From positions 94,227 to 158,226 of the forward strand of contig JAKASR010000005.1 in NCBI GenBank assembly GCA_021818955.1: a DNA stretch of 64,000 bases, given 5' to 3'. Shown in pieces: positions 1 to 64,000 of the stretch. This stretch comes from Acidobacteriota bacterium. GTDB lineage: Bacteria; Acidobacteriota; Terriglobia; Terriglobales; SCQP01. The notes below the pieces were generated by a model. That model saw only the letters and a list, made by a program, of their open reading frames with translations. It did not search any database and had not been told where the DNA came from. A program made the translations under genes and the position numbers. Each line of letters begins with the position of its first letter. The first letter of the stretch is position 1.

Positions 1-154
1 CGCGCTTAAATTGGATACTTTTGTACCGTATCCCTGTGTTTCTTGCTTCACCCGGCATTTTCCCCAAGAGTTAAATCTCGCGCTGCCAATCACATAGCAG
101 TCACTATAAAACCACTCTGAGTGGTCGTTGAATTGCAATATGTACTTGTAACTT

Positions 155-171
155 CCGGTCCAAAAGACCGG
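155..171 (+). promoter_or_regulatory. Small hairpin in bshA leader
   Basis: CCGGTC and GACCGG form a 6-bp perfect stem around a CAAAA loop, just upstream of a stronger terminator-like hairpin. Together they could form an attenuation leader for bshA, or the 3' end of an upstream transcript. No leader peptide or known riboswitch was recognised in bases 1-297. Confidence 0.35.
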
Positions 172-180
172 GTTGAAGAA

Positions 181-226
181 AGAAAGCCGACCTTTCCGGG
201 GGGAATCGGGTCGGCTTTCTTAGTTT
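181..226 (+). terminator. Rho-independent terminator-like hairpin upstream of bshA
   Basis: A 12-bp perfect stem (181-192 pairing with 209-220) is followed by TAGTTTTT, so the U-tract points to termination on the + strand. It ends about 72 bp before the bshA ATG. It either ends transcription from the gene before this window or acts as an attenuator. Bases 1-154 show no supportable gene. Confidence 0.65.
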
Positions 227-297
227 TTGCCGCCTTTCTTCTCTCGTTTTCCGCCCCGCTTCGCGCCAATTCCGCCCGGCGAGGTAAGCTCATAGTG

Positions 298-1422
298 ATG
301 CGTATAGGAGTGACCTGTTACCCCACCTACGGCGGCAGCGGCATTGTCGCCACCGAGCTGGGCAAGGAGCTGGCCGAGCGCGGCCATGAGCTGCACTTCA
401 TCAGCTACGCTCAACCGATCCGGCTGGATATGGCCCAGCCGCGCATCTTTTTCCATGAAGTCTCGGTCAGCAACTATCCGCTGTTTGATTTCCCGCCCTA
501 TGCCCTGGCGCTGGCCAGCAAGATGGCGGAAGTAGCGGAAAGCGCCCGCCTCGACCTGTTGCATGTGCACTATGCCATTCCCCACTCCGTCAGCGCCTAT
601 CTGGCCCAGGCGATTACCGGACGCAAGCTGCCCTTCATCACCACCCTTCATGGCACCGACATTACCCTGGTGGGCGCCGACCGCAGTTATTTGCCGATTA
701 CGCGTTTTTCTATCGCCGCCAGCGATGGCGTGACCGCGATTTCGCGTTACCTGCGCGACCGTACCCTGCGGGAATTCGATTTACAGAAGGAAATTGACGT
801 CATCCCCAACTTTGTCAACTGCAGCCGCTACCGGCGCCGTCCGCTGCCCGAACTGCGCCGGCGCTTCGCCGCGGATAGCGAGGCCGTGATCTCGCATTTG
901 TCGAATTTCCGCCCGGTCAAGCGGGTGGAAGACGCGCTGCGGATCTTTGCCCGCATCGCCGCCGGCCACCCCGGCCGTCTGCTGATGATCGGCGATGGTC
1001 CTGACCGCGCCGGCGCCGAGCATCTCGCCCGCCAGTTGGGCATTGGCGATCGGGTTTACTTTCTGGGCAAGCAGGAGCGGATTGAAGAATATTTGTCCAT
1101 CAGCGATTTGCTGTTGCTGCCCAGCCAACTGGAATCCTTCGGGCTGGCGGCGCTGGAAGCCATGGCGCATCAGGTGCCGCCGATTGCCACCCGGGTCGGC
1201 GGCGTGCCGGAAGTCGTTGAAGACGGCGTCAGCGGCGGCCTTTTCGAGGTCGGCGATGTGGAAGGCATGGCCGCGGCGGCGCTGGAGCTGCTGCACTCGC
1301 CCGCGCGCCTGCGCCAGATGGGCGAAGCGGCGCGGACGCGAGTCGAAAAAAATTTCTGCGCGCGCGACATTATTCCGCGTTATGAAGCCCTGTACCGTAA
1401 AGTTTTAGCCACCCTGGCTTGA
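298..1422 (+). CDS. bshA: N-acetyl-alpha-D-glucosaminyl L-malate synthase (bacillithiol step 1)
   Basis: GT4 glycosyltransferase of 374 aa, the usual BshA length. BshA joins GlcNAc from UDP-GlcNAc to L-malate, the first step of bacillithiol synthesis in the cytoplasm. The N-terminus carries the characteristic CYPTYGGSGIVATELG stretch. An HGTDIT motif lies near residue 118, and the C-terminal sugar-nucleotide site LESFGLAALEAMA (E-x7-E) lies near 280. The ATG at 298 was chosen over the upstream-extended frame because family homology begins there and GAGGT lies 12 bp upstream. The extended frame would translate through the terminator hairpin. The bshB and bshC genes were not seen here. Some related GT4 enzymes differ in substrate, but the N-terminal motif is quite BshA-specific. 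Confidence 0.9.
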   Translation: MRIGVTCYPTYGGSGIVATELGKELAERGHELHFISYAQPIRLDMAQPRIFFHEVSVSNYPLFDFPPYALALASKMAEVAESARLDLLHVHYAIPHSVSAYLAQAITGRKLPFITTLHGTDITLVGADRSYLPITRFSIAASDGVTAISRYLRDRTLREFDLQKEIDVIPNFVNCSRYRRRPLPELRRRFAADSEAVISHLSNFRPVKRVEDALRIFARIAAGHPGRLLMIGDGPDRAGAEHLARQLGIGDRVYFLGKQERIEEYLSISDLLLLPSQLESFGLAALEAMAHQVPPIATRVGGVPEVVEDGVSGGLFEVGDVEGMAAAALELLHSPARLRQMGEAARTRVEKNFCARDIIPRYEALYRKVLATLA

Positions 1423-1516
1423 GCCGGGGTGAATTTCTTAGCCCGCCTGCCCATGCCTTGCAGCCCAGCCGCACTACTTCTTGCGCCTGGAGTGCATCTA
1501 ATTTCCAACACAGTCA

Positions 1517-2254
1517 ATGAAAACGAAAATCAATCACCGGATCTCGAGCGCAGTGGTGATGGGCATCGCGCTGCCGATTTTCTCCGCCCTGGCGGCGGCG
1601 CAGGCCGCCAACCCCGCCGCGGCTGCGCCGGCGGCCAATGCCGGCGCGGGATTCGCCTATGGCTCGCTGGCGGATTCGTTGCAGCAATTGCAACAGGCGA
1701 TAGAAATCAATCCTGCCAACCGGCTGCATACCGATCAACGCGACCGGACGCGGTATCAGGCGGCGCAGTCGGCGATTCAGCGCAACCTGCAACAGGCCGT
1801 GCCCGGCCTGCTGCAGGCGGCCCAAAGCCAGCCGCAAAACCTGGCGGCGGCGTTTCGCCTCTATCGCGACCTGGAAGCCGTCGAGCAGGTGGCGCGCCAG
1901 GTCGCAGCCACCGGATTGCAACACGGCCACAAGCCCGATTCCACCGTGCTCTACCAAAGCGCGCGGCAGCTGGAGGCTCAGATCAGCCGCCTGGCCGATT
2001 ACATCCAGGCCACCGCCACGCGGCAACAACTATGGCTGCAGCAGCAGGCGCGGCAGGCCCAGGCGCGAGCGGCCGCGGCGCGGCGCGCGCCGCGGCGCCT
2101 GATCATCAATAACGCCAATGTCGAGCACCGCCATGTTGATCGCCGCCGGCCCAAGCGGCGGCGCCGCGCCCATCCCGCCGCGTCTCGCCGGCATCCCCCG
2201 GCGAAGAAAACTTCGAAAAAAACCAAACCCACGAATTCGACCACCCCGCATTAA
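1517..2254 (+). CDS. Secreted hypothetical protein with basic C-terminus
   Basis: This 245-aa protein has an N-terminal signal peptide (residues 1-28, basic start then hydrophobic core ending near AAAQA). Residues 45-195 are a Gln/Ala-rich, probably helical or coiled region. The last 45 residues are very rich in Arg, Lys, Pro and His. I do not recognise a family. It is convergent with the SDR gene on the other strand. The polybasic tail could bind nucleic acid or an anionic cell-wall polymer, but that is only a guess from composition. Confidence 0.7.
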   Translation: MKTKINHRISSAVVMGIALPIFSALAAAQAANPAAAAPAANAGAGFAYGSLADSLQQLQQAIEINPANRLHTDQRDRTRYQAAQSAIQRNLQQAVPGLLQAAQSQPQNLAAAFRLYRDLEAVEQVARQVAATGLQHGHKPDSTVLYQSARQLEAQISRLADYIQATATRQQLWLQQQARQAQARAAAARRAPRRLIINNANVEHRHVDRRRPKRRRRAHPAASRRHPPAKKTSKKTKPTNSTTPH

Positions 2255-2320
2255 CGGCGCGGGCGCTATCCGGCCCGGCCATGAACGTTTCCGGAATACA
2301 CGGCGCAGCCGGGCAGGCGA

Positions 2321-3136
2321 TCAATGCTCTTTTTTTGGAGTTTCGCTCAATTCCCGGCGTTCCCGAAACACCCAGGCCGCGGCATGCACCACCCAGCGCC
2401 GGGGCAAGCAGCGCGTAACCAGCACCACGGCGCGATTGGGCCAACCGGAGATGACCACCGGCTGCCGCCGCGCCAGCCCCCGCAGCGCCGCTTTCACCAC
2501 CGCCTCGGGGGTTTGCATCCACGCACCCTTCGGCCGGCGGCTGCCGGCGGCCTCGAAAAAATGCGTGTCGGTATAGCCTGGGCACAAGGCCATGACATGC
2601 ACGCCATGGGCGCGATTTTCCCGCCATAGCGCCAGCGAAAAGTTCAACACGAAAGCTTTGCTGGCGGCATAGACGGCGGTATAGGGAGCCGGTTGAAACC
2701 CGGCCACCGAGCCCACCTGAATGATGGCGCCTCGGCCGCGGCGGCGCATGGGGGGAAGAAACGCATGCGTCAGCTCGAGCAGCGCGCCCAGGTTGACGTC
2801 CAGCATCGCTCTCTGGCGGTCGAGGGGTATTTGGGAAAAATCTCCGCCGGCGCCGAACCCGGCGTTATTGATCAGCAACTCGATTTCGAGGCCTTGCGCC
2901 GCGGCCGTCTGCGCGATTTGGGCGGCGCCGCCGGCGGCCAGGTCGGCGGGAAAGATGCGAATCTCGCTGCCGCCGGCCTGCAATTCGCGCTGCAGCCGCT
3001 GGAGCCGGTCGGCGGAACGCGCGGTAAGCAGCAAGCGCCAGCCCTGCGCCGCCAGTTGCCGGGCAAACGCCTCTCCGATGCCATAGCTGGCGCCGGTGAT
3101 CAGGGCATATCGCGGGGGTATCGGAGCAGAGGTCAA
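2321..3136 (-). CDS. Short-chain dehydrogenase/reductase (SDR)
   Basis: Classical NAD(P)-dependent SDR of 271 aa. The Rossmann cofactor motif TGASYGIG is at residues 14-21, NNAG at 90-93, and the catalytic Ser143, Tyr156 and Lys160 (YAASK) are all present. The likely start is a TTG at 3136, since no ATG lies between it and the nucleotide-binding motif. The C-terminal ~50 residues contain a hydrophobic stretch near PRRWVVHAAAWVF, so membrane association is possible, as in DltE/YqjQ-like SDRs. The substrate cannot be told from sequence. Confidence 0.88.
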   Translation of the reverse strand: MTSAPIPPRYALITGASYGIGEAFARQLAAQGWRLLLTARSADRLQRLQRELQAGGSEIRIFPADLAAGGAAQIAQTAAAQGLEIELLINNAGFGAGGDFSQIPLDRQRAMLDVNLGALLELTHAFLPPMRRRGRGAIIQVGSVAGFQPAPYTAVYAASKAFVLNFSLALWRENRAHGVHVMALCPGYTDTHFFEAAGSRRPKGAWMQTPEAVVKAALRGLARRQPVVISGWPNRAVVLVTRCLPRRWVVHAAAWVFRERRELSETPKKEH

Positions 3137-3211
3137 TTTCGAAAGTAGCGGTGAAAAGTTCTTCTCAGGCCGATGGTTTTCAGTTTGGCGCGTTTTACGG
3201 ACGGCATCCGG

Positions 3212-3230
3212 CCGGGGCGTCCTGCCCCGG
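3212..3230 (-). terminator. GC-rich hairpin between SDR and small secreted protein genes
   Basis: CCGGGGC and GCCCCGG form a 7-bp perfect stem with a 5-nt loop, 22 bp downstream of the stop of the minus-strand gene at 3252-3554. No U-tract follows, so it is at best a weak terminator. Confidence 0.3.
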
Positions 3231-3251
3231 ACCGGAAAGCCGGTTGCCTTT

Positions 3252-3554
3252 TTAGCTGGCTTTTACCGACGCGATCGTGCGTTTGCCGTGCGAAAACGTA
3301 TAGGTCACGGTCACGCGCTCGCCGGCATATTGGTTCAGCTCACTGGCATTGGCAAACTTGTAAACGTGTTTGCCGGCAACCAGCACCGCTTGCTCGCCTT
3401 TATGCAGGCAGCCGGTCACGCACTTTTTGCTGGTGTTCATCGCGCCGCATTTTGAATCGCCAACGCGGCCGGTGAGTTTATGGATTTTGGGCGCGGCCAG
3501 GCTGACCAGCGCCAAGATAAAAAACAGCCCCAACAGACGAACCAGATTTTTCAT
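3252..3554 (-). CDS. Small secreted protein with Cys motif
   Basis: A 100-aa protein with a clear signal peptide (residues 1-20). It carries a conserved-looking motif LTGRVGDSKCGA followed by CVTGC, placing Cys at 36, 45 and 49. Small exported proteins with a 'DSKCG...C...C' pattern are common in Acidobacteriota, but I know no assigned function. The C-terminal half (AGERVTVTYTF, KRTIASV) looks like a small beta-barrel. The cysteines could bind metal or form a disulphide. It is separated from neighbours by its own short spacers. Confidence 0.75.
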   Translation of the reverse strand: MKNLVRLLGLFFILALVSLAAPKIHKLTGRVGDSKCGAMNTSKKCVTGCLHKGEQAVLVAGKHVYKFANASELNQYAGERVTVTYTFSHGKRTIASVKAS

Positions 3555-3787
3555 AGACTCCTCGGTTGGACGGAAATTGGGAACATGATGGCCTTGCGGC
3601 CATACCCCGCTTATTCGAAGCCAAAAGCTTTGAATATGTTACAAGAAATTCCACTCCATTTTTAAGCCATGGCTGGCGTCGAGGGATCATGCCCATTGTT
3701 TCCTCCACTACGGCGCAGCCTCAACCGCTCGGCTATACTGAACGTTTACCCCATCCAATCATTGAAATGCCTGTTTGCGACCGAATC

Positions 3788-4744
3788 ATGCCCCGTTCGA
3801 TGGAAGGCGCGCCTCGCCGGCGCGAGCCGATCCAATCGTTAAAAATCCTGTTTTTAATCTCGCTTTGGGGGTTTTTAGCGCTGGCCGATTCCGGCTGCGG
3901 CTTTCTCTGGGTGAAAGAGCATGTCAAGAAGCTGGCGCCGCATCCGCCCATGTTGAGCGCCACCACCCCCCAGTTGCTGGCGATATTGCAAAAAGAAGCC
4001 GATGCGGTGAAGACTTTGAACGCCCGGGTGGAATTGCGTGTCGCCTCGGGCGGGCCGAAATCCGGCGTGGTCACCAAATACCGCGAGGTCACCGCGTACC
4101 TGCTGGTCAGCAAACCCAACGATATCCGTCTGCGAGGACAATTTTCGATCCTGGGCCTGACCATCTTCGACATGGCCTCGATGGGCAATCAATTTGAGCT
4201 CTCCATCCCGGAACTGAACAAATTCTATGTGGGCCTGAATAATGTCATTCCGCCGAAAGTGAAAAATCCGCTGGAACGGCTGCGGCCGCAGGTCATCCTG
4301 GAAAGCCTGCTGATCAATCCGGTGCAAGGCGAACAGCGCGTGGCGCCGATGAACGATCGGGCGGAATCGGCGGCGGAGTACCAACTGCTGGTGGTCCAGC
4401 CCAAGCAAGCCGAGGTGGACCAACTGGTGCGGCGGGTCATCTTCAGCCGCTACAACCTGCTGCCGCTGGAGCAGATTATTTACGACTCGCAGGGCAACCC
4501 CGCCACCCAAGTCACCTATAGCCGCTATCGCCGCACCCAGGGGGTGTGGCTGCCCTGGCAGATCCTGATCGTTCGGCCGGTGGAGGAATACTCGATCCGG
4601 CTGAAGATTTCGCACTTGACCCTCAACCAGCCGCTGTCGCCGAACAGTTTTATGCTACAGCAGCCGGCGGGCAGCAAATTGATCCGGCTCAGCCGCAACC
4701 GGATCCCCGCGGCGCGCCGCGGCCTCGCGTCCGGCATGCACTGA
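3788..4744 (+). CDS. Outer-membrane-type lipoprotein, LolA/DUF4292-like
   Basis: The protein is 318 aa from the ATG at 3788. The hydrophobic segment (residues 17-34) ends in a lipobox-like ADSGC with Cys37 as the probable lipidation site. The rest is beta-rich with repeated short strands, resembling the LolA/LolB-like fold of DUF4292 lipoproteins. An earlier in-frame ATG at 3767 is possible. TATACT at 3734-3739 is a plausible -10 box, which argues against still longer forms. Its stop lies 13 bp before the permease start and it heads an operon with the permease and the AhpD-like gene. A role in lipid or lipoprotein handling is inferred only from fold and context. Confidence 0.72.
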   Translation: MPRSMEGAPRRREPIQSLKILFLISLWGFLALADSGCGFLWVKEHVKKLAPHPPMLSATTPQLLAILQKEADAVKTLNARVELRVASGGPKSGVVTKYREVTAYLLVSKPNDIRLRGQFSILGLTIFDMASMGNQFELSIPELNKFYVGLNNVIPPKVKNPLERLRPQVILESLLINPVQGEQRVAPMNDRAESAAEYQLLVVQPKQAEVDQLVRRVIFSRYNLLPLEQIIYDSQGNPATQVTYSRYRRTQGVWLPWQILIVRPVEEYSIRLKISHLTLNQPLSPNSFMLQQPAGSKLIRLSRNRIPAARRGLASGMH

Positions 4745-4757
4745 AGGAGCGCCGAGC

Positions 4758-5870
4758 ATGGCCGCAACCGAACGCATGATGAACCGGATGGTGCTGTCGA
4801 ACCTGCAGCGCCGGCCGGTACGCAGCCTGGTGGCGATTATCGCCATTGCGGTGGAAGTCGCCTTGATTCTGCTGATTGTCGGCCTGACCAACGGCATGGT
4901 GCGCGATAATCGCAAGCGCGTCGCCGGGGTGGGCGCCGACGTGGTGGTGCGCCCCTCGAGTTCCTCCATGTTTTTTGCGCTCGGCGGCAATACGATGCCG
5001 CTGCAACTGGGCACCAAGCTGGCGGCATTGCCGGGCGTGAAAGCGGCGGCGCCGGTGGCCATGCACCTCACCGGCTCGCTGACCACCATTGGCGGCATTG
5101 ATCTCGCCAGCTTCAATGCGGTCAGCGGCGGCTTTCAGTTTCTCGCCGGCGGCCCGTTTCGCCGTCCCGACCAGGTGATCGTGGATGACATTTACGCCAG
5201 CTCGAAACATCTCCGCCCCGGCCAATGGATCACGCTGCTGGCGCATCGCTTCCAGATCGCCGGCATTTTCGAGCACGGCAAAGGCTCGCGCATTTATATT
5301 TCCCTGAACGAGCTCGATCACCTGGTCGGCTCGCCCGACCGCGCCGCGGTGATTTACATCAAGCTGCAAGATCCCCACCAGACAGCGGCCAAGGTGGCGC
5401 AACTGGAAAAAATGCTGCCCGGCTACACCATCCAGCCGATGCAACAATATTTATCGTTGTTTACCTCGGCCAATATGCCCGGCCTGCCGGCGTTTCAGCG
5501 CACCATGATCGGCATCGGGGTGATCATCGGCTTTCTGGTGATTTTTCTTTCGATGTACACCACCATCCTGGAGCGCACGCGCGAGATTGGCATTTTAAAA
5601 TCGCTGGGCGCCTCGCGCGCCTATATCGTGCAGGCGATTTTGCGGGAAGGCACGGCGCTGGCGCTGCTCGGCATTGCGGCCGGCATCGGCCTGGCCTGGG
5701 GCATTCGCGGCCTGCTCGACGCCCTCGACCCGGCGCTGACGATCCATATGACCTGGGCCTGGGCGGGCTGGGCGGCCGGCATTGCCATCGTGGGCAGCCT
5801 GATCGGCGCCAGTTACCCCGCCTACAAAGCCGCGGCGCAGGACCCGATCGCCGCCCTGGCTTACGAATAA
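4758..5870 (+). CDS. ABC transporter permease, MacB/FtsX type
   Basis: The permease has 370 aa. A first membrane helix lies at about residues 22-44, followed by a MacB-type periplasmic domain of about 200 residues. A C-terminal FtsX domain has three membrane helices near 250-275, 300-325 and 338-360. The cytoplasmic coupling motif (LERTREIGILKSLGAS) is clear. Such permeases drive lipoprotein or small-molecule export and normally need a cytoplasmic ATPase. None is encoded next to it here, so the ATPase partner must be elsewhere or absent. It sits between a lipoprotein gene and the AhpD-like gene in one operon. Confidence 0.87.
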   Translation: MAATERMMNRMVLSNLQRRPVRSLVAIIAIAVEVALILLIVGLTNGMVRDNRKRVAGVGADVVVRPSSSSMFFALGGNTMPLQLGTKLAALPGVKAAAPVAMHLTGSLTTIGGIDLASFNAVSGGFQFLAGGPFRRPDQVIVDDIYASSKHLRPGQWITLLAHRFQIAGIFEHGKGSRIYISLNELDHLVGSPDRAAVIYIKLQDPHQTAAKVAQLEKMLPGYTIQPMQQYLSLFTSANMPGLPAFQRTMIGIGVIIGFLVIFLSMYTTILERTREIGILKSLGASRAYIVQAILREGTALALLGIAAGIGLAWGIRGLLDALDPALTIHMTWAWAGWAAGIAIVGSLIGASYPAYKAAAQDPIAALAYE

Positions 5871-5883
5871 ACAGGAGAACGCT

Positions 5884-6447
5884 ATGCGCATCAGCCGGAT
5901 TGGCTACCAAGACGCTGCCGAACCCTTGCGCGACCTCTACGACCGCTGGTACCAGCAGCGCGGCAACGTGCCCAACATGTTTCGCGTGATGGCGCATCGT
6001 CCCGAGCTGCTGCGCACCCTGGAGCGCCACTTTCATTGCGTAATGCAGACCGGCACGGTCTCGACCGCCTTGAAAGAACTGCTCGCGGTGCGGGTTTCGC
6101 AGTTGAATCATTGCGAGTATTGACTGGCCTCGCACACCGCCTTGGCAAGGCGGCTGGGATGGCCGGAGGCCATCCTCACGCAACTGGCGGATTTCGAGCG
6201 CCTCGAGCCGGGCGAAAGCGCAGCGGAAAAACCGAGCCTGGGCGCCGCCGAAAAGCTGGCCCTGCGCCTGGCGGAAGCGATGACGCTCGGCGCGCAGGCC
6301 ATGAGCGATGATTTGTACGCCGGCCTGCGGCGGCATTTCGACGAAGGGCAAATCGTCGAGCTGGCAGCGGTGATCGGGCTTTTTAATTATTTCAACCGCT
6401 TCAACAACGCGCTGGAAATGGCGCCGACACAGCCGGGCGAGCGCTAG
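5884..6447 (+). CDS. AhpD-like carboxymuconolactone decarboxylase-family protein, probable selenoprotein
   Basis: The full product has 187 residues if the TGA at 6121-6123 is read as selenocysteine (residue 80). The same frame is open on both sides and both halves belong to one AhpD-like domain. The redox motif becomes Cys77-Glu-Tyr-Sec80, followed by LASHT with His84 four residues after Sec. Glu65 lies 12 residues before Cys77. This matches the spacing of Glu118, Cys130, Cys133 and His137 in mycobacterial AhpD. The C-terminus (IGLFNYFNRFNNALEM) is intact, and a strong AGGAG at 5873-5877 precedes the ATG. Likely a thiol/selenol peroxidase-like reductase in the cytoplasm. A nonsense mutation is the alternative, but a change exactly at the second redox Cys plus the hairpin below favours Sec. 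AhpD-like selenoproteins are a known class. Confidence 0.8.
6121..6153 (+). promoter_or_regulatory. Candidate bacterial SECIS element with Sec UGA
   Basis: The TGA at 6121-6123 is followed by C, a context favouring Sec insertion. Thirteen nt later CCGCCTT (6137-6143) and AAGGCGG (6147-6153) form a perfect 7-bp stem with apical loop GGC. The loop starts with G and lies 20 nt after the UGA. This agrees with the published bacterial SECIS pattern (loop 16-37 nt downstream, G among the first two loop bases). The stem is within coding sequence, as expected in bacteria. Confidence 0.65.
6158..6174 (+). other. Second hairpin downstream of the candidate SECIS
   Basis: GATGGCC, loop GGA, GGCCATC: a perfect 7-bp stem inside the AhpD-like coding region, 4 nt after the first hairpin. 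Its loop is about 41 nt from the UGA, beyond the usual SECIS distance. It may be incidental or help stall the ribosome. Confidence 0.4.
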
Positions 6448-6464
6448 CTATCCGCCTTGAGCGT

Positions 6465-7457
6465 TTACTGCCAGCGCATGCCGGCATCCGGCGCGGCGAT
6501 TTGCGGGAGGCGCAATTGCCATTCCACCAGGGCCCAGGCGGCGATGCCGACCAGCACGCCGCCGAGCGCATCCACGATGAAGTGATAATCGCCCATCACC
6601 GTGGCCACGGCAATCAGCCCACCGCCGAGCAGAAACAGGCCGCCCCACATTTCGCGGCGGGCGCTCAGGGCGCAGCCCAGCGCGATCGGGCCGGCGACAT
6701 GCGCGCTGGGAAAAATGCCGTAAGGAATGGAAAACCTGCCCAGCAGCCACCAGTTCAGGTTATGCAGCCAGCCGTCGGCGGGCTGGTGCAATTGCGGATA
6801 ATACAGCCGCGGCGTGATGCCGGGCAGCAAGGGAAAAAAGCAATAGCTCAGCATCAAGGCGGAAAGCATCGCGCCCACCATCGCCTCGGCGCGGTGCAGG
6901 CAGGGCGGGCGCTCGCCCGGCGCGGTTTCCGCCGCCGAGGGCCGCCGCAGGCAGGGCCGGATGGCCAGCAGCAGGCCGAGAAATAACAGCAGGTAATTGA
7001 GCAGGTAAACCGCCTGCCAAAAATCGTTGGCGAGGCCCAGGGCCGGCGGCAGGCGATGCCGCCAATTCAGGCCGAAGAGACCGCGGTCGAGGCCCGAGAG
7101 CCAATGCTCCACCGGCAGCGCCGGCACCAGGCGCTGGCGGAAGGCGCCCGCTTCCTCATAGACCAGCGGCAACACCAGGAACAGTTGCAGGAAAAAATAG
7201 CCCAGCACGCCGCCCCGGGGGGGCAAATAGGCGGAGGCGCGCAAGCGCCCGCCCAGCGGCAGCAGCACGCCCAGCAGCAGCAGGTTCAGCGGAATCCAGG
7301 GCCAGAAGGGAGCGCCTTCGGGGTGGATCAGGCACAGGCCGGCAAACCACAGCGTCCACACCGAAAAAATCAGTTGCGTCGGCAGCAGGCGCAAACGGCT
7401 GCGCAAGGCGGTTGCAGGGACCGCCCATTCCAGGCTCGAGGTGGGCGCCATAGCCAT
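6465..7457 (-). CDS. PAP2-superfamily membrane phosphatase/phosphotransferase
   Basis: The 330-aa membrane protein has about six to seven hydrophobic helices. PAP2 motif 2 is seen as FPSAHVAGP (249-257, catalytic His253) and motif 3 as GDYHFIVDALGG (His292, Asp296). The classical KxxxxxxRP motif 1 is not obvious. The arrangement resembles the Aur1/inositol-phosphotransferase-like subgroup (PAP2_3) rather than UppP. Likely substrates are phospholipid or isoprenoid phosphates at the membrane outer face. It is convergent with the AhpD-like gene, with stops 18 bp apart. Confidence 0.82.
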   Translation of the reverse strand: MAMAPTSSLEWAVPATALRSRLRLLPTQLIFSVWTLWFAGLCLIHPEGAPFWPWIPLNLLLLGVLLPLGGRLRASAYLPPRGGVLGYFFLQLFLVLPLVYEEAGAFRQRLVPALPVEHWLSGLDRGLFGLNWRHRLPPALGLANDFWQAVYLLNYLLLFLGLLLAIRPCLRRPSAAETAPGERPPCLHRAEAMVGAMLSALMLSYCFFPLLPGITPRLYYPQLHQPADGWLHNLNWWLLGRFSIPYGIFPSAHVAGPIALGCALSARREMWGGLFLLGGGLIAVATVMGDYHFIVDALGGVLVGIAAWALVEWQLRLPQIAAPDAGMRWQ

Positions 7458-7467
7458 ATCAATTCAG

Positions 7468-7499
7468 ACGCAGGAAACGGCGTACATTGCCGTCTGCGT
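7468..7499 (-). promoter_or_regulatory. Bulged hairpin in the leader of the PAP2 gene
   Basis: ACGCAG plus ACGGC pair with GCCGT plus CTGCGT, an 11-bp stem with a 3-nt bulge (GAA), 11 bp upstream of the PAP2 start. No U-tract on either strand. It could be a 5' UTR structure or a degenerate repeat. Bases 7500-7683 show nothing else I can support. Confidence 0.3.
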
Positions 7500-7683
7500 T
7501 GCAATAGATGTTTAAGGTACGGGGTGGGTTTTGGGTGAGGCTGCCGGGCGCAGTTTCAGGGTGACAGCGATCACCAGACAGCCCGATTGCCAGCGGCCAT
7601 CCAGCCATTTCGCAAACCCTCAGGCAACCTTTGGGCAGGGTTGGCCGCGCGGCGGTTTTACCCTCGCCGCCTTAGCCTTCGGC

Positions 7684-9327
7684 TCAATTCCATTCACCGT
7701 ATTGCAGCTCGCCTGCGATCATGGTGGCAAGCACGCGCAGGCGCCCGGGCGATTGCCCAAGCGGGTTTCCGGAAAGCAGCACCGCGTCGGCATGGAAGCC
7801 CTCGGCCAGCTCGCCCAGCGACGTTTCCCGCCGCAGCGCATAGGCGCTGGCGCGCGTATAAGCATCGAGCGCCTGGCGCGGGCTGAGGCGTTCGCGTCCA
7901 TGCCGCAGCGCGGCTGCGATCACTTCCAGCGGCTTGAACGTCATCGCCGCCGGCCAGTCGGAATTGAGCGCCACCGGGATGCCGGCGCGGAGCAGCGAGC
8001 GCAGCGGGTATTCCCGGCGCATGCGCTCCCGGCCAATCACCTGGCGGATGATGCGGCAATAGACTTCGGCAAAATGCGTTGGCTGAATGCTGGCCACCAG
8101 CCCGCGCCGCGCCAGTTGCGGCAGCCGCCGCCGGTCGGCGGCATTGATATTGTCGAAATGCTCGATGCGGATGCGGGCCGCCGGCTTGCCCGCGCGCCAG
8201 CCGCGCTCGATCGCATCCAGCGCGATGTGCACGCTCAAATCGCCGGCGGCGTGCAGTGCCAGGTCGCGGCGGGCACGATGCGCCCGCGCCACCCGCGCTT
8301 CCAGCTCGGCGGGATCGATGGTCAGATAACCGGAAGTCGCCGGATCGTCGGCGTAGGCTTGAAACCAGGCGGCGTTATGATTGCCGGGCGTGCCGTCGAG
8401 CAGGTATTTTTCCGGGCCCAGCCCCAGCCGGTCGGGATCGGCCTTATGCTGCCGCAGCAGGCGGCGCATCGGCTCGTACACCCGCATCGGGCCGTAGGGG
8501 CTGGCAAACAGGCGCAGCTTCAGCCGCCCTTGCCGGTAGAGCCGCAGGTATTGCCGCAGCACGCCGGGATCGGCGATCACGTCGGCGATGGCGGTCAAGC
8601 CCGCCGCCAGCGCGTCTTGCTGAAAGGCTTCAAAGGCGCGGGCGACGCGTTCCGGGCGCATCTGGGCCAGCACTTTGAGGGAAGCGACAAACTGCGGGGT
8701 TTCGAGCAACAAGCCTCGAGGCCGGCCGGCGGCATCGAGCGGAATCACGCCGCTGCCGGCGGGAAATTTCAACGGCTGCAGCCGCCGCCAGCCGGCGGAA
8801 TTCACCAGGGCGAAATGGGCGTCGAGGCTGAGCAGAAAGACGGGGCGCGCGGGGCAAACCGCGTCCAATAAGCCGGAATTGAACTGGGGATCGCGCGCCA
8901 GCGCCGGATTCCATCCGTAACCGGCCAGCCAGGCGGCGGCTTCGCGCGCATCGGGCGCGGCGGTCCGCCGCTGTGCCGCCGCCGCCCGCACCACGGCGGC
9001 GACCGCCTGGGGACGATTGAGAAAGGCGCCCGATTCATCGCGCAGCGCAAGGCCGGCTTCCTGAAACACCGCGCCGAAGAGCGGATGCATGTGGGCATCG
9101 ATCAGGCCGGGAATCAGCCAGCGGCCGCGCAGGTCGATTTGCCGCCATCCGCGTTGGGGAGAAAAGCCGGCACGCGCCAGCCGGCGGCGCACGCTGCTTT
9201 CACTGCCAATCGCAAGAAAGCGACCGGCATGCACCGCGGCCGCATCCGCCGTCGAGCCGCCGCGCAACAGCAGCTTGCCATTGAAGAAAAGCAGCGATGC
9301 ATTCCCGCGTGAAGAAGCTGGAGCCAT
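7684..9327 (-). CDS. Amidohydrolase family protein (YtcJ-like)
   Basis: This 547-aa metal-dependent hydrolase has the amidohydrolase fold. An N-terminal beta-sandwich strand leads into the metal motif GLIDAHMH (His79, His81). Later come LHAAGD (metal His), EHFDNI, and the C-terminal NSDWPAA with the catalytic Asp. Length and motif order fit the YtcJ/AepA subfamily (N-acyl or formamide-type substrates), but the substrate is unknown. No signal peptide is evident. It is divergent from murB with a short intergenic gap. Confidence 0.85.
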   Translation of the reverse strand: MAPASSRGNASLLFFNGKLLLRGGSTADAAAVHAGRFLAIGSESSVRRRLARAGFSPQRGWRQIDLRGRWLIPGLIDAHMHPLFGAVFQEAGLALRDESGAFLNRPQAVAAVVRAAAAQRRTAAPDAREAAAWLAGYGWNPALARDPQFNSGLLDAVCPARPVFLLSLDAHFALVNSAGWRRLQPLKFPAGSGVIPLDAAGRPRGLLLETPQFVASLKVLAQMRPERVARAFEAFQQDALAAGLTAIADVIADPGVLRQYLRLYRQGRLKLRLFASPYGPMRVYEPMRRLLRQHKADPDRLGLGPEKYLLDGTPGNHNAAWFQAYADDPATSGYLTIDPAELEARVARAHRARRDLALHAAGDLSVHIALDAIERGWRAGKPAARIRIEHFDNINAADRRRLPQLARRGLVASIQPTHFAEVYCRIIRQVIGRERMRREYPLRSLLRAGIPVALNSDWPAAMTFKPLEVIAAALRHGRERLSPRQALDAYTRASAYALRRETSLGELAEGFHADAVLLSGNPLGQSPGRLRVLATMIAGELQYGEWN

Positions 9328-9401
9328 GAAATTTCATTTTATGGCCTGGCCGCGCCGGGTTTCGAGAAAGAATGCGGCCCGGCCGCGCTATGCTGCTCAA
9401 G

Positions 9402-10544
9402 ATGACGATTGCGGAAAACCTTGCGCTGGCGCCGCTGACGACGCTGGGCATTGGCGGGCCCGCCCGCTATTACTGCCGCGCCGCGGATGAAAACGAGGCC
9501 GCCGAGGCGCTGGCCTGGGCGCGCGCGCGCAGCCTGCCCGTCTGGGTGCTGGGCGGGGGCAGCAACGTCGTCATCGCCGACGGCGGCTTGCCGGGGCTGG
9601 TGCTCGCGCCCGCCATGCGCGGCCGGCAGGCGCGCGCACTCGAGGCCAATGTCGTTGAGCTGGAAATCGGCGCGGGCGAGCCCTGGGACGAGCTGGCGGC
9701 CTGGACGGTGGAACAAGACCTGGCCGGGCTGGAATGCCTGAGCGGGATTCCGGGCAGCGTGGGCGCCACCCCGGTGCAAAACGTCGGCGCCTACGGCCAG
9801 GAAGTGGCCGAAACCCTGGCCAGCCTGCGCGCCCTCGACCGGCTCAGCGGAGAAGCCCTGGAGTTCGCCCGCGCCGATTGCGGCTTCAGCTACCGGCGCA
9901 GCCGGTTTAACGGCGCCGATGCCGGCCGCTACCTGATCACCACGGTGCGCCTGCGGCTGCGCCGCCACGGCGCCCCCACGCTGCGCTATGCCGAATTGCG
10001 CGCCCGCCTCGGCATGGAAGCTGCCGCCAAGACTGCCATCGAAGCCGCCGCCGGGCCTGCCGGAGGCGCAAGCCTGGCCGCAACCCGCGCGGCGGTGCTC
10101 GCCCTTCGCCGCGGCAAGGGCATGGTGATCGAGCCGAGCGATGCCGAGCGCCACACCGCCGGCTCGTTTTTCAAAAACCCGGTGGTCACGCCGGCGCAAT
10201 ATGAAGCGGTGGCGCAGCGCGCCGGCGCGCCGCCGCCGCGCTTTGCGGTAAATGCCGCGGAGGAAGCCATCGCCGCGGCGGCCGCGGCGGCCGAACCTAT
10301 TGCGGACGATGCCGCCATCAAAATTCCCGCCGCCTGGCTGATCGAGCGCGCCGGCTTTAGCAAAGGCTACCGCCGCGGCCGCGCCGGCATCTCCAGCCGC
10401 CATGCGCTGGCGCTGGTCAACTACGGCGGCGCGAGCGCGGCGGAGCTGCTGGCGCTGGCGCGGGAAATCACCGCCGGGGTGCGCGAACGCTTTGCTATCG
10501 AGCTGCGCCAGGAACCGGTGCTGCTGGGTTTTGAAGAAAGCTAA
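9402..10544 (+). CDS. murB: UDP-N-acetylenolpyruvoylglucosamine reductase
   Basis: MurB reduces UDP-GlcNAc-enolpyruvate to UDP-MurNAc with NADPH and FAD in peptidoglycan precursor synthesis. Visible motifs are TTLGIGGPA (N-terminus), LGGGSNVVIAD and GIPGSVGATPVQNVGAYGQE (FAD binding), SYRRSRF (type I-like loop), GSFFKNP with the catalytic Ser, and IPAAWLIERAGFSKGYRRG. A C-terminal Glu-containing LRQEPVLLGF ends the protein. The ATG at 9402 gives 380 aa. In-frame ATGs at 9390 and 9372 are possible, and none has a convincing ribosome site. It sits apart from any mur cluster. Confidence 0.92.
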   Translation: MTIAENLALAPLTTLGIGGPARYYCRAADENEAAEALAWARARSLPVWVLGGGSNVVIADGGLPGLVLAPAMRGRQARALEANVVELEIGAGEPWDELAAWTVEQDLAGLECLSGIPGSVGATPVQNVGAYGQEVAETLASLRALDRLSGEALEFARADCGFSYRRSRFNGADAGRYLITTVRLRLRRHGAPTLRYAELRARLGMEAAAKTAIEAAAGPAGGASLAATRAAVLALRRGKGMVIEPSDAERHTAGSFFKNPVVTPAQYEAVAQRAGAPPPRFAVNAAEEAIAAAAAAAEPIADDAAIKIPAAWLIERAGFSKGYRRGRAGISSRHALALVNYGGASAAELLALAREITAGVRERFAIELRQEPVLLGFEES

Positions 10545-10620
10545 ATCGCAGCAGCCGCCAACTGGCAGCAAAATTGCCCGAAGCAATGCCCCCGGCCATG
10601 TTTCAAGCAGGCCGAACCGC

Positions 10621-12165
10621 TTATTTCGCATCGGCATGCGCGATGAAGGCGTCGATGTTTTTCGCCAGCGCCGGCAGCGCCTTGGGATTGACGTAGAGCA
10701 TGTGCCCGACCGGGTAGTAGTACCAGTGCACGTTTTTCTCCAGGCTAGGCACCAGGCCCATGTGGGCGATGCTGTACCGGGTGGCGTAAAACGGCGTGGC
10801 CATGTCGTAATAGCCGTTATTCATCATCAACTGCATGCCGGGATCGTTATTCATGGCGCGCGCCATGGCCGGCCCGACCGTATCGCCCATGCGGCCGGGA
10901 TAGTTGAATGCCCAATCGCGATTGACCACGAATGAAAGCTGGGTGTAGGGCCGCGTGCTGGTGTAATGCAGGGTGTTTTCCAGGTAATCGTTGAAGCTGG
11001 CGGTGAGCGCGCCCCAGATTTTGGTGGTGGAGGCGCCGCTGGCGCCGCCGGAGGAAAAGGGCATCAGCGGCTGCATTTCGGGCGTCATAAAGCGGGCATC
11101 GTAGCGCCCGATCATGGGGCCGTCGGGGCCCATCAGCCGGCGCATGAAGACCGAGAGCGGCAGGCGCAGGTTCACCTTCAGCCAGAGCGCGACCGGAATG
11201 CCGGTAAGCTGCGCCAGGCGCTGGGCCACCGCTTGCTTGCGCGCCGGCGAAATCCGGTCGCCCTGATAAAGCGCCAGCCAGTACTCGCCCTTGGCATACT
11301 GCTCGGCGGCATTGACGGCGGCCTGCAAGGAAGCCGGGCGCGGATTCAGGCGGTGGTGCTCATAGGCGGCGGCGGCATAGGAGGGCAGATAGAGGTCGAA
11401 AGGCAAATCGTCGCCGGGCGCGCCCCAGATAGTGGGGAACTGCAGCACGGTCGAGCACATGATGACGCCATTCAAATACACGCCATCGCTCACCAGGTCG
11501 TTGGCGGTGACGGCGTTGCGCGTGGTGCCATAGCTTTCGCCCAGCAGGAACTTGGGCGAGTTCCAGCGCCGGTTCACGCTGATATAGCGCTCGATGAACT
11601 GCTTAAAGGCCTGGCCATCCTGGCGCACGCCATAAAACATTTTGGGGTTGCCGGCCTTGAGAATGCGGCTGTAGCCGGTGCCGACGGCGTCGATGAAGAC
11701 CAGGTCGGTGGCGGAGAAGATGCTGTCGGGATTGTTGACGATCTGGTAGGGCGGCAGTTCCTGGGCAATCTGGTTCACGCCCGGCCAGACAATCCGCCGC
11801 GGGCCAAAACCGCCCACGTCGACCAGCGCCGAAGCGCCGCCCGGGCCGCCGTTATAGGCGAACGTCAGCGGGCGCTGGACGGGGTTGGCGCCGTTTTCGG
11901 TGTAGGCGATATAGAAGACGCTGGCGGTGGGCTGATGCTTGGGCCCGTAGAGCAGCAACGTGCCGGCGGTGGCGGTGTAATGCAGCGTCTGCCCGCCGAT
12001 GACGGCCTCGCCCTGGGTTTTCACCGCGCGCTCGCGCGGCGCGGGGGCTTTGGCCGCAGCGGCCGGCGGCGCTTTGCGCGCCGGGATAGCGCTCCAGAGC
12101 GGAGCGGCAGCAGCCAACACGGCGAGTATCGCCAGGGGGGAAAGCTTGCGGAAGCGCATGATCAT
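10621..12165 (-). CDS. Secreted S10-family serine carboxypeptidase-like protein
   Basis: The 514-aa protein has a signal peptide (about 1-26). The alpha/beta-hydrolase peptidase S10 signatures are FAYNGGPGGASALVDVGGFGP (oxyanion region), the nucleophile elbow GESYGTTR, an Asp-containing GYYDMATPF, and a C-terminal catalytic His in VGHMLY. It should remove C-terminal residues from peptides outside the cytoplasm. The first ATG (12165) has AAAGG 5 bp upstream and is preferred over the second Met. Such secreted peptidases are abundant in Acidobacteriota. Confidence 0.87.
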   Translation of the reverse strand: MIMRFRKLSPLAILAVLAAAAPLWSAIPARKAPPAAAAKAPAPRERAVKTQGEAVIGGQTLHYTATAGTLLLYGPKHQPTASVFYIAYTENGANPVQRPLTFAYNGGPGGASALVDVGGFGPRRIVWPGVNQIAQELPPYQIVNNPDSIFSATDLVFIDAVGTGYSRILKAGNPKMFYGVRQDGQAFKQFIERYISVNRRWNSPKFLLGESYGTTRNAVTANDLVSDGVYLNGVIMCSTVLQFPTIWGAPGDDLPFDLYLPSYAAAAYEHHRLNPRPASLQAAVNAAEQYAKGEYWLALYQGDRISPARKQAVAQRLAQLTGIPVALWLKVNLRLPLSVFMRRLMGPDGPMIGRYDARFMTPEMQPLMPFSSGGASGASTTKIWGALTASFNDYLENTLHYTSTRPYTQLSFVVNRDWAFNYPGRMGDTVGPAMARAMNNDPGMQLMMNNGYYDMATPFYATRYSIAHMGLVPSLEKNVHWYYYPVGHMLYVNPKALPALAKNIDAFIAHADAK

Positions 12166-12260
12166 CCAGCCTTTCAGGTCAAAAGCGTAAGCATAGCAGA
12201 AGCCAAGCAGGGGGCATCGTATCCACTTTTACTTTTCAGCGCCGAGGCGATGGCCATGGA

Positions 12261-12286
12261 CGGCTGTCCGGCCCGGCTGTTAACGC
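12261..12286 (+). repeat. Dispersed repeat, right-end fragment
   Basis: GGCTGTCCGGCCCGGCTGTT followed by AACGC matches, with a few changes, the right end of the 188-bp repeats at 41721 and 44149. It lies in the gap between the S10 peptidase start and the RES gene stop, + orientation. Confidence 0.55.
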
Positions 12287-12334
12287 GTAATGTTTTTTTT
12301 GCCGCGGCTGGCGGCGGGAAGCCAGCCGCAAGTC

Positions 12335-13021
12335 TTATCTGAAAGCCGGCGGGGCAAAGGCATCGGGGAAATGGATCTCGACGCCGGCGCCCGGGCGCAC
12401 GCCGCTGACCAGCGGCGGGCGGAAACAGGCCAGCCTCTGGCCGCCGCGGCAGCGCACGCTGGGATAGGCGAAGCCGCCGGCGCCGGCTTGCAGGCCCTGG
12501 CGCGCCAGCGCCTGCGAGTAGCGGTAACTGATGGGATCGAGCACGCGCGCGCGCAGGCTGGCGGCGCGCAAGTCGATAAAATCGGCGTGAAAGTCGGCGC
12601 GCAGGTCGTCGAAGGCAAAGCTTTCCGGCGTCTTCCAGGCGATTTCGCGCAACTCCCGCGCCTTGTGAAAGGCCGCCTCCCGCGCCGCCGTTTCGGGATC
12701 GAGCGCGGCATACCAGGCGCCGCGCAGCGGTCCGCTAAAGCGGCGGCCGCCGGGCGGGCTGGCGCAGAAGGCGGCATTCACCGTTGCGGCATAGGGCAGG
12801 CCAAACAACAGCTCGTGAATGGCAATGCCGGGCAAGAGATTGGCCTCGCCCAGCCGGGCCGCATCGGTGACGCCGGCCAATTCGTCCAGCGCCCGCGCCG
12901 CGTCCGCCTCGCCACAGAGCCGGGCCATGCCGGTGAATTGATCCGGCTTGGCCGCCCCCGTGGCGCGCCGCGGCCGCAGCCGGTGCGTCCCCTGGGCATG
13001 AATCTCGGCGGCTTGAATCAC
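12335..13021 (-). CDS. RES-domain toxin (type II TA, COG5654-like)
   Basis: The product has 228 aa from the GTG at 13021, which is preceded by a GGGGGAAG. RES hallmarks are present: HRL near the start, a GGRRFSGPLRGAWYAA segment (Arg94, Tyr104), PETAAREAAFH (Glu115, His119), DPISYRYSQALA, and GFAYPSVRCRGG (Ser188) followed by ACFRP. RES toxins are NAD+ phosphorylases or ADP-ribosyltransferases that deplete NAD+ or modify targets until neutralised by the cognate Xre/MbcA-type antitoxin. A longer GTG start at 13066 is possible. It follows the antitoxin gene by 76 bp on the same strand. Confidence 0.85.
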   Translation of the reverse strand: MIQAAEIHAQGTHRLRPRRATGAAKPDQFTGMARLCGEADAARALDELAGVTDAARLGEANLLPGIAIHELLFGLPYAATVNAAFCASPPGGRRFSGPLRGAWYAALDPETAAREAAFHKARELREIAWKTPESFAFDDLRADFHADFIDLRAASLRARVLDPISYRYSQALARQGLQAGAGGFAYPSVRCRGGQRLACFRPPLVSGVRPGAGVEIHFPDAFAPPAFR

Positions 13022-13097
13022 GGCTGGCTTCCCCCGCTTTCCCGATCCCCCTCGCTGCGCTGGCACTCTTTTCTGGCTGCCCTCTTCGCTTGCGTAG

Positions 13098-13730
13098 CTA
13101 GCCTTCTTCCCTCGCCTGCAGCAACTGCCGCACCCGCATCATGGCCGGCACGCCGCCGCGCCGCATATAGTCGAGCGGCGCCGCGCCGTTAAAGACGGGG
13201 TTGACGTTTTCCAGCTTGACCCAGCTATCGGCCAGCGCCGGGCTGTAGAGCAGATTGAGGGAGCGAAAGATGCCGATCAGCAGCGAGATGCGGGTCAGCT
13301 TGTCCTGCTCCAGGGCGGCCTTGCCGCGCAATTCCAAGCGGGCGCCGCCGTGCCGCTCGAGCGCGGCATTGGCTTTCAGCGCGTAATAGGCGCCATTGGA
13401 GATGCCGCCCAGCAGTTGCCGCGCCTCGCCGTCGGCAACGCTCCAGATTTCAACCAGCCGGAAAAAGGCGGCGGCGGCCACCCCGCTCAGCCGCTCGCGC
13501 ACCTCGGCGCGGGAGAGGTCGGGCGGAGGCTTGAAGACGTAGCCATGCCCGGTTCCCAGCGGCGGCAGCGCGCTGAGCAGGGAATCGACTTCCTGGCGCA
13601 GGCTATCGCCGGCCATCGCGCCCAGCAGCGCCGCCTGGCTGACCCGCCCATCGGCTGCCGGACGCGCGGATGCGGCACGGCCGCTTTTACTTTTAGGCGC
13701 TGACGCTTGCGCATTGTCCTTTTTCCGCAT
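13098..13730 (-). CDS. Xre/MbcA/ParS-type antitoxin (DUF2384) of the RES toxin
   Basis: The antitoxin has 210 aa. An HTH-like segment (LLGGISNGAYYALKA) lies near the middle. The C-terminal toxin-binding domain has the typical LTRISLLIGIFRSLNLL, then ADSWVKLENVNPVFNGAAPL and a final RGGVPAMMRVRQLL. It should neutralise the RES protein by blocking its active site and should repress the operon. The first ~20 residues (QASAPKSKSG) are encoded by a copy of the dispersed repeat, so the true conserved N-terminus may begin further in. A palindromic operator overlaps the start codon. Confidence 0.85.
   Translation of the reverse strand: MRKKDNAQASAPKSKSGRAASARPAADGRVSQAALLGAMAGDSLRQEVDSLLSALPPLGTGHGYVFKPPPDLSRAEVRERLSGVAAAAFFRLVEIWSVADGEARQLLGGISNGAYYALKANAALERHGGARLELRGKAALEQDKLTRISLLIGIFRSLNLLYSPALADSWVKLENVNPVFNGAAPLDYMRRGGVPAMMRVRQLLQAREEG
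13679..13713 (+). repeat. Dispersed repeat left end inside the antitoxin 5' region
   Basis: The core CCGCTTTTACTTTTAGGCGC followed by TGACGCTTGCGCA is the left end of the window's dispersed repeat. Here it lies inside the first codons of the antitoxin gene, read antisense to it. It is otherwise intergenic in this window. Confidence 0.7.
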
Positions 13731-13757
13731 TGGAGCGATTCTGCTCCAATTTTGGAG
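13729..13757. promoter_or_regulatory. Palindromic operator of the TA operon
   Basis: ATTGGAGC (13729-13736) and GCTCCAAT (13743-13750) form a perfect 8-bp inverted repeat with a 6-nt spacer. CTCCAA-TT-TTGGAG (13744-13757) forms a second palindrome sharing the middle half-site. So three TTGGAG half-sites lie across the antitoxin start codon (ATG at 13730). This is the position expected for autoregulation by the antitoxin or TA complex. Bases 13758-14028 hold no gene I can support. Confidence 0.6.
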
Positions 13758-14028
13758 AGAATGCCGCAGATTTCCGTTTTTGGACGCGGTTTTCTAAGCG
13801 CTTCAACATCAGCCACTTCCGCTTAAAACTGCGCGCCGTCATGCGGGCCGCGGAACGGTTTTTTGCGAACCGCCATTTCCGATGCTATTCAAGCGGCGGC
13901 GATTGGACGGCGGGGAGCGCGGGCGGCAAGTCCGCCGCGGCGGACGTTCCGCATGCGCGATACGAAGCCGCTCAACCCAACCCAGCCGCCGGCCGATTGC
14001 CGCTCAAGCGTCCGCTCAGGAGTTACCC

Positions 14029-15927
14029 ATGTCTGAATCCAGCTTGCCCGCACCCAACCTGGCCGAACCCGATGATGCCGCCGCCTCCAAGACGGCCGCG
14101 GAAGCCACTGCGCAACCGCCGCAACAAACCGGGCCTAAGCCTACAAAGCGCGGCGCAGCGGCGCGCCAGGAAAGCGACATGCCCTGGCTGGACGATCCCG
14201 AGCTGTTCGTCTCGCCCGGCAACCCCGGCTTCGACGGCGAATGCGAAGCCGACGGCTCGCCCAACCCGGAAGCCGAAGCCTTCATGCAGCAATTTGCCAT
14301 GGCCGCCCTCGCCCGGAATTTATCCCGGCGCGACGCCGCGCCGCCCGCGCCCCGCGCCCCGGTCAAGCAGATGCTGGCCTTGCTGGGCGAGTCGTTCGCC
14401 TTTCACGACGAAAACGGGCAAATCTTTCTGCGCCTGGCGCTGCCCGGTCAAGCGCAGTCCAGCCCAAGCCGGCCAAGCGAAGCGTCAAGCGAAGCCGAAG
14501 CGAGGCGGCATCCGATCGTGCCGTTTGCCGAGGCGCGCGGACTGTTAACGCGGCTCTATCGCCAGGCCACGGGCGAGTATCCCGGCGAGCCGCTATTGCG
14601 CCAGGCGCTGGCCGCGCTCGCCGCCGAAGCGGTGGATTTCGCCAGCGTGCGCCGCATGCCCACGCGCGTCGCCCTGCGCCATAACGACATCTGGCTCGAT
14701 TTGGCCGACGGCACCGGACGCACCCTGCATCTGGCGCCCACCGGCTGGAGGCTTGACGCCAACCCGCCCGTCTATTTCCGTCCGCACCCGCACCAGCTCG
14801 CGCTGCCCGTGCCGCAGCCCTGGCCGGAAGGCATCGAAAAACTGCCAATCGGCGGGGCCGCGCCGCCGCCGCGGCGAGCCGCCGCCGCTCTCGACGCTGC
14901 TCCCGCTGCCCAAGCCGACGCCGTTTTTGCCGCCGGCGCAACCCAAGCGGATGCCGTTTTTGCCGCCGGATTGCGGCTGCTGCGCGGCTTTCTGCCCGCG
15001 CTCAACGACGCCGACTGGCTGTTGTTGCTGGCCTGGATGACGGCGGCCTACTATCCCGCCTTTCCCCGCCCCATCCTTTGCCTGGTAGGCCCCGCCGGCT
15101 CGGGCAAGACCACGCTTGCCCGCGTGCTGCGCCGGCTGCTGGATCCCAGCCGGCTGGAATTTCTCTCGCTCGCGGGCGAAATCCACCTGGCCGCGATGCT
15201 GGCCGGACACGCGCTGCCGGTGTTCGACAATCTGGGCGCGGTCGCGCCGCGCTACGCCAACCTGTTTTGCCGCGCCGTCACCGGCGACGGCGCCTTGCGG
15301 CCGCGCGCCGGCGGCAGCCAGCGCGTTTTCCCTTATCGCCTGCCGATTCTGACCACTTCGCTGGAGCTGCCCAGCCGCGCCGCCGACTGGCTCGACCGCT
15401 CGCTGGTGCTGCCACTGCCGGCGCCGCAGGCCGGCTGGCGTCCGGAAAGCGGCTTCTGGATGCACTTTTACCGGCTGCACGCCTATCTGCTAGGCTCCGT
15501 GCTCGACCTGGTCTGCCGCACCCTGGCGCGCTACAATCCGGCTTCGGCGGAAAGCTTCGTCTGGCGCATGGCCGACTTCGTCAACTGGGGAGTGGCGCTC
15601 ACCCATGCCCTCGGCCGCCCGGCGGACGACTTCCACACCGCCCTGGCGCTCGAACAGCGCCGCAAATCCGAACTGGCGCTCGACGAAGAACCCCTCGCCC
15701 AGGCGCTGCGCGACCTGCTCGCCCAACAGCCCCACTGGCACGGCTCGGTGCAGGAACTGCACCAGCAACTTGGGCATATTAACGGTATCCGAACCCCATC
15801 TTTTTTAGGCCGCGAACTGAGACGATTGCGTCCTTCACTTGAGTTATCGGGTATTCAGATTGCAATTCAAAAAAAACGGACCTGCAGCGAAATCAAAATC
15901 GCAATAGAAAATGACCCTAGCGATTGA
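14029..15927 (+). CDS. P-loop ATPase/helicase-like protein of mobile-element type
   Basis: The protein has 632 aa from the ATG at 14029, with CAGGAG 8 bp upstream. The N-terminal ~330 residues include a region resembling primase/DUF927-type element proteins (RVALRHNDIWLDLADG, TGWRLDANPPVYFR). The ATPase core has Walker A GPAGSGKTT near residue 355 and a DNLGA segment. A sensor-like LPILTTSLELPSRAADWLDRS and WRMADFVNWG follow. Similar ATPases occur on genomic islands and plasmids, and some act as SF3-like helicases. Two things are odd: an in-frame near-repeat in the linker (about 14920-14970), and a C-terminal tail from ~15775 whose codon use is far more AT-rich than the rest. Confidence 0.72.
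   Translation: MSESSLPAPNLAEPDDAAASKTAAEATAQPPQQTGPKPTKRGAAARQESDMPWLDDPELFVSPGNPGFDGECEADGSPNPEAEAFMQQFAMAALARNLSRRDAAPPAPRAPVKQMLALLGESFAFHDENGQIFLRLALPGQAQSSPSRPSEASSEAEARRHPIVPFAEARGLLTRLYRQATGEYPGEPLLRQALAALAAEAVDFASVRRMPTRVALRHNDIWLDLADGTGRTLHLAPTGWRLDANPPVYFRPHPHQLALPVPQPWPEGIEKLPIGGAAPPPRRAAAALDAAPAAQADAVFAAGATQADAVFAAGLRLLRGFLPALNDADWLLLLAWMTAAYYPAFPRPILCLVGPAGSGKTTLARVLRRLLDPSRLEFLSLAGEIHLAAMLAGHALPVFDNLGAVAPRYANLFCRAVTGDGALRPRAGGSQRVFPYRLPILTTSLELPSRAADWLDRSLVLPLPAPQAGWRPESGFWMHFYRLHAYLLGSVLDLVCRTLARYNPASAESFVWRMADFVNWGVALTHALGRPADDFHTALALEQRRKSELALDEEPLAQALRDLLAQQPHWHGSVQELHQQLGHINGIRTPSFLGRELRRLRPSLELSGIQIAIQKKRTCSEIKIAIENDPSD
14920..14970 (+). repeat. Short tandem duplication within the ATPase gene
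   Basis: The peptide QADAVFAAG occurs twice in a row (AQADAVFAAGATQADAVFAAG region), encoded by two imperfect ~30-bp units containing GATGCCGTTTTTGCCGCCGG-like sequence. It lies in the Ala/Pro-rich linker before the ATPase domain. Confidence 0.6.
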
Positions 15928-16465
15928 TACCCATTGCCTACCCAGAATTTTTACAAATTGGTTGCGCTGGCGCCACACGCAAGTTAAGTATAATATTTTC
16001 AGATAGATGCATGTGGCGGCAAATGTAATTTTGCCGCCACCTTGCCGCCACGCATCGACCATGCTCTGGCCCGGCTCACACCGGGACCTCAACGAGAAAG
16101 GCAAACTGCATTACGACGCGGCCGAAAGGCAGGATGAACGCCTCATTTTGCTTGGATCCGATGATTCCTGAGGGGCCGGGCGAATATCTGGAGCGCCGCT
16201 TTGTAAAGCGGAGCCTAGCCGGATAAACGAGTGAAATGATACGCTCGCCATGGTCTCAATCGAGCGTGGCGCGCAGAACATCTCGCTCATCAATATCGAG
16301 TAGATTGCCAAGCACTCAGCTTGAGCATGGAGAAATCATTTCGGGAGGTGTGATTTGCCCGTGAGCATCGCAAGGTTATTGTGAGTATCCGACAGGTTTA
16401 CCGAAAGCACACGGCTCATTGCATTGTTGGCAGTTGCGAACACTGCGATCACGAGGAAGAATTTA
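15928..16465. other. Gene-poor island segment with hairpins
   Basis: No convincing full gene. The + frame ending at 16170 reads WPGSHRDLNEKGKLHYDAAE, which looks coding-like and could be the tail of a broken gene. A second perfect hairpin, CCGCTTT-GT-AAAGCGG, lies at 16198-16213. Composition is mixed, falling toward AT-rich at the right edge where the PIN-like gene ends. It may mark an insertion boundary. Confidence 0.4.
16013..16051. repeat. 11-bp inverted repeat plus a third half-site
   Basis: GTGGCGGCAAA (16013-16023) and TTTGCCGCCAC (16030-16040) form a perfect inverted repeat with a 6-nt loop. TTGCCGCCAC recurs directly at 16042-16051. The ATPase gene stops 85 bp upstream. Candidate terminator, operator or recombination site. 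Confidence 0.5.
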
Positions 16466-18475
16466 TCATGTACCGTTATTATTATGCGGATTATTAATTA
16501 ATTGTTTTAACAACATATTATAAATCTTATTTGATATCCACATCTCAGATTTTCTTTCTAGATATCGCAAGCTCGTCCCGTACCTAAAGCTCCACAAACT
16601 CCATAGTAACGCAATGGCAACAAATATCATAAGTATCAAATTTATTGAGAAAGACCTAAGCTGTTCACGGAATAATCCCCATACTGTTCCGACAGCTAAT
16701 ACTATCCATACGACAATTCCCAATCCAGAGGCAATAGGGTGAGCAATACTTCGAGATACCTCTAATACCCTTTCTTTCCTTTGTTCATATTCTTGCTGAC
16801 GTATGGCTAGTTCAGTATCATACTTCCTTTTAAGTTCTTGATAATCTTGTTCCGAAGAGATGCGACGCCCTTCTTCCTTTCTAAGCTTTTCTTCGACATC
16901 AGCTCTGATGTTTCGTTTCACAACTGTAACTGCCTCCATGATTGTTTCTGATACTGCTGCTTCCGGATCACCCTTAGTAACGCCCATAATTGCAATCCGA
17001 GCTTCGGAGCTATCGCGGAGTAGTGCTAAATCGTCATTTGTGAGCTGCCCTTCTTCACTCAATCGTCGAGCTTCTTCAAGTACCTGATCCCATAGTCTTT
17101 CGCTAGGATTTAAGGCTGCTATACAATCTGCTGCTAGCCTCAAATATGGGAGCTCTGATGAATGCGCAGGGTTCTTAACCCATGCTAATGTACCAAGAGC
17201 ATCGAAGATGAAGCAGACCGGAATGTTCGCGAAGGTATACCCATGAGTCCGCTCGAAATACTCTGCTGATGCACGAGCAAGAGCAATGTTTTTTGTTAGG
17301 AACATTGCCTTGGCGAATTCGAGGCGAATAGGGCGATCAGATCGGCGTATCCGATAGATTGCCTCGATGCAATCGTAATCGTGGCGGAGTTGCTCGTCAG
17401 TTTTATACCTAACCCTTTGTCTCATAAATTGGCTAAAGTTCACCTCATCAAGCGTATAATCTCGTTCGAATGCCGGTTTGGGGACCACCCTCACGTGAAG
17501 CGCTTCTAAGCGTTTATCCAATGTGGCGCTTATCAGGGCTATAGTACTTGGACGAATATGTTCTCGAATAAAAAATGGTGAAGCTGGACCGCGGAAGAGG
17601 TCTCCGCGTCTCAAAGCATATTCTGCGGCAGCAAGAACCCCATGAATCTCTTCGCGAGTGTGCTCGAATATACGGAAAATTGCATTTTGCTGATAAAGCA
17701 GATCGAGAGTTTGGCGGTCAGATGTTTGTAATTCTGGACCATTTAGGCCAATAGCCCCGAGGATCACTGGAGTATCCAAAAAACAGGCCAAATTGTCGAA
17801 TCTCTGGCTAACTGTATCTAAATTAGAATACACAAGGACATCAGCAAGCATACGCCCTCTCACTGCAATTTTAAGCCATTCGTATGCTGTCGGATCATCC
17901 TTACAAACCTGAGATATAAATGATGCTACAATGTAGCCCTCCTGCGGAGATAATGCCGATGTACCCGCAACGATTGGATGACCTGCAACCGCCGCAAGTA
18001 CGTCAACTGCATGAATACTCAGAAAATTTAGTAGTGCATCAGATGATTGCTCTGGGCTCCAATCCAATTGGTGGGATTGCTGTGCATATGCCGCAAGTCT
18101 GTTTGCTAGGGCATGCATTTCTCTTTCAGCATCAGCGCGACGGATTTTTAGATTTGAAATTGCAGGGGATGTATTGTTTCGGAAAATAGTGTCGCCATTG
18201 CGTAATATTAAATGGCGTTTTTCAGCTCGACGCAATATGGATTTCATTGCTGCCGCAGGAATTACTATGCCGAACATACTCTGAACTGTTACACAGAGAT
18301 CTGGTATAGTAATCGCATTATTAGGAGATGAGGGAGGGATACATTCAACAACAAAAGGTACAAATAGATCGACATAGCTTTTGCCTTCATCAGAAAAGGC
18401 TTTAAGGAGTGCTAGACTCGCAAGTACCTTCTGTGAAATTGGTTGCCGAATTGCCCCAGTATTCATGCTCAGCAT
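16466..18475 (-). CDS. Large membrane-anchored protein with PIN-like domain
   Basis: This 669-aa product is not a family I can name. In order: a winged-helix-like N-terminus (about 30-100), then a central PIN-like nuclease region. That region starts at CFLDTPVILGAIG (Asp234) with acidic EHTREEI (271-277) and HDYDCIEAI (365-373). It ends in the PIN-typical AMFLTKNIALARASAEYF (390-407), where Asn396 replaces the more usual Asp. A charged coiled coil follows (about 520-570), then two membrane helices (about 583-602, 609-631). Codon use is much more AT-rich than the window, indicating transfer. TATAAT at 18500-18505 is a likely -10. A membrane-tethered RNase in an accessory island suggests a defence or stress role; this is inference. 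Confidence 0.6.
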   Translation of the reverse strand: MLSMNTGAIRQPISQKVLASLALLKAFSDEGKSYVDLFVPFVVECIPPSSPNNAITIPDLCVTVQSMFGIVIPAAAMKSILRRAEKRHLILRNGDTIFRNNTSPAISNLKIRRADAEREMHALANRLAAYAQQSHQLDWSPEQSSDALLNFLSIHAVDVLAAVAGHPIVAGTSALSPQEGYIVASFISQVCKDDPTAYEWLKIAVRGRMLADVLVYSNLDTVSQRFDNLACFLDTPVILGAIGLNGPELQTSDRQTLDLLYQQNAIFRIFEHTREEIHGVLAAAEYALRRGDLFRGPASPFFIREHIRPSTIALISATLDKRLEALHVRVVPKPAFERDYTLDEVNFSQFMRQRVRYKTDEQLRHDYDCIEAIYRIRRSDRPIRLEFAKAMFLTKNIALARASAEYFERTHGYTFANIPVCFIFDALGTLAWVKNPAHSSELPYLRLAADCIAALNPSERLWDQVLEEARRLSEEGQLTNDDLALLRDSSEARIAIMGVTKGDPEAAVSETIMEAVTVVKRNIRADVEEKLRKEEGRRISSEQDYQELKRKYDTELAIRQQEYEQRKERVLEVSRSIAHPIASGLGIVVWIVLAVGTVWGLFREQLRSFSINLILMIFVAIALLWSLWSFRYGTSLRYLERKSEMWISNKIYNMLLKQLINNPHNNNGT

Positions 18476-18510
18476 CCGTTCATAAAATCAGATTAAGAAA
18501 TTATAATGCG

Positions 18511-18544
18511 TAAAAAGAATGCCAGACGTTTTATTGTCTGGCAT
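18511..18544 (-). terminator. Rho-independent terminator after the nuclease pseudogene
   Basis: ATGCCAGAC (18519-18527) and GTCTGGCAT (18536-18544) form a perfect 9-bp stem with an 8-nt loop. On the minus strand the 3' arm is followed by TCTTTTTA. It lies 19 bp beyond the stop of the minus-strand nuclease gene and just upstream of the PIN-like gene promoter. Confidence 0.75.
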
Positions 18545-18562
18545 AAATAATTTACGCGATCT

Positions 18563-19341
18563 TCACCAGCTTTCCCTGGCCTTTTTCTCGTCCCCCAGGC
18601 ACGCCGGCAGGAAGTCGCACCAGGCGCAGTGCTTGCCCGGACGCTTGTAGAACCGGCCAGCCTTTATGTCCGCAGCCACGATCCGCACCTTGTCCAGGAA
18701 CTTGGCCAAATGCGCCGAGTTCCGTTGCGACAGGCGCCATTCGATCCGCGGCTCCTTAGTTTTGACGAGTACGCAGTAGGCCACCTGCTCGGCCCCGGGT
18801 TCGCCCAGGAAGTAGGCGGTCAACTGATCGGAGAGGGTGACCTCGTGGTCTTCATAGCCGTCTGAGGCGGTTTTGAAATCAATGATTGTCGTTTTGCCGT
18901 CGAGCTCGGTATAGAGGTCCACGATGCCGATGAAGGGCTCATCAAGCGTGGTCACGACGACCTCGAACTTGCGCTCGACCGCCAGGACCTCTTCGGCGCT
19001 TCCGTGAAGAGGAACCGCCGGAGGAGCTTTTCGCCCTTCTCCCGCAGGCTCTCCCAGGATTCCCGTTTGCCGTAGTCGAGCGGGACATCCTTGAGAACCG
19101 CCCATTCGTTGAGGAAGCCCTCGATCGGATCGGCCTTGCGGAAGAACTCCGCCAGGGCCACGCGGACCAAGGCTCCGAAGGCCAGGTTGGCGCTCTCAAC
19201 TTTTGGACGGTGGTTTTCGATGTAATAAAGTCGGTACTGCTCCGGGCAAGTCAGGTAGCGGTTCACGCGGGAAAAGGAAAGGTGAGGGGTTGAGGTGCGC
19301 TCCAGGGCCGTTTCGGGGTCTTCAGAAAGGCACGTAGTCAT
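18563..19341 (-). pseudogene. Frameshifted PD-(D/E)XK nuclease with 4-Cys (Cas4/AddB-like) signature
   Basis: Two overlapping frames together encode one RecB-family nuclease. The first (from ATG 19341) gives LSFSRVNRYLTCPEQYRLYY and then FLFTEAPKRS. The second continues as EEVLAVERKFEVV, then FIGIVDLYTEL, IIDFKTASDG (catalytic Asp and Asp-x-Lys) and HCAWCDFLPACLG at the end. One N-terminal Cys plus three C-terminal Cys match the Fe-S cluster pattern of AddB/Cas4-type nucleases. The shift lies at 18991-19001: one missing base after GCGCC would restore the frame. It may be a real pseudogene, a programmed shift or a sequencing error. Its start overlaps the stop of a truncated upstream gene. Confidence 0.7.
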
Positions 19342-19502
19342 CGCCGCATCCCTGGGCCTTTTTGAGCGGCAGGAGCTCTTCGATATTGAGGTAGCGGCCG
19401 TCGCTTGAGGGCTTGGTAACCGCCCGGCAGGCAAGATTCAACCGCGCGCCGGAGGCGAAAACATCGGGAGCGATGGCTGCGATTCGGTTACAGATATTCT
19501 CC
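19322..19502 (-). pseudogene. 3' remnant of a gene upstream of the nuclease
   Basis: An open frame of about 59 codons without a start (it begins after a TAG) reads ...PDVFASGARLNLACRAVT, then DGRYLNIEELLPLKK and ends DDYVPF. It overlaps the nuclease start by 20 bp, as in a translationally coupled operon. The composition is coding-like and GC-rich, so I read it as the tail of a truncated partner gene. A single-strand-binding-like partner is conceivable but I do not recognise the family. Confidence 0.4.
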
Positions 19503-19605
19503 TAGCAATGAAGATGGGGTTCTGAAAGAACCACCTTCAGACTTAGAAACGGCAGGGGATGTATATGGGGAGAAAGCTGACAGGATGGGCAAACCGCGAG
19601 GCAGA

Positions 19606-19827
19606 TTAGCCTCGGCGGGCTACATGAATATTGTTCTTTTTGGCCGCTTCATTGTCATTGCCGTTAACGTACTTGTTTCGCAATTCCTGCAAGAACTGAT
19701 CCCGATAGATGAGGTCGCCGTCCTCCTCGAATTTGTCGATGAGTTCTTTCATCTTCGGGGTGAGGTGTTCGCATTCGCGCATCCTCTTGACCCAGCGGCG
19801 GTCGCGCTCTTCATCCCAGTGCGCCAT
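19606..19827 (-). CDS. Small charged hypothetical protein
   Basis: A 73-aa frame from the ATG at 19827 (MAHWDEERDRRWVKRMRE...) is rich in charged residues and predicted helical. Upstream in-frame Met codons would extend it to 106 aa, but the added part looks non-coding. No clear ribosome site. It may be a small element-encoded regulator. No family recognised. Confidence 0.4.
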   Translation of the reverse strand: MAHWDEERDRRWVKRMRECEHLTPKMKELIDKFEEDGDLIYRDQFLQELRNKYVNGNDNEAAKKNNIHVARRG

Positions 19828-20047
19828 AACGGGGCGAGTGTACAAGGCGGCGCGAACGAGCGCAAGGCAAAACATGCGCCTGTGGAAATCTTGCCGAGGT
19901 GAAAAAATGAGCCTCGGACTAGGCACAAGTTTTACGCGAGGATGCGGACTCTTTCAATTCCACGGCACCTTGCGTCAGATTAAATTTAATTTCGAAGAGG
20001 TCGGCCTCTTCTTAGGTGCGTGAACTTTGGTTGCTCCCCGCCCGACG

Positions 20048-20548
20048 CTATACCTGAGGTGCAGGCGGAGCCGGAGTGAGCCCGTGACGACGCATGATCT
20101 CCACCATCCTTGCGCGGTCCGGCGGCCCCCCCGCCGCCGCGTTGATTGCTTCGGCAGACTCGCGGAAATACTGCGGACCTAGCACGGCTGGAGTGATCAC
20201 GCAGAGCGCCTTCACGTCCTCGCTGCCGTTGTTATCGAACCGGTGGATGGCGCCTCGCGGAATGCAAAGTGCCTGACCCGGCCCAACGTCAATATGTTTT
20301 CCGTCCACAGTCCAGGTCAACACGCCGTCGATGCCGTAAATCGTCTCCTCGTATTGGTCGTGGCTATGCGCTGGGGCCGCCAGGCGTTGTGCGCCTGGAA
20401 CTACGAGTTCAAAGGCCGCGATGCTGCCATTCGAGTTGGCTCCGGTGAGCAAGAAGCGCACCGCGAGCGGCCCAAGGCGGATGGTCTCGCCGGAAGGATT
20501 GACGCAGAGGCCGACGGCGTGCTGTGTCACGGGAATCTCCTTTTCCAT
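20048..20548 (-). CDS. Cupin-domain protein
   Basis: A 166-aa single-domain cupin. Motif 1 is PAHSHDQYEETIYGIDG (metal His, His, Glu), and motif 2 is PGQALCIPRGAIHRFDNNG with the last metal His. The C-terminus is an extra helix (RARMVEIMRRHG). The likely role is a metal-dependent dioxygenase/isomerase or small-ligand binding protein; the substrate is unknown. It is divergent from a MarR-type gene, and a palindrome sits directly before its ATG, so it is probably the regulator's main target. Confidence 0.85.
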   Translation of the reverse strand: MEKEIPVTQHAVGLCVNPSGETIRLGPLAVRFLLTGANSNGSIAAFELVVPGAQRLAAPAHSHDQYEETIYGIDGVLTWTVDGKHIDVGPGQALCIPRGAIHRFDNNGSEDVKALCVITPAVLGPQYFRESAEAINAAAGGPPDRARMVEIMRRHGLTPAPPAPQV

Positions 20549-20549
20549 A

Positions 20550-20564
20550 GTAAACTCAGTTTAC
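20550..20564. promoter_or_regulatory. MarR operator O1 (palindrome)
   Basis: GTAAACTCAGTTTAC is a perfect palindrome about one central base (20557). It starts 2 bp upstream of the cupin ATG. It is the best candidate binding site of the divergent MarR protein. Confidence 0.65.
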
Positions 20565-20569
20565 CTTGC

Positions 20570-20575
20570 TATACT
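20570..20575 (+). promoter_or_regulatory. Candidate -10 box for the MarR gene
   Basis: TATACT lies between the two operator palindromes on the + strand. No good -35 hexamer is seen at 16-18 bp, as is common for repressible MarR promoters. Confidence 0.35.
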
Positions 20576-20590
20576 GTAAATGGAGTTTAC
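20576..20590. promoter_or_regulatory. MarR operator O2 (imperfect palindrome)
   Basis: GTAAATGGAGTTTAC repeats the outer bases of O1 with changes near the centre. Its centre is 26 bp from that of O1, so both face nearly the same side of the helix. It covers an ATG at 20580, arguing for the later start of the MarR gene. Confidence 0.55.
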
Positions 20591-20609
20591 CGAGGCTGTC
20601 AAGCTAAAA

Positions 20610-21056
20610 ATGACAAGTTCAATCAACACGCGGGATATGCTCATCGGCGCATTGTTGCGCGTTCCGGCTCAGGCGGTGCAGCGCCGGATCATCCAGGAGC
20701 TCAACGCGGCCGGTTTCGAGGAGCTCACCGTGCCGCATATGGCGGTGCTGCAGTTTCCGGGTCCGGAAGGCGTGCGCCCAGGCATACTCGCCGAGCGCGC
20801 CGGTATGAGCAAGCAGGCCATGAACCAGCTGCTCCGGAGCCTCGAAGGTCTCGGTTATATCGTCCGCGCCGACATGCCCGACGAGGGCAGGGGTCGGATT
20901 GTCCGCTTTACCAAACGCGGCCGCGCCGCATTCGCAAAAATCCACGACATCCTGGGCGGAATCGAGCGCGAATGGAGCGCTGAGCTTGGGCCCACGCGTT
21001 TCGCCCAACTCAAAGAATTGCTCTTCCGCGTCTGGGAGAGCACATTGACGCGCTAG
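20610..21056 (+). CDS. MarR-family transcriptional regulator
   Basis: From the ATG at 20610 the product has 148 aa, the normal MarR size. The winged-helix core is seen as LTVPHMAVLQF, GVRPGILAERAGMSKQAMNQLLRSLEGLGYIVR and the wing DEGRGRIVRFTKRGRA. It should act as a homodimeric repressor of itself and the divergent cupin gene by binding the two palindromes in the shared promoter, released by a ligand. An earlier ATG at 20580 would place O2 inside the gene. Confidence 0.85.
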   Translation: MTSSINTRDMLIGALLRVPAQAVQRRIIQELNAAGFEELTVPHMAVLQFPGPEGVRPGILAERAGMSKQAMNQLLRSLEGLGYIVRADMPDEGRGRIVRFTKRGRAAFAKIHDILGGIEREWSAELGPTRFAQLKELLFRVWESTLTR

Positions 21057-21307
21057 CCGGCGGGCTTTCGTAGCCGACCAAGATAGGTATACGTCGCGGA
21101 TGACGCTGTACTCTTCCGTTATCAGATAAAGGAAGGGTCGCGGACGATCCACTCGGTAGCTTGAAACCGCGGTTTCTTTGCCATAACGATTTGTATCACC
21201 AGCCTGCCAGGGTGCGGCGGCGGCTGGGCAGGCCAAACGAATTTGTCGTACACTCGCTAGAGCGCAGTTTTTGCAGTACGCACGCAAGCTATTGATTCCA
21301 AACGGCT

Positions 21308-21383
21308 GCCGACGTAGCTCAGCTGGCAGAGCGGCTGATTCGTAATCAGCAGGTCACCGGTTCGATCCCGGTCGTCGGCTCCA
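21308..21383 (+). tRNA. tRNA-Thr (anticodon CGU)
   Basis: The 7-bp acceptor stem GCCGACG pairs with CGTCGGC. The D-arm AGCTCAGCTGGCAGAGC and the anticodon arm GCTGA-TTCGTAA-TCAGC (anticodon CGT, reads ACG) follow, then the T-arm CCGGTTCGATCCCGG. CCA is encoded at 21381-21383. It lies at the right edge of the accessory region, but no second copy of its 3' end was found in the window. Confidence 0.95.
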
Positions 21384-21425
21384 GCCTTTCGACTACTTAC
21401 GCCGCAATGGAATTTGGCGGGGCGC

Positions 21426-23873
21426 TTATTCTTCGCGCAAGGTTTCCGCCGCAGGCCTGAACGCCGCGCGGCGCGCCGGCCACCAGGCCGCCAGCAACAC
21501 GGTGAGCGAGAGCACCACGACGCCAGCGCCAAGCGAAACCGGATCCAGGCTGGAGAGATGGAACAGCAAGCTGCGGCTCAGGCGCGCCAGCCAAAGCTCG
21601 AGCAGCAGGCCTGCCAGCACGCCCCAGACCGAGAGGCGCAGCACCTCGCCTAAAAACAGGCGCAGAATGCTATTCGGGCTGGCGCCCAAGGCCGAGCGGA
21701 TGGCCAGTTCGCGGCGGCGCTCGCCGGCAGCATGCGCCACCAGCCCGTAAATACCGAGCGCGGCCAGCAACACCGCCAGGAAAGCGAACACCAGCAGCAG
21801 GGCGGCCCGGAATTGGGCCCGCGACAACGAGGCGCCGATGTATTCCCGCAGCGGCTGGGGATGCATCACCGGCAAACCCGGCGCCAGACGATAAACCAAC
21901 CGCCGCGCGGAAGGAATCAAAGCGGCCGCCCGCCCTGTTCCCCGCACCAGCAGGTACAGTTTCGAATACCCCAGCTTGGCCTGCTGCAGCGAAAAATAAA
22001 TTTGCGGCTGCGGCGGGTGTCGCAATCCGGCATTCACCGTATCGCCCACCTCGCCCACCACGGTCCACCAGACGTGGGGAAATTCATCGAATTCGATTTG
22101 CAGCCCCAAAGGATTGGCATGCGGCCAGAAAAAGCGGACAAGCGCACGGTTGACCACGGCTACGGGAAGCGAGCCTTGAGTATCGCTCCAAGCCAGCTTG
22201 CGACCCGCGAGCAGCGGGATGCCCAACGTGCGGAAATAACCGGGAGTGATCAACCCTTCATGCACGAAAGGCCCGGCACTATACTTATCCGCGGGAACGC
22301 CGCGCAGCGCCACGGTGGCGGTAAAGTAACCGCGGGGCGGCAGCTCCATCACGCCGGCGGCGGCGCGCGCGCCGGGAAGATGCGCCAGGGACTGCACCAA
22401 CAATGCCGCCTGCCGGCGCAAAGCGCTTTGATCGGAGGCGCTTACATCGGGAAAGCTGATGGACATCTTCATGACGCCGGCGGGGTTTAGCCCGAGCGGC
22501 ACCAGGTTGAGCTGGAGCAGCGAGCGGGCGAGCAGCCCGGCCTGGCCGAGCAGGACCAGCAGCATGGCTAATTCCGCGCCGATCAGGATACGATGAGCCC
22601 GCCAGTTACCGGCGGCCAGCGTACGCCCGCCGCCGGTTTGCAAAAGCGAGCGTAAATCGCCGCGAAAGTTCTCCAGAGCCGGCGCCAGGCCGAAGAGAAT
22701 CCCGCAACCCGCGGTGATCAGCAGGGCAAAGGCCAGAACGCTGAAATTGAGGCGCAGGTGGCTGATGGCGGCGGCCGGGAGCCAGCCGCTGGCGCTCACC
22801 AGCTTGAGCGCCAGCGGCGCCCAAAGCAGGCCGATCAGGCCGGCGAGCAGGGCCAGAAGAAGGCTTTCCAGCATAAGTTGGACGAGCAGCCGTCCCCGAG
22901 TGGCGCCGAGGCTGGCGCGCAGCGCGATTTCATGCCGGCGAGAGCGGCTGCGCGCCAGCAATAGACCGGCGGTGTTGGCGCAGGCCAGCAGCAACAACAA
23001 GCCGGCAGCGGCCAGCAGCAGCGCAATCACCGGCTTCTCCTGGCCATAAATTGCATTGGGCAGCCGCACCAGGCGCACGGCAATATCACGATCGTTGATG
23101 GGATAGCGTTTCTCGCGCCGCCGGGCGATTTCCTGAATCTGCCCGCGCGCGGCCGCCAGCGTGACGCCCGGCCGCAGGCGCGCAATGGCGAGAAAAGAAT
23201 GATTCCCTCCGCGGTGAACCGCGGGCGAATCCAGATTCAAAGGCACATAAAGCTGCGCCCATTCGGTGAAGCGCAGGTTGCGCGGCGTGATGCCGACGAC
23301 GCGATAGGATTCGCCATCCAGTTGAATCGTGCGGCCGACCAAATTCGGATCGCCGGCATAACGCGTGCGCCACAGCCGGTAGCTGACGATGGCGACCGGC
23401 GCGCCAGCCGCGGCTTCGGCCACCGTAAAGCCGCGCCCTTCCCGCAGGGAAATGCGGAGAACATGAAAAAATCCCGGCTGCAAAACGCCGGCCAGAATGC
23501 GAATCGGCTCGCCCTGACCGGTTAAATTGAAATAGCGGGCGCGATACAACGCGGCCGAGGAGAACACGGTGTTCTCGCGGCGATAAGTCAGATAATCCGC
23601 CCCGGCGAGAAAATCGAAGGTATCGGGCGAAGTGCGGGAGTATTGCTGGATTTCAACGATGCGCCGCGGCTGGGGAAACGGCAAAGGCCGCAGCACCAGC
23701 GCGACGGCAATGCTATAAACCGCCGTCGCCGCGCCCAACCCCAGCGCCAGGGTTAGCGCCAGCAGCGTGTAAAAACCCGGGGCCCGCCGCCAGAGTCGAA
23801 ACGTAAAGCGCAGGTCGCTAATGAAGGCCTCACGCATAGCCGCCATCCCGGCAGCTGAGTGGCCCGCGGTCAT
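21426..23873 (-). CDS. ADOP-type ABC permease (acidobacterial duplicated orphan permease)
   Basis: An 815-aa protein made of two MacB-FtsX units. A short N-terminal segment (SDLRFTFRLWRRAPGFYTLL) leads into the first membrane helix, typical of this family. A periplasmic domain, three helices, a second periplasmic domain and three C-terminal helices follow. ADOP proteins are encoded without a neighbouring ATPase, as here, and are characteristic of Acidobacteriota. Their substrates are unknown. The start could be the internal MREAF rather than the first Met. It is isolated from its neighbours. Confidence 0.87.
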   Translation of the reverse strand: MTAGHSAAGMAAMREAFISDLRFTFRLWRRAPGFYTLLALTLALGLGAATAVYSIAVALVLRPLPFPQPRRIVEIQQYSRTSPDTFDFLAGADYLTYRRENTVFSSAALYRARYFNLTGQGEPIRILAGVLQPGFFHVLRISLREGRGFTVAEAAAGAPVAIVSYRLWRTRYAGDPNLVGRTIQLDGESYRVVGITPRNLRFTEWAQLYVPLNLDSPAVHRGGNHSFLAIARLRPGVTLAAARGQIQEIARRREKRYPINDRDIAVRLVRLPNAIYGQEKPVIALLLAAAGLLLLLACANTAGLLLARSRSRRHEIALRASLGATRGRLLVQLMLESLLLALLAGLIGLLWAPLALKLVSASGWLPAAAISHLRLNFSVLAFALLITAGCGILFGLAPALENFRGDLRSLLQTGGGRTLAAGNWRAHRILIGAELAMLLVLLGQAGLLARSLLQLNLVPLGLNPAGVMKMSISFPDVSASDQSALRRQAALLVQSLAHLPGARAAAGVMELPPRGYFTATVALRGVPADKYSAGPFVHEGLITPGYFRTLGIPLLAGRKLAWSDTQGSLPVAVVNRALVRFFWPHANPLGLQIEFDEFPHVWWTVVGEVGDTVNAGLRHPPQPQIYFSLQQAKLGYSKLYLLVRGTGRAAALIPSARRLVYRLAPGLPVMHPQPLREYIGASLSRAQFRAALLLVFAFLAVLLAALGIYGLVAHAAGERRRELAIRSALGASPNSILRLFLGEVLRLSVWGVLAGLLLELWLARLSRSLLFHLSSLDPVSLGAGVVVLSLTVLLAAWWPARRAAFRPAAETLREE

Positions 23874-24007
23874 TTCTCCTTAGCCGGCGCATACCGTGGC
23901 CTAGTTATAGCAAAAATCGAGGTTGAACCCAAGCCTGAACCGTATTCATATATGAATGGCGGAATTGACGCCGCATATCGGCTGGAAAGGCGGCCTTAAT
24001 TGATCCG

Positions 24008-24238
24008 CTATTTAATGCGCAGGGTTTCGCGCATGAATTCGAGCAGGCCGGCGGCAACGCCCAAGAGGACGCCGATCACGGTGAAGACGCGGCCCGAATG
24101 CAGCGCCTGATCCAGCGCGATCCCGATCCAATAGCCGACCAGCACCGCGGCGGGGAGCATCAAGGCCAGGCCGCTGTACCGGGCGAGCAACACCCAGATG
24201 GAGCGGCGGCGGGGATTAGAGTCCGTGCTTCGCGGCAT
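24008..24238 (-). CDS. AtpZ/AtpI-like small membrane protein
   Basis: The 76-aa protein starts at the ATG at 24238 inside the end of the response regulator gene (overlap ~23 bp), so translation is probably coupled. Two hydrophobic helices (about 14-32 and 43-60) are separated by a short loop. The C-terminal basic FMRETLRIK is typical of the AtpZ/AtpI family that helps assemble or supply Mg2+ to the F-type ATPase. No ATP-synthase genes follow; the next gene is the ADOP permease. Confidence 0.7.
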   Translation of the reverse strand: MPRSTDSNPRRRSIWVLLARYSGLALMLPAAVLVGYWIGIALDQALHSGRVFTVIGVLLGVAAGLLEFMRETLRIK

Positions 24239-25586
24239 GATGACGGAAGGAGCGGTAGGTGAGCCCGAGCAGTTCGGCGGCGCGCGTGCGGACGCCGCCG
24301 GCCTGGGCCAGGGCGGCCGCCAGGTATTGCCGTTCGAGATGGGCCAAATGCGCTTCCAAGCCTTCCGGCGGCAGGCGGGGATTCGCATCGCCATTTGGCG
24401 CCGCCAGGCGCGCCGGCGAAAAATCGGAAAACCCCTCGGGCTCGGCTTCTTCGCCCGTGGCCAAAGTCACGGCACGCTCAACCGCATGTTCGAGCTGGCG
24501 CACGTTGCCCGGCCAATCGTGCGATTGAAGCCGCTCCAGGCCGGCGGCGGAAAAGCGCTTGACCGGCTTGCCCGATTGTTTCGCAAAACGTTCGAGAAAA
24601 AATTGCGCCAGCGGGGGCACATCCTCGCGCCGCTGGCGAAGCGGAGGCAATTCCAGCGGCAACACGTTAATGCGGTAGTACAAGTCCTCGCGAAACCGGC
24701 CTTCGCGCACCGCCTGCTCCAGGTCGGCATGGGTGGCGACCAGCACGCGGACGTCGACCGGCACCTGGGAATCGGCGCCCAAGGGCCGCACCTGGCGTTC
24801 CTGCAGCACGCGCAGCAGCGCCACCTGCATGGAAAGCGGCATATCGCCAATTTCATCCAGCAACAGCGTGCCGCCGTGGGCGGCCTCGAACAAGCCCCGG
24901 CGGTTGCGCCAAGCGCCGGTATAGGCGCCTTTCACGCAGCCAAACAATTCGCTTTCCAGCAGGCCTTCCGGCAAAGCGCCGCAGTTGATGCTGATAAACG
25001 GATGATCGTGGCGGGGCGAGAGCTGGTGCAGGGCGCGGGCGGCGACTTCCTTGCCGGTGCCGCTTTCGCCGCGAATCATGACGGTGCTATCGGAGGCGGC
25101 GAGATGGCGAATGCTGGCGCGCACCTTTTCCATCGCCGGGCTGCCCCCGATCAGATTGTCGAGCGGCTGCTGCTGCGCAAGCTGCCGCTTCAGCCCCTGA
25201 TTTTCGCGCTGGATGCGCTGGTGATCGAGCACGCGATGAACGGAGCGCAGCACCTGATCCACCAGGTCGGGGCCCTTGATCAGGTAATCGGCCGCGCCGC
25301 CGATTTTGATGGCGGCAATCGCGCTTTCCAGGCTATGGTGGCCGGTAATCAGGATAAAAGCGGGGTCGGACCCCAGGCGCTGGCTCTCGCGCAACAATTC
25401 CAGGCCCTCTTCCCCGGATTCCAACCGCAGATCGGAAATGACCACGTCGTAAAGCGCGGCGGCCAGCTTCCGCCGCGCGGCATCGAGCGTGGCGGCGGTT
25501 TCAATGCGATGCCCTTCCTTGCGGAGAGCAATCTCCAGCATCGTCCGGATGGCGGGTTCGTCGTCCACAATGAGGATGAGCGCCAT
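24216..25586 (-). CDS. Sigma-54-dependent response regulator (PilR/NtrC type)
   Basis: The protein is 456 aa from the ATG at 25586. The receiver domain (1-120) has acidic pocket VDDE and phospho-acceptor ISDLRL. The AAA+ domain has Walker [15 protein letters not shown] (sigma-54 contact loop, Tyr for the usual Phe) and Walker [11 protein letters not shown]. The C-terminal Fis-like HTH ends [14 protein letters not shown]. It should activate sigma-54 promoters when phosphorylated by the histidine kinase encoded just upstream. An alternative start at 25616 would place it 1 bp from the kinase stop. PilR-like is inferred from the pairing with the PilS-like kinase. Confidence 0.9.
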
Positions 25587-25616
25587 AGTAAGGTTGCGCG
25601 ACTCCAGTTCACGCAT

Positions 25617-27254
25617 TCATGCCTGCGCGGATTCCGCCGCGGGAGCCAGCGGCAGTTGCAATACCAGGGCAGCGCCGCCGCCAGGCGCCGATTCAGCCCA
25701 AATTTTTCCGCCGTGCGCTTCGATCATGACATACGCAGTGGCCAGACCCAAACCCGTGCCGCCGCTAAATTCGGAGTGAAAGGGCTCGAAGATGCGCTCC
25801 ATCTGGTCGGGGCGCAGCCCGCAGCCGTTATCGCGGAATTCCAGCCGCACGCCGGCCGCCGAAGGCTGGGCTTCCACCCGCAGGCGGGCTTCGCCGGGCG
25901 GCCGCCCGGCGAGCGCCTTGGCGGCGTTATCGCACAGATTCCAGATGACCTGGCGAAGGCGGTCCCCGTCGGCTTCGACCCAGATGGGCCGGGGCCCCAA
26001 CTCCGATTCAATCCGAAACCGGGCGCCGGGGCGATGGCCGGCAAGTTGCAGCACCTCGATGATGAGCTGGCGCAGGTCAAGGCGCTGGCGGCGAATTTCC
26101 GGCTCGCGGGCGAAGTGCAGAAATTCGGTCACAATACGGTTCAAGCGCTCCGATTCCCGCGAGACGATGCCGGCCAACTGGCGTTGTTCATCATCGAGCG
26201 GAGCATAACGGGCCAGCAATTGCACCGCGCCGGAGAGCGACGCCAGCGGATTGCGGATTTCGTGCGCCAAGCCGGCGGCCATGCGTCCCAGGGCCTGCAT
26301 GCGCTCGCGCGCGCGCGCTTCGCGCTCCAGTCGCCGCAATACCGTCAGGTCCTGAAAGCTATAAACGTAGCCGATCGCGCTGCCGTTTTCCTGCAAGGCA
26401 TCCATCTTCAAGCCCAGCAAGCGTTCGCCTTCCGGGCCGGCGAGCGTCATTTCCTGACGCAGGCCCGGCGTAGTGGGGGCTTCGGGCCCGAACAATCGAT
26501 GGATATCATCGCCAACCTGGACCGTGCGGCGCAAGATCTGCTCGGCGGCGGGGTTGACGAAGTAAACTTTGCCGGCCAGATCGGTGCTGATCAGGCCGCC
26601 GGTCATGGAGCGCATGATGTTGGAATTCAGCGCGCGCAGCGTGGCCAGGATGGCGGTCTGCTGGCGCAGCGCGGCGCCGGTTTCGCTCAGCCGCGCCGAC
26701 ATCGATCCGGCCAGATAGGCGGTGGCCAGCAGCGCCAGCGTCTCGAGCCCCAGCGCCAGCAGCGCCACGTGTATGTCCAGGGCCTCCGGCCAGATCATCG
26801 GCAGGCGATGCCAATAGACCAGCACCGTAACCAGCGCCAGCGCCAGGAGCGAAGCGGCGGCCAGCAGAAAGACCTCTTTTCGGCCCAGCACCAAGGCGCT
26901 GGCGATCACCAGCAGCGCATACAAGCCGACAAACAAGCTATCCGGCCCGCCGGTGGCGTAGATCACGCTGGTGAGCAGAGCGGCGTCCAGCAGCAGCGCC
27001 CAGCCTTCGGCATAGCGAGCTTGCAGAATTTTCAAGCGGGCGGGCAGCGGCAGGCGCCAATGCGCGCGCGCGGCCAGCCATTCCAGGCCGGCCCACAATA
27101 GCCATAACGCCAGCAGGCTCCAGAACAGCCGATCACGGCGATGCAACAGGCTCCAGCCGTTCCAACTCAACTGGACGGCGATGATCAGGCCGAGCAGAAC
27201 CAGCCGGGCATCACTGAGCCATGGGCGCCAATTTCTTGTCGGACCTTCGGGCAT
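25617..27254 (-). CDS. Sensor histidine kinase, PilS-like
   Basis: A 545-aa kinase. The N-terminal ~190 residues hold about six membrane helices, then a PAS domain (MRSMTGGLISTDLAGKVYFVNPAA). The HisKA box is AAGLAHEIRNPLASLSG with the phospho-His, and the HATPase domain has the N-box NLCDNAAKAL and G boxes (DNGCGL, GGTGLGL). It should phosphorylate the regulator encoded immediately downstream. Multi-helix membrane sensor plus PAS is the PilS layout. No pilin genes are in the window, so a role in pilus control remains inference. Confidence 0.9.
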   Translation of the reverse strand: MPEGPTRNWRPWLSDARLVLLGLIIAVQLSWNGWSLLHRRDRLFWSLLALWLLWAGLEWLAARAHWRLPLPARLKILQARYAEGWALLLDAALLTSVIYATGGPDSLFVGLYALLVIASALVLGRKEVFLLAAASLLALALVTVLVYWHRLPMIWPEALDIHVALLALGLETLALLATAYLAGSMSARLSETGAALRQQTAILATLRALNSNIMRSMTGGLISTDLAGKVYFVNPAAEQILRRTVQVGDDIHRLFGPEAPTTPGLRQEMTLAGPEGERLLGLKMDALQENGSAIGYVYSFQDLTVLRRLEREARARERMQALGRMAAGLAHEIRNPLASLSGAVQLLARYAPLDDEQRQLAGIVSRESERLNRIVTEFLHFAREPEIRRQRLDLRQLIIEVLQLAGHRPGARFRIESELGPRPIWVEADGDRLRQVIWNLCDNAAKALAGRPPGEARLRVEAQPSAAGVRLEFRDNGCGLRPDQMERIFEPFHSEFSGGTGLGLATAYVMIEAHGGKIWAESAPGGGAALVLQLPLAPAAESAQA

Positions 27255-27263
27255 GGCGAGCTA

Positions 27264-28529
27264 TTACCGATGCGGCGCGGACGAAGACTTGGCTGGCAAG
27301 GGCGGCAAAGGACGGCACAAGCCGCATTGCGGGCCGCGCATTTTCCGCCGCAGCGCCAGGCGGCCCGTGTCCTTGCGGGAGGGCTGCCGCGGCTGTTTAG
27401 CCAGCCAGGCAACCAGCGGCTCCAGATCCTTGAGCGGCACTGCGCCGGGAATGCGCTGGCCATTAATGAATAACGTCGGCGTGCTCTCGACTCCGACCTG
27501 CTCGCCATTGCGCAGCGAGGCTCCCACGGCCGCCCGCGTTGCCGGCGATTTCATGCAGGCATCATAAAGGCCGGGCTTGCTGCCGGATTCCAAGGCAAAA
27601 TCGCGAAGCCGCGCCGGAATGCCCGGCGGCACCGGCGGCAGCGCCAGCGGATTGAGCAAATTCTGCGGCAGCAAGTTGTCGAGCTGCGGCTGCGCGTCGA
27701 AGACGGCCTGCTCGAATGGCCAAAAATGGCTGGGCTTTTGCCGCGCGACGCAGGTCGCCGCCAGCGCCGCGTCCATCGCCCAGGGATGAATATGAGTCAG
27801 CGGGAACAACTTGAACACCAGCCGCACTTGCCGCGGCATCTGCTCGCGCAACCGGCGAAGCACGCCGCTTTCTTCGCGACAGTAGGGGCATTCCAGATCG
27901 CTAAACTCCACGATCGTCACCGGCGCATTGGCCGGACCGAGCGCGGGCGCGCCGCGCATCTGGATTTTGCGGCGCAGCGCCGCCCAGGGGTCGCCGTTCA
28001 AGGGATCTTTTTCGCCGCTCAAAATGCTGCGGCCATCGCGCGTCACCCAAAACACCTGAGCCGCCGGAACTTTCGCCGCAATCCTGCGGATGCCGCTGGA
28101 ATCGGGCGGCCCGATTTTTTGGATCGAGACCGGCCCCTTGGGATACGTTTTGCGCAAAAACGCCAGCACCCGGGCGCGAATCTGGCGCCGGGTGGCGGGA
28201 CGGGCGGGCGCGCCGGCGGGCAGCAGGGGCGAGCGCTTGCCATTGAGAATATGCCGTCCATCCACGGTCACCCAATATTTGCGCCGCGCGTGCTGCGTCC
28301 CGCGGGAAAAAAGCACGGTCATGCGGCGCAACTCTCCCCGCGGCGGCGCAAGCTGGACTATCTGGTAATGCCGGATTCCCTGCCAGGCATACACCCGAGT
28401 CAGGAAGGCCATGGCGTTGCGGCGAATGGCGGCCGCGGAAGCGTCCGGCATCGCGGCCCGCGCGCCTGGCGCGCATAACAGCGCCGCCAGGGCGGCGGGA
28501 AGGAAAAAAGAAAAGGGGAAGTTCTTCAT
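27264..28529 (-). CDS. Exported DsbA-like thioredoxin-fold protein with duplicated N-terminal module
   Basis: The product has 421 aa from the ATG at 28529 and a signal peptide (about 1-25). Two similar ~75-residue modules follow, ending in YWVTVDGRHILNGKRSPL and FWVTRDGRSILSGEKDPL; they resemble the dimerisation part of DsbC-type proteins. The catalytic thioredoxin fold has the active site DLECPYCREE and the cis-Pro segment GVESTPTLFINGQ. It probably oxidises or isomerises disulphides in exported proteins. A basic C-terminal tail holds a CGLC. Its start codon lies 5 bp from the nadE stop. Confidence 0.82.
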   Translation of the reverse strand: MKNFPFSFFLPAALAALLCAPGARAAMPDASAAAIRRNAMAFLTRVYAWQGIRHYQIVQLAPPRGELRRMTVLFSRGTQHARRKYWVTVDGRHILNGKRSPLLPAGAPARPATRRQIRARVLAFLRKTYPKGPVSIQKIGPPDSSGIRRIAAKVPAAQVFWVTRDGRSILSGEKDPLNGDPWAALRRKIQMRGAPALGPANAPVTIVEFSDLECPYCREESGVLRRLREQMPRQVRLVFKLFPLTHIHPWAMDAALAATCVARQKPSHFWPFEQAVFDAQPQLDNLLPQNLLNPLALPPVPPGIPARLRDFALESGSKPGLYDACMKSPATRAAVGASLRNGEQVGVESTPTLFINGQRIPGAVPLKDLEPLVAWLAKQPRQPSRKDTGRLALRRKMRGPQCGLCRPLPPLPAKSSSAPHR

Positions 28530-28533
28530 AGCA

Positions 28534-30258
28534 TTAACGAACGCGGTTTTCCGTGGATATTGCTTCCGCGGCAGTACTCGCGGCGGAGGACGCCGGCACG
28601 TCCTCGTATTGCTGCGCGATGGGAAAGCGGCGGCCCATGCCAAACGCTTTGCCCGACACCTTCAAGCCCGGCGCCGCCTGCTGGCGCTTGTACTCGCTGC
28701 GATCAATGCGGCGGATCAAGCCGCGCACCAGGGTGGCGTCGAGGCCGGTTTCGGCCGCGATCTGCTCGCCTGTCTTATAGTTTTCCACATAGCCGCGGAT
28801 CACGGCGTCGACCGCCTCATAGGGCGGCAAATCGTCCTGATCGGTCTGATCGAAGCGCAGTTCCGCCGAAGGCGCTTTTTCCAGTATGGTGCGGGGAATC
28901 ACTTCCTGCTCGCGATTCAAGTAATGACAGAGACGATAGACCTGGGTTTTCAGCAGATCGGAGATGACCGCCAGGCCGCCGGCCATATCGCCGTAGAGGG
29001 TGCAGTAACCGGTGGCCAGCTCGCTCTTATTGCCGGTGGAAAGCACCAGCGCGCCGGTGCGGTTGGCGAAGGCCATCAGCGTCAGCCCGCGCAGCCGGGA
29101 TTGCAAATTCTGCTCGGTAATGGCGCCGGGATCGCATTCGGGCAAACCGGCCCAATGCGGCGGCAGGCTGGCGAGCGCGGCGGCGAACATCGGCTCGATC
29201 GGCACGGTGCGCAGCTCAATGCCCAGATTGGCGGCGAGCTGAGCGGCGTCGCGCAGGCTGGCCTGGCTGGTAAAGCGGGTGGGCAAGGCCAGGCCCAGCA
29301 CCTGCTCCGGCCCGAGCGCGCGGGCGGCAATGACCGCGGTCAGCGCCGAATCCACCCCGCCACTCAAGCCGATCACCACGCGGCGAAATCCGCATTTAGC
29401 GACATAATCGCGCGTGCCTAAAACCAGCGCCTCGAGCAGCGCCCGCTCTTCTTCGGCCGGCTCCGGCTCGCGGCGGCCGCCGCCGGGCAGGTCCACCAGC
29501 AACAAGTCTTCCCGAAACGAGGCCGCGCGCGCGATCACTTCGCCGTCCGGCGCCAAGGCTTGCGAGCTGCCATCGAAGACCAACTCATCGTTGCCTCCCA
29601 CCTGGTTGACGAACAGCACCGGCACGCGATATTCCGCCGCCAGAGCCGCCAGCATCTCGCGCCGCACTTGCATCTTTCCGGTGGTATAGGGCGAGGCGGA
29701 TAGGTTGATCAGCAACGCCGCTCCTTCGTCCATCTGCTCGGCTACGGGATCGCGATTGTAGAGCAGCCGGGCATGGCGGCGCGGCCAGAACTTTTTATCG
29801 TTCCAGGCGTCTTCACAAATGGTGATTGCCAGCCGGTGGCCACGCCAATTCCAGGTCTGCTGCGATTCGGCGGGCGCGAAATTTCGAGAATCATCGAAGA
29901 CGTCGTAGGTGGGCAGCAACATCTTCTTTTGGGTGAACAAGACTTCGCCGTCGGCGAGCACCTGGGCGGAGTTGTGCACGCTTTTTCCGGTGCGGCTGTC
30001 GGCCGGCGTCAGGCAGCCGCAAATCAGCGTAATCCCAGGGACTTCGGCCGAAGCCCAGCGCAGCCAATCTTGCCCATGGGCGACAAAGTCGGGTTTTTCC
30101 GCCAGATCGCGGGGCGGATAGCCGCATATCGTCAGCTCGGGAAAAATCGCAAGCTCGGCTCCCGCCGCTTGCGCCTGGCGCGCCATCGCGGCAATCCGGG
30201 CAGCGTTGGCGGGCAACGCTCCCACGATGGGGTTCATCTGCGCGAGCGCGACTTTCAC
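28534..30258 (-). CDS. nadE: Glutamine-dependent NAD+ synthetase
   Basis: This 574-aa two-domain enzyme makes NAD+ from nicotinate adenine dinucleotide, ATP and glutamine. The N-terminal nitrilase-type glutaminase shows MKVALAQMNPIVGAL, the FPELTICGY Glu, and the active-site CEDAW Cys. The C-terminal synthetase shows the ATP-pyrophosphatase P-loop GLSGGVDSALT and later STGNKSELATGY. Length and motif order fit long NadE. It sits in a minus-strand pair with the DsbA-like gene. Confidence 0.94.
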   Translation of the reverse strand: MKVALAQMNPIVGALPANAARIAAMARQAQAAGAELAIFPELTICGYPPRDLAEKPDFVAHGQDWLRWASAEVPGITLICGCLTPADSRTGKSVHNSAQVLADGEVLFTQKKMLLPTYDVFDDSRNFAPAESQQTWNWRGHRLAITICEDAWNDKKFWPRRHARLLYNRDPVAEQMDEGAALLINLSASPYTTGKMQVRREMLAALAAEYRVPVLFVNQVGGNDELVFDGSSQALAPDGEVIARAASFREDLLLVDLPGGGRREPEPAEEERALLEALVLGTRDYVAKCGFRRVVIGLSGGVDSALTAVIAARALGPEQVLGLALPTRFTSQASLRDAAQLAANLGIELRTVPIEPMFAAALASLPPHWAGLPECDPGAITEQNLQSRLRGLTLMAFANRTGALVLSTGNKSELATGYCTLYGDMAGGLAVISDLLKTQVYRLCHYLNREQEVIPRTILEKAPSAELRFDQTDQDDLPPYEAVDAVIRGYVENYKTGEQIAAETGLDATLVRGLIRRIDRSEYKRQQAAPGLKVSGKAFGMGRRFPIAQQYEDVPASSAASTAAEAISTENRVR

Positions 30259-30376
30259 GCAGCAAGTCTAGCATGCGCGCCGGCCCGCCCGAGACGCCGC
30301 TTCATGCCGCTCCATAGGAGCTGACATTCATCCGTCATGCGGGAGGCAATTTCTCCGAAATTGCCTACGACAAAAA

Positions 30377-30404
30377 CGGCTGTCCGACCCGGCCGTTAAC
30401 GCTT
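30377..30404 (+). repeat. Dispersed repeat, right-end fragment
   Basis: CGGCTGTCCGACCCGGCCGT then TAACGCTT matches the right end of the 188-bp repeat with one change. It lies in the gap between nadE and purA, + orientation. The remaining intergenic bases 30259-30487 are AT-rich near 30440-30480, otherwise unremarkable. Confidence 0.6.
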
Positions 30405-30487
30405 TCAAAGTTTCGAACTTGCAGAAGGCACTCAAGCTTCGTTCCAAATTATCAAATTATCTATTTAATTTGTAAGCTGGCAATCCT

Positions 30488-31858
30488 TTAGCCTTTAGCC
30501 TTCACCCGCTCGACACTGGCTTTCGCCGGCGCCGTTACTCCCAGCCAGGCTTGGAGTTTGGTATGCGGCAGCCAAGCCGCTTCATTACGCTCCGGGCCGG
30601 TCGAAATCAACCCGATTTCCAGCTCCAGGCGGCTGGCCAGGAAATCCAGATAGGCGCGCGCGGCGCGGGGCAACTCCGCCCACTGCGTAACTCCCGCCGT
30701 GGATGTTTGCCACCCCGGCAAGCTTTCATAAACCGGCTCGAGTTTTTCCATCTCCGCTACCGTGGCGGGAATCTCCTCCACGGCAGATTGGCCGCGGCGA
30801 TAACCGACGCATACGGGAATTTCGGCCAGTTGGTCTAAAACATCCAGTTTAGTAATGATCAGCGATTCCATTCCATTCAGGCGGACGGCATAGCGTAATA
30901 GCGGCAAGTCGATCCAGCCGACGCGGCGAGGGCGTCCGGTCACGCTGCCAAATTCGTTGCCGCGTTCGCGCAGATGCTCCGCGATTTCGCCCTCAAGCTC
31001 GGTAGGAAACGGCCCGCCGCCCACGCGGGTCGCATAAGCCTTGCTCACGCCCACTACGCCGCTGACGCGGGTGGGACCCAAGCCGGTTCCGGTGCAACCG
31101 CCGCCGGCGGTAGTGCTGGAAGAAGTCACGAAAGGATAGGTACCGTGGTCAATATCCAGCAAGGTTCCCTGGGCGCCCTCGAGCAGGATCGAATCGCCCG
31201 CGCGCCAGGCTTGGTCCAGCAGCGCCGCGGTATCGGTGACATAGGAGCGTATGCGGCGGCTGTAATCGACATAGCGCTCGTAAATACTGCCCGCATCGAG
31301 CGGCTGCGCCTGATAGAGCGCACCGGCAATGGCGTTTTTCTCGCGCAGCGCATTCTCAATATGGGTACGCAGCAAATCGGCATCGAATAGATCCGCTATG
31401 CGCAGGCCCCTGCGCCCCATCTTGTCTTCGTAGCTTGGGCCGATACCGCGCGAAGTGGTGCCAATCTTGATTCTGCCCGGCGCGTTTTCCGCCGCCAGCT
31501 CCAGCATGCGGTGGTAAGGAAGAATGACCTGGGCGCGGTTGGAAACAAACAGCCGTCCTTCGAGTTGGACGTTCGCGGCTTCGAGCGCGTCCATTTCCTG
31601 CACCAGCGCCGCGGGATCGATCACCACGCCATTGCCGATGACGGCGCGGGCCGAGCCGCTCAAAATGCCGCAGGGAATGAGCTGAAGAATGTGTTTCCGG
31701 CCGCCGGTAATCACCGTATGCCCGGCGTTATGGCCGCCCTGATAGCGTGCGATCCAGTCGAAATGGCTCGCCAGCAGGTCAACCACCTTGCCCTTGCCTT
31801 CGTCGCCCCATTGAGCGCCGACCACGATCACACAGCGGGATGCGAGATTTCGCGACAT
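30488..31858 (-). CDS. purA: Adenylosuccinate synthetase
   Basis: A 456-aa GTP-dependent ligase converting IMP and aspartate to adenylosuccinate in AMP synthesis. The N-terminal GAQWGDEGKGK P-loop is present, with GGHNAGHT, GTTSRGIGPSYEDK, LEGAQGTLLDIDHGTYP and the C-terminal VTGRPRRVGWIDLPLLR. The ATG at 31858 is the only start giving a normal N-terminus. It is followed by the dispersed-repeat fragment and nadE. Confidence 0.96.
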   Translation of the reverse strand: MSRNLASRCVIVVGAQWGDEGKGKVVDLLASHFDWIARYQGGHNAGHTVITGGRKHILQLIPCGILSGSARAVIGNGVVIDPAALVQEMDALEAANVQLEGRLFVSNRAQVILPYHRMLELAAENAPGRIKIGTTSRGIGPSYEDKMGRRGLRIADLFDADLLRTHIENALREKNAIAGALYQAQPLDAGSIYERYVDYSRRIRSYVTDTAALLDQAWRAGDSILLEGAQGTLLDIDHGTYPFVTSSSTTAGGGCTGTGLGPTRVSGVVGVSKAYATRVGGGPFPTELEGEIAEHLRERGNEFGSVTGRPRRVGWIDLPLLRYAVRLNGMESLIITKLDVLDQLAEIPVCVGYRRGQSAVEEIPATVAEMEKLEPVYESLPGWQTSTAGVTQWAELPRAARAYLDFLASRLELEIGLISTGPERNEAAWLPHTKLQAWLGVTAPAKASVERVKAKG

Positions 31859-31967
31859 CGAATAAAGAATGGCTCCGGTTTCAGTGTACCTGCTATGACT
31901 ACCGACACACGAACCCGCCGCGCAATTCCGCGCAATGACGCGGCGGGAAGCTTGGCAAGCGAAACGA

Positions 31968-32294
31968 TTACAGATGCGAGGCGATGGTGCTCTTTAGCGC
32001 TTCTTTCGAAGTATAGCCGACGATCTGTTCCCGCACCTGGCCGTTTTTAAATAGCAGCAGCGTGGGAATTCCCTGCACGCGATATCGGCCGGGGACATCC
32101 AGATTCTCATCCACATTCAATTTACCCACTTTTAAGCGGCCGGCAAGCTCACCCGCCAGCGCCTCAACATGCGGGGCAATCATGCGGCAGGGACCGCACC
32201 AGGGCGCCCAGAAGTCCACCAGAACCGGGACAGGCGACTTCAACACTTCAGATTCAAAGCTGGCGTCCGTAAATTGCAGCACATTTTCTGCCAT
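31968..32294 (-). CDS. trxA: Thioredoxin
   Basis: From the ATG at 32294 the product is 108 aa, normal thioredoxin size. The redox site FWAPWCGPCRM and the cis-Pro GIPTLLLF are in place. It reduces cytoplasmic disulphides, for example in ribonucleotide reductase and peroxiredoxins. The longer frame upstream has no homology. It is divergent from rsmA. Confidence 0.95.
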   Translation of the reverse strand: MAENVLQFTDASFESEVLKSPVPVLVDFWAPWCGPCRMIAPHVEALAGELAGRLKVGKLNVDENLDVPGRYRVQGIPTLLLFKNGQVREQIVGYTSKEALKSTIASHL

Positions 32295-32470
32295 GGTTAA
32301 CGCAATCCTTTCTCTTCCCGTGTCCCGGGCTTTCCAGGCCGGGGTCGAGTCCACCCGTCCAGTGCCCAAATTCCTATTTTATGCGATGCGGCAAGAAAAA
32401 AAATGATACAAGCAACCACTCGCGTTGCGGCTTCTGAAAGGAAGTTGCAAACTGATTAGCTGGAAAGAAT

Positions 32471-33301
32471 ATGCCTTCCCGCCTGGGGCAGAATTTTCTC
32501 GCCTCGCCAGCATGGCGCCAACGTGTTTTGGCCGCCATCGCCGCCCAACCCGCCGACCATATTATCGAGATAGGCGGCGGACGCGGTGAACTCTCCACCG
32601 GCCTGGCGGAGAGCGGCGCCCGTTTGCTGATTGTCGAATTGGATGCCGTTTTGGCCGCCAGACTGCAGCACCGCTTTGCCGGCAACTCGCGGGTGCAAGT
32701 GCGCAACTCCGATATTCGCCGGCTGGATCTGGCCCGCGAACTCTCCGCCATGCGATCCAGCCTGGAAATGACACCGCCGGAAGCCGGGCGCAACCTGGCC
32801 GTTGGCAATTTGCCGTACTACATCACCAGCCCGATTTTGTCGCAGTTATGCCGTTATGCCCACGTTTTGAATGAGGCGGTGCTGATGATGCAGCAAGAGG
32901 TCGCCGAACGAGTCACCGCGCCGCCCGGCCGCCGCGCTTACGGACTGCTCACCGCCTGGGTCCAGGCGCATGCGCGGCCCGAGCGCTTGTTCAACCTGCC
33001 GCCAGCAGCATTCCGGCCCGCTCCTCAAGTCAACTCGACCCTGCTACGGCTGAGTTTTGCTCCCCGCTTCCAGGCCTGGCAGGTCGAAGCGGACTCATTT
33101 CACGATTTCCTGCGCGCCGCCTTTGCCGGCAAACGCAAGCGGCTGTGGAACAACCTGAAGCCGCGCTTCCCCGAACCTGGCCTCATTCAGGCCTGGCGCG
33201 AGATGGAACTGGCGCGCGAGGCGCGCGCGGAAGAATTGTCTCCCGAGCAACTGGCCGGCCTGCTGCGCCGGCTGCAGGCCGCGGCTGGAGCAGCCCCATG
33301 A
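32471..33301 (+). CDS. rsmA: 16S rRNA (A1518/A1519) dimethyltransferase
   Basis: A 276-aa SAM-dependent enzyme of the KsgA family that dimethylates two adenines at the 3' end of 16S rRNA. Motifs are LGQNFLASP (N-terminus), IIEIGGGRGELSTGL (SAM), IVELDAVLA, and the catalytic NLPYYITSPIL. GGAAAG precedes the ATG. Its stop overlaps the next gene's start (ATGA). Confidence 0.94.
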   Translation: MPSRLGQNFLASPAWRQRVLAAIAAQPADHIIEIGGGRGELSTGLAESGARLLIVELDAVLAARLQHRFAGNSRVQVRNSDIRRLDLARELSAMRSSLEMTPPEAGRNLAVGNLPYYITSPILSQLCRYAHVLNEAVLMMQQEVAERVTAPPGRRAYGLLTAWVQAHARPERLFNLPPAAFRPAPQVNSTLLRLSFAPRFQAWQVEADSFHDFLRAAFAGKRKRLWNNLKPRFPEPGLIQAWREMELAREARAEELSPEQLAGLLRRLQAAAGAAP

Positions 33302-34107
33302 AAACCGCCGGGGCCATGCGCTTCAGCGCCACCATGCTGCTGCTGAATTTAGTCCGGCCGGCCCCGGCCCAGGTGCTCTCCGCTCCGGCCGCGATGCAGC
33401 GCCTGCTGCGCGCGGCGGCGCGCAACGAACTCCGTTTTCAGGCCGCCCGCAACCGCTATACTTATCGCCGCGATTTCAGCTTTTACGAACTCTCCAATCT
33501 CCAGCACGAGCGCGGAGGCTTTTATCGCACCATCACCGACATCACCTATACCCGCCAAGGCAAGCCTATCCGCAAGCGGGTGAGCGAGATCAACGCGCTC
33601 AAATTCCTGCGGCTCGATTCCGGCGACCGTTACGATATCCGCCATATTCTGCCGCTGGTGCTGACGCCAGCGCGGCTGCAATTTTATTTCTGCCGCTATG
33701 CGGGCCGGGAAACCATTCAACTGCGCGATGCGCGGGGGCGGCCGGCGGGCCGCCTTGCGGCCGAGCGCTTTCGTATTTCGCCGCTGCAAATCTGGCCGAA
33801 GCAGCGCTATTTTCACGGCAGCGTATGGATTGACCCGCGCACCCGCGGCCTGGTCAAGATCAGCGGCCGGCCGGTGCCGGACTACCTTGTCCGCCGCGAC
33901 GGCAGCAACTGGCAGCATTTATTCGGCCATTTCACCACCTGGTTCCGGTTGCAGGATGGCCGCTGGTGGTTTCCGGCCTATAGCGCCGGCCAAGACTGGC
34001 TGGGCTTCGTTCGCTCGGGCGCGATCGAAGTCAAGGAAGTGGTGCGCTACACCCGTTACCAAGAATTTGTCGTGCGGCATCGCATTCAGATGCTGCCGCC
34101 CGGCTGA
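33298..34107 (+). CDS. Exported hypothetical protein, LolA-like
   Basis: The start at 33298 overlaps the rsmA stop, so the two are translationally coupled. 269 aa. A hydrophobic N-terminus ends near PAPAQVL (signal peptide). The body is beta-rich with many aromatic and basic residues (FYRTITDITY, RYFHGSVWIDPRTRGLVKISG, GRWWFPAY), resembling outer-membrane lipoprotein-sorting-like proteins common in Acidobacteriota. No assigned function. Confidence 0.75.
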   Translation: MKTAGAMRFSATMLLLNLVRPAPAQVLSAPAAMQRLLRAAARNELRFQAARNRYTYRRDFSFYELSNLQHERGGFYRTITDITYTRQGKPIRKRVSEINALKFLRLDSGDRYDIRHILPLVLTPARLQFYFCRYAGRETIQLRDARGRPAGRLAAERFRISPLQIWPKQRYFHGSVWIDPRTRGLVKISGRPVPDYLVRRDGSNWQHLFGHFTTWFRLQDGRWWFPAYSAGQDWLGFVRSGAIEVKEVVRYTRYQEFVVRHRIQMLPPG

Positions 34108-34116
34108 AAGCGGCGC

Positions 34117-34145
34117 CGCCGCTTTTACTACGTTGCGGCGCTAAT
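34117..34145 (+). repeat. Degenerate dispersed-repeat left end
   Basis: CCGCCGCTTTTACTacgttg then CGGCGCTAA resembles the left end of the dispersed repeat (CCGCTTTTACTTTTAGGCGC) with changes in the middle. + orientation, between two convergent genes. Confidence 0.3.
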
Positions 34146-34228
34146 CCGCCGCGGCGGACAAGGCGGAAAGCGGACGCACGGCGAAAAACTCAAGGTGGCC
34201 GCGGCCGTTACCGCCTCTCGTTATTTCT

Positions 34229-34906
34229 TTATTCTTCCATCGGCCGCAACGCCGGCGCCACGCGCAGCGGGGCGGCGGTGGCGGCAACGACAGCGGCCGG
34301 CTCGACGCCGGCCGCGATTTCGCGCAACTCCAAGCCTTCCGGCGTGATTTCAATCACGCCCAACTCGGTCATGATGGTGTGCACCACGCGCTCGCCGGTC
34401 AGCGGCAGGCGGCAGCGCGGCAGAATTTTCGGCTCGCCATTCCGGCCCGTATGTTCCATGGCCACAATCACCCGCTTGGCGCCCGCCACCAGGTCCATGG
34501 CGCCGCCCATACCCTTGATCAGCTTGCCGGGAATCATCCAGTTCGCCAAGCTGCCTTGGGCGTCCACCTCCATCGCGCCCAGCACTGCCAGATCGATATG
34601 GCCGCCGCGAATCATGGCAAAGGATTCGGCGCTGGAAAAAAACGCCGAGCCCGGCAGCGCGGTCACGGTCTCCTTCCCGGCATTAATCAAGTCGGGATCT
34701 TCATCGCCGGCATAAGGGTAGGGTCCGATGCCGAGCAAGCCATTTTCCGATTGCAGCACCACCTCCATACCCGCCGGCACGACATTGGCGACCAGCGTGG
34801 GCAGCCCGATTCCGAGATTGACGTAAAAGCCGTCGCGCAGCTCGCGCGCGGCGCGGCGCGCGATGCGGTAGCGCTTTTCCTGGTCTTTATGATCCGCGCC
34901 GGGCAT
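34229..34906 (-). CDS. scoB: 3-oxoacid CoA-transferase, subunit B
   Basis: A 225-aa beta subunit of the SCOT-type CoA transferase that moves CoA between succinyl-CoA and acetoacetate. The [11 protein letters not shown] segment and the catalytic [10 protein letters not shown] (Glu forms the CoA thioester) are clear, as is [20 protein letters not shown]. The subunit A gene lies 11 bp upstream on the same strand. Substrate could also be another 3-oxoacid. Confidence 0.9.
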
Positions 34907-34917
34907 CGGATTTCCTT

Positions 34918-35616
34918 TCAGCCGCGGGGGCGTGTCGTGCGGCGTTCAATGGGTTTTCTCAGCACCTCCGCGCGCACCAGGCGGTGGACATAAATGCCGG
35001 GAGTTACGATGCATTCCGCGTCCAGCTCGCCCAGTTCGCAAATTTCTTCTACTTCGGCAATCGTAATTTTAGCCGCGGTCGCCATCATGGGGTTGAAATT
35101 CCGGGCGGTTTTGCGATACACCAGATTGCCCCAGCGGTCGCCGCGCCAGGCTTTAATCAAAGCAAAATCGGCGCGCAGGGCAGTTTCCAGCAGGCAGGCG
35201 CGGCCGCCGAATTCGCGCTTCTCTTTGCCTTCCGCTACCGGCGTGCCCGCGCCGGTGGGGGTATAAAACGCGGGAATGCCGGCGCCCCCGGCGCGAATGC
35301 GCTCGGCCAGCGTGCCCTGCGGCACCAGGTCGGTTTCCAGTTGCGCGGTGCGCACCAACTCCTCGAATTTGTGGTTTTCGCCGACATAGCTGGCGGTCAT
35401 GCGCCGGATTTGTCCCGCCTCCAGCATCAGCCCGATCCCTTCTCCGTCCACGCCGCAGTTGTTGCTGATGACGTGAAGCCGGCGGCTGCCGCGCTCGACC
35501 ATCGCCCGAATCAATGATTCGGGATTGCCGCACAAGCCAAAACCGCCGATCATGATGGTCGCGCCGTCGCCAATATCGGCCACCGCGGCGGCGGCATTGG
35601 AGAAGATTTTATTCAC
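34918..35616 (-). CDS. scoA: 3-oxoacid CoA-transferase, subunit A
   Basis: A 232-aa alpha subunit with the CoA-binding [10 protein letters not shown] at the N-terminus, [12 protein letters not shown] and the [12 protein letters not shown] segment of this family. It forms the enzyme with subunit B encoded downstream. Its start overlaps the stop of the prephenate dehydrogenase gene by 4 bp, so tyrA-scoA-scoB form one operon. Confidence 0.9.
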
Positions 35617-36509
35617 TTCCCCTCTCCTGCCGCGCCCGCGGGCGCGGATTGCGGCGCGCGCGCATCATAGACCCGCCGCGCCGCCTGAAACACCGTTTCC
35701 AGTTCGCGCGTACGCAATTGAAAGCGCAAATGATCGAGTAACTGCTCAAAGGCGCCGAGTGCGGCGGTAATCTCCTCGCCGTTGGTCAGCAGAATATCGC
35801 GCCAGAGCGCATAGGAGCTGCCGGCCAGGCGCAACATATCGCGCAACCCGGAACCGGAATATTGCAAATCCTCCAGATGCCCGCCCAGTTCCTGTTGCAG
35901 CAGCGCGGCCAAGGCGGTGGAGAGCAACTGAGGCAGGTGGCTCAAGCGCGCCATCAGGGCATCGTGGCGTTCAGCCGGCATCCAGGCAACCCGCGCCCCC
36001 AGGCGGGCCAGCATGGTTTCCCAGCGCTGCGCGCGAAGGTCCCCGGCGGCTTCCGGCGCGCCGCAGAGCAGCCAGGGAGCGCCGGTAAACAGCGAGGCGC
36101 GGCTGAACTCCAGTCCGCTACGCTCGCTGCCGGCCAGTGGATGTCCGCCGGCAAACAGCGGAGGCGCGGCCAGCTTAGGCAGGTGGTCGCCGGCGCGCCG
36201 GGCGATTGCCGCCTTCGTGCTGCCCGTATCCGTCACCAGGCTGGTCTCCGGGGCCGCGGCCAGCACCTCCGGTAAAAGATCGAGTATGACTCCCACCGGC
36301 GCCGCCAGCACGACCACCTGCGCCTGGCACGCCCCGGCGAGCGTGGTGGCGGCTTCGGTAATCGCGCCTCTGGCAGCCGCGGCGTCCAGTGCTTCCGGAC
36401 GGTCCCAACCAACCACTCGCGCCACGCCCTGCGCTCGCAATGCCAGGCCAAGCGATCCCCCGATCAGACCTAGCCCGATTAGACCAGCACTTTCCAGCCT
36501 GCTTTCCAC
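35613..36509 (-). CDS. tyrA: Prephenate dehydrogenase
   Basis: A 298-aa NAD-dependent enzyme converting prephenate to 4-hydroxyphenylpyruvate in tyrosine synthesis. The Rossmann motif GLIGLGLIGGSLGLAL opens the protein; VTDTGSTKAAI, and the catalytic His region GGHPLAGSERSGLEFS follow. No chorismate mutase or ACT domain is attached. It heads an operon with the CoA transferase genes. Confidence 0.9.
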   Translation of the reverse strand: MESRLESAGLIGLGLIGGSLGLALRAQGVARVVGWDRPEALDAAAARGAITEAATTLAGACQAQVVVLAAPVGVILDLLPEVLAAAPETSLVTDTGSTKAAIARRAGDHLPKLAAPPLFAGGHPLAGSERSGLEFSRASLFTGAPWLLCGAPEAAGDLRAQRWETMLARLGARVAWMPAERHDALMARLSHLPQLLSTALAALLQQELGGHLEDLQYSGSGLRDMLRLAGSSYALWRDILLTNGEEITAALGAFEQLLDHLRFQLRTRELETVFQAARRVYDARAPQSAPAGAAGEGK

Positions 36510-36562
36510 GCGCTAATCATCGCACAGCCGCCACCCTGGCGTGCATTGAACCCTGGCAAAGG

Positions 36563-36619
36563 CGGCTCAGCCGCTTTTATTTTGCGGCACAGCCGCTTTT
36601 ACTTTTAGGCGCTAACGCT
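36563..36619 (+). repeat. Two tandem dispersed-repeat left ends
   Basis: CGGCTCAGCCGCTTTTATTT (from 36563) and, 2 bp after it ends, CGGCACAGCCGCTTTTACTT running on to AGGCGCTAACGCT (36585-36619). Both are left-end pieces of the family in + orientation. Confidence 0.6.
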
Positions 36620-36677
36620 CGGCCCCCTCAAGCCACGCATCCAACCGCAGATGGGTAGCTTGATGGGAACCCCGACG

Positions 36678-36738
36678 CGGCTCGGCCGCTTTTACTTTTA
36701 GGCGCTAACGCTTGCGCAAAGGTCCGGCCGAAACCGGA
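36678..36738 (+). repeat. Dispersed-repeat left half
   Basis: CGGCTCGGCCGCTTTTACTT continues through AGGCGCTAACGCTTGCGCAA and the hairpin half GGTCCGGCCGAAACCGGA, then diverges. Together with 36563-36619 it fills much of the tyrA-trpD gap (36510-36847); the rest is a probable promoter zone with no recognised site. Confidence 0.65.
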
Positions 36739-36847
36739 TGCATGGCCGCGGGCATGGCTTTAGACGATATTCTGGTTCAACCCTGTTTAACACTTTCCTA
36801 AGCGGTTGCATTGTAAACTGTCAGCTAAAGCCGCCCTTTAACTGCCC

Positions 36848-37918
36848 ATGCTAGCCACCACGCTTCAGTACATCATGGCCGGACACGATCTGGATCGCCA
36901 GCAGGCGCGCGATCTGCTGCAAAGCTTTCTGGCCGGACAGGTGGACGAGGCCCCCATGGCGGCGCTGCTGGTCGCGCTGGCGATGAAAGGCGAGACCGTG
37001 GAAGAGGTCGTTGGCTTTGCTCAGGCCATGCGCGCCGCCGCCCAGCCGTTCCGGCTGATGGAAAAAGATGGGCATCACGCTGCCGGGCACTCCGCGGCCG
37101 ACGAGACTTTTCTTGTGGATACGTGCGGCACCGGCGGCGATGCTTCCGGCACCTTCAACATCTCCACCGCCGCGGCGATCGTGGCCGCCGGCGCCGGTCT
37201 GCGCGTCGCCAAGCATGGCAACCGCTCGATTAGCAGTCATTGCGGCAGCGCCGATGTCATGGAAGCGCTAGGCGTTAATCTTTCGCTGCCGCTCGAAAGT
37301 TTGCGGCAATGCCTGGATCAGGTCGGCATGGTGTTTCTTTTCGCTCCCCATCTGCACCTGGCCATGCGTTACGTGCAGCCTGTCCGCCGGCAACTACGAG
37401 TACGAACGGTTTTTAACCTGCTCGGCCCCTTGACAAATCCGGCGCAGGCGCGCGCCCAGGTGGTGGGCGTATATTCTCCCGCGCTGACCCAAACGCTTGC
37501 CCAAGCTTTGGGCGAGTTGGGGGTCGAGCGCGCCTTTGTGGTGCATGGCGAAGATGGACTCGACGAGATCACCACCACGGGCGATACCCTGGTTGCCGAG
37601 TTGCGCCAGGGGAAAGTGACCAGCTATAAACTCGACGCGCGCCAGTACGGCATACCCCGCGCTCAAGCCTCCGACCTGGCCGGCGGCAATGCCCAGGAAA
37701 ACGCTAAGGCAATGGTTGAAGTATTGGAAGGCAAACCAGGATCCAAGTTAGACATCGTGCTTTTAAATTCCGCCGCTGTGCTGGTTGCCGGCGGCCGCGC
37801 TCCCGGCCTGCAGGAAGGGTTGCAATTAGCCCGCGCCTCAATCGAATCCGGACAGGCCCGCCAGAAGCTGCGCCAGTTGGCGGAGTTCACCCAGCAGGCT
37901 CGCGTCAATTCGCTTTAG
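36848..37918 (+). CDS. trpD: Anthranilate phosphoribosyltransferase
   Basis: A 356-aa enzyme joining anthranilate to phosphoribosyl pyrophosphate in tryptophan synthesis. The PRPP site CGTGGDASGTFNIST, KHGNRSISSHCGSADV, and NLLGPLTNPA are clear. It stands alone; no other trp gene is adjacent. Its last 4 bp overlap the convergent GNAT gene. Confidence 0.94.
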   Translation: MLATTLQYIMAGHDLDRQQARDLLQSFLAGQVDEAPMAALLVALAMKGETVEEVVGFAQAMRAAAQPFRLMEKDGHHAAGHSAADETFLVDTCGTGGDASGTFNISTAAAIVAAGAGLRVAKHGNRSISSHCGSADVMEALGVNLSLPLESLRQCLDQVGMVFLFAPHLHLAMRYVQPVRRQLRVRTVFNLLGPLTNPAQARAQVVGVYSPALTQTLAQALGELGVERAFVVHGEDGLDEITTTGDTLVAELRQGKVTSYKLDARQYGIPRAQASDLAGGNAQENAKAMVEVLEGKPGSKLDIVLLNSAAVLVAGGRAPGLQEGLQLARASIESGQARQKLRQLAEFTQQARVNSL

Positions 37919-38892
37919 CTCGTTTTACTCTTCTCCCACACATAGGCGTCGAAATCACGCCAGTTCACATAGCCCAGGCTGTGATAGAGCGCCACCGCGG
38001 CGGCATTGCTGGTGGTTACGGTCAGAGTGCTGACGCGATAACCGTGCTGGCGCAGGCTGTCGAGGGCGGCGCAGAGCAACCGCCGCCCCAATCCCTTGCC
38101 GCGCGCCTGATGCAGCACGCAAATTTGGGTGATGTGCGCAACGCGTTCTTCGACGCGCGAGACCAACACCAGTCCGGCCAGCCTGCCGTTGCCCAGCCGC
38201 GCCTGCCACGAGCATTCCGGAGCGAAGATTCCGCAGCCGGGAAACCGGGTCACATTATGCAAAAAGCGCAACGCCCCGGCGCGGGTGCGGTAATGATCGT
38301 TGATTTCGGAATCCACGCTGCCGGAATAGGCAAGATGGATCAACTCCGCCGCCGGCTCCAGGCCATCATTCCAGAGTTCCAGCATCGCCGCCGAGGAGGC
38401 ATGCACGCGATCCGGGCAGGCGCGAGCCGGGCAGGCGGCGGGGCCCAGGTCGAGGCGCAGAAAACATCGGGGATAGACACGAAACCCTAGCGCCAGAAAT
38501 TCCGGGCGCAGGTCGTGCGGGCGGAAGGGCATCAATTGCGCTTCGATTCGCTCCAGTCCGGGCGTAGCCTGTAAAGTTTCGAGCATGGCGGCCAGCAGGC
38601 GGCGCTCGCGCAAACGTTGGGCATCGCGCCAGGCCGGCAAAACGAATAAATCGCCCAGGATCGCTTTATCATCCTCAGCCAGATAAAACCCATAGCCGCG
38701 CGCGGCCCCGCGGCCAGAGTCCTCGACCAGTCCATAGCCGGAGAGCGCTCGCGCCGTCAGATACTGCCGGATCAGGCTCAGCGATGAACTGTAATCCCAG
38801 AGCAGCTCGCGCCGCCATTCCTCCACTTCCGCCGATAACAGCGGCTCCAGTTGCGCCGGCCGCAAATGGCGCAGATCGAGCAGTTCCTCCAT
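37915..38892 (-). CDS. GNAT-family N-acetyltransferase
   Basis: The protein is 325 aa with the functional GNAT domain in the C-terminal half: VAHITQICVLHQARGKGLGRRLLCAAL (acetyl-CoA binding loop) and TVTTSNAAAVALYHSLGYV. The N-terminal half is a degenerate second GNAT-like module (DLFVLPAWRDAQRLRERRLL). Substrate unknown. Confidence 0.82.
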   Translation of the reverse strand: MEELLDLRHLRPAQLEPLLSAEVEEWRRELLWDYSSSLSLIRQYLTARALSGYGLVEDSGRGAARGYGFYLAEDDKAILGDLFVLPAWRDAQRLRERRLLAAMLETLQATPGLERIEAQLMPFRPHDLRPEFLALGFRVYPRCFLRLDLGPAACPARACPDRVHASSAAMLELWNDGLEPAAELIHLAYSGSVDSEINDHYRTRAGALRFLHNVTRFPGCGIFAPECSWQARLGNGRLAGLVLVSRVEERVAHITQICVLHQARGKGLGRRLLCAALDSLRQHGYRVSTLTVTTSNAAAVALYHSLGYVNWRDFDAYVWEKSKTS

Positions 38893-38949
38893 GTATGGAA
38901 TGCTACAACTTCCCGCCTGGCGGCGCGTAAAGCCGCGGCGCCGCCGCGC

Positions 38950-40440
38950 TTAGCCCAGCTTCCATGGAGCGCGATAATGGGCGGCCAGAAGCGCGCGCGC
39001 CGCGGCGCTGCCGCGCGTCAGTTGCCGCCGTTGCGAATCCCATTCCAGACGTTCGCCGGTGCGATAAGCGACATTGCCCAGCAGGCAGGTCGTGGTCGAA
39101 TCCATGCCGATTTCGATATCGCTGATCGGGCGCTGGCGCGTGCGCACGCATTCAAGAAAATTAGCCACATGCCGGAAATGCGAACCTTCGACATTCCCCA
39201 TTGCCGCCGCCTCCGTAAATGGGGCGGAGCGCAATGCGGTTGGATATTGGTTCGGCATCGCCGGCGTGCGTTTTTCCGGAATCAATTTGAGCCCGGAACG
39301 GTCCACGAAAAGCGTGCCATCGGTGCCATGAAACTCGATGCCGTAGCTTTTGCCATACATGGAATTGGCATTGCACAAGCGGTTTTCGTAGGTCACCACG
39401 CAGCCGTGATCGTGGTGGACCGGCGGCCCGGCAGGCCGGCCGGTGGGGCCCGGCTCGGCGATATTGGAAGCGTCGTAAGGATAAGGCGGGAAGCGGTATT
39501 CGTAGGTGACCTGCAGGGTGTCGGGGGTTTCGCGATTGTCCTGGAGCAGGTATTTGCCGCCGCTGGCGGTGATGACGCCGGGGCCCTGGGCGCGCAACGC
39601 CCATTGCACGATATCGAGCAGGTGAACGCCCCAATCGGTCATCCAGCCGCCGGCGTAATCCCAGAAATAACGGAAGGTGGACCAGCGGCCCGGCGGATAG
39701 CCGGGCCAGTGCGTCAGCGGCTCGGGCGAGGGCCCGAAGCGGTTCCAATTGAAAGGATGCGCCGGCGCCGGACCTTGCCACATCTCCCAATCCAGCCCCG
39801 CGGGCGGGTTGGTATCGGGCGGGTTGCCGATGCCTAGCGGATACTCATTGGTGTAGTTCCAGGTGCGGGCGAAAGTGACTTTGCCGATTTGCCCCGCCCA
39901 CACCAGTTCCACCGCTTTTTGAAAAATCGAGGCGGAGCGCTGCTGCGTGCCCACCTGCACCACGCGCCCGGTGCGCCGCGCCACCGCCAGCATGCGATGC
40001 CCCTCTTCCACCCGGACGCAAATCGGCTTTTCGACATAGACATCCTTGCCCGCCTCGCATGCCTGTATGGTCATCAGCGGATGCCAATGATCGGGCGAGC
40101 CGACGATAATCACGTCAATGTCTTTGCGATCGAGCACATGACGGTAATCGTGATAGCCACGCGCCGGAATTGCCGTCAGGCCAAGGCGTTGCGACTGCGT
40201 TCTGGCCTGGCTTAAGCCCCGGTTCAAATGGGGCTCATACACGTCGCACACCGCGGCGATCTCGACATTGCCCTGGCGGATGTGGTCGAGCATGTCATAG
40301 GTACCCTGCCGGCCGGCGCCCAGCAAGGCGGCAACGATGGTGTCATTGGCTCCCAGCGGAGCGGTGGCGGAGCGCCGACGCGGTCCCAGCGCGGCCGCCG
40401 CCGCGGAAGCGGCCAGAAATTCACGGCGTGTGGTGTTCAT
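38950..40440 (-). CDS. TAT-exported Gfo/Idh/MocA oxidoreductase
   Basis: A 496-aa protein starting MNTTRREFLAASAAAAALGP, a twin-arginine signal. The NAD-binding GAGRQGTYDML and IIVGSPDHWHPLMTIQACEAGKDVYVEKPI (EKP motif) follow, and the C-terminal domain has the WxxGWMTDWGVHLLD-like YAGGWMTDWGVHLLDIVQW. Such proteins act on sugars or sugar derivatives, often glycosidic cleavage, in the periplasm. Substrate unknown. Confidence 0.88.
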   Translation of the reverse strand: MNTTRREFLAASAAAAALGPRRRSATAPLGANDTIVAALLGAGRQGTYDMLDHIRQGNVEIAAVCDVYEPHLNRGLSQARTQSQRLGLTAIPARGYHDYRHVLDRKDIDVIIVGSPDHWHPLMTIQACEAGKDVYVEKPICVRVEEGHRMLAVARRTGRVVQVGTQQRSASIFQKAVELVWAGQIGKVTFARTWNYTNEYPLGIGNPPDTNPPAGLDWEMWQGPAPAHPFNWNRFGPSPEPLTHWPGYPPGRWSTFRYFWDYAGGWMTDWGVHLLDIVQWALRAQGPGVITASGGKYLLQDNRETPDTLQVTYEYRFPPYPYDASNIAEPGPTGRPAGPPVHHDHGCVVTYENRLCNANSMYGKSYGIEFHGTDGTLFVDRSGLKLIPEKRTPAMPNQYPTALRSAPFTEAAAMGNVEGSHFRHVANFLECVRTRQRPISDIEIGMDSTTTCLLGNVAYRTGERLEWDSQRRQLTRGSAAARALLAAHYRAPWKLG

Positions 40441-40518
40441 AGCGCCCGATTGTGCGCGTTTTCCCGTCCTTTATGCAAGCTGTAAGCGCGCCCGGGACAT
40501 TCAATTTATGCCGGCAGG

Positions 40519-40594
40519 CGGCTCGGCCGCTTTTACTTTAAGGCGCTGGCGCTTTCGCAAGCATCGGCCGAAGCCGGACGCTTTGCGAAAACTC
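40519..40594 (+). repeat. Dispersed-repeat left half
   Basis: CGGCTCGGCCGCTTTTACTT starts the copy, then AAGGCGCTGGCGCTTTCGCAA and the variant hairpin CGGCCGAAGCCGGACGCTTTGCGAA. It lies between the two divergent Gfo/Idh/MocA genes. Bases 40595-40662 lead to the second oxidoreductase. Confidence 0.65.
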
Positions 40595-40662
40595 AAGGCA
40601 TGAAGACTTGGCGATGAGCGCTTTGCCTACATCTGGCGGAGGGAAGCTGATAGCGTAATAAC

Positions 40663-41676
40663 ATGCTTCGTTTTGGCATTCTCGGATTCGGGCTGCATGG
40701 CGACCGGCGGCTGATGCCGGGCTTTGCCCGCGCCCGGCGCTCCCAGGTTACGGCCATCTCCCGCCGCAGCATGGAAAAAGCCCGCGCCACCGCGGAGCGC
40801 TATGGCATTCCCCAGGCTTTCGACTCCAAGCTCGAACTTTGCCGTTCGAATGAGGTGGATGCGATCTTCATCGCCACCCCGAATGCCGAGCATTGCGCCG
40901 ACACTTTGCTCGCGCTGGAATGCGGCAAGCCGGTGCTTTGCGAAAAACCCATGGCGATGAACGCGGAAGAAGCGGCGCGCATGGTTCACGCCGCGCGCCA
41001 GGCTCGCTTGCCGCTCGGCATCGCTCAGGTTTTCCGCTTCGAGCAGAGCGTCGGACGGCTGCGGCGGCGGGTGGCCGCGGGCGATATCGGCCGTCCGGTG
41101 TTTGCGCGCGCCGAATTCTCTTACTGGGGCGTCGGCCATCCCCGCGCCTGGCTGCTGCAGCGCTCGCTTTCCGGCGGCGGCCCCATTGCCGACGTGGGCG
41201 TGCATTGCCTCGACGCCTTGCGCTATGTGCTCGATAACGAGATCGTGCGCCTAGCCGCTCTGGGGCATAATGACCGCCGCTCCGGCGAAGTGGAAGCCGC
41301 CGCCGCGCTCGCGCTTGAATTCCACTCCGGCTGCCTGGGCGCAGTTCTGGTTTCCCTGCGCGCCGGCTATCGCACCCCGTTCGAGATCGTTGGAGAAGCC
41401 GGCGTGTTGAGCGCCGACGATGGGCTGACCGTGGACCACCCCATCGAAATCGTCTGCCGGCGCGGCGATCGTATCGAGCGCGAGACCGTGGATAATTCCG
41501 ACACATATGCCCGCCAGGTCGATGCCTTTGCCGCCACCGTGGAAGATGGAATTCCCTTTCCTGCGCCGGGAGAGGAAGGCTGGCGCAATCAGGTGCTGCT
41601 CGACGCCGCTTACGAAAGCATCGGCTCCGGCCAGACGATCCGGATTCAATCCGCCGCCCTTAAAACCGCTTTATAA
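40663..41676 (+). CDS. Cytoplasmic Gfo/Idh/MocA oxidoreductase
   Basis: A 337-aa protein with GILGFGLHGDRRLMPGFA (Rossmann), ATPNAEHCADTLLALECGKPVLCEKP (EKP with the catalytic Lys) and the C-terminal GGGPIADVGVHCLDALRYV. No signal peptide. It is divergent from the exported homologue; the pair may act on related sugar compounds outside and inside the cell. Confidence 0.88.
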   Translation: MLRFGILGFGLHGDRRLMPGFARARRSQVTAISRRSMEKARATAERYGIPQAFDSKLELCRSNEVDAIFIATPNAEHCADTLLALECGKPVLCEKPMAMNAEEAARMVHAARQARLPLGIAQVFRFEQSVGRLRRRVAAGDIGRPVFARAEFSYWGVGHPRAWLLQRSLSGGGPIADVGVHCLDALRYVLDNEIVRLAALGHNDRRSGEVEAAAALALEFHSGCLGAVLVSLRAGYRTPFEIVGEAGVLSADDGLTVDHPIEIVCRRGDRIERETVDNSDTYARQVDAFAATVEDGIPFPAPGEEGWRNQVLLDAAYESIGSGQTIRIQSAALKTAL

Positions 41677-41720
41677 AAAAAGCCGCCCATGAAAATTCGG
41701 AAATCATTCCCGGCTGCCAG

Positions 41721-41908
41721 CGGCTCAGCCGCTTTTACTTTTAGGCGCTGACGCTTTCGCAAAGGTCCGGCCGAAACCGGACGCTTTGCGAATACTCATG
41801 GCTGCCGAAAGTTTATTGTCGTTAATAAACGCGGGACCTTATAGGAACCCCGCGCTTCGGCCTGCGATTTCGGACGAAAACTGCTGTCCGACTCGGCCGT
41901 TAACGCTT
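41721..41908 (+). repeat. 188-bp dispersed repeat, full copy 1
   Basis: From CGGCTCAGCCGCTTTTACTT to CTCGGCCGTTAACGCTT. Same length as the copy at 44149 with four base differences (98% identity by eye). Internal structures include the palindrome CGGCTCAGCCG, a 13-bp bulged hairpin (CGCAAAGGTCCGG with CCGGACGCTTTGCG), GCGGG/CCCGC arms and CGGAC/GTCCG arms. It precedes the first VWFA gene. Confidence 0.88.
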
Positions 41909-42028
41909 CTGGAAACAGGAAACTCATGCCCGGCATCGCTTGTATTTGAAAGCTTGAGTGCTACAATTTTTACCAGCGCAAGAGGCGAAACGTTGCAACC
42001 TGGTTCGAGGTCAAAAGCCAGAAGAATT

Positions 42029-43096
42029 TTGTCGCGCGCTGGCCTGCTCAGGTCACTGGCCGGTTCTCTGTCTGTTTTTCTGCCGCTGATCCTGCTGCTC
42101 TGGGTGCACCCGCTTCGACTGAAGGCCCAAGCCACCAATAACAACAGCGGGCATCCGGCGGTGCACGTCCAGGTGCGTCCCAACCCCATGCCCGCGCCGG
42201 CGCCCGCCCCGCCCCCGCCATCGCCGCCGGCCACGCGTGCGGGAACCGCCATTCCCGAATTTCATCGCGTAGTCAATATGGTGCTGGTTCCGGTGACGGT
42301 CACCGATCCGCTCGGACGCCTGGTCACCGGCCTTGATGCCAGCCAGTTCCGGGTTTTTGAAGACCATGTCAAGCAGCGCATCGTCAGCTTTTCCACCGCC
42401 GATACCCCCATTTCCGTCGGTATTATCTTCGATGTCAGCGGCAGCATGGGCGACAAGATCAACAAATCGCGAGCCGCGGTGCGCGCGTTTCTGGAAACGG
42501 CCAATCCCAGCGATCAGTTTTTCGTCATCGCCTTCAGCAACACTCCCCATCTGATCTGCGATTTCAGCAGCAACATCAATAAAATCGAGGGGCGCCTCGA
42601 CTTCATTACTCCCGGAGGGCGCACCGCGCTGCTCGATTCCATTTACCTGGGGCTGGAAAAGATGCGCTATGCGCGCTATCCCCGCAAAGCCCTGCTGATC
42701 ATCTCCGACGGCGGCGACAATCACAGCCGCTACACCAGCAATGAAGTGAGGAGCGCGGTCCGGGAAAGCGACTGCCAGATTTACTCGATTGGCGTCTTCG
42801 ACCCGGCCGCCGACCGCGCCACGCCGGAAGAACGCGCCGGCCCCGCACTGCTCAACGAGATTGCCAACACCTCCGGCGGGCGCATGTTCCCCTTGCGCGA
42901 TTTGGACGAGTTGCCCGACGTGGCTTCCAAAATCGGGGTGGCCCTGCGTAATGAATACCTGATCGGCTACGACCCCAGCGATCCGGTGGCCAATGGCAAA
43001 TGGCGCCACATCCAAGTCAAGCTCAATCCCCCGCCGGGGCTGCCCCCGTTATCCGTTCGCGCCAAGGAGGGCTACTATGCCCCCGGCCCGCATTAA
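42029..43096 (+). CDS. VWFA-domain protein, acidobacterial type, first of pair
   Basis: From the TTG at 42029 the product has 355 aa. A signal/membrane segment (LSVFLPLILLLW) and a Pro/Ala-rich linker (PMPAPAPAPPPPSPP) come first, followed by a conserved MVLVPVTVTDPLGRLVTGLD strand. The VWA domain has a complete MIDAS DVSGSMG, then TPGGRTALLD and ISDGGDN. The C-terminal KEGYYAPG is typical of acidobacterial VWFA proteins. An ATG at 41798 inside the repeat is an alternative but would put repeat sequence into the protein. Likely an exported metal-dependent protein-binding protein. Confidence 0.82.
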   Translation: MSRAGLLRSLAGSLSVFLPLILLLWVHPLRLKAQATNNNSGHPAVHVQVRPNPMPAPAPAPPPPSPPATRAGTAIPEFHRVVNMVLVPVTVTDPLGRLVTGLDASQFRVFEDHVKQRIVSFSTADTPISVGIIFDVSGSMGDKINKSRAAVRAFLETANPSDQFFVIAFSNTPHLICDFSSNINKIEGRLDFITPGGRTALLDSIYLGLEKMRYARYPRKALLIISDGGDNHSRYTSNEVRSAVRESDCQIYSIGVFDPAADRATPEERAGPALLNEIANTSGGRMFPLRDLDELPDVASKIGVALRNEYLIGYDPSDPVANGKWRHIQVKLNPPPGLPPLSVRAKEGYYAPGPH

Positions 43097-44045
43097 CGCC
43101 GGGCATCGCGCCTGGGAACGCGGCCTGGGGTTGGCGCTGCTGGCCCTGGGACTGGCGGCGGCGGCGCGCGCCCAGGCGGCTCCGCCTTTTAAATTTCATG
43201 CGCGAGTGCGCGAGGTGCTGGTCCAGGTCACCGTGCTGGGCAAGAAAAACCGGCCGGTCAACAACCTCACCGAAAACGATTTTCAAGTGCTGGAAAACGG
43301 GGTGCCGCAAAAACTCGATTATTTCGAGCACTCCGACGCCCCGGTTTCCGTCGGGCTGTTGATCGACAATAGCGGCAGCATGAGCAACAAGCGCGCCGCG
43401 GTCGAAGCCGCCGCCCTGGCGTTCATCCACGACAGCAACCCGCAAGACGAAATATTCGTGGTGAACTTCAACGAGATCCCTTATCTTGACGCGCCCTTCA
43501 CCAACCAGATCAGCGTGCTGCAACACGCGCTCGACCGCATCGAATCCAGCGGCGGCACGGCGCTCTATGACGCTACCGTCGCCTCGCTCGATGAGCTCAG
43601 CCTGCATGGCAAGAACCAGAAACGGGCGCTGTTGATCGTTACCGACGGCGAAGACGACGATAGCGAGTACACCCTGGAGCAGACCATTCGCGCCGCGGAA
43701 AAGGAAAAGAACGCGCCGATGATCTACTGCATCGGCATTCTGGCGCACGACAATACCGGCGGCGCGCGCAAACGCGCCATGCGCGCGCTCAAGGCGCTCT
43801 CCAAGGCCACCGGCGGCCTGGCTTATTTTCCCAAGCATCTCAACCAGGTGGCCTACTACACTCGCCTGATCGCCTCCGAAATGCGCCAGCAGTACACCAT
43901 GACGTACGTCTCCAACCAGCACACCCCCGGCTATCGCTCCATCAAAGTGCTGGTGCATCCTTCGAAAAAGCAAAAACTCCGCGTTATCGCCCGTTCCGGC
44001 TACTATCCTCATGCCGCCGGCGCCGATGTCGCCAGCAGCCGGTAA
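43077..44045 (+). CDS. VWFA-domain protein, acidobacterial type, second of pair
   Basis: The ATG at 43077 is fixed by AAGGAGG at 43064-43070, 6 bp upstream; the gene overlaps the first VWFA gene by 20 bp. 322 aa: signal peptide (ALLALGLAAAARAQA), FHARVREVLVQVTVLGKKNRPVNNLTENDFQVLENG, MIDAS DNSGSMS, SSGGTALYDA, VTDGEDDDSEYT, and a C-terminal ARSGYYP. It probably works with its neighbour as an exported pair. Confidence 0.88.
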   Translation: MPPARINAGHRAWERGLGLALLALGLAAAARAQAAPPFKFHARVREVLVQVTVLGKKNRPVNNLTENDFQVLENGVPQKLDYFEHSDAPVSVGLLIDNSGSMSNKRAAVEAAALAFIHDSNPQDEIFVVNFNEIPYLDAPFTNQISVLQHALDRIESSGGTALYDATVASLDELSLHGKNQKRALLIVTDGEDDDSEYTLEQTIRAAEKEKNAPMIYCIGILAHDNTGGARKRAMRALKALSKATGGLAYFPKHLNQVAYYTRLIASEMRQQYTMTYVSNQHTPGYRSIKVLVHPSKKQKLRVIARSGYYPHAAGADVASSR

Positions 44046-44148
44046 TTTTTAAATTTTTCTGTTTCCAGACCTCTATCCACAATTTTTAATTCTTAATCCG
44101 CGGCGCACCGCGCCTTTCGGCTGACCCGCAAGGCGCGATGTCTGTATG

Positions 44149-44336
44149 CGGCTCAGCCGCTTTTACTTTTAGGCGCTGACGCTTTCGCACAGGTCCGGCC
44201 GAAACCGGACGCTTTGCGAATACTCATGGCTACCGAAAGTTTATTGTCGTTAATAGGCGCGGGACCTTATAGGAACCCCGCGCTTCGGCCTGCGATTTCG
44301 GACGAAAACTGCTGTCCGACTCGGCCGTTAACGCTT
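44149..44336 (+). repeat. 188-bp dispersed repeat, full copy 2
   Basis: Same boundaries and orientation as copy 1 (four substitutions: one in the GCACAG, one in CTACCG and two in AATAGGCG). It lies between the second VWFA gene and the sedolisin gene. The rest of the gap (44046-44148 and 44337-44370) is AT-rich and shows nothing else. Confidence 0.88.
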
Positions 44337-44370
44337 TTCGTTTTCGATCTTCCGTTTTCTAGTTTCTGTT

Positions 44371-45579
44371 TTACGGCAAGCCCGCCAGAAAAGTCACGAT
44401 CCTGGGAGCGTTGGGGCTGCCCAAGCCGGTGACATAATCGTAGCCAGCGGCGGCAGTGCACAAGGTTCCGCAAGTGCCGTTACTGCCGCTAGTGATGTCG
44501 TGGAAGTCGCTGGCGTAATTCGAACCGGCCGCGGCATCGTAAACATCGAAATCGGTCGACGAGAGGGTCGCCTTGCCCGCCGCCACGCGCTCGGAGTTGG
44601 CAATCGCGAACAGCGCCGCCCACTGGGGCGAACCGGCGCTGGTGCCGCCCACCTGGAACCAGCCGGATTGGCCTTCATATCTGAAAGAGTCATAAACGGC
44701 AAGGCCGGTATTGGGATCGCCATCGTAGGCGGCGTCGGGAACGCCGCGCATGCCGGCGGAATCATTGGGTATAGGGTAATTCGACTGATAGGCCGGCTCC
44801 GGCTCATATTTGCTTTGTCCGCCACCGCTGCCGCTCCAGGCCGTCTCGCCCAGATAGCTGCCGCTGCTATTGGTGATGATCGTGGTCCCGCCTATGCCCA
44901 CCACGTAAGGGGAAGCGGCGGGATACTCCACCCCATTGCCGCTATCGCCGCTGGAGGCGGTAAAGGTCACGCCGCCTTGATTGAAGTTGGCGTCATCGGA
45001 GACCTCGGTGCTGAACTCCGATCCGCCAAAACTCATGGAGACGCTGGTGGCGCCATCATTCACCGCCACCTGCACCGCTGTCATTAAATTGGTAAAGCTG
45101 TTTGAGGCGGCTTCCACCAGCAAAATTTTGGCTTGCGGAGCGATGGCATGCGCCCACTCGACATCGAGCGAAATTTCCAGGCCCCATCCGCTGTTGGCCT
45201 TGGGTTTGGAACCGGCGGCGTAGATTTTGGTAAAGCAGCCGTTGCTGGTGGTGCAGGGTGCCAAGCCGTAATAGCTGTCGAAAGTATTCAAATCGCTGGC
45301 AATATTGGGATCATCATAGGCGTCGATCAAGGCAATCGCCTGCCCCGCGCCCTGATTGCTGATTTGGCTGAAACCGTAAAAGTTGCGGATGACGGGGGGG
45401 CCATAACCGGTCGGGCTGCTTTTGGCGCTGCCTCTTAAATGAAATGGCGGGCGCGCATAGCCTTTGGGTGGCAGCGTGGATTGTTTGACCTTGAACGGCG
45501 GAACCGCCTTCTGCGCCATCACGGCTGCGCCGGCAAATGCGAGCAGAAATAAAATTCCAGTATGTTTTGTGATTTTCAT
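44371..45579 (-). CDS. Secreted sedolisin (peptidase S53), no long propeptide
   Basis: A 402-aa protein with a signal peptide (about 1-22). Catalytic Glu and Asp lie in GLEISLDVEWAHA, the oxyanion Asp in SSGDSGN, and the Ser nucleophile in GGTSAGSP; a C-terminal Ca-site region reads GYDYVTGLGSPN. Sedolisins are acid-active serine-carboxyl peptidases, normally made with a ~170-residue propeptide. Here only about 60 residues precede the catalytic domain. Confidence 0.88.
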   Translation of the reverse strand: MKITKHTGILFLLAFAGAAVMAQKAVPPFKVKQSTLPPKGYARPPFHLRGSAKSSPTGYGPPVIRNFYGFSQISNQGAGQAIALIDAYDDPNIASDLNTFDSYYGLAPCTTSNGCFTKIYAAGSKPKANSGWGLEISLDVEWAHAIAPQAKILLVEAASNSFTNLMTAVQVAVNDGATSVSMSFGGSEFSTEVSDDANFNQGGVTFTASSGDSGNGVEYPAASPYVVGIGGTTIITNSSGSYLGETAWSGSGGGQSKYEPEPAYQSNYPIPNDSAGMRGVPDAAYDGDPNTGLAVYDSFRYEGQSGWFQVGGTSAGSPQWAALFAIANSERVAAGKATLSSTDFDVYDAAAGSNYASDFHDITSGSNGTCGTLCTAAAGYDYVTGLGSPNAPRIVTFLAGLP

Positions 45580-45809
45580 CCACCCCTCCCGGAAAGAGCT
45601 CGACAGTTAAATTGAATCAATCCTATTCACGCTGATCCTGCTCTGCAACAAAAATCCGCATCCATGACGCCATGTATGCCTTCGGCTTAGCCGTTTCGTA
45701 TTGCCGGCTGGTTGTCCGCCAGCTTAGACGTGAGGACCCGAAGCCGATGTTCTTGCTACAGGGCGCAGCCGGCGCAATAGCCGGCAGCTAGCTTAAAATT
45801 GTAAAAGCA

Positions 45810-46985
45810 ATGCTCACCGGCGTTTATCTCGACCACAATGCCAGCGCGCCGGTGCGTCCGGAAGTAGCCGCCGCGGTGCGTCCCTGGCTGGAAGAGCGTT
45901 ATGGCAACGCCAGTTCCATCCACCGCGCCGGACAGGAAGCCCGAGCCGCGGTCGAGCACGCGCGCCGCCAGGTAGCGGATCTGATTGGCGCCCAACCCGC
46001 CGAAATCGTCTTTACCAGCGGCGGCACCGAATCGGATAACCTTGCCGTCTGGGGCACGCTGGCCGCCAGCCTCATCGATCGCCAGCCGGCGCATATTGTC
46101 ACGACCGCCATCGAGCATCATGCCGTGCTCTGGGCTTGCCAGGAACTGGAGCGCCGCGGCGTCGCCGTCACCTATATCCGCCCGGGCGCCGACGGGCGCA
46201 TCTCCGCCGCCGAAGCCGCCGCCGCCCTGCGCCCTGAAACCCGTCTGGTCGCGGTCATGCTGGCTAACAACGAAACGGGCGTGCTGCAGCCAGTGGCTGA
46301 ACTCTCCGCCGCCATCCGCGCCGCAGGCGTGCCCTTGCTGGTGGACGCCGTGCAGGCGGTGGGCAAAATCCCCGTCCGCGTTCAGGATTTGGGTTGCGAT
46401 CTCCTGGCGCTCAGCGGACACAAGCTGCACGCGCCCCAGGGTATCGGCGCGCTTTATATCCGCCGGGGCTTGCGCCTGCGCCCGCTCTTTTATGGCGGGC
46501 GGCAGGAGCGCGAGCGCCGCGCCGGCACTGAAAACCTGCCCGGTATCGTCGGCTTGGGCGAGGCTGCGCGCCTGGCCGCCGCTCAACTGGAGGAGGAAAT
46601 GCCGCGCCTGGCCGCCTTGCGCGATGGTTTGGAGTCGGCGCTTGCGCAGCGCATTCCCGGCCTGGAAGCGCTCGGGGCCGCCGCCCCGCGCGTACCCAAT
46701 ACCAGCTATCTTTCCATCGCGCAGGTCGAAGGCGAAGCGCTGGTAATCGCGCTCGATCTGGCCGGCTATCGCGTCTCCACCGGGGCGGCCTGTTCGTCGG
46801 GAGCGATTGAGCCCTCGCATGTGCTGCTGGCCATGGGCCTGCCGCCGGAACGCGCGCGCGGCTCCATCCGCATCAGCCTGGGCCTCGCCACCACGGCGGA
46901 GCAAATCGAAGGCTTCATCCGTACCCTGCCGCCGCTGGTCGAGCGCCTGCGCGCCTTATCCCCAGCCAGCCTTAGCTCGCCTTAG
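45810..46985 (+). CDS. Cysteine desulfurase (IscS/NifS type)
   Basis: A 391-aa PLP enzyme that takes sulphur from cysteine. It has YLDHNASAPVRPEV, FTSGGTESDNLAVWG, EHHAVL, the PLP-Lys motif SGHKLHAPQG and the active-site loop STGAACSSG with the persulphide Cys. The mnmA gene follows 159 bp later on the same strand, so it probably supplies sulphur for tRNA 2-thiolation. No iscU or other isc/suf genes adjoin. Confidence 0.93.
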   Translation: MLTGVYLDHNASAPVRPEVAAAVRPWLEERYGNASSIHRAGQEARAAVEHARRQVADLIGAQPAEIVFTSGGTESDNLAVWGTLAASLIDRQPAHIVTTAIEHHAVLWACQELERRGVAVTYIRPGADGRISAAEAAAALRPETRLVAVMLANNETGVLQPVAELSAAIRAAGVPLLVDAVQAVGKIPVRVQDLGCDLLALSGHKLHAPQGIGALYIRRGLRLRPLFYGGRQERERRAGTENLPGIVGLGEAARLAAAQLEEEMPRLAALRDGLESALAQRIPGLEALGAAAPRVPNTSYLSIAQVEGEALVIALDLAGYRVSTGAACSSGAIEPSHVLLAMGLPPERARGSIRISLGLATTAEQIEGFIRTLPPLVERLRALSPASLSSP

Positions 46986-47144
46986 CCGTTTTGGCCCGTT
47001 TTCACTCGCCTGATCGCCGTCAATTCCGCTGATTTCCCGGCTCCATCGGCCGCGTTATGATGAAAGCATGGTGGCGGAATAGAAACCCCGGCAGGCTTGG
47101 CTTCCCTGCCCCGGCATAAATTCACAGGCCCGGAAAGGCCCCCG

Positions 47145-48329
47145 ATGAATGCAACGCTGAACCTGGCGGAAATCTCGATCCACACGCCCGTGGTCGCCGC
47201 CATGTCGGGCGGCGTCGATAGCTCCACGGTGGCGGCGCTGCTGCATTCGCAAGGACGCCCGGTAGTGGGCTTGACGCTGCAACTCTGGAATCAACGCCGG
47301 CTGGCGGGGCGCCGCGGCATGCCGGAAACCGCGCATGGACGCTGTTGTTCGCACGATGACGTACACGACGCCCGCAGTGTCGCCCAGTTGCTCGGTATTC
47401 CCCATTATGTGATTAACTTCGAAGAGCGCTTCGAGGAAGCCGTGGTGCGGCCCTTTATCGCCGACTATCTGGCCGGACGCACCCCCATCCCCTGCACCCG
47501 CTGCAACTCCGCCATCAAATTCGACGACCTGCACCGCACTGCGCGCCAGATTGGCATGGAAAAGGTCGCAACCGGCCATTACGCTCGCATTCGTCATCAT
47601 GGCGGGCGCTATGAGCTGCTGCGCGGCCGCGACAACACCAAGGATCAAAGCTACTTTCTCTGGGAGCTGAACCAGGCGCAACTCGCCGCTTCGCTATTTC
47701 CCCTGGGCGAGCTGACCAAGGAGGAAGTACGCGCGCTGGCCGAGCGCTTCCAGCTCCCGGTGGCGCAAAAAAAGGAAAGCTACGAGCTCTGTTTCGTGCC
47801 CGGCCGCCATTATGAAGACTTCGTCGAGGCCTACATTGAGGAGCAGGAAGAAGCCGGCGAGCCGGTAGCGGAATGGTCGGGCGAGGGCGAAATGGTCACT
47901 CCCGAGGGCGAGGTGGTGGGCCGGCATGAGGGCATCCACGCGTTCACTGTCGGCCAACGCAAGGGACTGGGCTTGGGCTCGGCCTGTATCAGCCGCACCG
48001 AATCGCCTGGCTCTCCTTTATATGTCCTGCAAGTTGACGCGCAACGCAACCGCGTGGTGGTCGGCCCGGAATCGGCGTTGTACCACCGCCAGCTGGAAGC
48101 GCGCGGCGCCCACTGGATTGCCGGCGAGCCGCCGGCGGAGCGGATACGGGTCGAAGCGCGGATCCGCCACAAGCACGACCCCGCTCCCGCATGGGTCGAG
48201 CCGCTGCCGGAAAACGGGCTGCGCGTCATCTTCGACGAGCCCCAGCGCGCCATTACCCCCGGCCAGGCGGTAGTGCTCTACCAGAACGATCTCGTCCTCG
48301 GCGGCGCCTGGATTGAACAAGCCGCCTGA
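47145..48329 (+). CDS. mnmA: tRNA 2-thiouridylase
   Basis: From the ATG at 47145 (GGAAAGG upstream) the product is 394 aa. It makes s2U34 in tRNAs for Lys, Glu and Gln. The PP-loop [15 protein letters not shown], the first catalytic Cys in [15 protein letters not shown], and the second Cys in YELCFVPG are present. It sits downstream of a cysteine desulfurase, a fitting sulphur source. Confidence 0.94.
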
Positions 48330-48425
48330 ATATTCAAAAAGCATTGGCGCGTTCCTGCTTCGCATCGGCGTCCACTGGCCGCAACCGCGGCCGGCAGAGA
48401 CGGCAGGCGCGGCGCGCGCCGCAAC

Positions 48426-49544
48426 TTATGGCTTCGCGCCCAGAATTCCGGGGAACCAGCGCACCGCATTGTTGTGATAAATATTGGCCAGCACGCGAGG
48501 GGGCAAGCCCAGGCCCTGATATTTTTTGCCCCGGTAGCTGACCCAATCGTCGGTGGCGAGAAAGCGCCAATCGCGCGCATCATTGCTTTCCCAACGCTGG
48601 ATCACCGGTTGCGGATTGTCGCCGGACATAAAGCCGAGGTCGGTGCCGTAGAGCAGGCGGTGCTGGTATTTCTCAATGAAGGCGATGGCTTCCTGGCGCG
48701 GCAGCATCATGACATAAGGCATACGCGCGGCCATATCCACGGCAAAGTTGGGATAACGATCGAGACGGCGGCCAAGTTGGGGAAAATTCGATTCCAGGCT
48801 GCCGAAATGCGCGCCCACCACCCGCAGGCGGGGATTTTCCGCCACCAGGTGGTCGCGGGCGCGGAGAATTTCCGCCTTGGCCGGCGCGCCCGGACGCTTG
48901 TACATGTACCACACCGGGTTATGGGTGTAATACCAGTAGTCGGGCGAGGCCGGATCCAGCGGCTTCCAGCAGGAATCCGGCTCGGCCAGGTGGGCGACCA
49001 GGGTCTTATGGCGGGCGGCAATGTCGCGAAAGATCGGCTCGAATGCCGGATCGTCGGGCATGACGTACTGGCCGCGCGAATTTTTCAGCTCCATGCCGAC
49101 GTTTTTCCAAATCTTGACCGCGATCGCGCCGTGGGCGAAATCGCGATTGATCAGCCGCGCGGCGCGAGCGGCAAAGCCGGGATGCCCATAACGAAATGGA
49201 TTGAAGCTGGTGCACCAGGCGGCATGTCCGGGATCGGAGGCGACAAAACGCCGGGCAGCGATAATTTCATGCTGCAGGTTTTTTAAAAACGGGTCGCGGT
49301 TGTCGTAGAGGCAGATGGTAAGCAAGTGCAGATGCAGGCGCGCCAGCATGGAGTTAAATGCCGGGTTGGCGGCGTACACGTGGCTGTGGGTGTCAATCGG
49401 CTCGAGCGCGGCGAAGGCGCGCGCCTCGGCGGCTGTAAACGGCCCGGAAACAACCGCGGCGGTGGCGGCGGCGGCCGCCGGCGACTTAAAATGCCGCCCG
49501 CAGGCAATGAAAGCAAGGGGAATCAGCAGCGCCAGTTTTTTCAT
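48426..49544 (-). CDS. Amidohydrolase-family lipoprotein (TIM barrel)
   Basis: A 372-aa protein from the ATG at 49544. It opens with a lipobox-like IPLAFIACG (Cys at ~16), so it is probably membrane-anchored. Metal-binding IDTHSHVYA, VAHLAEPDS, VVGAHFGSLE, and YGTDLGF with Asp are amidohydrolase-like, nearest the COG2159/TIM-barrel group. Substrate unknown. The gap 49545-49820 shows nothing I can support. Confidence 0.78.
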   Translation of the reverse strand: MKKLALLIPLAFIACGRHFKSPAAAAATAAVVSGPFTAAEARAFAALEPIDTHSHVYAANPAFNSMLARLHLHLLTICLYDNRDPFLKNLQHEIIAARRFVASDPGHAAWCTSFNPFRYGHPGFAARAARLINRDFAHGAIAVKIWKNVGMELKNSRGQYVMPDDPAFEPIFRDIAARHKTLVAHLAEPDSCWKPLDPASPDYWYYTHNPVWYMYKRPGAPAKAEILRARDHLVAENPRLRVVGAHFGSLESNFPQLGRRLDRYPNFAVDMAARMPYVMMLPRQEAIAFIEKYQHRLLYGTDLGFMSGDNPQPVIQRWESNDARDWRFLATDDWVSYRGKKYQGLGLPPRVLANIYHNNAVRWFPGILGAKP

Positions 49545-49820
49545 GAATGAAGTACGAAGGGTTGCGTGTTGAGGCGAAGACGCGGCCAATCGGCGCGGCG
49601 CGGCCGCCCCTCCAGCGCCGTGAATGTAGCTCGAAACGGCTTAAATGGCAAGCCTTATAGAGTTTTGAGTTTTTCGAGATTGCGAGCCTGCTATTTCGAC
49701 ACAACGCGATCTGCTGGTCAGAGTGCACGGTCGCGGCTCTACAGGTCTGAGATATACAAATATAAGCTGGCTGCGATGCCGCGCCACTGCGGCAGATCGC
49801 AGAGCGGCTACAGGCGAGGG

Positions 49821-50336
49821 TTAGATGAACAGCTCTTCGTCCTGGTGCGATTCCTGCGGGGGCGAGGTGCGGCGGCGGAAGAAAAAATCCACGCCGGTGC
49901 GGAGCCCGGCAAGCAGCGCGCTGAAGTCGCGCACCGGCCGGGTGATATTTTGCGAAAAATCGGCGGCGAGGCCTTCGATGCGGTTGAGGATCGAACTGAA
50001 GGTTTCGTCCAGGCGAATGGTCTGCAGGCGAACACGATCGCTAATTTCCGCAATCACCTCGTCGGTGCGGACCAACTGGCGTCGAGCCAGATCGGAGACG
50101 GCCACCAGGTTGTCGCCGGCCTGGCGCAGGCGCTGGCGGGTTTCGGCCACGGTGGCGCGAGTTTCATCCAGCAAGGGCGGCAAACGACTGCCGACCTTAT
50201 CCAACACGTCTTCGAAGCGCTGGCGAGTACTGGAAAGCCGCTTGAACAGCACCAGCAGCACAATAAACTGCGCCAGCGCGGCCGCGCCGGTAATGATGAC
50301 AAACAGGGTAAGCACGCCCAGCAGAGTCACATGCAT
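49821..50336 (-). CDS. DUF948-like membrane/coiled-coil protein
   Basis: A 171-aa protein with one N-terminal membrane helix (LGVLTLFVIITGAAALAQFI) and a long helical region (30-150), typical of DUF948-like envelope proteins. It is on the same strand as the YtxH gene 115 bp upstream, a common pairing. Function unknown; possibly envelope stress. Confidence 0.72.
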   Translation of the reverse strand: MHVTLLGVLTLFVIITGAAALAQFIVLLVLFKRLSSTRQRFEDVLDKVGSRLPPLLDETRATVAETRQRLRQAGDNLVAVSDLARRQLVRTDEVIAEISDRVRLQTIRLDETFSSILNRIEGLAADFSQNITRPVRDFSALLAGLRTGVDFFFRRRTSPPQESHQDEELFI

Positions 50337-50451
50337 GTCGCTTTCCGGCGGCGTGTGCTGCAGCCGCTGCCGACATTATGCGGCATTTCGCGGCGTCCAG
50401 CCCGTAAAAAAAACAGAGAGTCGCCAGCCACGCCGCCGAAAAGCGCAGCGA

Positions 50452-50748
50452 TTAACTGCCGGTTTCGGGCGTGCTGGAGGAGGCTTCGCGGTAGGCCTGC
50501 TTACCGGCATCCACCGCCGCCTGGAATTGATCCACCTGGCGATTGACCGCCTGGCGGCCACGGTCGGCGATTTCGGTAACCTGCTGGCGCAATTCGCCAG
50601 TTTTCCGCGTCACCAGATTGCGGCCTTCTTCCGTTTTCCGTCCGATCAGGTCGCGGGTATCTTCGCCCGAGAACGGGGCATAGAGCATGCCGATCGCCGC
50701 ACCCACTCCCAAACCGGTTAAAAACCAGAGCGTTTTCGAACCTGCCAT
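50452..50748 (-). CDS. YtxH-domain protein
   Basis: 98 aa from the Met at 50748 (MAGSKTLW). GAGGAGG lies 7 bp upstream of it, and only 1 bp before an earlier in-frame ATG at 50754, which fixes the start. The glycine-rich helix FLTGLGVGAAIGMLYAPFSG is the YtxH signature; a helical tail follows. A small membrane protein linked to general stress in Firmicutes; role here unknown. Confidence 0.82.
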   Translation of the reverse strand: MAGSKTLWFLTGLGVGAAIGMLYAPFSGEDTRDLIGRKTEEGRNLVTRKTGELRQQVTEIADRGRQAVNRQVDQFQAAVDAGKQAYREASSSTPETGS

Positions 50749-50987
50749 ATCCATCCTCCTCAAGCGATTAGACGTCGGGCGCGGGTAACCGGGATATACC
50801 GGGCTTTCGATTGCATACTAACACCCACGTGCGGCGATAGCAAACCCGGGCCGCGCACGCGGCCGGGGGTGCCCACGCCAACTCATTCAACCAGAATAGA
50901 TTGCATTCGTCTTGCTTTTGCAACCATATGGCCCAGGCAAGGCGACCGCATGCTCCCCCCGATACGGTTCCAGTCTTAAAAACTGCT

Positions 50988-52925
50988 CTAGGGCTTAGCT
51001 TCCAAATTCTCAGCGGACACGATCTCGGAATGCGCCGAATGTGCGGTCAGATCCGGGCGCAAGACGGCCAACTGGCGGGCGGACAGCAATGACCGCAAAT
51101 CAGCTTCGGCGGCGGCCTGCACCGCGGCCAGACTGCCGAAGCGCAGCAGCAATTTGCGGGCGGTGACCGGGCCGATGCCGGGCCGAAGCAACTCGGATTC
51201 CAGCCCGCGGCGAAGCCGGCGCCGGCGATGATGGCGCAGCGCAAAGCGATGCGCTTCGTCGCGGACTTGCTGCACCAGATGCAGCACGGATGAATGGCGC
51301 GGCAGGCGAATAGGGTGCGCTTCCCGGCCCGGCAGGAAGATTAACTCTTCGCGTTTCGCCAGGCTGGCGATGGGCAGCGTTTCCAGGCCCAACGCGCGCA
51401 AGGCGGCTTGCGCGGCGTGCAGTTGTCCGATACCGCCGTCAATCAGCACCAGCCCGGGCAGAGGCGAGCCTTCGCGCAACAAGCGGCCATAGCGGCGGCC
51501 GACTACTTCTTGCATGGCGCGAAAATCATCCACTTCCCCCACCTCCAGGCTGCGCACGATAAAGCTGCGGTACTGGCTTTTGCGCATGCCGCCGGTTTCC
51601 CAGACCACCATGGAGGCGACGGTATCGGCGCCCTGAAAGTGCGAGATATCGAAGCATTCAATCCGCGCCGGGGGTGCGGGCAGGTCCAGCACCTGGCGCA
51701 ACTCGGCTTGCAGCCGCTCGCTCTCAGGTTCGGGCTGAAAATGCCGGGCAAACGAATGCCGGGCATTGACCTGAGCCCATTCCACCAGCCGCCGTGAGGC
51801 GCCGCGGCGCGGCACTTCCAGAATGAAGCGTTGCCGGCTGGAGGCGGCAATCAGGGCCTCCAGTATGGCGCGATCTTCAAAATCTTCCGGCAACAGCACC
51901 CGCGGCGGCAGGGGCGCGGGGGAGAGATAGAGTTGCTTGAGTACCGCCGCCAAATGCGGATCCGCGCCCAAGCCGGAAGGCGCTACGGTTTCGCCCGCCG
52001 GTTCCGGTATATCGGAACGCGCGCCGGCTTTCTCCAGCCCGGGGACTTCCCCGAGCGGCAGGTCTTCCCAAAAGAATTCCTCGCGTTCGATCACGCGTCC
52101 CTGGCGCAGGTAGAAGCGATTCAGCGCGGCGCGTCCGCTTTCGCGATAAAAGCCGATCAGATCGCAATCGCGTCCGCTGGCGGCGGCCATCTGCTGGCGC
52201 TCGTTTGAGCTTTCCACCACAGCCAGCAACTGATGCAGCGCGGCCGCTTCTTCATAGTGCTGGGCGGCGGCGGCGGTTTCGCGGCGTTGCTTCAACTCGC
52301 GCGCCAGTTCCTCGGTTTTGCCGGCCAGAAACAGTCGCACATCGGCGGCAGCACGGGCGTAGGCTTCATCCGTGGTCAGGCCGGGAACGCAGGGGCCGAG
52401 ACAGCGCCGGATATGGAACTGCAAGCAGGGTTGTGCGTGCGGGCGGGTGAGGTCCACATGGCAGGAGGGCACGCGGAAGAACCGGTGAATAAAGCGCAAC
52501 ATCCGCCAGGCGCGGCCGGCGGGACAATAGGGCCCGAAGTACTCGGCATCGGAACGCCCGCCGGCGGCGGGCAGGCGACGCGTGACATAGACGCGGGGGT
52601 AACGCTCGCGCGTCAGGCAAATATACGGGTAACTCTTATCGTCGCGCAGCAGTACGTTAAAGCGCGGACGGTGCGATTTGATCAGGTTGTTTTCCAGCGC
52701 CAGCGCCTCACCCTCGTTGGCGGTCAGAATGGTTTCCACCCTGGCCGCTTCACGCACCAGGGAACCCGTTTTGGCTTCCGCCAGCCGGGCATCGAAAAAA
52801 TAATTTCTCAGCCGGGCGCGCAAGTTCTTGGCCTTGCCCACGTACAACACGCGGTCTTCGGCATCGCGAAATAGATATACGCCGGGAGCGACGGGAAGCT
52901 GGCGAACCTGGTCCTGCAAATCCAT
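50988..52925 (-). CDS. uvrC: Excinuclease ABC subunit C
   Basis: A 645-aa UvrC making both incisions in nucleotide excision repair. N-terminal GIY-YIG nuclease: PGVYLFRDAEDRVLYVGKA and LRARLRNYF. The UVR motif region lies near residue 210. The RNase H-like endonuclease has ECFDISHFQG (Asp) and LVLIDGGIGQLHAA, and a C-terminal HhH pair LRPGIGPVTARKLL. The N-terminus starts cleanly at 52925. Confidence 0.95.
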   Translation of the reverse strand: MDLQDQVRQLPVAPGVYLFRDAEDRVLYVGKAKNLRARLRNYFFDARLAEAKTGSLVREAARVETILTANEGEALALENNLIKSHRPRFNVLLRDDKSYPYICLTRERYPRVYVTRRLPAAGGRSDAEYFGPYCPAGRAWRMLRFIHRFFRVPSCHVDLTRPHAQPCLQFHIRRCLGPCVPGLTTDEAYARAAADVRLFLAGKTEELARELKQRRETAAAAQHYEEAAALHQLLAVVESSNERQQMAAASGRDCDLIGFYRESGRAALNRFYLRQGRVIEREEFFWEDLPLGEVPGLEKAGARSDIPEPAGETVAPSGLGADPHLAAVLKQLYLSPAPLPPRVLLPEDFEDRAILEALIAASSRQRFILEVPRRGASRRLVEWAQVNARHSFARHFQPEPESERLQAELRQVLDLPAPPARIECFDISHFQGADTVASMVVWETGGMRKSQYRSFIVRSLEVGEVDDFRAMQEVVGRRYGRLLREGSPLPGLVLIDGGIGQLHAAQAALRALGLETLPIASLAKREELIFLPGREAHPIRLPRHSSVLHLVQQVRDEAHRFALRHHRRRRLRRGLESELLRPGIGPVTARKLLLRFGSLAAVQAAAEADLRSLLSARQLAVLRPDLTAHSAHSEIVSAENLEAKP

Positions 52926-53279
52926 GAGAATGCTCTTGGCAGGGGCGGAGAGAGCGACGGCAATGCTTTCTTTACTTTATCAGGTAGCTAACCCCAACCA
53001 AACCAGCGCTAAATACCGGCCAGCCATGCGATCAAGCGTCACGCCCGCGGGCGCGGAAGAATGGGAGACGTACGATCCAACGCGGACTGGCAGCCGCTAT
53101 TTTTACCAGCCTCGCGCTAAAGCTGCCGGAAACCGGCCTGGGCCAATAGCGGCAAAATCGAGCGGGCAAGCTTGTAAGTTATTGCAATTAAAAATGTTTA
53201 TTAAATATGCGCCATTGCGTGTAAGTGGCAACCGCCGTGCAAGGTTATGTGAAGAGCTCGTTGTCGTCGAGGAAAAGCC
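52926..53279. other. Divergent promoter region, uvrC / OmpA-like gene
   Basis: A 354-bp gap between divergent genes. The stretch 53170-53210 is strongly AT-rich (TTGCAATTAAAAATG, TTAAATATG) and probably carries the promoter of the OmpA-like gene. No -35/-10 pair with good spacing was found, and no small gene or RNA is evident. Confidence 0.45.
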
Positions 53280-54020
53280 ATGACCAGCAAATATTTATTC
53301 AGCATGACCGCGGGAGCGGCGCTTCTGCTAACCGCGGGAGGGTGCACAACCAAAAGCTACGTCCGCAAGCAGACCAATCCGCTAGTGGACCACATCAACC
53401 AACTGGATCGCGCCACCGCCCGGAATACTAATGACATTCGCAAGGTAAACGCGAATGTCAATAACGGGATTCAGACGGTGCAATCCAGCGCCAGCCAGGC
53501 CATGCAGGCGGCGCAGCAGGCGCAGGGGCAGGCAACGCAGGTTTCCACTCAGTTACAGAAAACCGGAAACCAGGTGCAATCCATGGCGAACACCGTCGCC
53601 AATCTGGATAACTACACGGTCAACTCGCGCCAGGTAGTGCATTTTGCCTTCAATCGGTGGAATCTGACGCGCAACGCGCAATCGAAGCTGGACGAAGTGG
53701 TAACCAATCTGCACCAGAATCCTCATATGATCGCCACGATCAAGGGGTATACCGACTGGACCGGCCCGGCCGCCTATAATTACAAGCTCAGCGAATGGCG
53801 CGCCAATGCGGTGGTCAGCTATCTGGAGCAGCATGGCGTGCAGCCATACCGCATCTTTAAGATCGGTTTAGGAAAAAACCAGTACGTGGCCAGCAATCGA
53901 ACGCTGACTGGTAGAAAAGCGAATCGCCGGGTTCAGATCAGTCTGATGGTCAACAGCCTGGGCCAGAACGCGTCGCAGGCGGCGGCAACTCCCGCCAGCC
54001 AATCCGGCCAGCCGCGATAA
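53280..54020 (+). CDS. OmpA-family lipoprotein
   Basis: 246 aa with a lipobox LLTAGGC (Cys22). A Gln/Ala-rich helical linker (50-110) separates the lipid anchor from a C-terminal OmpA-type peptidoglycan-binding domain (VHFAFNRWNLT, KGYTDWTGPAAYNYKLSEWRANAVVSYL, NRRVQI). The typical 'TDxxGxxxxNxxLSxxRAxxV' is present with Trp and Tyr changes. It should tether the outer membrane to the wall. Followed by a strong terminator. Confidence 0.88.
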   Translation: MTSKYLFSMTAGAALLLTAGGCTTKSYVRKQTNPLVDHINQLDRATARNTNDIRKVNANVNNGIQTVQSSASQAMQAAQQAQGQATQVSTQLQKTGNQVQSMANTVANLDNYTVNSRQVVHFAFNRWNLTRNAQSKLDEVVTNLHQNPHMIATIKGYTDWTGPAAYNYKLSEWRANAVVSYLEQHGVQPYRIFKIGLGKNQYVASNRTLTGRKANRRVQISLMVNSLGQNASQAAATPASQSGQPR

Positions 54021-54080
54021 GCCGGATTCAGGTTGGCTTCATTTTTCCTCGCTGGCGGGCTCATTTTCAGAAGGCAATTG

Positions 54081-54118
54081 AACCCGCCCCGGCCATTCCG
54101 GCCGGGGCGGGTTCTTTC
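54081..54118 (+). terminator. Strong rho-independent terminator
   Basis: AACCCGCCCCGGCC (54081-54094) pairs perfectly with GGCCGGGGCGGGTT (54100-54113), a 14-bp stem with a 5-nt loop, followed by CTTTCT. It ends the OmpA-like gene, 61 bp after its stop. Confidence 0.85.
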
Positions 54119-54194
54119 TGCAAACTCGCAACCATCCACTACAATGGCTCGTCTTATATAACAGAAGTTCAAATCAAGTTGGGGGTGAAGCAAG

Positions 54195-55025
54195 ATGAAA
54201 CTGCCCCATTCCACTCGGATCTCCCGGCGCCTTCTTCCAGGCTGCCTCGCATTCCCCTCGCTGCTCCTCGTAATATTGCTGGCGCTGCCGGCGATGCAGC
54301 TACTGGCCGTGCCGGCCAGCGCGGGAACCACGCAAGGCGGACAGACCCATGCGCTCGATCAATCGATTGCGAAATATCTGCAGCGGCAATTTGCCTCGAA
54401 CAATAACTTGAAAGATGTTCAAGTGTCGGTATCCGACCGCGTGGTCACGCTCAGCGGCACAGTGCCGGATTACCGCTCCTTGCTCAATGCCAACGATATG
54501 GCGCGCGGCGTACAATCGGTCAATGGCGTGATTGATCACCTGACCGTCAATGCGCCGCAAGTTGAAGACGCTAAGCTACGCAATGAAATCGCGCAGCGGC
54601 TGACTTACAGCCGGTTTGGCATGGGCCAGATCTTCAACGGCATTAAAGTTGCCGTGAATAACGGCGTGGTTACGCTTTCCGGGCAGGTGGTGGATTATCC
54701 CAGCCGCGACTCGGCGGTCTCCATCGCCTCCGATACCAAAGGCGTGCGCAGAGTGGTGGACCACATCAAAGTGGCGCCGCTTTCGCCGTTCGACAATCAA
54801 ATCCGATATGAGGCTTACCGGGCAATTTACAAAAACCCGAATCTGCTGCGTTACGCGATGAACCCGGCGCATACCATCCGCATCCTGGTTAATAACGGCC
54901 ACGTGACGCTCTGGGGCGTAGTGAACAACAAGATGGATAAGCAACTGGCTTATCAGGCGGTGATGGGTCTGCCCAACGTGTTTAGCGTGAAAAATGACTT
55001 GGTGGTTGCAGGCGGAGGAAAATAG
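54195..55025 (+). CDS. Exported BON-domain protein (three BON domains)
   Basis: A 276-aa protein with a signal peptide (about 20-44, ending ASA). Three BON domains follow: VQVSVSDRVVTLSGTVPDY, IKVAVNNGVVTLSGQVVDY and IRILVNNGHVTLWGVVNNK, each with the Gly-x-Val core. BON domains bind phospholipid surfaces, and similar OsmY-like proteins protect the envelope. GGGGGTGA precedes the ATG. Confidence 0.87.
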   Translation: MKLPHSTRISRRLLPGCLAFPSLLLVILLALPAMQLLAVPASAGTTQGGQTHALDQSIAKYLQRQFASNNNLKDVQVSVSDRVVTLSGTVPDYRSLLNANDMARGVQSVNGVIDHLTVNAPQVEDAKLRNEIAQRLTYSRFGMGQIFNGIKVAVNNGVVTLSGQVVDYPSRDSAVSIASDTKGVRRVVDHIKVAPLSPFDNQIRYEAYRAIYKNPNLLRYAMNPAHTIRILVNNGHVTLWGVVNNKMDKQLAYQAVMGLPNVFSVKNDLVVAGGGK

Positions 55026-55078
55026 CATCCGCTAGACCCAACCCGAATCCTCCGCAAGCGGAAACGCGGGCTGAAGGC

Positions 55079-56236
55079 ATGCAGCCGGTGGAGCGCGAAA
55101 GCGCTGCCTCCTCGGCTGCTGCGCGTCAGCCTGTGCCCTGGTTCTTCGATCTCCGCACCTTCCGCAGCCTGATGACGACGCTGCTGGTGCTGCTGGCGCT
55201 GGGCTTTCTCTACCTGGCGCACAACACCCTGATCGTCTTTCTATTCGCCATATTTTTTGCGTACATCCTTGAGCCGCTGGTGGACCGAATCCAGGGTCGT
55301 CTGGGCTGGGGACGCGGGCGCGCCATTGCGCTGCTCTATGGCACGCTGCTGGTTGGACTGGGACTGCTGGTGTTGCTGCTGGGGCCTCATATCCTGCACC
55401 AGGGAGAAAACCTCGCCCGTCAATTGCCTTCGCTCTTGGCCAAGATCAGTTCGGGACAACTGGCCCATCAAATCGGGCAGGAGCACGGCTGGAGTCCCCA
55501 TACCCAGTCGGTGCTGCACGATTTTCTGGTCGGGCATCAGGCTGATATCCAGAAAATCGAGCATTGGTTTACCCGCAACGCCGGCCAACTGGCGAAGCGA
55601 AGCTGGTGGCTGGTGCTAATCCCGATCCTGGCGGTGTTTTTTCTCAAAGACGGCCACGAGTTCGGCCAAATGATGGCTGAACTGTTTGAAAAGCGCCGGC
55701 AACGGGAGTTTCTGCGCGGCCTGCTTTCCGATCTGCACACGGTGCTGTCGCAATTCATCCGCGCTCAATTGACGCTCACGCTCCTGGCGCTGGGAGTTTA
55801 TAACCTGGGCTTTGCCCTGCTGCGGCTTCCCTACCCTTTTGCGCTGGGGACGCTGGCGGGTCTGCTGGAATTCATCCCCATGCTGGGACCGCTCACGGCC
55901 GCGGCTGTGGTGTTGATGGTGGCCGTGCTGACCGGTTATGCGCATATCCTCTGGCTGCTGATTTTTCTGGGCCTGTTCCGGCTGATGCAGGATTATTACA
56001 ATTCTCCCCACATCATGGGGCACGGGGTCGAACTGCATCCGCTGGCGGTCGTTTTCGGCGTGTTAGTCGGCGGCGAAATTGCCGGCGTGATCGGAGTTTA
56101 TCTTTCCATTCCCGTGATCGCCAGCCTGCGCGTAGTGGTGCGCCGCTGGCGCAGCTATCAGAATATGCACCTGGTCGAGATTCCCTTCGAATCTGCGCCG
56201 GCTCTGGAGACACCGACCGATGTTTCCGGGCAATAA
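55079..56236 (+). CDS. AI-2E family transporter (PerM-like)
   Basis: A 385-aa membrane protein with about eight helices. The family hallmarks FAYILEPLVDRIQ, the central amphipathic region (residues 110-190), and LLEFIPMLGPLTAAAVVLMVA are evident. Family members export AI-2 or act as Na+/H+ antiporters. Start at 55079, 54 bp after the BON gene, so probably co-transcribed. Confidence 0.88.
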   Translation: MQPVERESAASSAAARQPVPWFFDLRTFRSLMTTLLVLLALGFLYLAHNTLIVFLFAIFFAYILEPLVDRIQGRLGWGRGRAIALLYGTLLVGLGLLVLLLGPHILHQGENLARQLPSLLAKISSGQLAHQIGQEHGWSPHTQSVLHDFLVGHQADIQKIEHWFTRNAGQLAKRSWWLVLIPILAVFFLKDGHEFGQMMAELFEKRRQREFLRGLLSDLHTVLSQFIRAQLTLTLLALGVYNLGFALLRLPYPFALGTLAGLLEFIPMLGPLTAAAVVLMVAVLTGYAHILWLLIFLGLFRLMQDYYNSPHIMGHGVELHPLAVVFGVLVGGEIAGVIGVYLSIPVIASLRVVVRRWRSYQNMHLVEIPFESAPALETPTDVSGQ

Positions 56237-56368
56237 AAGCAGCGCTGAATTCGGGACGGCATTTTCAAAGACGCTTCCGCAATCCACTTTTTAGAGGCCC
56301 AGCCGAGTTTCCTGTTAGGCTAAAACTGAGCGGCGGAAACAGCGCTGGAAAAGCCGCGGGAGAAAGGC

Positions 56369-57301
56369 GTGAGCGCACAAGTTTTAGACGGCGCGGCCAT
56401 TGCCGCGCTAATCCGGGTTGAAGCCAGGCTGGATTGCGAACGGCTGCGGGCACGGGGCGCAAAGCCGCGCCTGGCGGTGGTGCTGGTGGGTAATAACCCC
56501 GCCTCGGAAATCTATGTTCGCAGCAAAATCAAAGCCTGTGCCGAGGTCGGGATTGAATCGGAAAAGTTGACGCCGGAAGAGGGCATTTCCACCGCTGAGC
56601 TCGTCGAAGTGGTGGAATCGCTCAATGCCCGCGAGGATGTGGATGGAATTCTGGTGCAATTGCCGCTGCCCAAGCAGGTGGAAACGCGGCAGGTGCTGGA
56701 GCGCCTGGCGCCAGAGAAGGACGTGGATGGCTTGCATCCCGCCAATCTGGGGCGGCTGCTCAGCGGCCGGGCGGGGCTGGCGCCCTGCACGCCGGCGGGA
56801 ATTCTGCAAATATTGAAACGCAGCCGCATCGAGCTGGCCGGACGCGAGGCGGTGGTGGTGGGCCGCAGCGAGCTGGTGGGCAAGCCCGCGGCGCTGTTGC
56901 TGCTGGCGGAGAACGCCACCGTCACGCTCTGCCACTCGCGCACCCGCGATTTGGCGGCGGTCTGCCGCCGGGCCGACATCCTGGTCGCGGCTATGGGCAA
57001 GCCGGCGCTGATCGGGCGCGAGTACCTGCGCCCGGGAGTGGTGGTGGTTGACGTGGGCACCAACCGGCTGAGCGCCCGCTCGGATGTAGAAAAGTACTTT
57101 CCTGGCGACGCGGCGCGGCTGGCGGAATGGGAACGGCGCGGCTCCACTTTGATCGGCGACGTGGATCCACGCGCCTCGCGGGAGTTCGCGGCGGCCTATA
57201 CTCCCGTTCCCGGCGGCGTTGGCCCGCTCACGGTGGCCATGCTGATGTCCAACACCTTGACCGCCGCGCGCGCTCGCCGCGGCCTGGCGGCAAGCGTATG
57301 A
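56369..57301 (+). CDS. folD: Methylenetetrahydrofolate dehydrogenase/cyclohydrolase
   Basis: A 310-aa bifunctional enzyme interconverting 5,10-methylene- and 10-formyl-THF. Motifs: YVRSKIKACAEVGIESE (catalytic Lys), VQLPLPKQV, PCTPAGILQILK, VVGRSELVGKPAALLLL and PVPGGVGPLTVAMLM. It starts with GTG at 56369 with AGAAAGG upstream. coaE follows 32 bp later. Confidence 0.94.
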   Translation: MSAQVLDGAAIAALIRVEARLDCERLRARGAKPRLAVVLVGNNPASEIYVRSKIKACAEVGIESEKLTPEEGISTAELVEVVESLNAREDVDGILVQLPLPKQVETRQVLERLAPEKDVDGLHPANLGRLLSGRAGLAPCTPAGILQILKRSRIELAGREAVVVGRSELVGKPAALLLLAENATVTLCHSRTRDLAAVCRRADILVAAMGKPALIGREYLRPGVVVVDVGTNRLSARSDVEKYFPGDAARLAEWERRGSTLIGDVDPRASREFAAAYTPVPGGVGPLTVAMLMSNTLTAARARRGLAASV

Positions 57302-57333
57302 ACCGCTGGACTGTGCGGTAGGCTCCCCCTAAA

Positions 57334-57942
57334 ATGCTGCGCATCGGTTTAACCGGCGGGCTGGCGGCGGGGAAAAGCCTGGTGGCGGAGTCTTTTCGCG
57401 CCGCCGGCATTCCCGTGCTGGACGCCGACTGCATCGGCCGCGAACTGCTGGACACCGATGAACGCTTGCGCGCGGCGGTGCAATCCGCTTTTGGCCTGTC
57501 AGACGCTCCGGAAAAACTCGATCGCCGCGAACTGGCCCGGCGGGCATTTTCGGCGCCGGGAGCGCAGAAACGGTTGAATGCCCTGCTCCACCCCGCCATC
57601 CGCGCCGAGGTTAATGCGCGTCTGCGGGCCATGGAAAAGAAAGGGGTCGAACGGGCGGCGGTGGAGGCGGCCTTGCTGCTTGAAGCAGGATTGGCCGGCG
57701 ATTTTGATGCGATGGTGCTGGTCGAGGCCGAAAACCACGACCAGTTGGAGCGTTTTCAGGCGCGCACCGGATTGAGCCGCGAAGAAGCCGCGGCGCGCCT
57801 GCGGCTGCAATGGACGAATGAGGTCAAACGTTTGCGGGTCCAGGAATCCGGACGCCCGTTTTTCATCATTGCCAACCGGGGTAGCCGGCAGGAATTGAGT
57901 TTGCAGGCGGAATCTTGCGTATCCTGGCTGAAAAGTTTATGA
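57334..57942 (+). CDS. coaE: Dephospho-CoA kinase
   Basis: A 202-aa kinase for the last step of coenzyme A synthesis. The P-loop GLTGGLAAGKS, DADCIGREL, and the LLHPAIRAEV and VEAALLLEAGL segments are present. Its lid region has an FQARTGLSREEAAARLRLQ. It is coupled to folD upstream. Confidence 0.92.
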   Translation: MLRIGLTGGLAAGKSLVAESFRAAGIPVLDADCIGRELLDTDERLRAAVQSAFGLSDAPEKLDRRELARRAFSAPGAQKRLNALLHPAIRAEVNARLRAMEKKGVERAAVEAALLLEAGLAGDFDAMVLVEAENHDQLERFQARTGLSREEAAARLRLQWTNEVKRLRVQESGRPFFIIANRGSRQELSLQAESCVSWLKSL

Positions 57943-58014
57943 GTATTTAAATCGCGGTTTTCAGGTTTCCACACTTTGAATCGGAACGAGCCGGAAGGGC
58001 GATCAGCCACCGTT

Positions 58015-58719
58015 ATGAACCCTAAATTGTCGAGCGACACTCCCGAATCCCGCTTACGGGTGGAGTTTAATTCCTGGGCGACGAGCGGCCGGGGCGAGGA
58101 AATGGCCGCCCACCACCTGCCGATCGTGCTCCCCATGCTGGAACGCATGCAGCCCGGGCCGCGGGAACGCTGGTTGGATCTGGGCTGCGGCTCGGGTTGG
58201 TTGATGCGGATGCTCGCGGAGCGCTATCCGCAAGCCGAGTTCACCGGCGTGGATATTTCCGACGCCATGATCGAACGCGCCCGCCAGGCGGCGGGCGACC
58301 GGCGCAATCTGCGCTTTCTCGCCGGCAGCGCCGGGCGGATTCCCGCCCAAGCCCAGGCGTTCACGCGCGTCGTTTCGGTCGAATCGGCTTATTACTGGCC
58401 CGATCCGGCACGCGCGGCAAGAGAAATCCGGCGCGTGCTGGCGGCGCGGGGCGAAGCCTGGGTGCTGATCAATTATTACGACGATAATCCCTTTGTCTCG
58501 CTTTGGCGCCGGCATTTGCCGGTCGAGGTGCACCGGCTATCCGCCCGGCAATGGGAAAACTTGTTTGCCGAGGCCGGGTTTACGCATGTCCGCACCGAAC
58601 GCATTCCCGATCCATCGCCAACTCCGGAGGTTTATAACGGCCGCTGGTTTCGTGATGCGGAGGAGTTGAAAAAATTTAAGGCAATGGGCGCGCTGCTGAT
58701 CGTCGGCGCAGCGCATTGA
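58015..58719 (+). CDS. Class I SAM-dependent methyltransferase
   Basis: From the ATG at 58015 the product has 234 aa. SAM motif I is WLDLGCGSGWLMRML, motif II FTGVDISDAMIERARQ, and SVESAYYWPDPARAAREIRRVL follows. Methyltransf_11-like. A TTG at 57976 would add 13 residues. Substrate unknown. Confidence 0.85.
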   Translation: MNPKLSSDTPESRLRVEFNSWATSGRGEEMAAHHLPIVLPMLERMQPGPRERWLDLGCGSGWLMRMLAERYPQAEFTGVDISDAMIERARQAAGDRRNLRFLAGSAGRIPAQAQAFTRVVSVESAYYWPDPARAAREIRRVLAARGEAWVLINYYDDNPFVSLWRRHLPVEVHRLSARQWENLFAEAGFTHVRTERIPDPSPTPEVYNGRWFRDAEELKKFKAMGALLIVGAAH

Positions 58720-58836
58720 GTCCAGCGCCGGGCGCAAAGTCATTGCCATTTTGAAGTACAGCCCGCGTGAGAGTGAGAGCGGGGAGTCCAGCGCGCTGGG
58801 CTGGGGAATTGGAAGCTTCCCTGCTACATTTTATCC

Positions 58837-59982
58837 ATGAGGCGATCACTACGACCCGTGGCGCTGGCCTTTGTTCTGGCCGGCGGATTTTTGCTGTACA
58901 CCAGCCTGCGTTCCGGCTATCACGGCTTGCTGCGCGGCCATGTACGGCTGGTGGAAGCGGCGCCCCAGGCCCGTTATGAGCCGGGGGAAATGGATAATAT
59001 CCATATCTACCGGCGGGTGCGCCCGGCGGTGGTCAACATCACCTCGCAAATTATCCAGTGGAGTTTTCTGTTTGGCCCCCAACCGGCCTCGGGCCAAGGC
59101 TCGGGCTTCATCATTGACCCGAATGGCTACATCCTGACTAACTATCATGTCATTCGCGGCGCCAACCGCCTGCGCGTGACCTGGACTCCGGCGCGCAATC
59201 AATCGCGCACGTTCGATGTGCAATTTGTGCGCTCGGCTCCCTCCATGGACCTGGCGGTGGTGAAAATCGCCGCTACGCGGCTGCCGACGGTGACGCTGGG
59301 CGATTCGTCCAACCTGCAAGTTGGGCAAAAGGTGCTGGCCATCGGCAATCCCTTCGGGCTGCCCGGCACGATGACGCGCGGCATTATCAGCTCCATTCGC
59401 ACGGTGCGGGAGCCGGGCGGCCGCGTGGATATCGTCAACGCGATCCAGACCGACGCCGCCATTAATCCCGGCAACAGCGGTGGCCCGCTGCTGAACTCGC
59501 AAGGCCAGGTCATCGGCATCAACACCGAGATCTATGCCGCTACCGGCGCGAATGTCGGCATCGGCTTCGCCATACCTATCAATGAAGCCAAAGCGGTGAT
59601 TCATGACCTGATTACTACCGGACACGTGCAGCGCCCCAGCCTGGGTTTGGGCCAATATATCGATCTTTCGCCCTCGATTGCGGAACAACTGAATCTGCCG
59701 GTGCAGTATGGTGTGCTGCTGGTCGCCCCGGAACGCGGCGGTGCTATAGCCCATGCCGGCCTGCGCGGCGGCACTCAACCCGGCTACTATGGCGATACAC
59801 CGGTGAATTTTGGCGGGGACATCATCACGGCGCTCAACGGACAAAAAGTTGAAAGCCGGTCCGACCTCAGCCGCTTGTTAATCTCGAAAAAGGCTGGACA
59901 AACGGTTACGTTGACGCTATACCGCGGCAATCGGAAATTGCAAATTCCCGTACGGCTGGGGCGCAGCGTGAGTGATGAGTAA
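58837..59982 (+). CDS. HtrA/DegP-like serine protease
   Basis: A 381-aa protein with an N-terminal membrane anchor (residues 7-24). The S1C protease triad is visible: NYHVI (His), SMDLAVVKI (Asp) and PGNSGGPLL (Ser). A single C-terminal PDZ domain includes GGDIITALNGQKV. It should degrade or refold misfolded periplasmic proteins. Confidence 0.91.
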   Translation: MRRSLRPVALAFVLAGGFLLYTSLRSGYHGLLRGHVRLVEAAPQARYEPGEMDNIHIYRRVRPAVVNITSQIIQWSFLFGPQPASGQGSGFIIDPNGYILTNYHVIRGANRLRVTWTPARNQSRTFDVQFVRSAPSMDLAVVKIAATRLPTVTLGDSSNLQVGQKVLAIGNPFGLPGTMTRGIISSIRTVREPGGRVDIVNAIQTDAAINPGNSGGPLLNSQGQVIGINTEIYAATGANVGIGFAIPINEAKAVIHDLITTGHVQRPSLGLGQYIDLSPSIAEQLNLPVQYGVLLVAPERGGAIAHAGLRGGTQPGYYGDTPVNFGGDIITALNGQKVESRSDLSRLLISKKAGQTVTLTLYRGNRKLQIPVRLGRSVSDE

Positions 59983-60064
59983 AAAAACCGCCAAGCGCGG
60001 GCTAATACCTGCCAAAGACGGCTGGCCGCCAGCGGAATACTCCATATGGCGAATAGGTGCGGAA

Positions 60065-60104
60065 AAGAGTTCGTGGTAGGAGTCACCGGACTCTTGGCTT
60101 TTTC
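60065..60104 (+). terminator. Weak terminator candidate after the HtrA-like gene
   Basis: AAGAGT and ACTCTT arms with an inner GGT/ACC pairing are followed by GGCTTTTT, about 85 bp after the stop. Imperfect, so low confidence. Confidence 0.3.
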
Positions 60105-60214
60105 GGCTCAATCTTAAGCTTTACTTCAGGTTGGGCAGTTAAGCTTTATAGGTTCAGGATGCGGGTTTCTCGCCGGCCTTGAATTCATTCACCCGCAGCA
60201 AAAGGAGCCATTTC

Positions 60215-61327
60215 ATGAAGCATACAGGTGCGTTGCGCGCCGCCAGCGTATGGGCGGCGGGAGTTGCGACGCTTGGTTTCACGCTCGCCGCATATGGCCA
60301 TACGCGGTCCGCGGCGGCTCCCTCCCGCACGGCGGCGCAGACGCCGGCCGCTCAGAGCTCAAACCCTTCCGGCTATCATCTGATTAAAACCATTCCCGTT
60401 CCCGGCAACACCTTTTGGGATTACCTCAAGTTCCAACCCTCGACCCGGCGGCTGTTCATCGCGCATGGCAACCACGTCTCAGTGGTCAATGTGGATACGG
60501 GCAAGGTGGTGGCCGAAATCGGCGGCATGCAAGGCATTCACGGCGTCGTGCTCGCGCCGGAATTCAACCGCGGCTTTGTCACCGATGGCCGCGCCGCCAA
60601 GGTTTGGATCTTTAATCTGCGCACGCTCAAGGTGATAGGCAGCGCGCCGGCCGACCGCGATGCCGACGGCGATGTTTACGATCCCGCCTCGAAACGTGTT
60701 TTCACCATGAACGGCGATTCGCACACCTCCACCGTCATTGACGCGCGCACGGGCAAAGTCGTGGGCCATATCGCGCTTGGCGGCGGCCCCGAGTTTCCCG
60801 TAGCGGATGGGCGCGGCCACGTCTACGCCAACATCGAAACCACCAGCGAAATTGTTGACATCAACTCGCGCACCATGAAGATTGTGCATCGCTGGCCATT
60901 GGCTCCCGGACAACATCCCAGCGGTCTGGCGATTGATGCCAGGCATCACATTCTGTTTTCCGGCTGCCATAACCAGAAGATGGTGATCATGAACGCGGAG
61001 AATGGCAAAATTCTCGCGACCGTGCCCATTGGCCGTGGCGTGGATGCTGTCCGCTTCGACCCGGGCACCGGCGACGCCTTCAGCTCGAATGGCATGGACG
61101 CCAACCTGACCGTCGTCCATGAGGATTCGCCGACGCGGTTTCACGTGGTTGCAAATGTTTCCACCGAGCGAGGCGCGCGCACTATGGCGCTCGATCCGAC
61201 CACGCACGAGATTTTCCTGGTGACGGCGAAAATGGAGCGCGTGGCCCATGTTCCAGCCGGCGCCCCGCCCTGGCGCCGCTTCCGGCCGGTCCCGAACAGC
61301 TTTCACGTGCTGGTATTCGGCCGCTAA
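60215..61327 (+). CDS. YncE-like beta-propeller protein, exported
   Basis: From the ATG at 60215, with AAGGAG 7 bp upstream, the product has 370 aa. A signal peptide (about 1-32) precedes repeated strands of the YVTN/YncE seven-bladed type (VVNVDTGKVVAEIGG, VIDARTGKVVGHIALG, IMNAENGKILATVPIG). Such proteins bind small ligands or DNA in the periplasm; no defined function. Confidence 0.84.
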   Translation: MKHTGALRAASVWAAGVATLGFTLAAYGHTRSAAAPSRTAAQTPAAQSSNPSGYHLIKTIPVPGNTFWDYLKFQPSTRRLFIAHGNHVSVVNVDTGKVVAEIGGMQGIHGVVLAPEFNRGFVTDGRAAKVWIFNLRTLKVIGSAPADRDADGDVYDPASKRVFTMNGDSHTSTVIDARTGKVVGHIALGGGPEFPVADGRGHVYANIETTSEIVDINSRTMKIVHRWPLAPGQHPSGLAIDARHHILFSGCHNQKMVIMNAENGKILATVPIGRGVDAVRFDPGTGDAFSSNGMDANLTVVHEDSPTRFHVVANVSTERGARTMALDPTTHEIFLVTAKMERVAHVPAGAPPWRRFRPVPNSFHVLVFGR

Positions 61328-61341
61328 ATACCACCCCCCGC

Positions 61342-61370
61342 GCGCCGGCCGGCGACCGCCCGGCCGGCGC
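61342..61370 (+). terminator. Very GC-rich hairpin after the YncE-like gene
   Basis: GCGCCGGCCGG pairs perfectly with CCGGCCGGCGC (11 bp, 7-nt loop), 15 bp after the stop. No U-tract follows, so it may terminate only weakly. Confidence 0.45.
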
Positions 61371-61452
61371 CCCCAACGGGGTTCGCGGGCGGCGCGCTTG
61401 AGCCCGCGGCCACGCCTGCGCGATGAGGATTCCACCTTAGTTTCCGGCCTGG

Positions 61453-61635
61453 ATGGACTCAACTTATTACGCTTTTTTCTACGAATTAAAACATAGGGAA
61501 GGGCGCTCCATCACTCACGGCCCTTTATATCTAACTGATTCGATAAGATTTTTCATCGATTCTGGCCGTGATGAGGTGTTTCTCAACCAGATTCGGAATG
61601 CAATTATGCTTGCTGTGACGCGGGAGATACATTAA
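61453..61635 (+). CDS. Possible small protein of 60 aa
   Basis: A frame opening MDSTYYAFFYELKHREG, from an ATG with no clear ribosome site, in a more AT-rich stretch before the antiterminator gene. No family recognised; it may be a remnant. Confidence 0.3.
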   Translation: MDSTYYAFFYELKHREGRSITHGPLYLTDSIRFFIDSGRDEVFLNQIRNAIMLAVTREIH

Positions 61636-61675
61636 ACTTTCACTACATTGGTTATTTTTGGGACGTTATTTCCAG

Positions 61676-62338
61676 ATGCCCCCAACTAATCAGAATTCCC
61701 CGCAAGAATCTTCTCCAGTGAGACGGATGCCGGAAGCGACCGGCTACGACTCTTCCCCTATACGCGCGGCTTCGGAAGTCCGCTGGCTGGCTGCGTACAC
61801 GCGTCCCAAACATGAGTGCCGGGTGCGGGAATATTGCCAGGACCGGAACATTGAAGCGTTTCTGCCCACCTTTCGCAGTTGGCGGCGTTGGAGCGATCGG
61901 CGCAAACTTCTCGACCTGCCGTTGTTTCCCTCCTATGTGTTCATTCGGGTCGATGAGGAACAGCGGCGGCGCGCGGTTCAGGCGCCGGGGTTTCTATGGT
62001 TCGTGCATCAACAAGGGTATCCGGTGCGGGTGGACGAAGCCGAACTGGAAGCCGTGCGCCAACTGTTGAACAGTGGGTTGCAGTACGACCCCTTGCCGGA
62101 GGCGCAATTAGGGGATGAGATCGAGATTATGCGCGGCCCCTTACAAGGCCAAATCGGCCGTTTGGTGCGCAAACAACAGAACGCGATCGCATTGCTGGTT
62201 TCGGCGATCAATGGAGGGGTGCGCATCACGCTGCCGGACGCCAGTTGGGTGCGCCTGCTGCGTCATCGCTACTCCCGGCCGAAATTGATGCGTCCTCTGC
62301 CGGCGCGTAGCTATAAAAACGGCTTCGAAATCGGTTAA
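61676..62338 (+). CDS. UpxY/NusG-like transcription antiterminator
   Basis: From the ATG at 61676 the product has 220 aa. The NusG N-terminal domain is seen as RWLAAYTRPKHECRVREYCQ, PTFRSWRRW and LPLFPSYVFIRVD. A KOW segment reads LGDEIEIMRGPLQGQIGRLV. UpxY and RfaH relatives prevent early termination in long surface-polysaccharide operons. It stands right before a sugar-nucleotide gene and a WecA-like gene, which fits that role. Confidence 0.86.
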   Translation: MPPTNQNSPQESSPVRRMPEATGYDSSPIRAASEVRWLAAYTRPKHECRVREYCQDRNIEAFLPTFRSWRRWSDRRKLLDLPLFPSYVFIRVDEEQRRRAVQAPGFLWFVHQQGYPVRVDEAELEAVRQLLNSGLQYDPLPEAQLGDEIEIMRGPLQGQIGRLVRKQQNAIALLVSAINGGVRITLPDASWVRLLRHRYSRPKLMRPLPARSYKNGFEIG

Positions 62339-62402
62339 TAGGCATTGCTTTGTCCGGCTCAGGTCTGGAATCGGCGCCGCCGCATGCCGGCCGGGAACGC
62401 GG

Positions 62403-63368
62403 CTAACCAGGCGCGTGCCGGCTCTGGCCGGAAGCGGCGCGCAGGGCGCTTTCGAAATAATCCCAGGAACAGCTCAGTCCGTCTTGCAGTGTGATTCGGG
62501 GCTGCCAGTCCAGGCGGCGGCGGGCGAGCGAGATATCGGGGCAACGGCGGCGAGGATCGTCGGCCGGCAGTGGCCGGAAAACGATCGGGCTGTGTCCGCC
62601 GGATAGCGCCTGAATCAGCCGGGCAAATTCCAGGATGGTGGTTTCCGTGGGATTGCCGAGATTGACCGGGCCGGTTTCTTGCGAGATCAGCAAGCGATAT
62701 AACCCTTCAATCAGGTCGTCCACATAACAGAAGCTGCGCGTTTGTGAACCGTCGCCATAAACGGTTAGCGCTTCGCCGCGCAAAGCCTGGCCAATGAGTT
62801 GGGGCACGACGCGCCCATCATCGAGGCGCATGCGCGGACCGTAGGTATTGAAAATCCGCGCGATTCGTACTGGCTGATTATGCACGCGGTGGTAAGCCAC
62901 GGTCAGCGCCTCGGCGAATCGCTTGCTCTCGTCATAGCAGGAACGCGGCCCGATCGGGTTGACGTGGCCCCAATAATCCTCGCGCTGGGGATGGACTTCA
63001 GGGTCGCCATAGCATTCCGAAGTCGAGCTCAGCAGAAAAACCGCGCGTTTTTCGCGCGCCAGCTCCAGACAATGAAAGACCCCGAAGCTGCCCACTTGCA
63101 AGGTTTCCAGCGGCAGACGGGCATAATCCACCGGACTGGCGGGCGATGCAAAATCGGCCAGCGCGTCCACCGGGCCGGACACCGCGAAGGGCTGGCATAT
63201 ATCGGCTTCCAGCCATTCAAACCGCGGTTCGCCGGAAATATGGGCAAGATTGGCGCGATTGCCGGTGATCAGATTATCGATTCCCACCACCGCATGGCCT
63301 TCGGCCAGCAGCCGGTCGCAAAAATGTGAGCCCAGAAAACCCGAGGCGCCGGTAACCACGATACGCAT
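62403..63368 (-). CDS. NAD-dependent sugar-nucleotide SDR (UDP-glucuronate decarboxylase-like)
   Basis: A 321-aa extended SDR. The Rossmann motif [19 protein letters not shown]-like [13 protein letters not shown] and the catalytic YDESKRFAE (Tyr, Lys) are present; [19 protein letters not shown] is typical of UDP-xylose synthases. It is likely to make UDP-xylose for a surface polysaccharide. A related epimerase activity cannot be excluded. Confidence 0.88.
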
Positions 63369-63678
63369 GTATTCAAAAATAGCAGCTATTGGCGAGCCGC
63401 GTTTTTGAAGCGGCTGGTTTCCGGCGCCGGGTTAGCCCCCTGCGGCGAAGGCCCGCACGCTAACGCGGCGGATAGATGGCTGCAGGCTATCTTTGGGAAT
63501 AGGAAAAGAATGGAAAAGAAACAGCGAAAACCGCCGGTTTTTTGCATTTCGCGCTCGAATAAAACGCCAAATTAACGCGGCTTTGACGATATCTTGATCT
63601 TGAATGGACAACGCGCTTTGACTTTGGTAAGATCTGCTGCCAGAATTCCCCGGGATATCCGAGTACCGAAGCAGGCTC
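63369..63678. other. Divergent gap before the WecA-like gene
   Basis: AGCCGC (63395-63400) and GCGGCT (63410-63415) form a 6-bp hairpin in the leader of the minus-strand SDR. AAAACC-GCC-GGTTTT with a T-run at 63527-63543 is a small terminator-like hairpin on the + strand. No gene is supported. Confidence 0.4.
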
Positions 63679-64000
63679 ATGCGCTCTTTTTATCTGGATG
63701 GGCTACTGGCCTTTCTGCTCTGCCTGGGCCTGACCTGGTGCATGCGCGAGCTGGCCATCCGCATGGGATGGCTGAACCGCCCGGCGCCCCCGCAGAAGGT
63801 CCATGCTCACGCCGTGCCTCGCCTGGGGGGAGTCGCGGTGCTGGCGGCCACCCTGATTGCCATCGCGCTGCTGCGTTTCTGGGAAGCGCGTTTCGACCGT
63901 CCGAATTTTCTGCACCAGGCGCAATTGCGGCTGATTGTATTGCCGGCGCTGCTGGTTTTCCTGGTAGGACTCTGGGACGATATCCGGCCGCTGCGCTGGT
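63679..64000 (+). CDS. WecA/MraY-type glycosyl-1-phosphate transferase, 5' part
   Basis: The first 107 codons are in the window. It starts MRSFYLDGLLAFLLCLGLTW (membrane helix) and continues through NRPAPPQKVHAHAVPRLGGVAVL, the conserved P-K-x-H-x-x-x-x-PRxGG motif, to LVGLWDDIRPLRW (the Asp-Asp motif, DDI). This enzyme starts a polyprenyl-linked glycan by adding a sugar-1-phosphate to undecaprenyl phosphate. The 3' end is outside the window. Confidence 0.88.
   Translation, partial: MRSFYLDGLLAFLLCLGLTWCMRELAIRMGWLNRPAPPQKVHAHAVPRLGGVAVLAATLIAIALLRFWEARFDRPNFLHQAQLRLIVLPALLVFLVGLWDDIRPLRW

Follow-up and report, generated by a model that had tools for sequence, protein, structure and literature searches.

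Why does a gene that otherwise reads as a complete AhpD-like oxidoreductase carry one in-frame TGA at a cysteine position of its active-site motif? We addressed this question for a gene in a 64,000-nucleotide stretch of acidobacterial DNA (the window), for which an initial annotation had proposed a probable selenoprotein. On our reading the gene is intact, yet standard annotation would split it or label it as a pseudogene.

The gene and its reading frame

The gene and its key codons lie as follows.

5884..6447, plus strand: predicted AhpD/CMD-family selenoprotein gene, 187 residues with Sec80, stop codon TAG at 6445-6447 (from the frame, PF02627 and TIGR01926)
5873..5877, plus strand: AGGAG, likely ribosome-binding site, with the ATG 6 nt downstream (from the sequence)
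6076..6078, plus strand: Glu65 codon, proton-relay position (from the sequence, alignment and published spacing)
6112..6114, plus strand: Cys77 codon, first CxxU position (from the sequence and the homologue column)
6121..6123, plus strand: TGA, predicted Sec80 codon, second CxxU position (from the sequence and comparison of the homologue column)
6133..6135, plus strand: His84 codon, proton-relay position (from the sequence, alignment and published spacing)

The plus-strand frame 5884-6447 contains one internal stop, the TGA at 6121-6123, which is codon 80 of 187 (translation M...HCEY*LASH...GER*). With the TGA read as Sec, the CMD profile PF02627 matches residues 40-95 and spans the TGA (E = 3e-14), and TIGR01926, 'peroxidase-related enzyme', matches residues 9-182 on both TGA flanks with 85.7 bits, a narrow margin over its cut-off of 81.8. 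Translation thus bears out the initial annotation's description of a frame broken by TGA alone, at codon 80, and the TIGR01926 match to both flanks agrees with its claim that the 107 codons after the TGA continue the same domain. We dropped the length of this downstream stretch as evidence, since the chance of an open frame as long as 107 codons 3' of the TGA is about 4% in random frames of the same base composition. A chance frame is instead excluded by homology on both flanks together with a TGA that recurs at this column in 53 homologous loci and in 26 more distant ones, described below.

Fold and active site

An AlphaFold model of the protein (17 sequences, Sec treated as Cys) is all-helical with a pLDDT of 89.4, and it resembles the peroxidase-related/AhpD structures 2pfx, 6k40, 3c1l and 2prr with TM-scores of about 0.8. 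Glu65, Cys77, Tyr79, residue 80 and His84 are spaced 12/2/1/4, the same as Glu118, Cys130, His132, Cys133 and His137 of Mycobacterium tuberculosis AhpD and Glu36, Cys48, Tyr50, Cys51 and His55 of PA0269 (PMC3141380), so that the AhpD spacing that had been claimed for Glu65 and His84 holds in both comparisons. Residue 80 corresponds to Cys133 of the M. tuberculosis protein, and Glu65, Tyr79, residue 80 (Cys or Sec) and His84 are invariant in our alignment A2. We would assign the attacking role to residue 80 and the resolving role to Cys77; the TxxC relatives described below retain only the residue 80 position, which agrees with residue 80 as the attacker.

From the fold and the active-site residues we infer that the enzyme reduces peroxides by thiol/selenol chemistry or carries out a related reaction. 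Bmp8 (6ohi/6ohj), which neighbours the protein in both structure and sequence, carries the name debrominase in its deposition; a substrate other than a peroxide is therefore conceivable, and no gene conserved in the neighbourhood hints at peroxide stress. A selenoprotein devoted to some other thiol/selenol exchange, such as Bmp8-like reductive dehalogenation or protein disulfide reduction, therefore deserves consideration, but we think it rather unlikely: the AhpD proton-relay residues are retained, and the closer structural neighbours are named AhpD or peroxidase-related, although mostly without a tested activity behind the name.

The codon 80 column across homologues

Homologues were gathered from genome contigs (one scan) and from whole genomes (two scans), and the codon in the TGA column was read in each. 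Across the resulting 138 homologous loci, which are partly non-independent (the collections share some genomes, and close relatives are counted separately), the column holds TGA in 53, TGC or TGT in 84 and TCT in one, with TAA or TAG in none. The alignment of homologues that the initial annotation had suggested as a check thus finds both Cys-bearing and TGA-bearing relatives, and it places the TGA where that annotation had put it, at the second Cys of the CxxC motif (Cys-Glu-Tyr-Sec). Every TGA locus (53/53) has a CxxU motif, the Cys always lying three residues before the TGA, and the Cys-form loci comprise 62 TxxC and 22 CxxC out of 84. More distant TGA matches fetched from other genomes carry the TGA in exactly the same column in 26 of 26 cases, as do ten further TGA homologues within the order.

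The TxxC homologues (among L021-L129 and L177-L197) have Thr for the first Cys, and the sole Cys that they keep is at the Sec position. A more distant branch of homologues (L158, L159, L161-L164 and L167) is CxxT, with Cys at position 77 and Thr (ACG or ACC) in the Sec column. In a quick tree that was computed with columns 77 and 80 removed, four changes are needed to explain the Sec label; the tree is unrooted and many of its branches are weakly supported, so that it does not tell gain of Sec from loss.

A hairpin downstream of the TGA

Two nested elements follow the TGA.

6124..6166, plus strand: predicted SECIS-type hairpin, directly 3' of the TGA (-25.0 kcal/mol, z -2.85)
6137..6153, plus strand: conserved apical stem-loop, arms 6137-6143 and 6147-6153, loop GGC at 6144-6146

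The 7-bp apical stem has all seven pairs in 38 of 39 distinct Sec sequences and six pairs in the remaining one, and the loop GGC is present in 39 of 39, while at least six pairs can be formed in 0 of 67 distinct Cys-form sequences. For covariation, a diverse set of 22 Sec sequences was picked by eye, with the stem defined on the window's own sequence; in this set there are changes on both sides at six of the seven stem pairs, 99.4% of cells pair, and the stem scores 0.678, compared with 0.263 for shuffled sequences and 0.09-0.23 with the partner slid. Bacterial SECIS elements are hairpins after the UGA with a guanosine in a small apical loop (PMC1088965). Judged by its sequence, the hairpin studied here has the form of such an element, with a small, guanosine-containing apical loop just downstream of the UGA. 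A search of the hairpin region against Rfam returned sub-threshold matches only.

One TGA-form homologue (L203, genome G329) does not have the consensus stem. By inspection, a nearby CTGCC-AGTT-GGCAG could form a different, shifted hairpin in that sequence.

These comparisons bear on whether the locus is a pseudogene or a sequencing error, that is, a CxxC AhpD-like gene with a nonsense change. A fresh nonsense mutation would also leave an otherwise intact gene with just one TGA, and TGC is one step from TGA; however, TGA stands in the same column in the 53 homologous loci of many genomes, where TAA and TAG never appear, residues are conserved on both of its flanks, and it is accompanied by a covarying hairpin that Cys forms do not have. 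With the same TGA present in dozens of independent genomes, a sequencing error is untenable, and the comparative data already refute the pseudogene reading; we regard either as extremely improbable.

Selenocysteine machinery and its co-occurrence with the TGA form

The initial annotation had suggested a search for selA, selB, selC and selD, and had held that a genome without selB and selC would speak against a selenoprotein. All four are in the genome, selB and selC among them: SelA scores 524 bits, SelB 339 bits with its C-terminal part included and SelD 369 bits, and a tRNA-Sec with anticodon TCA was found, by a search that is less discriminating near its cut-off, since tRNA-Ser and other tRNAs with a long arm score that high as well.

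Within the order, SelB is over its cut-off in 25 of 27 TGA-form genomes versus 11 of 49 Cys-form genomes (Fisher p 2e-9, uncorrected for kinship). SelA and tRNA-Sec were detected in one of the TGA-form genomes without a SelB match (G391), and the other (G307) is 73% complete and has a partial SelA. In the phylum-wide set, SelB is over the cut-off in 43 of 46 TGA genomes; among those without it, G110 has SelA, and G266 and G080 are 72-75% complete.

Codes in which TGA is read as another amino acid do occur in other bacteria, but there is hardly any likelihood that a code change or readthrough gives Trp or Cys here, given a genome with selA, selB, selD and a tRNA-Sec of anticodon TCA, a hairpin specific to TGA forms, and TGAs that in this family all lie in the active-site Cys column, whereas a code change would spread them over other columns and genes.

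The SelD gene of the same genome (L017; G000:C12:164365-165282) carries a TGA of its own, in frame and close to the N-terminus (KAAG-TGA-AGKL). We take this to be a known Sec site of SelD, and this SelD is probably a selenoprotein too.

Altogether, the exchange of TGA and Cys in one column, the covarying hairpin restricted to TGA forms, the Sec machinery and the co-occurrence of TGA with SelB argue that the protein is almost certainly a selenoprotein with a CxxU active site, in agreement with what the initial annotation had thought probable.

Proposed mechanism

We are highly confident that the gene encodes an AhpD/CMD oxidoreductase with the active site Cys77-Glu-Tyr-Sec80 and that its UGA is decoded as Sec by way of the downstream hairpin. 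In the cell, the UGA at 6121-6123 would be decoded by SelB and Sec-tRNA(Sec), directed by this hairpin. Sec80, at the second (peroxidatic) Cys position of AhpD, would then serve as the attacking selenolate, presumably activated by Glu65 and His84, and Cys77 would form a Se-S bond with the oxidised selenium and so resolve it, after which a thiol system of the cell would reduce this bond.

Genomic neighbourhood

One gene lies close upstream.

4758..5870, plus strand: MacB/FtsX-type permease gene, ending 13 nt before the selenoprotein gene

It is possible that the two genes are co-transcribed. The neighbourhood is almost fully common to the nearest relative (L050) only, partly to L054 and to hardly any Cys locus, and neither the genes around the selenoprotein gene nor those at homologous loci gave a clue to the substrate. 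A promoter scan of 4500-6700 found nothing, and no near match of the window DNA was found among plasmids.

Several observations concern the surrounding DNA and the rest of the genome. A LolA/LolB/DUF4292-like gene at 3686-4744 adjoins the permease gene, and no ABC ATPase gene was seen beside this pair (3686-5870). A bshA gene for bacillithiol synthesis lies at 271-1422 of the window (TIGR03999, 534 bits), its true start probably being inside a longer ORF listed from 121; it is about 4.5 kb upstream of the selenoprotein gene, a linkage that is not general among the homologous loci. Elsewhere in the genome, G000:C35:24165-24626 (L156) was considered as a second selenoprotein of the family and rejected: the flagged TGA precedes the homologous core, and the motif of the protein is CxxC.

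Relation to known families

A 2005 study of the Sargasso Sea described selenoproteins of the AhpD-like CxxU type (PMC1088965); the family is COG2128 in that paper and in PMC2398784, and it is listed under TIGR01926 in a 2026 review that makes no mention of Acidobacteria (PMC13188914). The window protein shares with these selenoproteins, as far as they can be likened by description, the TIGR01926 match, the CxxU motif and a hairpin 3' of the UGA whose small apical loop contains G, and it differs in belonging to an acidobacterial branch, whose other Sec members in alignment A2 are 56-74% identical to it. AhpD-like CxxU selenoproteins are thus already catalogued, and this protein is a further, well-supported member.

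The peroxidase-related/AhpD structures 6k40 (from D. radiodurans), 2oyo, 3c1l, 2pfx and 2prr have the same fold and belong to the same sequence family; 6k40 and 2oyo have CxxC in the alignments, whereas the window protein has CxxU. M. tuberculosis AhpD (Cys130/Cys133, Glu118, His137) shares the proton-relay spacing but is of a different subfamily, and membership of AhpD proper was rejected (TIGR00777, 15.7 bits against a cut-off of 192). The second-best NCBIfam match, NF053654 (YciW-related (seleno)protein), is to a family that by its name includes selenoproteins; membership was likewise rejected, at 82.6 bits against an equivalog cut-off of 310.

Implications

With this locus the AhpD-like selenoproteins gain an acidobacterial branch, in which dozens of Sec members stand beside Cys members in one order; that CxxU, CxxC and TxxC forms are so densely mixed in a single acidobacterial order may be less known. 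We give about even chances to the view that Sec and Cys replaced each other a few times in this subfamily and that a large Cys branch has lost the other active-site Cys (TxxC). If so, the Sec site would be the only position that cannot be dispensed with, and the TxxC proteins would have become enzymes with one Cys that use another resolving step or reductant. The CxxU, CxxC and TxxC forms would offer natural matched sets for asking what selenium contributes at the active site.
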